In this document: positions 1 to 17,828 of the stretch, piece after piece
Position numbering within the stretch: the first letter of the stretch is position 1
How the letters are laid out: each line of letters starts with the position of its first letter
Origin: Clostridiales bacterium
GTDB taxonomy: Bacteria > Bacillota > Clostridia > Tissierellales > Sedimentibacteraceae
NCBI GenBank assembly: GCA_003497505.1
Contig: DNNV01000065.1
Coordinates: forward strand, 1 to 17,828
Reading direction: 5' to 3'
DNA length: 17,828 nucleotides
The notes under the pieces: model-generated
Database searches by the model: none
The model's input: only the letters and a program-made list of their open reading frames with translations
What the model was told of the DNA's origin: nothing
Position numbers and translations under genes: made by a program

Positions 1-451
1 GGAAAACAAAGAAATTATGCTTCAACAAATCCATCTGCAGTATAGCTTCTTCAATATTCATGGGCTTTATCGCAAACCTCTTCGTCTTTACTACCTTAAA
101 CTCCTGTTCATCCTCTATGTCAAGAGGTTCTATATTTTCGAATTTGATTGATTCGCTTGAATGTTTTTTATTTTGAAGCTTTGTTTTGTATTTTCTTATT
201 TGTTGTTCTAATGATTCAATTGCATCATCTATAGCGTTGTACATGTCATCAGACATTTCTTCGACACGTACTATTCTGCCGTTGAAAGGAATTGTCACCT
301 CTACTTTATGTAATTTTTTTTCGATGCTAAGTACTACCTTAGCTTCTATGTCCTGCTGAAAAAACTTGTCGAGCCTCATAATTTTTTTTGTTGTTGCCTC
401 TTTCAGCGCGTCAGTTAGTTGAATGTTTTTAGCATAAATAGATATCTTCAT
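1..451 (-). CDS. hpf: Ribosome hibernation-promoting factor, long form (C-terminus beyond window)
   Basis: Reading the minus strand from ATG at 451 gives about 150 residues beginning MKISIYAKNIQLTDALKEA, with no stop before the window edge. The N-terminal ~95 residues match the S30AE/YfiA fold, which binds the 30S decoding region. An acidic linker follows, and the last visible residues (TKRFAIKPMNIEEAILQMDL) are the start of the C-terminal dimerisation domain of long HPF. That domain joins two 70S ribosomes into inactive 100S particles in stationary phase. Long HPFs run to roughly 175-190 residues, so about 25-35 are missing. The start is fixed by a GAAAGGGG ribosome binding site at 460-467. 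Possible promoters lie at 480-524. The family call is firm; the truncation is only the window boundary. Confidence 0.93.
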   Translation of the reverse strand, partial: MKISIYAKNIQLTDALKEATTKKIMRLDKFFQQDIEAKVVLSIEKKLHKVEVTIPFNGRIVRVEEMSDDMYNAIDDAIESLEQQIRKYKTKLQNKKHSSESIKFENIEPLDIEDEQEFKVVKTKRFAIKPMNIEEAILQMDLLKHNFFVF

Positions 452-479
452 GCAGTCAGCCCCTTTCAAGTTATTTATT

Positions 480-524
480 ATTATAATATACTTTAAATAT
501 TACCCAAATATGAGGCAAATAAAC
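480..524 (-). promoter_or_regulatory. Putative hpf promoter region with sigma-B-like and sigma-A-like elements
   Basis: On the minus strand, GTTTAT (519-524) and GGGTAA (500-505) are separated by 13 nt. This resembles the GTTTAA-N12-14-GGGTAT pattern of sigma-B-type promoters. A sigma-A-like TATAAT sits further downstream (480-485) but has no good -35. Both precede the hpf start by a plausible leader length. Stress-sigma control of hpf is known in Bacillus; its use here is inference. Confidence 0.35.
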
Positions 525-556
525 AATAATAAAAAAATAAATTACATTGAGCATAC

Positions 557-580
557 AAAAAAAGATGCTTTCGCATCCTT
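557..580 (-). terminator. Intrinsic terminator of the HD-domain gene
   Basis: Minus-strand RNA forms GATGC-GAAA-GCATC (573-577 with 564-568, tetraloop 569-572) followed by seven U (557-563). The hairpin begins almost at the stop codon of the HD-domain gene (579-581), so the terminator and coding end practically overlap. A GNRA loop plus U-tract is a classic Rho-independent terminator, and it separates this gene from hpf. Confidence 0.85.
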
Positions 581-1070
581 ATTGCTCTGTACTGTATGCA
601 GGCTTTTTTCTTTCAGCCATTTTTTTGAAGTTTGACGCATACTCAATTGCCGCAATGTATTTATCAACGTAGCTTACAATCCATGCTTCCTTTGATTTAG
701 GAAGCCCGAAGGGAAACATGTGGGACTTTATTATATTTTCTTCTGTTTCGTTCAGCTCAAAATACTTGCATGCATTGTCATAGGCAATAAGTGGATGAAC
801 AATGGCATGCTTTATTGAATCAGTAATAATTCTTAAGCTGAGACATTTTTTGAATTTGTACAGAAAAAAATCATGCAATAAGGCACCCCTGATTGTAGAT
901 TTCCAGTCTAGATTGTGCTTATACGCCCTTTGGTATGCGTAAAATGCGACCTTTATAGAATGATCGTAAACACTTTCATCATGATGCTTTATATTTTTCA
1001 TCTGCTGATATTGCTCATGTTCAATGATGGGTTGTGCAACTTCCATAAATCTATAATCGAAATATATCAT
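579..1070 (-). CDS. HD-domain phosphohydrolase-like protein
   Basis: This 163-residue soluble protein has the metal-binding pattern of the HD superfamily: H37 in the DHS segment, the H66-D67 doublet in GALLHDFFLY, further histidines at 88, 92 and 117, and D136 in SYVDKY. HD proteins are metal-dependent phosphohydrolases acting on nucleotides, cyclic nucleotides or related phosphates. The substrate of this small clade cannot be told from sequence, and no partner catalytic domain is present. The start is supported by an AAAGGATG-like ribosome binding site just upstream; a second Met at position 9 lacks one. It is monocistronic, with its own terminator at the stop codon. The protein is very basic near its C-terminus (KKMAERKKP). 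The HD call is strong; a specific function is not claimed. Confidence 0.82.
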   Translation of the reverse strand: MIYFDYRFMEVAQPIIEHEQYQQMKNIKHHDESVYDHSIKVAFYAYQRAYKHNLDWKSTIRGALLHDFFLYKFKKCLSLRIITDSIKHAIVHPLIAYDNACKYFELNETEENIIKSHMFPFGLPKSKEAWIVSYVDKYIAAIEYASNFKKMAERKKPAYSTEQ

Positions 1071-1216
1071 TCGTCCATCCTTTAATGTTATTTGTAATAT
1101 CCATAACTAAATAATACTTCTTTATAATATTACTACACCACGAAAAATGCAAGGAAAAAAAATATCAATTTTATGTCTGATTTTACTGGATTTACTTAAA
1201 TTTACAAAGAAAAAAT

Positions 1217-1242
1217 AAAAAAAGCCGTTGATTTCAACGGCT
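1217..1242 (-). terminator. Intrinsic terminator of the M23 peptidase gene
   Basis: A perfect 9-bp stem on the minus strand (1234-1242 with 1223-1231, two-base loop, so effectively a small AU loop) is followed by a U-run broken by one A. It lies 21 bp past the stop codon of the peptidase gene. Confidence 0.88.
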
Positions 1243-1262
1243 GTAAATTTCGATATATGTAT

Positions 1263-2750
1263 TTATCTGTACTGTATTCCAATGTATGATGCGGGGTTTA
1301 CAACATTTCCATATTTTCTTACTTCGAAGTGAAGGTGAGGACCTGATGAAACTCCGGTGGAGCCAACTGCTGCTATTATTTTTCCCTGATATACCTTTTC
1401 GCCTACGGAAACATAAAGTTCGCTGCAATGTGCATATCTTGTTGTAAATCCGCCGCCATGATCTATATCTATCATGTAGCCATAGCTTCCGGACCAGCCT
1501 GCATATGTTACTGTGCCACCGTCAGCAGCCTTGATTGATGAACCGGCTGATTTAGCCATGTCTTGGCCTAAGTGGAATCCACCGCTTCTGGAGCCGAATC
1601 TCGATGATATCATAGAGCCCGGCAGCGGGTTAATAAAGAACCCTGTTCCTTTTTTAGCAGGAGGATCCTGAGTACCGGTTGTAACGACTTCATTTACCGG
1701 CTTTGATATAACTTCTTCGGATAAAACTTCCTTTGCTATCTGAATTCCGTTTTGTTCCGTAACCAATGCCTCTATTTGAGAAATACCGTATTTTCCTTTT
1801 CTGTCAACAACCTGCTCGTCGTTGAACATATATGATACATATGTGTATTCTGTTTCAAATGGTGTTTTTTCTTCCTGTGTTACTGTTCTTTTTACCTGTA
1901 CATTTAAAAATGGTTTTGGGACTACCAGGTTCAGTTCATCTCCAATCTGTATGTGTTCTGAATCAGAGCCCGGGTTTGCGGAGATAAGGTCATCCAGCGT
2001 CATATTGTGACGTCCTGCAATTGTCCAGTATGAATCTCCCGCTTCAACTATGTATTTTTGTTCTTCATCTGTTCCTTTGATTATGTAATTAGTCAAATCT
2101 TCAACTGATTTTATATCGGTATTTACCGCCTTAACCTGCTTAATTTCGACGTTTTCTGCAGTAGCTACCTCTACTATTGATTTTTCATCGTAATTCTTTG
2201 TAAAATAATCCTTAACTTCCTCTATTACACTTTTTGCTTCGTATTCTGAATTAACAATACCTATCTGTTCATTGTCAATATTGATTGCATATGCCAACAT
2301 GCAATAGTTAACGTTGTTTTCAAGTATTTCGTAAAGCTGTGTTTCGGATACAATCTCGTTGTCCCTTGCTTTAGAGGGGACAATATCATACTTGCTTTCA
2401 ATTGCTATTTCGTGTTGATACGCATTCTCTAAGTTCTTTTCCAGCTTGGAAAGGGCGTCGTCTAAAAGCTCTGCATCTCTGACCTTGCACAATTCTTTCC
2501 CGTTTTCCGTAATTGTGAAGCTGTCGGTGGAAAAGACGTTGTTTTCATGGGTTCTTAAATAGGTAGAAGTGTAGCTTGCACTTAAAACCATTGCAGTTGC
2601 ACATGTCAGTGCGATTGCACCTTTGACCTGCTTTGTAAGCGGAAATTTGATATTAACGACTTGTCTTAGCTTTTTTTCGGGGAACTGCTTGAATATTTTA
2701 ATAGATTCAGTGATATTTAATTTCTTAAAAGTTAAATTTAATTTTCTCAT
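1263..2750 (-). CDS. Membrane-anchored LysM-G5-M23 cell-wall endopeptidase
   Basis: This is a 495-residue protein of the cell envelope. In order it has a basic N-terminal cytoplasmic stretch (1-42), one hydrophobic membrane segment (about 43-64), and an alpha/beta-rich extracellular region. A LysM peptidoglycan-binding module (about 232-278, starting KYIVEAGDSYWTIAGRH), a G5 domain (about 283-358) and a C-terminal M23/LytM domain (about 380-490) follow. Zinc ligands are intact: H393 and D397 (HLGQD) and H474 (HLH), with H441 and H472 as catalytic histidines. It is therefore predicted to be an active metallo-endopeptidase cutting peptide cross-bridges, used in wall growth, division or sporulation. 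Start: AGGAAG six bases before ATG. It is transcribed alone, divergently from the dnaD-type gene, and ends at a strong terminator. The G5 plus M23 arrangement is common in Clostridia. Confidence 0.92.
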   Translation of the reverse strand: MRKLNLTFKKLNITESIKIFKQFPEKKLRQVVNIKFPLTKQVKGAIALTCATAMVLSASYTSTYLRTHENNVFSTDSFTITENGKELCKVRDAELLDDALSKLEKNLENAYQHEIAIESKYDIVPSKARDNEIVSETQLYEILENNVNYCMLAYAINIDNEQIGIVNSEYEAKSVIEEVKDYFTKNYDEKSIVEVATAENVEIKQVKAVNTDIKSVEDLTNYIIKGTDEEQKYIVEAGDSYWTIAGRHNMTLDDLISANPGSDSEHIQIGDELNLVVPKPFLNVQVKRTVTQEEKTPFETEYTYVSYMFNDEQVVDRKGKYGISQIEALVTEQNGIQIAKEVLSEEVISKPVNEVVTTGTQDPPAKKGTGFFINPLPGSMISSRFGSRSGGFHLGQDMAKSAGSSIKAADGGTVTYAGWSGSYGYMIDIDHGGGFTTRYAHCSELYVSVGEKVYQGKIIAAVGSTGVSSGPHLHFEVRKYGNVVNPASYIGIQYR

Positions 2751-2781
2751 GGTTTACTTCCTGATTATTTTTCGTTATAAA

Positions 2782-2790
2782 ATTATATCA
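2782..2790 (-). promoter_or_regulatory. Extended -10 promoter for the M23 peptidase gene
   Basis: The minus strand reads TGATATAAT, a perfect TGn-extended -10 box, 32 bp before the start codon. No convincing -35 is seen, as is usual for extended -10 promoters. Confidence 0.5.
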
Positions 2791-2829
2791 TTCATGAAGA
2801 AAATACTAATTCTCTTTTTATACAAAAAA

Positions 2830-2838
2830 TGATATAAT
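2830..2838 (+). promoter_or_regulatory. Extended -10 promoter for the dnaD-dnaC-pyrophosphatase operon
   Basis: TGATATAAT, identical to the divergent box on the other strand 40 bp away, with only a weak TTCTCT-like -35 (2810-2815). It leaves a leader of about 190 nt before the dnaD-type start at 3032. A nearer promoter cannot be excluded. Confidence 0.45.
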
Positions 2839-2894
2839 TAATTCGTAGGATACTGTTCCTTCAATTAATTATCTTGGAATATTATACTCGAAGA

Positions 2895-2908
2895 GACAAT
2901 TAATTGTC
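2895..2908. repeat. 14-bp perfect palindrome in the dnaD leader
   Basis: GACAATTAATTGTC is a perfect palindrome located between the putative promoter and the dnaD-type start. Its core AATTAATT recurs at 2836-2843 and 2863-2870. It could be a regulator binding site in the leader, but the sequence is AT-rich and the resemblance may be chance. Nothing else is recognised in 2839-3031. Confidence 0.4.
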
Positions 2909-3031
2909 AACCTCTTATAAAGAAAAATGTTTTCACAAAAACATAACAATATTGTTACAAATATATTACAATTTTTGATGCTGCATTTCAAGCTGTTATT
3001 ACAGTGTATTTTTGCCAAAAAGGAGCAGATT

Positions 3032-4114
3032 ATGTATTTTATTCTTCAAGAAATGAAAAAAATTGATTTAGGGGATACTCCCGTTGAAAATATATTTATT
3101 GATATGTATATGCCCATTGCGGATGGAAACTATGTCAAGGTCTATTTGATGGGATACAAATGGGCAAAGGAAGGTCAGAATAATTTTAGCAACATCACCA
3201 TTACGAGACAACTCAACATTGCTATGGATGAAGTGCAGGATGCATGGAAGTACTGGGAAAACCTCGGTATTATCAAAAGGCATGCTACGGAGGACGGTTC
3301 TGATTGCAAAATTGAATTCTTAAATCTCAAGCAGATGCTCATAGATAATTTTTACATTGAAAAAAATGAAAGCAATGAACCTAAAGCCTCAGAGGTTGAT
3401 ATACTTATTGATACCATGAAGCACTCAGATAATATTACTATGATGCAGGATATAGAGGAAATGTTCGGCAGGCCTCTTACGGTAAATGAAAAGCAAAAAA
3501 TTAACAAGTGGAAAAGTGATTATGGAATGACGACTGACATGATGACACAGGCCTTCAGCTACAGTATAAACAACAGGAAAATAAAGAAGTTCAGCAGTAT
3601 AGAAAGAGTTCTGAAGGATTGGTTTGACGCGGATGTAAAGGATATGGACACGATGGTGGAATATCTTGAAAAAAGAAATGACAGATTCTCGATTTATTCT
3701 AAAATCAGCAGGTATCTGGGGATTTTCAGGCCTCTGGATGAGCCGTCAATGAGGATAATTGACAGGTGGATTGATGAATGGGAATTTTCTATGGAAATGA
3801 TAATGAAGTGTCTTGATAAGTCTGTAAATACGTTGAATCCAAGCTTTATTTATTTCGATAGCATCATGAAAAGCTGGAATGAAAAAGGGTTTAAGACAGT
3901 GGAAGATCTTAAAAATGATGTGAAGCCGGAAGCAAAGAAGCAAGCTGTTTCAAATAAGGATGCTAAGCCAAACAATAAATTTCATAATTTTGACCAGAAA
4001 ATGAAAAATTATACTGAGGAAGAATTGGAGAAAATAGCGAGGCAAAAGCTTGAAAAAAAGCTTAATAAGTTAGGTATTGGTATGCCTAAGGAAGGAGATG
4101 ACGAAAATAAATAA
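3032..4114 (+). CDS. DnaD-domain replication initiation protein
   Basis: Using ATG 3032 gives 360 residues. An AGGAG at 3021-3025 fixes this start; an in-frame ATG at 2927 would add 35 hydrophobic residues, lacks a binding site and is disfavoured. The N-terminal ~100 residues look like the winged-helix DnaD/DnaB N domain (DLGDTPVENIFIDMYM, then NITITRQLNIAMDEVQDAWKYW). Two DnaB_2/DnaD C-type helical repeats follow at about 130-200 (GRPLTVNEKQKINKW, then SSIERVLKDWF) and 222-285 (RPLDEPSMRIIDRW, then FIYFDSIMKSW). The tail is lysine-rich and charged. DnaD and DnaB of Firmicutes remodel origin and restart DNA so the helicase can be loaded. The gene overlaps the downstream helicase-loader gene by 17 bp, showing translational coupling and a joint role. 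Which of DnaB or DnaD it replaces is not decided. Confidence 0.9.
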   Translation: MYFILQEMKKIDLGDTPVENIFIDMYMPIADGNYVKVYLMGYKWAKEGQNNFSNITITRQLNIAMDEVQDAWKYWENLGIIKRHATEDGSDCKIEFLNLKQMLIDNFYIEKNESNEPKASEVDILIDTMKHSDNITMMQDIEEMFGRPLTVNEKQKINKWKSDYGMTTDMMTQAFSYSINNRKIKKFSSIERVLKDWFDADVKDMDTMVEYLEKRNDRFSIYSKISRYLGIFRPLDEPSMRIIDRWIDEWEFSMEMIMKCLDKSVNTLNPSFIYFDSIMKSWNEKGFKTVEDLKNDVKPEAKKQAVSNKDAKPNNKFHNFDQKMKNYTEEELEKIARQKLEKKLNKLGIGMPKEGDDENK

Positions 4115-5093
4115 GCAGATAATTGAAAATATAATGACCGATTATAACAGAAAAAGGTTGAGAGCAGCGCATGATGCCGATGTAAGAAAAGAAAAGCTGT
4201 ATGCAGGATTTCCTGAACTGGAGGAAACGGAAAGACAAATTAAGTTGCTTAGCATCAAACTCTCCAAGCTTTTTTTGACAAGTCCGGACAATTTGGATGA
4301 GCAAGCAGCAGGGTTAAAAAGAGAAGTGGAAAATTTAAAAAAACTCAGGAAAGAAATATACTTGAATAACGGCATCCCTGAGCACTATACGGAACCTGTT
4401 TATCAGTGTAAGAAATGCAGTGATACCGGGTATATTTCTGACGGAAGCAGATGCGGTTGCTTTAACAGCCAACTTATTAACAATCTGTATACAATGTCAA
4501 ATATGGTTCATATGCTTAAGAAAGAAAATTTCAGCACATTTGACATCAATATTTTCAGTAATGATTCCTATGAAAATGAAAAACTTACACCTCGGCAGAA
4601 CATGTATAAAATTTTAGATGTGAGTGAAGAATTCTGCTATAATTTTCATGATTCAAACATAAGCATGCTTTTTTACGGAGGCACGGGGTTAGGCAAGACA
4701 TTTCTCTGCAATTGCATAGCTAAGGCACTTATTGACAGAGAAATATCTGTATTGTACCAGACTGCCTTTTCACTCTTTGAAATTATTGAAAATCATAAAT
4801 TCAACGCTCAGAATGAAACAGAAGAAAACAAAATTAACTACAGTATGATTTTTGACTGTGATTTGCTTATTATAGATGACTTGGGCACGGAGCTCACCAA
4901 TTCCTTTACAAATTCTGAGCTGTTCAATATTATAAATGGCAGGCTCATTACAGGGAAAAATACCATAATATCAACAAATATGTCTATTGAGAGACTGGTG
5001 CAGACATATTCAGACAGAATTATGTCCAGAGTTCTAAACAATTTTCTCCTGTTGAAATTCTACGGTAAGGATCTCAGATGGGAAGTTAAATGA
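4098..5093 (+). CDS. dnaC: DnaC/DnaI-type replicative helicase loader ATPase
   Basis: This 331-residue AAA+ protein has, in order, a coiled, charged N-terminal region and a zinc-knuckle-like cluster C104-x2-C107-x11-C119-x-C121. Walker A is GGTGLGKT (K200), Walker B is LLIIDDLGTE (D260, D261), sensor-1-like TIISTNMS follows, and an arginine-rich SDRIMSRVL segment probably holds the arginine finger. This is the DnaC/DnaI/IstB-like loader that places the DnaB-family helicase on DNA. The start is ATG 4098 with AAGGAAGGAG immediately upstream; a TTG at 4077 extends the frame but has no support. The start lies inside the end of the dnaD-type gene. An IS21-type IstB is unlikely, since there is no IstA transposase nearby and the zinc cluster is typical of the chromosomal loader. 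Confidence 0.92.
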   Translation: MTKINKQIIENIMTDYNRKRLRAAHDADVRKEKLYAGFPELEETERQIKLLSIKLSKLFLTSPDNLDEQAAGLKREVENLKKLRKEIYLNNGIPEHYTEPVYQCKKCSDTGYISDGSRCGCFNSQLINNLYTMSNMVHMLKKENFSTFDINIFSNDSYENEKLTPRQNMYKILDVSEEFCYNFHDSNISMLFYGGTGLGKTFLCNCIAKALIDREISVLYQTAFSLFEIIENHKFNAQNETEENKINYSMIFDCDLLIIDDLGTELTNSFTNSELFNIINGRLITGKNTIISTNMSIERLVQTYSDRIMSRVLNNFLLLKFYGKDLRWEVK

Positions 5094-5123
5094 TGGAATG
5101 ATGAAATTATGAAAGGGAAAAAT

Positions 5124-6749
5124 ATGAGGCAAAATTTAATATTTGGGCATAAGAAGCCCGATACGGACAGCGTGTGTGCGGCAATAGCGCTGGCATTGCT
5201 GAAGAATAAGCTTGGGGAAGCTTCCGAGCCATACATATTGGGCAATATTAACAAGGAAACTGAATTTGTTTTAAAGTATTTCAATATTGATGTTCCAAAG
5301 GTTTTGGACAATGTTAAAATACAAATCAAGGATTTGGATTATGATAGGGTAAAGCCTTTTAACAAAGATTTATCAGTGCATTTTGCATATTTCAACATGA
5401 ATGAAAATAAGCTGAGAACTCTCCCCATTGTTGACGAGGAGGGGCGCCTTGCAGGTATTATCACCATGAAGGATATTGCTATGAGTCTGATTAATACGGA
5501 CCAGCGGCATCTGAGCACATCCTACGACAATATCATTGAAACACTCCTAGGAAAGAGTATCCTTAAATTTGATGAGATAATTGATGGAGAGATTATAGTT
5601 GCGTCATTTGAAGAGGATACTCTGAGAAAATCAGCTATAATCAACAAAAAATCCATTGTTATAGTGGGGGACAGGTATGATGTTATAAGGCATGCCATAG
5701 AAACAGGGGCCAGGTTGATTATAATAACAGGGGACCTTGAGGTTCCTCACAATTTGATAGAATTGGCGGAACAGTGCAGGGTAAATATTATAAAAACACC
5801 CTATCAGACATATTATACAGCCAAAAATATTTCTCTGTCAAAATATGTAAAGGATATAATGAAGAGCAGGGATATTGTGACATTCAATGAAGACGATTAT
5901 CTCAATGACTGCAAGGAGGATATTGAGCAATCAAAGCATTCAAAGTTCCCCATAATTTCAAAGGATAAAAAATATTTTGGACTTCTCAGCAGAAACCATT
6001 TGATTAATCCACAGAGGAAAAGAGTAATCCTAGTGGACCACAATGAAATGAATCAAAGTGCTGAAGGTCTAGAGGAAGCAGAAATTTTAGAGGTAATAGA
6101 CCATCATAAGATAGGTGATATAAGGACGTCAATACCTATAATATTCAGAAATGTGCCTGTTGGAAGCTCCAATACTATTATTTATAACATGTACAGAGAA
6201 AATAACATTGAAATAAAGAGGGATGTTGCAGGCCTCATGCTCTCTGGAATTATTTCAGATACTTTGCTTTTGAAGTCTCCCACAACCACTGAAAGGGACA
6301 AAGCGGCAGTTGACGAGCTTCTGAATATAGTAGGGCTTAATCTGAACATTTATGCATTGGAAATGTTTAAGGCAGGTACGTCTCTTGAGGGCTACACCAA
6401 TGAAGAAATATTATTTCAGGATTTCAAGAAATTTAACCTTGAATACAAAGATGTGGGAATATCTCAGGTATTTACAATGGATATAAACCAGATTATGAAT
6501 AGGAAGGATGAATTCATAAGACTCATTGATGATATGACCGCTGACAGAAACTACTTCATGATAATAATGGCGGTTACGGACATTGTCAATGAAGGATCAT
6601 ATATATTCTACACATCCAGCAAGGAGAGAATTGTAAAAGGAATTTTTGAGGAAGAAGAAGCATTTCAGGGTATTTATGTTGACAAATGTGTGTCAAGGAA
6701 AAAGCAGATTGTGCCACGAGTTATAAATGCGCTGAGGATGATAAGATAA
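5124..6749 (+). CDS. ppaC: Family II Mn-dependent inorganic pyrophosphatase with CBS-DRTGG regulatory insert
   Basis: A 541-residue cytoplasmic enzyme hydrolysing PPi to phosphate. The DHH-type core opens with FGHKKPDTDS (H9, D13, D15) and resumes after the insert with ILVDHNE and VIDHHKIGD. SDTLLLKSPTTTERDKAA and a C-terminal DHHA2 domain complete it. Between the first motif and the rest lie CBS domain 1 (about 68-115, LPIVDEEGRLAGIITMKDI), a DRTGG domain (about 145-240) and CBS domain 2 (about 248-300). In characterised CBS-PPases these domains make activity respond to adenine nucleotides (AMP/ADP inhibit; ATP or diadenosine polyphosphates activate). The start at 5124 is chosen for the AAAGGG seven bases upstream; ATG 5109 would add five residues. 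It follows dnaC by about 30 bp and is probably in the same transcript. A hairpin follows at 6770. Confidence 0.95.
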   Translation: MRQNLIFGHKKPDTDSVCAAIALALLKNKLGEASEPYILGNINKETEFVLKYFNIDVPKVLDNVKIQIKDLDYDRVKPFNKDLSVHFAYFNMNENKLRTLPIVDEEGRLAGIITMKDIAMSLINTDQRHLSTSYDNIIETLLGKSILKFDEIIDGEIIVASFEEDTLRKSAIINKKSIVIVGDRYDVIRHAIETGARLIIITGDLEVPHNLIELAEQCRVNIIKTPYQTYYTAKNISLSKYVKDIMKSRDIVTFNEDDYLNDCKEDIEQSKHSKFPIISKDKKYFGLLSRNHLINPQRKRVILVDHNEMNQSAEGLEEAEILEVIDHHKIGDIRTSIPIIFRNVPVGSSNTIIYNMYRENNIEIKRDVAGLMLSGIISDTLLLKSPTTTERDKAAVDELLNIVGLNLNIYALEMFKAGTSLEGYTNEEILFQDFKKFNLEYKDVGISQVFTMDINQIMNRKDEFIRLIDDMTADRNYFMIIMAVTDIVNEGSYIFYTSSKERIVKGIFEEEEAFQGIYVDKCVSRKKQIVPRVINALRMIR

Positions 6750-6769
6750 ATTTTGCGATATACTATTGC

Positions 6770-6801
6770 CACCCTGAGCCTCCGATAAGGAGCTTAGGGT
6801 G
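6770..6801 (+). terminator. Probable terminator after the pyrophosphatase gene
   Basis: CACCCT pairs with AGGGTG, and the stem continues inward through GAGC and TCC with one bulged C, around a GATAA loop. The U-tract is poor (ATAATTTG), so termination efficiency is uncertain. It separates this operon from the strong ilv promoter. Confidence 0.6.
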
Positions 6802-6835
6802 ATAATTTGTTGCAATATAAAGAAATATAACCCAT

Positions 6836-6898
6836 TAATTAAAAAAGTTAAAATTTTTTTAAAAAAGTGTTGACAAGGAATAAATGAATAAGTATAAT
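6836..6898 (+). promoter_or_regulatory. Consensus sigma-A promoter with UP-like element for the ilv operon
   Basis: TTGACA (6870-6875) and TATAAT (6893-6898) are both perfect and spaced by exactly 17 bp. Upstream, 6836-6866 is nearly pure A and T with phased A and T runs, resembling an UP element. Transcription should start near 6905, directly in front of the T-box leader. This is the best promoter in the window. Confidence 0.92.
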
Positions 6899-6904
6899 CA
6901 TAAG

Positions 6905-7189
6905 CATATAAAAAAGCATTGACGGAGACAAAAATATCACAATATAACTTCAGAGAGCCGATGTGTGGTGAGAATCGGTGTTATAAGATATAATGATCAC
7001 TCCAGAGCTTCCGAGTCGAAGAAAGTAGATAAGGACGTGTGCCTGCGTTATAAGGATAGAGTTCAAAAAACACATAGTTTTTTCGACTTGAAAGAGGCGA
7101 TATTTTTTTATCGTAAAATAGGGTGGTACCGCGAAAGACCTTTCGTCCCTATATACATCTATATGTATATAGAGACGAGGGGTTTTTTT
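6905..7189 (+). promoter_or_regulatory. T-box riboswitch controlling the ilv genes (probable tRNA-Ile sensor)
   Basis: All landmarks are visible. Stem I: GGAG 6924-6927 with CTCC 7000-7003, ATATC 6934-6938 with GATAT 6987-6991, TATAAC 6943-6948 with GTTATA 6980-6985, AGAGAG 6952-6957, and the apical CCGAT/ATCGG with GATGTGTGGTGAGAATC-type apex. A middle domain follows, bracketed by AGTCGAA (about 7014) and TTCGACT (about 7082). Stem III pairs CGATA with TATCG near 7098-7113. The T-box sequence AGGGTGGTACCGCG is at 7120-7133. The specifier loop's 3' side contains AUC (6996-6998) followed by A, the usual purine, which suggests tRNA-Ile. Uncharged tRNA would pair with the specifier and the T-box bulge, stabilise ATAGGG/CCCTAT and block the terminator, turning on branched-chain amino acid synthesis. 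The T-box call is certain; the Ile assignment is by structure reading only. Confidence 0.95.
7139..7189 (+). terminator. T-box leader terminator
   Basis: The 5' arm (7139 onward, starting CCTTTCGTC) pairs with GACGAGGGG ending at 7182. The helix continues inward through CTATATACAT/ATGTATATAG after one mismatch, giving about 19 bp, a four-base loop and seven U. The first arm also pairs with the T-box antiterminator, so the two structures exclude each other. Confidence 0.93.
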
Positions 7190-7200
7190 ATGCCCTAACC

Positions 7201-7233
7201 CCGTTTTTTCGATCGCGAGGGAGAAAAAAACGG
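7201..7233 (+). repeat. Hairpin 1 inside the 120-bp unit
   Basis: CCGTTTTTT (7201-7209) pairs perfectly with AAAAAACGG (7225-7233) around a GC-rich loop containing the palindrome TCGCGA. The 5' arm is part of the first 18-bp repeat plus three T; the second repeat copy lacks the matching arm. Confidence 0.55.
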
Positions 7234-7245
7234 CGGTAGGTCAAA

Positions 7246-7307
7246 CGCAACGAGTTCCCAAAGTATGCGACCAAAGGGAGCAAATACTTTGGAGGACGGA
7301 GACTGCG
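7246..7307 (+). repeat. Hairpin 2 inside the 120-bp unit, 62-bp imperfect palindrome
   Basis: CGCA (7246-7249) pairs with TGCG (7304-7307), and CCAAAGTAT (7258-7266) pairs perfectly with ATACTTTGG (7284-7292). They are separated by a purine-rich internal loop and a 17-base apical loop. There is no U-tract, so it is not a terminator. The base composition is richer in G than the surrounding intergenic DNA. Confidence 0.6.
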
Positions 7308-7354
7308 ATATGCCCTAACCCCGTTTCAAGTTGATATTTCATAAGGAGGATAAT

Positions 7355-7591
7355 ATGTGCAGGACAATAAGCTTTAAAGTATCAATGGGAATGGATTCGG
7401 CAGTGAGGGTTTTGACAACACTGCGAAGGAAACAGTTTGATGTGAGGGAATTCAGCATGGTATCACTTGATAGCGGCAGCTCGGAACTTAAAATCACTTT
7501 GGAAGAAAAGAAAAAAGAAAGCTTCGAACGAGCCATGCTTCAGATGCAGAAGCTGGTTGATGTATATGATGTATCAGAAGCGGTTAATTAA
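7355..7591 (+). CDS. ilvN: Single-ACT acetolactate synthase regulatory subunit (IlvM/IlvN-like)
   Basis: The 78-residue protein is essentially one ACT domain: a beta strand (RTISFKVSM), a helix (SAVRVLTTLRRKQFDV), two strands (FSMVSLDSG and SELKITLEE), a second helix (FERAMLQMQKLVDVYDVSE). It resembles the short E. coli IlvM type more than the ~160-residue IlvN/IlvH, since the C-terminal half of the long type is absent. It should bind the IlvB catalytic subunit, stimulate it and possibly transmit feedback by a branched-chain amino acid. The start is ATG 7355 with AAGGAGG at 7343-7349; an in-frame TTG at 7331 is upstream of that site and rejected. It is the first gene of the T-box-regulated operon, ahead of ilvC and ilvB, so the regulatory subunit precedes the catalytic one. 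The symbol could equally be ilvM. Confidence 0.78.
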   Translation: MCRTISFKVSMGMDSAVRVLTTLRRKQFDVREFSMVSLDSGSSELKITLEEKKKESFERAMLQMQKLVDVYDVSEAVN

Positions 7592-7618
7592 AATCAAAAG
7601 TATTGTCAAAGGACATAA

Positions 7619-8665
<1,047 letters not shown>

Positions 8666-8687
8666 TCTGCATATAATGGAGGAAGCA

Positions 8688-10343
8688 ATGAAATTATCAG
8701 GTTCACAAATAATACTAAGAGTTCTCAGGGAACAAGGTATCGATACCTTGTTCGGTTATCCCGGCGGAGCTGTAATACCTTTCTTTGATGCTCTTTATGA
8801 TGAGCTTGATTATTTCAAGGTATACAGGCCGGCACATGAGCAAAATGGAGTACATGCCGCAGATGGATTTGCAAGAAGCACCGGAAAATTAGGCGTATTT
8901 ATTGCAACATCAGGACCCGGAGCAACAAATACAATTACGGGAATTGCAAATGCATATATGGATTCTGTACCGCTTCTTGTAATATCCGGTCAGGTTGCAA
9001 ACACACTTATAGGAAAAGATTCATTTCAGGAGGTCGACATAACTGGAATGACATTGTCTGTTACAAAGCACAGCTACCTCGTCCGTAGGACTGAGGAGCT
9101 TGAGGATGTAATAAGAGAAGCTATAAATGTTGCCATGAAAGGAAGACCGGGACCGGTCCTTGTGGATATTCCAAAGGATGTATTCGTAAAAACCTGCGAA
9201 TATATAGGGACAAGCGTTGGAAAAGAAGATATGATGCCTTCCGTCTCAGATGATGCTCTTGAATCGGCGGCGGCGCTTATTAACAGTGCCGAGAGACCTG
9301 TTATATATGCCGGAGGTGGAGTCAGGATATCGAAGAATGACGAGCTGCTTCTTCAATTTGCTGAAAAATCCGACATCCCCGTATGCAACAGCTTCATGGG
9401 TCTTGGAACCATACCCAGAAGCCACAGGCTTTCATTAGGCTTTGTGGGAATGCACGGCTCCATGGAAACAAATATGGCTGTTACAAACTGTGATTTGCTG
9501 ATAGCGATAGGAGCAAGATTCAGCGATAGGGTAATAGGAAGTCCGGATAAATTTGCGCCCGGTGCCAAAATAATTCATATAGATGTGGATTTCACAGAGG
9601 TTGATAAAAACACCTATGAAAGTATTCCTCTCATAGGTGAAATGGAGGATACACTTAAAAAACTTTTGGATAAGACAGAGAAAAAGGGCCGAAGCGGCTG
9701 GCTTGATGAAATTATGTCCAGGCAGCAAAAAAACAATATTGAAGGTCAGTTTGTACCTGAAAATATACTTAGGGAAATTAACAAGTGCTACGACAAGGAC
9801 ACTGTTGTTGCAACAGATGTGGGACAGCATCAGATGTGGACCGGACAGTACTGGAATTTTAATAAATCCAATGAATTTATTACCTCAGGCGGTTTAGGAA
9901 CCATGGGATTCGGCATTGGAGCCGCCATAGGTGCCAGGGTTGGAAATCCTGATAAAGAAACAGTGTTAATCACCGGTGACGGAAGCTTTAGAATGAATTG
10001 TGAGGAGCTTGTTACAATCTCAAAATATAAGCTCCCTGTAAAGATAGTTCTGTTCAACAACAATGCATTGGGCATGGTGAGACAATGGCAGAGGATGTTC
10101 AGCAATGCACGATACTCTGAAACGGATAATCCCGATGACGTTGATTATCAGAAGCTCGTCGGAGCATACGGCATAAAGGGTTTTAAGGCTGAAACCATGG
10201 AAGAGCTTCAGGAAGTTCTCTGTGATATCGACGGACTCGACGAACCGATTTTGCTTGAATGCAAAATTGACCGTGACTGCAGCGTCTACCCAATTGTCCC
10301 ACCTGGAAGACCAATAGATGAGCTTATAATGAACGACAGATAA
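8688..10343 (+). CDS. ilvB: Acetolactate synthase, large catalytic subunit
   Basis: This 551-residue ThDP- and FAD-dependent enzyme joins two pyruvates into acetolactate, or pyruvate with 2-oxobutyrate into acetohydroxybutyrate. The catalytic glutamate is E51 in RPAHEQNGVHAADGFAR. The ThDP/Mg motif begins GDGSFRMN at 430 and ends at N457-N459 in FNNNALGMVRQWQ. The central FAD-binding domain is present, including FMGLGTIPRSH and GARFSDRVIG. The presence of FAD-domain motifs and MVRQWQ, and the ilv context, favour biosynthetic AHAS over catabolic AlsS. ATG 8688 is preferred because GGAGG (8678-8682) lies five bases before it; ATG 8676 overlaps that site. It is the last gene of the T-box operon, followed by a bidirectional-looking hairpin. 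No ilvD, ilvA or leu genes are in the window. Confidence 0.96.
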   Translation: MKLSGSQIILRVLREQGIDTLFGYPGGAVIPFFDALYDELDYFKVYRPAHEQNGVHAADGFARSTGKLGVFIATSGPGATNTITGIANAYMDSVPLLVISGQVANTLIGKDSFQEVDITGMTLSVTKHSYLVRRTEELEDVIREAINVAMKGRPGPVLVDIPKDVFVKTCEYIGTSVGKEDMMPSVSDDALESAAALINSAERPVIYAGGGVRISKNDELLLQFAEKSDIPVCNSFMGLGTIPRSHRLSLGFVGMHGSMETNMAVTNCDLLIAIGARFSDRVIGSPDKFAPGAKIIHIDVDFTEVDKNTYESIPLIGEMEDTLKKLLDKTEKKGRSGWLDEIMSRQQKNNIEGQFVPENILREINKCYDKDTVVATDVGQHQMWTGQYWNFNKSNEFITSGGLGTMGFGIGAAIGARVGNPDKETVLITGDGSFRMNCEELVTISKYKLPVKIVLFNNNALGMVRQWQRMFSNARYSETDNPDDVDYQKLVGAYGIKGFKAETMEELQEVLCDIDGLDEPILLECKIDRDCSVYPIVPPGRPIDELIMNDR

Positions 10344-10368
10344 GCCTACCCTTATAATTAATATACCA

Positions 10369-10404
10369 AAAGAATCGGCGACTGCAATGCATAGCCGATT
10401 CTTT
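10369..10404. terminator. Hairpin between convergent ilvB and CmpB-family gene
   Basis: AAAGAATCGGC (10369-10379) pairs perfectly with GCCGATTCTTT (10394-10404) around a 14-base loop. Short U-rich ends exist on either strand (CUUUGCAUAAU; CUUUUGGUA), so it probably serves as a terminator for both converging transcripts. Confidence 0.75.
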
Positions 10405-10410
10405 GCATAA

Positions 10411-10947
10411 TTACATTTCACCCATTATCCTAAAATTGTGGGTGGAATTGATAATCAATAAAATAAGTGAGGTATATATGGCTGTAAGCTTCGCCTGTTC
10501 CGGCATGGCATATACGACTATTTCCATAAGTGGATGAATGATTCCTGCCAGTATTAATGTTACAATTCCCCACATCAATGAAAAATCAAGACATATATAT
10601 GAATGAAGATTAAGGGGAAGATTACTGTAGTCCCACATTTTATGGTGAAACACCCTGTCTAAAATCATTCCTGTTGAATATTCAAGCAGTGTCACCACAA
10701 GAATACATGCTGCCGTGGCAGCCAATAGGGCCGCAAGGCGGTTGTCGATGTTTATTTCAATTAAATTAAATACCTGAACGATGATAACGCCGCTAATTCC
10801 GTAAAGAGGACAGAAGAAATTTGTTAAAAAACCGCGGCTGATTACAATCTCCATTTCTGTAATTGTTCTGAACGCAGTTTCAAGCAAAAATCCTAAAAAT
10901 CCATATACCAGGAAAAACATTACTATGTTGGTTATATTATATTGCAT
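10411..10947 (-). CDS. CmpB-family integral membrane protein (putative ABC transporter permease)
   Basis: The 178 residues contain about five membrane helices: an N-terminal helix ending at GFLGFLLETAFRTI, then IVISRGFLTNFFCPLYGISG, a helix from LAALLAATAACILVVTLLEY, a segment SLMWGIVTLILAGII, and a final helix. The signatures FLGFLLETAFRT, SRGFL with FCPLYG, LEYSTGMILDRVF and MWDYSNLPLNLHSYI match the family annotated as 'putative ABC transporter permease' (CmpB). No ATPase or binding protein is adjacent, so the transporter label is only by name. Charged residues inside membrane segments (E, R, D, H) hint at an enzymatic or ion-handling role, but function is unknown. Start: AAGGAGAG eight bases ahead of the ATG. 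It is transcribed in the same direction as the upstream flippase gene, 105 bp away. Confidence 0.8.
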   Translation of the reverse strand: MQYNITNIVMFFLVYGFLGFLLETAFRTITEMEIVISRGFLTNFFCPLYGISGVIIVQVFNLIEINIDNRLAALLAATAACILVVTLLEYSTGMILDRVFHHKMWDYSNLPLNLHSYICLDFSLMWGIVTLILAGIIHPLMEIVVYAMPEQAKLTAIYTSLILLIINSTHNFRIMGEM

Positions 10948-11052
10948 GATATCTCTCCTTATGTTGATAGTATATTTTTTGAATTAGCCGGAGAAATATC
11001 CTTTGTATATTATGCCAATATGTTCATAAGAAAGCAAAAGCCCGAATTAATG

Positions 11053-12582
11053 TCAGAACATGTGCTTTTTAAGATATTTTAAAGATGAAAGATTGATGCT
11101 TTTAGTTGAAACAAGGCCCATCAGGTACAGGAGCATGAGAATTGTCAGAGCCGAAACCAACGCAAATATGCTGTGATGAGAGCTTTGTATAAAGATGTTA
11201 TATAAAAATTTCGATATAAACCCCGCAGCAGCACCCGCAGCAACAGGCTTAAAAATCCAGTTTGTAATGTCAAACACTATGCATGATACTTGAAGCAGTC
11301 TTGCCAGATACAATATGGTATTGAGGATTGTTGTTATAAACAGCGAGAACAAGTATGCGTTGAATCCATACATGGGAACAAAGAAATAGATGATTGATAT
11401 TTTTAAAATCGATTCAATTATATTTACCTTGAATGAAATCATCTGTTCTCCCAATGCGTTGAGCATAGAGGATATGACCATGTTGAGATACATAAATGGG
11501 CATACGTATGAAATCAATTTTAGCATCAAAGCAACCTGAGTGTCACTATACACTGCAACTGCAATTTCGGATGGGAAGGCTACAAACACCGCAACGACCA
11601 ATATCCCTGAAATTGCGGTGAAATGCAGGACCTTGGAGAGAGTTTCCGATACCTTTCTTTCATTTGAGGTTGCATTATCCCCAGCAACGGATGGTATTAA
11701 AATTGAAGACAGTGAGGTAAGGAAGGACGAGGGGAAAAAGAGCAATGGAAGCACCATACCCTTAATCATTCCGTAAAGGCTCATTGCAGCTTCAGCGGAA
11801 AGCCCGTATAACAAAAGCCTTGCCGGAATCATGGTATTTTCTACAGTTCGAAGTATTGCATTCAGATAAGATGTTGCAGAAATTGGCAGGGAAACACCTA
11901 GAATTTTAAACAGCATATTATCAGCCTTTGTTTTTGACGCCTTATATGGTTTTTTGTCTGACACATAGAAGATCCACGTTATAATCAATGAAAAAATTTC
12001 CTCTGCGGTCATACCTATGGCAATTGCAGCACAGCCGTATTCCAGACCCTTAGGCAGAAAAGCATTCATAATTGAGAAAATCACAAAGATTCTGAGAAGC
12101 TGTTCCGTAACCTGGACTATGGAAGGCTTGGCGACTCTGCCCACTGCGTAGAAATATCCCTTATAACAGTTTGAAACGGCAATGAGGGGAAGGCTGGGCG
12201 CAAGGTATATCAGAGATAGTATAGTTCTTTCGTCGCTTAAAATATTCCTTCCTATATATACGGCAAAGTAATACAATAAAAATGCAGCGGCAAATCCAGT
12301 GAGTAGCGAAAGAAAAATTGACTGTCTCAATACTTTTTTTGCGTTGGAATAGTTTCTTAATGCCAATTCTTCAGACATGAGCTTTGATACCGCAACTCTT
12401 ATACCTGCGGTTGCTAGAGTAACCATCAGCATGTACATGGAAAGAATTAGCTGATACAGACCTATACCCTCAGCCCCCAGTACGTTTGCCAGATAAATCC
12501 TGAAGGCCATGCCAACTACACGCACCACTGTAGTGGCCACCGTCAATATTAATGTACCGTAAATAATACTTTCCCTTTTCAT
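11053..12582 (-). CDS. spoVB: SpoVB/MurJ-like polysaccharide flippase (MOP superfamily)
   Basis: A 509-residue polytopic protein with about 14 hydrophobic helices spread over its whole length, consistent with the MOP/PST flippase fold. N-terminal features typical of SpoVB and its paralogues are visible: GTLILTVATTVVRVVGMAFRI, then LGAEGIGLYQLILSMYML, TAGIRVAVSKLMSEE and, near 140, SNCYKGYFYAVGRVAKPS. Such proteins flip lipid-linked wall or cortex precursors across the membrane. SpoVB itself is needed for spore cortex synthesis, but Clostridia carry several paralogues, so a vegetative lipid-II or polysaccharide exporter role is also possible. Start: GAGGTGA seven bases ahead of the ATG at 12582. 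It is divergent from the XRE-cupin regulator. No clear terminator was found in the 105 bp after its stop, so readthrough into the CmpB-family gene is possible. Confidence 0.85.
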   Translation of the reverse strand: MKRESIIYGTLILTVATTVVRVVGMAFRIYLANVLGAEGIGLYQLILSMYMLMVTLATAGIRVAVSKLMSEELALRNYSNAKKVLRQSIFLSLLTGFAAAFLLYYFAVYIGRNILSDERTILSLIYLAPSLPLIAVSNCYKGYFYAVGRVAKPSIVQVTEQLLRIFVIFSIMNAFLPKGLEYGCAAIAIGMTAEEIFSLIITWIFYVSDKKPYKASKTKADNMLFKILGVSLPISATSYLNAILRTVENTMIPARLLLYGLSAEAAMSLYGMIKGMVLPLLFFPSSFLTSLSSILIPSVAGDNATSNERKVSETLSKVLHFTAISGILVVAVFVAFPSEIAVAVYSDTQVALMLKLISYVCPFMYLNMVISSMLNALGEQMISFKVNIIESILKISIIYFFVPMYGFNAYLFSLFITTILNTILYLARLLQVSCIVFDITNWIFKPVAAGAAAGFISKFLYNIFIQSSHHSIFALVSALTILMLLYLMGLVSTKSINLSSLKYLKKHMF

Positions 12583-12687
12583 GCTTCACCTCAAAATTGT
12601 ATTCATATAATAATATGCTTTATTATTAATATAAGAATTGAAAGTTTGTACACTATAACATATATGGTGCAATTTATAAGAAAATTG

Positions 12688-12716
12688 TTGCTATAAATAA
12701 TAATACACGCTATAAT
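12688..12716 (+). promoter_or_regulatory. Promoter of the XRE-cupin regulator gene
   Basis: TTGCTA (12688-12693) and a perfect TATAAT (12711-12716) are spaced by 17 bp, 28 bp before the start codon. The rest of 12583-12687 is AT-rich, with an imperfect CACTATA/TATGGTG inverted pair near 12652-12670 that might be an operator. Confidence 0.65.
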
Positions 12717-12743
12717 TAATTAACAACTGAGAGCAGGTATACT

Positions 12744-13292
12744 ATGAACAATTTATTGTTAAATATAAGCAGCGCATTGAAAAAAGCAAGAATGGAAAAA
12801 GGTCTGACATTAGAAGAAACATCTGCTCTGACAGGGGTGAGCAAGGCTATGCTCGGACAAATTGAAAGAGCTGAGTCAACACCGACCATTTCAACTTTGT
12901 GGAAGATTTCAACCGGTCTTAAAATTTCATTTTCAGAATTTCTGAGCGGAAACCAGAGTGAAAGCAACAGGGTTGATATTGAAGAGCTGGACCCTGTGAA
13001 TGAGTCAGACGGCAGGATGCTGCTGTACAATGTATTCCCCTTCAACCCGCTCACTGGCTTTGAGTATTTTTATATAAAGCTGCTTCCAGGTGCACACCAT
13101 GTTTCCGCACCTCACAAGGATTCAACGGAAGAATATGTGATTGTTACAGAGGGGACGATAGAAGTTGTGATAAATGGAAGCAAGCATATTTTAAAAGCTC
13201 CGTCGGCCATATCCTTTAAGGCTGATGAATACCACGAATACAACAATCCTTATGGCGAGGAGGCTGTATTTCAGAATATAGTCAAATATTAA
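12744..13292 (+). CDS. XRE-family transcriptional regulator with C-terminal cupin domain
   Basis: The 182-residue protein has a helix-turn-helix of the Cro/CI type at about 8-64 (LKKARMEKGLTLEETSALTG, then VSKAMLGQIERAESTPTIST) and a cupin_2 sensor domain at about 105-178. The cupin keeps H124, E129/E130 and H164 as possible metal ligands, with the conserved glycines of PGAHH and TEGTIE. Members of this architecture bind a small metabolite in the cupin and regulate nearby catabolic genes. Its position, codirectional and 96 bp ahead of the glycyl radical enzyme, makes that gene pair its likely target. The ligand is unknown. The ribosome binding site is weak (AGCAGG), which fits low expression of a regulator. 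A palindrome that could be its operator lies just past its stop codon. Confidence 0.9.
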   Translation: MNNLLLNISSALKKARMEKGLTLEETSALTGVSKAMLGQIERAESTPTISTLWKISTGLKISFSEFLSGNQSESNRVDIEELDPVNESDGRMLLYNVFPFNPLTGFEYFYIKLLPGAHHVSAPHKDSTEEYVIVTEGTIEVVINGSKHILKAPSAISFKADEYHEYNNPYGEEAVFQNIVKY

Positions 13293-13303
13293 ATACGAAT
13301 AAT

Positions 13304-13323
13304 ACAGAATATTTATATTCTGT
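13304..13323. promoter_or_regulatory. Perfect 9-bp inverted repeat ahead of the glycyl radical enzyme gene
   Basis: ACAGAATAT and ATATTCTGT are separated by TT and followed by TTATTTTTA. A further half-site CAGAATAT lies at 13272-13279, 33 bp (about three helix turns) before the first arm. It may be the operator of the XRE-cupin regulator. Alternatively it is a weak AU-rich terminator for that gene, which the following U-rich stretch would allow. Confidence 0.55.
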
Positions 13324-13338
13324 TTATTTTTAAAAATC

Positions 13339-13367
13339 TTGTATGTTAAAACGCACAATGTAATACT
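13339..13367 (+). promoter_or_regulatory. Weak candidate promoter of the glycyl radical enzyme operon
   Basis: TTGTAT (13339-13344) lies 17 bp from AATACT (13362-13367), with a TG at 13359-13360 giving an extended -10. It begins 15 bp after the inverted repeat, so a regulator bound there could touch the polymerase. Confidence 0.35.
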
Positions 13368-13388
13368 AAAACATAAAGGAGGATTTTC

Positions 13389-15758
13389 ATGGTAACTGAT
13401 AGAATTGAAAAAATAAGGCAGAATTATATTAATTCAAAACCTGCAATTTCTTATGAAAGAGCGAGGATATGGACGGAATCGCATAAAAAAACTGAAGGGC
13501 AATCAACACCTTTGCGCAGAGCCATAGCTTTCAGAGACACTTGCGAGAAGCTTGATGTGAAGATATTTGACGGTGAGCTCATAGTGGGAGCGACCGGTGA
13601 ATTCAGAAAATGCGGTATATTGACTCCTGAATTTTCTTGGGTATGGGTTGACAGAGAAATGGATAACTTCGATAAAAGAGTTCAGGACCCATATGTTATG
13701 ACGGACGAGCAGCGCGAATATGTAAGAGAAAATATATTTCCGTATTGGAAGGGAAAATCTCTTGAGGAGGCATTTTTGGCTCAGTTACCAAGGGACACCG
13801 CTATAGTTGCCGTTGATACGGGCATTGTTGACAATGACTCCAAGTGGAGGCAGGCAGTGGGAGAGATTACTCCGGATTATGAGGATGTGCTTTTTAAGAA
13901 AGGCTTCGGTGGGATTATCAGAGAGGCAAGGAGACATATTGCAGAGCTCAGGGATATAACCTCAGAAAACATGAAGAAAAAGGAATTTTACGAATCCATA
14001 ATAATAACCTCCGAAGGTATAATCGCCTATGCCAACAGATATGCACGTGAGGCCAGAAGGATGGCAGGTAAGGAAGCAGACGTAAAGAGAAGAAACGAGC
14101 TTTTGAATATAGCCGATATTTGTGAAAGAATTCCTGAAAACCCTCCTGCTACCTTCCATGAAGCAATGCAATTTGTGTGGTTCACTCAGGTGGGAGGAAT
14201 ACTCTCAGAAAATCCGTTGGCTTTGAATGTAGGAAGATTTGACCAGTTTATGTACCCTTATTACAAGAGGGATATGGAAGCAGGTGAAATAACAAGGGAT
14301 GAGGTTCAGGAATTAATAGAAGCACTGTGGCTGAAGCTTTCAGAGTGGGTGTGGACAATATCCGCAAATACTGCGGAATTTTTCGCAGGCTACAACCAGT
14401 TCCAGAATCTCACGGTAGGCGGAAAGACAAGAGACGGAAGAGATGCCACAAATGATTTGTCATATATGGCACTTTTGGCAACGGAAAGAATCAAGACACA
14501 CCAGCCCGGACTCAGCGTGAGAATTCATCAGGACTGCCCAAGAGATTTTCTTGATGCCGTGATGCATTTAGTGAGCAAGGGAACAGGTTTCCCGGCAATT
14601 CACAGCGACCAGGCGGGATACCAGATGCTTATAAATGCGGGCTATGAGCCTGAGGATGCAAGAGACTGGAACAACTGCGGCTGTGTTGTACCCCATTTCA
14701 GAAAGACGGGAGAGTGGACATCGGCTGTAAACATCAATTTCACAGCTGCTCTGGAATTTGCACTGAACAGAGGCTATAGCAGAATAACCGGCTTAAAAAT
14801 AGGTCTGGATGAAAAAAATCCCGCATCATTTGCAAGCTATGAAGAATTGGAGGAAGCTTTTTACAAGCAGTTTGATAATCTGATAGAACATTCCGTAATT
14901 GCTACATTGGTTGCTCAGAATCTTCACAAACAAATGGTGCCCAGACCGTTTTTATCCTCCTGCATTGAAAACTGCATGGATGATGGAGTGGATTTAGTAG
15001 ATGCAGGTGCAAAATACAACTTAGGACCGGTGCTTACAGGTATAGGTCTTGCAGTTACATCAAATTCCCTTGCTGCCATAAGGAAGTTAGTGTTTGAGGA
15101 TAAAGTTGCAGATATGGGAACGGTGATTAAGGCTATTGATGCAAACTGGGAAGGATACGATGAGCTGAGACAGATGGCATTGAATGCTCCGAAGTACGGC
15201 AACGATGATGATTATGTAGACAGCATAGCAATCAAGATGGCGAATCACTATTATAAGGAAGGTCATAAATACAAGGATATTAACGGAAATAATTTCAACA
15301 CGGCATTTATGGGAATATCCAACTATCTTCCTACAGGCAAGGTTGTAGGTGCAACACCCTGCGGAAGAAAGGCAAAGGAGCCACTGTCAGAGGGAGTGTC
15401 TCCATTTGCGGGCTCAGACACCTCTACACCTTTAGCTGCAATGCGCTCTGCCGCAAAGCTGAACCAGGATATACATTCCGGCGGAACGCTACTTAATTTA
15501 AGGCTTAGCGAGGATTTGGTGAGTACTAAGCGAGGACAGGGCAACCTTGGAAATATGGTGCAGACATTTTTTGCATTGGGTGCGTTTCACGTGCAGTTTA
15601 ACACTATTTCAACAGAAACATTGCTTAAGGCTCAGGAGCATCCTGAAGAATACAGGGACCTTCTGGTGAGGGTTGCCGGATATAGCACACAGTTTGTAAA
15701 CCTGTCAAGAAGCATGCAGGATGCCATAATTGCAAGGACGGCTCATAATAAATTTTAG
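13389..15758 (+). CDS. Glycyl radical enzyme of unassigned substrate (PFL-like)
   Basis: The 789-residue protein has the whole GRE architecture: a PFL-type ten-stranded barrel domain (about 10-640) and a C-terminal glycyl radical domain. The radical glycine is G764 in RVAGYS (761-766), followed by a typical QDAIIARTAHN end. Other family landmarks are present: TFHEAMQFVWFTQ, LNVGRFDQFMYPYY, KYGNDDDYVDSI, GATPCGRKAKEPLSEGVSP, HSGGTLLNLRLS. The thiyl-radical loop reads C430-G-C432-V-V-P. Eliminating and decarboxylating GREs (CutC, propanediol/glycerol dehydratase, hydroxyproline dehydratase, arylacetate decarboxylases) have Gly-Cys-x-Glu there, and PFL has Cys-Cys; this protein has neither. It could be an unusual dehydratase or lyase, or an adding enzyme. 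Start: AAGGAGG eight bases upstream. It is followed by its activase 24 bp later. No microcompartment shell gene, proC, hpdC-like small subunit or formate transporter is near. Confidence 0.93.
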   Translation: MVTDRIEKIRQNYINSKPAISYERARIWTESHKKTEGQSTPLRRAIAFRDTCEKLDVKIFDGELIVGATGEFRKCGILTPEFSWVWVDREMDNFDKRVQDPYVMTDEQREYVRENIFPYWKGKSLEEAFLAQLPRDTAIVAVDTGIVDNDSKWRQAVGEITPDYEDVLFKKGFGGIIREARRHIAELRDITSENMKKKEFYESIIITSEGIIAYANRYAREARRMAGKEADVKRRNELLNIADICERIPENPPATFHEAMQFVWFTQVGGILSENPLALNVGRFDQFMYPYYKRDMEAGEITRDEVQELIEALWLKLSEWVWTISANTAEFFAGYNQFQNLTVGGKTRDGRDATNDLSYMALLATERIKTHQPGLSVRIHQDCPRDFLDAVMHLVSKGTGFPAIHSDQAGYQMLINAGYEPEDARDWNNCGCVVPHFRKTGEWTSAVNINFTAALEFALNRGYSRITGLKIGLDEKNPASFASYEELEEAFYKQFDNLIEHSVIATLVAQNLHKQMVPRPFLSSCIENCMDDGVDLVDAGAKYNLGPVLTGIGLAVTSNSLAAIRKLVFEDKVADMGTVIKAIDANWEGYDELRQMALNAPKYGNDDDYVDSIAIKMANHYYKEGHKYKDINGNNFNTAFMGISNYLPTGKVVGATPCGRKAKEPLSEGVSPFAGSDTSTPLAAMRSAAKLNQDIHSGGTLLNLRLSEDLVSTKRGQGNLGNMVQTFFALGAFHVQFNTISTETLLKAQEHPEEYRDLLVRVAGYSTQFVNLSRSMQDAIIARTAHNKF

Positions 15759-15782
15759 GTATCATACAAAAGAGGAAAAGAT

Positions 15783-16688
15783 ATGAACAATTTATACGGT
15801 TTCTTCATGGAGCCTCAGAATTTTTCTGTTAACGACGGAGAAGGTATAAGAACCATAGTTTTCTTTGCCGGTTGTCCCCTGAGGTGCAAATGGTGCGCCA
15901 ATCCCGAAGGGTTAGCTCATGTAGACAGAATGTCGCACAGGTATGAGATGTGCATAGGCTGCGGCAAATGCACCATAATCTGCCCTGAAGGCGTGGGAAA
16001 CAATCTCAATCTGCCGGTGGAAAGAGAAAAGTGTATTTTGTGCGGAAAATGTGAGGATGTTTGTCTCACGGGAAGTAGAAAGAGACTGGTGAAAAAATAT
16101 ACTGTCAGTGAGATTCTTAAAATTCTGGAGCGTCAGGAGATATTCTATAGATACTCTGGAGGCGGGGTTACATTTTCAGGAGGGGAAGCAACACTGCAGC
16201 AGGATGTGCTGAGAGAGCTTGCATACGTGCTGTATGACAGGGCTATAAGCTTAGCTATTGAGACCTCCGGGTATTTTGAGTTTGATGATATTAAGGATAT
16301 ATTGGAAAAGCTTGACCTCATCTTTATAGATATCAAGCACATGGACGATGAAAAGCACAGGCTTTATACCGGCGCGGGCAATGAAAAAATCCTGGCGAAC
16401 ACCCAGCGCCTCAATGAATTAAATGCTGAGGTGATTGTCAGGGTTCCGGTAATAGAGGGTGTGAATGACAGCATCGACAATATTGTCAAAACGGCGAGAT
16501 TTGTAAAGGAAAGCATAAAGAAACCAAAGATGGAGCTTTTGCCCTACCACAGCTTCGGTGATGAAAAATACGAAGCCATGGGCATGGAAAAGCCTTCAAG
16601 AGAATTTAAAAGCCCTTCTCCCGAGGCGTTGGACAAATTAGCCGGGCTTATCCGGGCTGAGGGTGTGAAGATAGTGAGCTATAAATAA
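15783..16688 (+). CDS. Glycyl radical enzyme activating enzyme (radical SAM)
   Basis: The 301-residue radical SAM protein uses S-adenosylmethionine to abstract hydrogen from the glycine of its partner GRE. The SAM cluster motif is C31-x3-C35-x2-C38 (AGCPLRCKWC). The usual activase insertion carries two ferredoxin-type 4Fe-4S sites: C57, C60, C63, C67 and C84, C87, C90, C94. The GGE-type SAM motif is SGGEATLQ after YSGGGVTF, and the second half completes the partial barrel (IETSGYFEFDDI, DIKHMDDEKH, LLPYHSFGDEKYEAMG). PFL's own activase lacks the double-ferredoxin insert, so this supports a non-PFL GRE partner. It lies 24 bp after the GRE gene and shares its transcript; GAGGAAAAG precedes the ATG. 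A strong terminator follows. Confidence 0.95.
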   Translation: MNNLYGFFMEPQNFSVNDGEGIRTIVFFAGCPLRCKWCANPEGLAHVDRMSHRYEMCIGCGKCTIICPEGVGNNLNLPVEREKCILCGKCEDVCLTGSRKRLVKKYTVSEILKILERQEIFYRYSGGGVTFSGGEATLQQDVLRELAYVLYDRAISLAIETSGYFEFDDIKDILEKLDLIFIDIKHMDDEKHRLYTGAGNEKILANTQRLNELNAEVIVRVPVIEGVNDSIDNIVKTARFVKESIKKPKMELLPYHSFGDEKYEAMGMEKPSREFKSPSPEALDKLAGLIRAEGVKIVSYK

Positions 16689-16692
16689 TAAT

Positions 16693-16742
16693 ATGCTGAA
16701 AAAGTTCGTCCGGCACCTTGCAGGACTAACTTTTTTCAGCAT
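16693..16742. terminator. Bidirectional terminator between the activase and aldo/keto reductase genes
   Basis: ATGCTGAAAAAGTT (16693-16706) pairs with AACTTTTTTCAGCAT (16728-16742, one bulged T), and GTCC/GGAC extend the stem after one mismatch. The A-run and T-run arms provide U-rich segments for transcripts from either side, and the hairpin sits between convergent genes. Confidence 0.85.
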
Positions 16743-16755
16743 CATCTTATATTTT

Positions 16756-17828
16756 TTATTTTACAGTATCCTTTAATTGAAGCATTTCACTGTGAATCTT
16801 TTCTAACTCATGTGGGATATCTATTTGCTGAGGACATTTAGTAATGCATTCTCCGCATTTCTGGCAATTGCCGCCTTGCTCCTTTTCATCCATGAACATG
16901 AAGTAGCTGCGTGTTGCTATGGCTGCATTCTCAGATTTCTTATAATCGTTGTAAACTTCAAATACTCCCGGTATATCAACACCGTACTGGCAGTCCATGC
17001 AGTAGCGGCAGCCTGTACATGGCACGGGCTTGATTTTTCTCAGATCCTCTACAACTGAGTCGATTATTTTTTGTTCGTCATCATTTATGGGCTTTAAATC
17101 CGTAAAGGTGCTTATGTTGTCTTTAAGCTGCTCCATATTTGACATACCGCTTAAAATAACTGCAGTATTGGGAAGAGATGCAACCCATCTCAGTGCCCAT
17201 GAGGCCACGCTTGACTGCGGATTGTAGTCCGTAAAATGCTTCATTGCATGTGGGGCAAAGGAAGCAAGGAAACCTCCTCTTACAGGTTCCATGACAAAGC
17301 ACGGAATATTAAGTTTTTCTAATGTTTCATACATGCTTTTTGCATCATATTCCTCCCAGTCCCAATAATTTATCTGAAGCTGTACAAAGTCCCACTTGTG
17401 GGCGGAAGCAAATTTCTTAAGCACCTCGTTGCTGTCATGAAATGAAAACCCGATATTTTTGATTTTCCCCTCCTGCTTTTTCTTTAAAATAAAATCATAT
17501 AGTTTAAATTTTTCCACAGTTTCAATAGATTTTTCTCTTAACGAATGAAGAAGATAAAAATCAAAATATTCAGTGTTGCATTTTTTCAGCTGCTGGTTAA
17601 AGAGTTCCTCGGCATCCCCTTCCTCCGTAACCTTCCATACAGGAAGCTTGCTGGTTAAGAAGTATGTATCTCTTTTGAATTCAGGGAGCACTTTCCCTAA
17701 AAATATTTCAGATTCTTCATTATGATAATTGTATGCCGTATCAAAATAATTTACTCCATTATTGTAGGCATGGTGAATCAGTTCTCTTGAAGCCTCAAAG
17801 TCTATTTTTCCGTCCTTCACAGGAAAGC
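16756..17828 (-). CDS. Aldo/keto reductase with C-terminal ferredoxin-type domain (N-terminus beyond window)
   Basis: About 356 residues are visible, and the frame stays open through the window edge. The GTG at 17818-17820 is an internal Val, because the upstream codons read Phe-Pro-Val-Lys-Asp-Gly, as in the MRFPxKDG segment of this family; roughly 20 residues are missing. The TIM-barrel part keeps the AKR tetrad: Asp and Tyr in YFDTAYNYHN, Lys in LTSKLP, His in FYLLHSL. The C-terminus has CTGCRYCMDCQYGVDIP and, further on, CQKCGECITKCPQQIDIP, typical of iron-sulfur AKRs of anaerobes. The first cluster has Cys-Gln where Cys-Pro is usual. It reduces or oxidises a small carbonyl or alcohol substrate, unspecified. 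It converges on the glycyl radical enzyme operon across a shared terminator, so it is not cotranscribed with it. Confidence 0.92.
   Translation of the reverse strand, partial: FPVKDGKIDFEASRELIHHAYNNGVNYFDTAYNYHNEESEIFLGKVLPEFKRDTYFLTSKLPVWKVTEEGDAEELFNQQLKKCNTEYFDFYLLHSLREKSIETVEKFKLYDFILKKKQEGKIKNIGFSFHDSNEVLKKFASAHKWDFVQLQINYWDWEEYDAKSMYETLEKLNIPCFVMEPVRGGFLASFAPHAMKHFTDYNPQSSVASWALRWVASLPNTAVILSGMSNMEQLKDNISTFTDLKPINDDEQKIIDSVVEDLRKIKPVPCTGCRYCMDCQYGVDIPGVFEVYNDYKKSENAAIATRSYFMFMDEKEQGGNCQKCGECITKCPQQIDIPHELEKIHSEMLQLKDTVK

Follow-up and report, generated by a model that had tools for sequence, protein, structure and literature searches.

A conserved valine in place of the catalytic glutamate of a glycyl radical enzyme family suggests a reaction yet to be described, probably on an amino-acid-like compound

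The window, that is, the whole stretch of 17,828 nucleotides that was analysed, carries a gene for an oxygen-sensitive glycyl radical enzyme (GRE) between a regulator gene and an activase gene, all on the same strand. The features, with the evidence on which each is called, are as follows:

12744..13292, + strand: XRE helix-turn-helix and cupin regulator of 182 aa (domain models)
13344..13376, + strand: operator-like repeat TGTTAAAACGCACAA...CTAAAACAT between the regulator and the GRE (one mismatch to the consensus)
13389..15758, + strand: GRE of 789 aa, CGCVVP family (complete ORF, Pfam/NCBIfam models, homologues, alignment)
13863..13865, + strand: codon of E159, an invariant Glu at the position of HypD His160 and a candidate substitute acid/base
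14676..14693, + strand: Cys loop C430-G-C432-V433-V434-P435, with C432 as the thiyl cysteine and V434 at the place of the CXE glutamate (alignment)
15678..15680, + strand: codon of G764, the glycyl radical site in RVAGYS (Gly in 62/62 aligned family members; Gly_radical match)
15783..16688, + strand: radical SAM activating enzyme of 301 aa, with CX3CX2C (CPLRCKWC) and two ferredoxin-type cysteine clusters (domain models)
16756..17820, - strand: aldo/keto reductase with a 4Fe-4S domain, of uncertain relevance (homologues in 7/81 loci)

In the GRE translation, bases 14661-14720 read ...DWNNCGCVVPHFRKTGEWTS, with the codons of C430 at 14676-14678, C432 at 14682-14684, V434 at 14688-14690 and P435 at 14691-14693. 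The original prediction of a CGCVVP loop in a complete 789-aa GRE with an intact RVAGYS is confirmed by the ORF, these codons and the Pfam models (PFL-like, 741.9 bits; Gly_radical, PF01228, 110.7 bits). RVAGYS agrees with the C-terminal fingerprint of the superfamily, RVxG[FWY] with the radical Gly, and the thiyl cysteine of the superfamily Cys loop is present as C432 in 62/62 aligned family members. Regarding the NCBIfam models, the only one above its own cut-off is the generic subfamily PFL2-3 (684.2 vs 678.2), and the GRE passed none of the equivalog models (CutC 723.2/1050, HpsG 657/1000 and HypD 591.1/1100 bits). It is not a pyruvate formate-lyase either, having a C-G-C loop instead of adjacent Cys-Cys and 167.2 of the 994.2 bits set by that model. 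The predicted structural model has a confidence below 50 at residues 643-648 and a low one at 321-340, and both stretches map to pocket segments.

The active-site columns were compared in an alignment of 62 family members, which we picked from 120 proteins and 80 loci, with 120 members of the L095 group (the best 120 homologues of the L095 protein), three CutC, six HypD, the L100 protein, YbiW and PflD. The reference GREs were taken from relatives and typed by NCBIfam, adding YbiW and PflD from E. coli K-12. Thus, the CutC references are L096 (1635 bits), L097 (1629 bits) and L098, assigned by its loop and tree place, and the HypD references are L099, L101, L102 and L001 (1421-1556 bits), with L103 and L104 typed by similarity. 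L095 and L100 fall below every NCBIfam equivalog cut-off; L095 scores 1258 bits against PDB 8id1, titled as the N-methyl-cis-4-hydroxy-L-proline dehydratase of Intestinibacter bartlettii, 8iof being its D counterpart. The L095 group (CGCVET loop, near 8id1; P0121-P0240) is large, and where its listed members carry a name, it is formate C-acetyltransferase, pyruvate formate-lyase, glycyl radical protein or choline lyase.

The thiyl Cys of CutC, HypD, YbiW and PflD falls in the alignment column of C432, and no thiyl Cys elsewhere with a Glu two residues on was seen. Position 434 is Val in 62/62 family members and Glu in every comparison sequence (120/120 of the L095 group, 3/3 CutC, 6/6 HypD, L100, YbiW and PflD), in agreement with the earlier claim that Val stands at the catalytic Glu place. 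The CXE motif is named as conserved among GRE eliminases in excerpts of the HypD and IslA papers (PMC7077986, PMC8473560), and the family has CVV there in 62/62 aligned members and, by motif, in 88/88 loci. As both this motif and the equivalog models fail, the GRE is not filed as an eliminase of a named kind, despite its eliminase fold. The Cys-Gly-Cys spacing had also been counted as part of the novelty, a claim that has to be dropped: Cys is found at position 430 in 62/62 family members and in 119/120 of the L095 group, which keeps the Glu, so the spacing is not special to the window GRE.

Position 159 is Glu in 62/62 family members and 120/120 of the L095 group, Asp in CutC and His in HypD, L100, YbiW and PflD. 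According to an excerpt of the HypD paper, His160 lies 2.5 angstroms from the CXE Glu, and both residues are essential (PMC7077986). Judging from the alignment, E159 would be the best candidate for the missing acid/base, and the idea that this function comes from elsewhere survives as a possibility through this invariant residue. As the L095 group has E159 and yet keeps its CXE Glu, E159 did not arise as compensation.

Other columns also set the family apart. S151, W153, N327, H436 and F640 are invariant in the 62 family members and occur in none of the other sequences compared, and R154, likewise invariant, is also present in L100. Position 448 is Asn in 57/62 members vs Tyr in CutC and HypD, and position 649 is Thr (39), Met (21) or Ala (2) in the family and Phe in CutC, HypD, YbiW and the L095 group. 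Phe is retained at 332 and 338 in 62/62 members, and their equivalents are pocket aromatics in CutC, in part by the excerpted HypD paper (PMC7077986). Positions 155, 336, 337 and 339 switch as a block, being Q-N-Q-Q in 51/62 members vs N/G-T-N-E in 11/62, so that two specificities are possible within the family. Of the CutC residue numbers, Y208, E491 and T502 come from PDB entry titles.

From a total of 4266 homologues, the 120 top-ranking ones have 81% identity or more, and their loop reads DWNNCGCVVPHF in 118 and DWSNCGCVVPHF in 2. A genome scan gave 198 relatives, of which the 80 best (62-86% identity) were kept, and NCGCVVP is present in 80/80 of these; seven more non-redundant loci from further genomes, down to 60% identity, were found through the CGCVVP motif itself and are thus no test of it. 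Taking the 80 loci, the seven found by motif and the window together, CGCVVP is present in 88/88 loci, in 76 distinct 21-base spellings. The V434 codon is GTT in 26, GTA in 24, GTG in 24 and GTC in 14 of them; it is one base away from a Glu codon in 48/88 loci, and Glu itself occurs in 0/88. A motif that persists to 60% identity and is spelt with each of the four Val codons is not a local mutation, and Val at 434 is, as far as these codons and alignments tell, held by selection.

The hosts, by record title, are Clostridia, Negativicutes, Alphaproteobacteria, Synergistaceae, spirochaetes and Propionibacteriaceae. The family is widespread. The motif occurs in 5/398 genomes of an even phylum sample, the window's own counted, indicating that the GRE gene is accessory and patchy. 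The next-closest GREs, across the window's genome and those of 60 relatives, drop to 40% identity. The window's genome also carries an intact HypD-type GRE on contig C16 (L001) and, on contig C356, another GRE split in two frames of about 500 aa each (L003, L004). As side observations, I. bartlettii, the source of the N-methyl-4-hydroxyproline dehydratase in the PDB, also has a CGCVVP GRE, whose activase contains an in-frame TGA (L072:12376-13290), and the GRE of Terrisporobacter petrolearius (L073:10001-12364) has an in-frame TGA at codon 381. Broken family copies were seen in L036 (a stop), in L093 (a gap over the Cys loop) and in L130, L134 and contig C93 of G019, frame breaks included; in these five, assembly error and decay are not distinguished.

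In a tree of 36 rows, the CGCVVP family forms one clade (100/100). The grouping of this clade with the L095 group and CutC has 97/99, with the order among the three unresolved and under a long-branch warning, by which the join with CutC may be an artefact. Among the clades compared, none that contains the window GRE has a known substrate. No description of a CGCVVP GRE was found in the open-access literature searched, where absence is weak evidence. These GREs form a family near CutC and the N-methyl-4-hydroxyproline dehydratase-like group that is apparently unstudied.

The activase, the expected partner in this superfamily, adjoins the GRE throughout: a homologue lies on the same strand, at most 700 bases from the GRE, in 88/88 loci. 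It is strictly downstream in 84/88, the other four being counted as overlapping, and in the three of these that were inspected (L051, L054 and L058), the activase starts at or just inside the end of the GRE. A homologue of the XRE-cupin regulator was found in 55/88 loci, and in 32 of them it immediately precedes the GRE in the same orientation. A GntR-family gene stands directly before the GRE in its place in L131, and a GntR-type gene, by appearance only, in L070. In L133, L139, L028, L080 and L011, a regulator-like protein of 440-460 aa with helix-turn-helix matches was seen near the GRE, with a GGDEF-like match as well in L133 and L139.

Between the regulator and the GRE lies TGTTATAACR, doubled about 19 bases apart in several loci. 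Within one mismatch, it occurs in 28/86 upstream regions vs a mean of 2.45 and a maximum of 6 in shuffled ones (2.28 and 7 in a repeat run), a comparison that is post hoc, as the pattern was read off the same regions. Across 14 whole genomes, the exact site YGTTATAACGCAYA occurs 11 times, 10 of them at the GRE module in nine genomes and one elsewhere in a tenth, with four of the 14, the window's own among them, having no exact match; a reversed control pattern gave three matches in the same genomes. From this arrangement, the two genes for GRE and activase would seem to form a regulon of their own, under ligand control and with a putative operator. No riboswitch was found before the GRE in the seven sources scanned, which gave five Rfam matches elsewhere. 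Within the window, a T-box leader at 6910-7153 precedes genes of branched-chain amino acid type at 7331-10343, named by appearance.

Regarding the other neighbours, genes of a carboxypeptidase-G2-like M20 hydrolase subfamily lie near the GRE (about 5 kb) in L019 and L065 (two copies each), L028 and L139, with a weaker case in L011 and a marginal one in L051; their nearest solved match is carboxypeptidase G2. They are accompanied by permeases, namely a DUF5058-type pair in L019, L028 and L139 and a Gate-domain pair in L065 and L139. The GREs of the four loci are 64-80% identical to that of the window, so the link extends beyond a single lineage. Queried with the L139 protein at E<=1e-90, the M20-locus genomes all responded (4/4, six matches in total, each near a GRE), with none among 149 phylum genomes and none in the window's genome, which is 75% complete. 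At E<=1e-50, the L019 protein matched in 3/61 relatives, one being the L019 genome, and again not in the window's genome. The cassette is rare, occurring in 4 of the 88 loci or, if the weaker L011 is counted, in 5. Since the window genome and most relatives lack an M20 or DUF5058 homologue, the idea of such an obligate partner was rejected. The M20 genes and permeases of four hosts are nevertheless hinting at an amino-acid-type substrate. Elsewhere, the gene immediately before the GRE in L080 encodes an amino acid carrier (agcS), a D-serine ammonia-lyase is also present in L019, and a gene of 3-hydroxyacyl-CoA-dehydrogenase type directly follows the activase in L131.

Other candidate neighbours were rejected. 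The link with the aldo/keto reductase was judged weak, four of its seven loci being one synteny, and most of the neighbours scanned are generic or housekeeping genes. Those that recur are mostly ABC ATPases, chemoreceptors, response regulators, genes of ilvA type and Sedimentibacter synteny, which were judged generic partly from a domain scan and partly from the appearance of the ORFs. Chance was taken to explain two further cases: in L052 and L084, an ABC cluster of maltose type, judged by how the adjacent ORFs looked, and in L066, a divergent ABC transporter, whose binding protein matches PBP_like_2 and which we take to be a tungstate-type system; the hut genes in L021 were set aside. As a separate observation, in L067 (14110-17200, Synergistaceae), the GRE and activase are followed by a permease of xanthine/uracil type and a gene resembling adenine deaminase (465.3 bits, slightly short of the 472.5 cut-off).

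The reading that we prefer, with somewhat less than an even chance of being right, is that of a working enzyme from a GRE family yet to be characterised, with a predicted amine or amino-acid-type substrate, in which E159 and/or the substrate moves protons. The radical on G764 would pass to C432, and the C432 thiyl would abstract hydrogen from the substrate, a small molecule of amine or amino-acid type. There being no CXE carboxylate for hydroxyl deprotonation, proton transfer would fall to E159 and/or the amine or carboxylate of the substrate itself; a carbon-heteroatom (or C-C) bond would then break, and the product would be fed into general metabolism, with no conserved gene cluster dedicated to its pathway. 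A ligand would be sensed by the XRE-cupin protein, which would control the operon through TGTTATAAC sites (putative operator TGTTATAACGCACAA), and in some hosts, the substrate may be imported as an N-acyl or peptide precursor and freed by the carboxypeptidase-G2-like M20 hydrolase. A narrower proposal, in our view rather unlikely, is a substrate without a hydroxyl to be handed to CXE, for example a free amino acid, provided by that hydrolase, whose C-N or C-C bond is cleaved by radical chemistry, with protons moving via E159 or the substrate.

It is possible, if doubtful, that the GRE is instead an ordinary eliminase with a relocated base, dehydrating or deaminating a hydroxylated small molecule as CutC-type enzymes do, with E159 replacing the CXE Glu. 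The fold and overall sequence are those of eliminases, with 36-38% identity to CutC, and E159 stands where HypD has His160 and CutC an Asp. However, CXE is conserved among GRE eliminases in the excerpts cited, and E159 coexists with the CXE Glu in the L095 group, by which it normally does another job. Moreover, the replacement of the residues at 448 and 649 as well indicates a rebuilt pocket. Non-elimination chemistry in an eliminase scaffold, by which an amino acid lacking a hydroxyl group would be cleaved at a C-C bond, decarboxylated or rearranged, would need no hydroxyl-directed base, and it would suit the Val pair beside the thiyl Cys and the amino-acid/peptide cassettes near the GRE in some hosts. 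Pyruvate formate-lyase and the X-succinate synthases carry out C-C chemistry without CXE, although we consider this explanation unlikely for the present family. A non-catalytic or decaying paralogue that has lost its acid/base function is highly improbable, as several family copies are visibly broken but Val is kept by selection, the radical residues are invariant, the activase adjoins in 88/88 loci and the operator recurs across genera.

The preferred reading of a functional enzyme leaves a coherent family with a fixed Val across diverse bacterial hosts, and the exchange of Glu for Val suggests a reaction yet to be described, probably on an amino-acid-like compound, pointing to a missing anaerobic reaction. 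Many copies come with an operator-like site and their own regulator of ligand-sensing type, which offers a direct route to the inducer and thereby probably to the substrate.

Among known systems, HypD shares the fold and the thiyl Cys with the window GRE, and its F340 corresponds to F338. In contrast, its catalytic Glu436, His160 and Asp339 are all replaced; in the HypD numbering of the excerpted paper (PMC7077986), E436, H160, D339, Y450, T645 and S334 become V434, E159, Q/N337, N448, I643 and F332, respectively. The N-methyl-cis-4-hydroxy-L-proline and D-proline dehydratases (8id1, 8iof) are similar in the Cys-Gly-Cys loop, length and overall fold, but their CGCVET loop has E where the window GRE has V, and in the tree, where the PDB sequences are represented by L095-group proteins, the two fall into separate 100/100 clades. 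The L095 group, near 8id1, has equivalents of E159, H405, D407, T444 and F338, and it differs by its CXE Glu (120/120), Arg 151 and 155, Asp 448, Phe 649 and Ala 332; identity to the window GRE is 40% for L095 and 38% for 8id1. Pyruvate formate-lyase resembles it in the glycyl radical fold and in having no CXE Glu. Finally, CutC differs in its CXE Glu, Val here, and in Tyr 448 and Phe 649, which are Asn and Thr/Met here, whereas it provides the top-scoring NCBIfam equivalog model (723 bits), stands among the nearest solved structures and shares F332, F338, W443 and T444.
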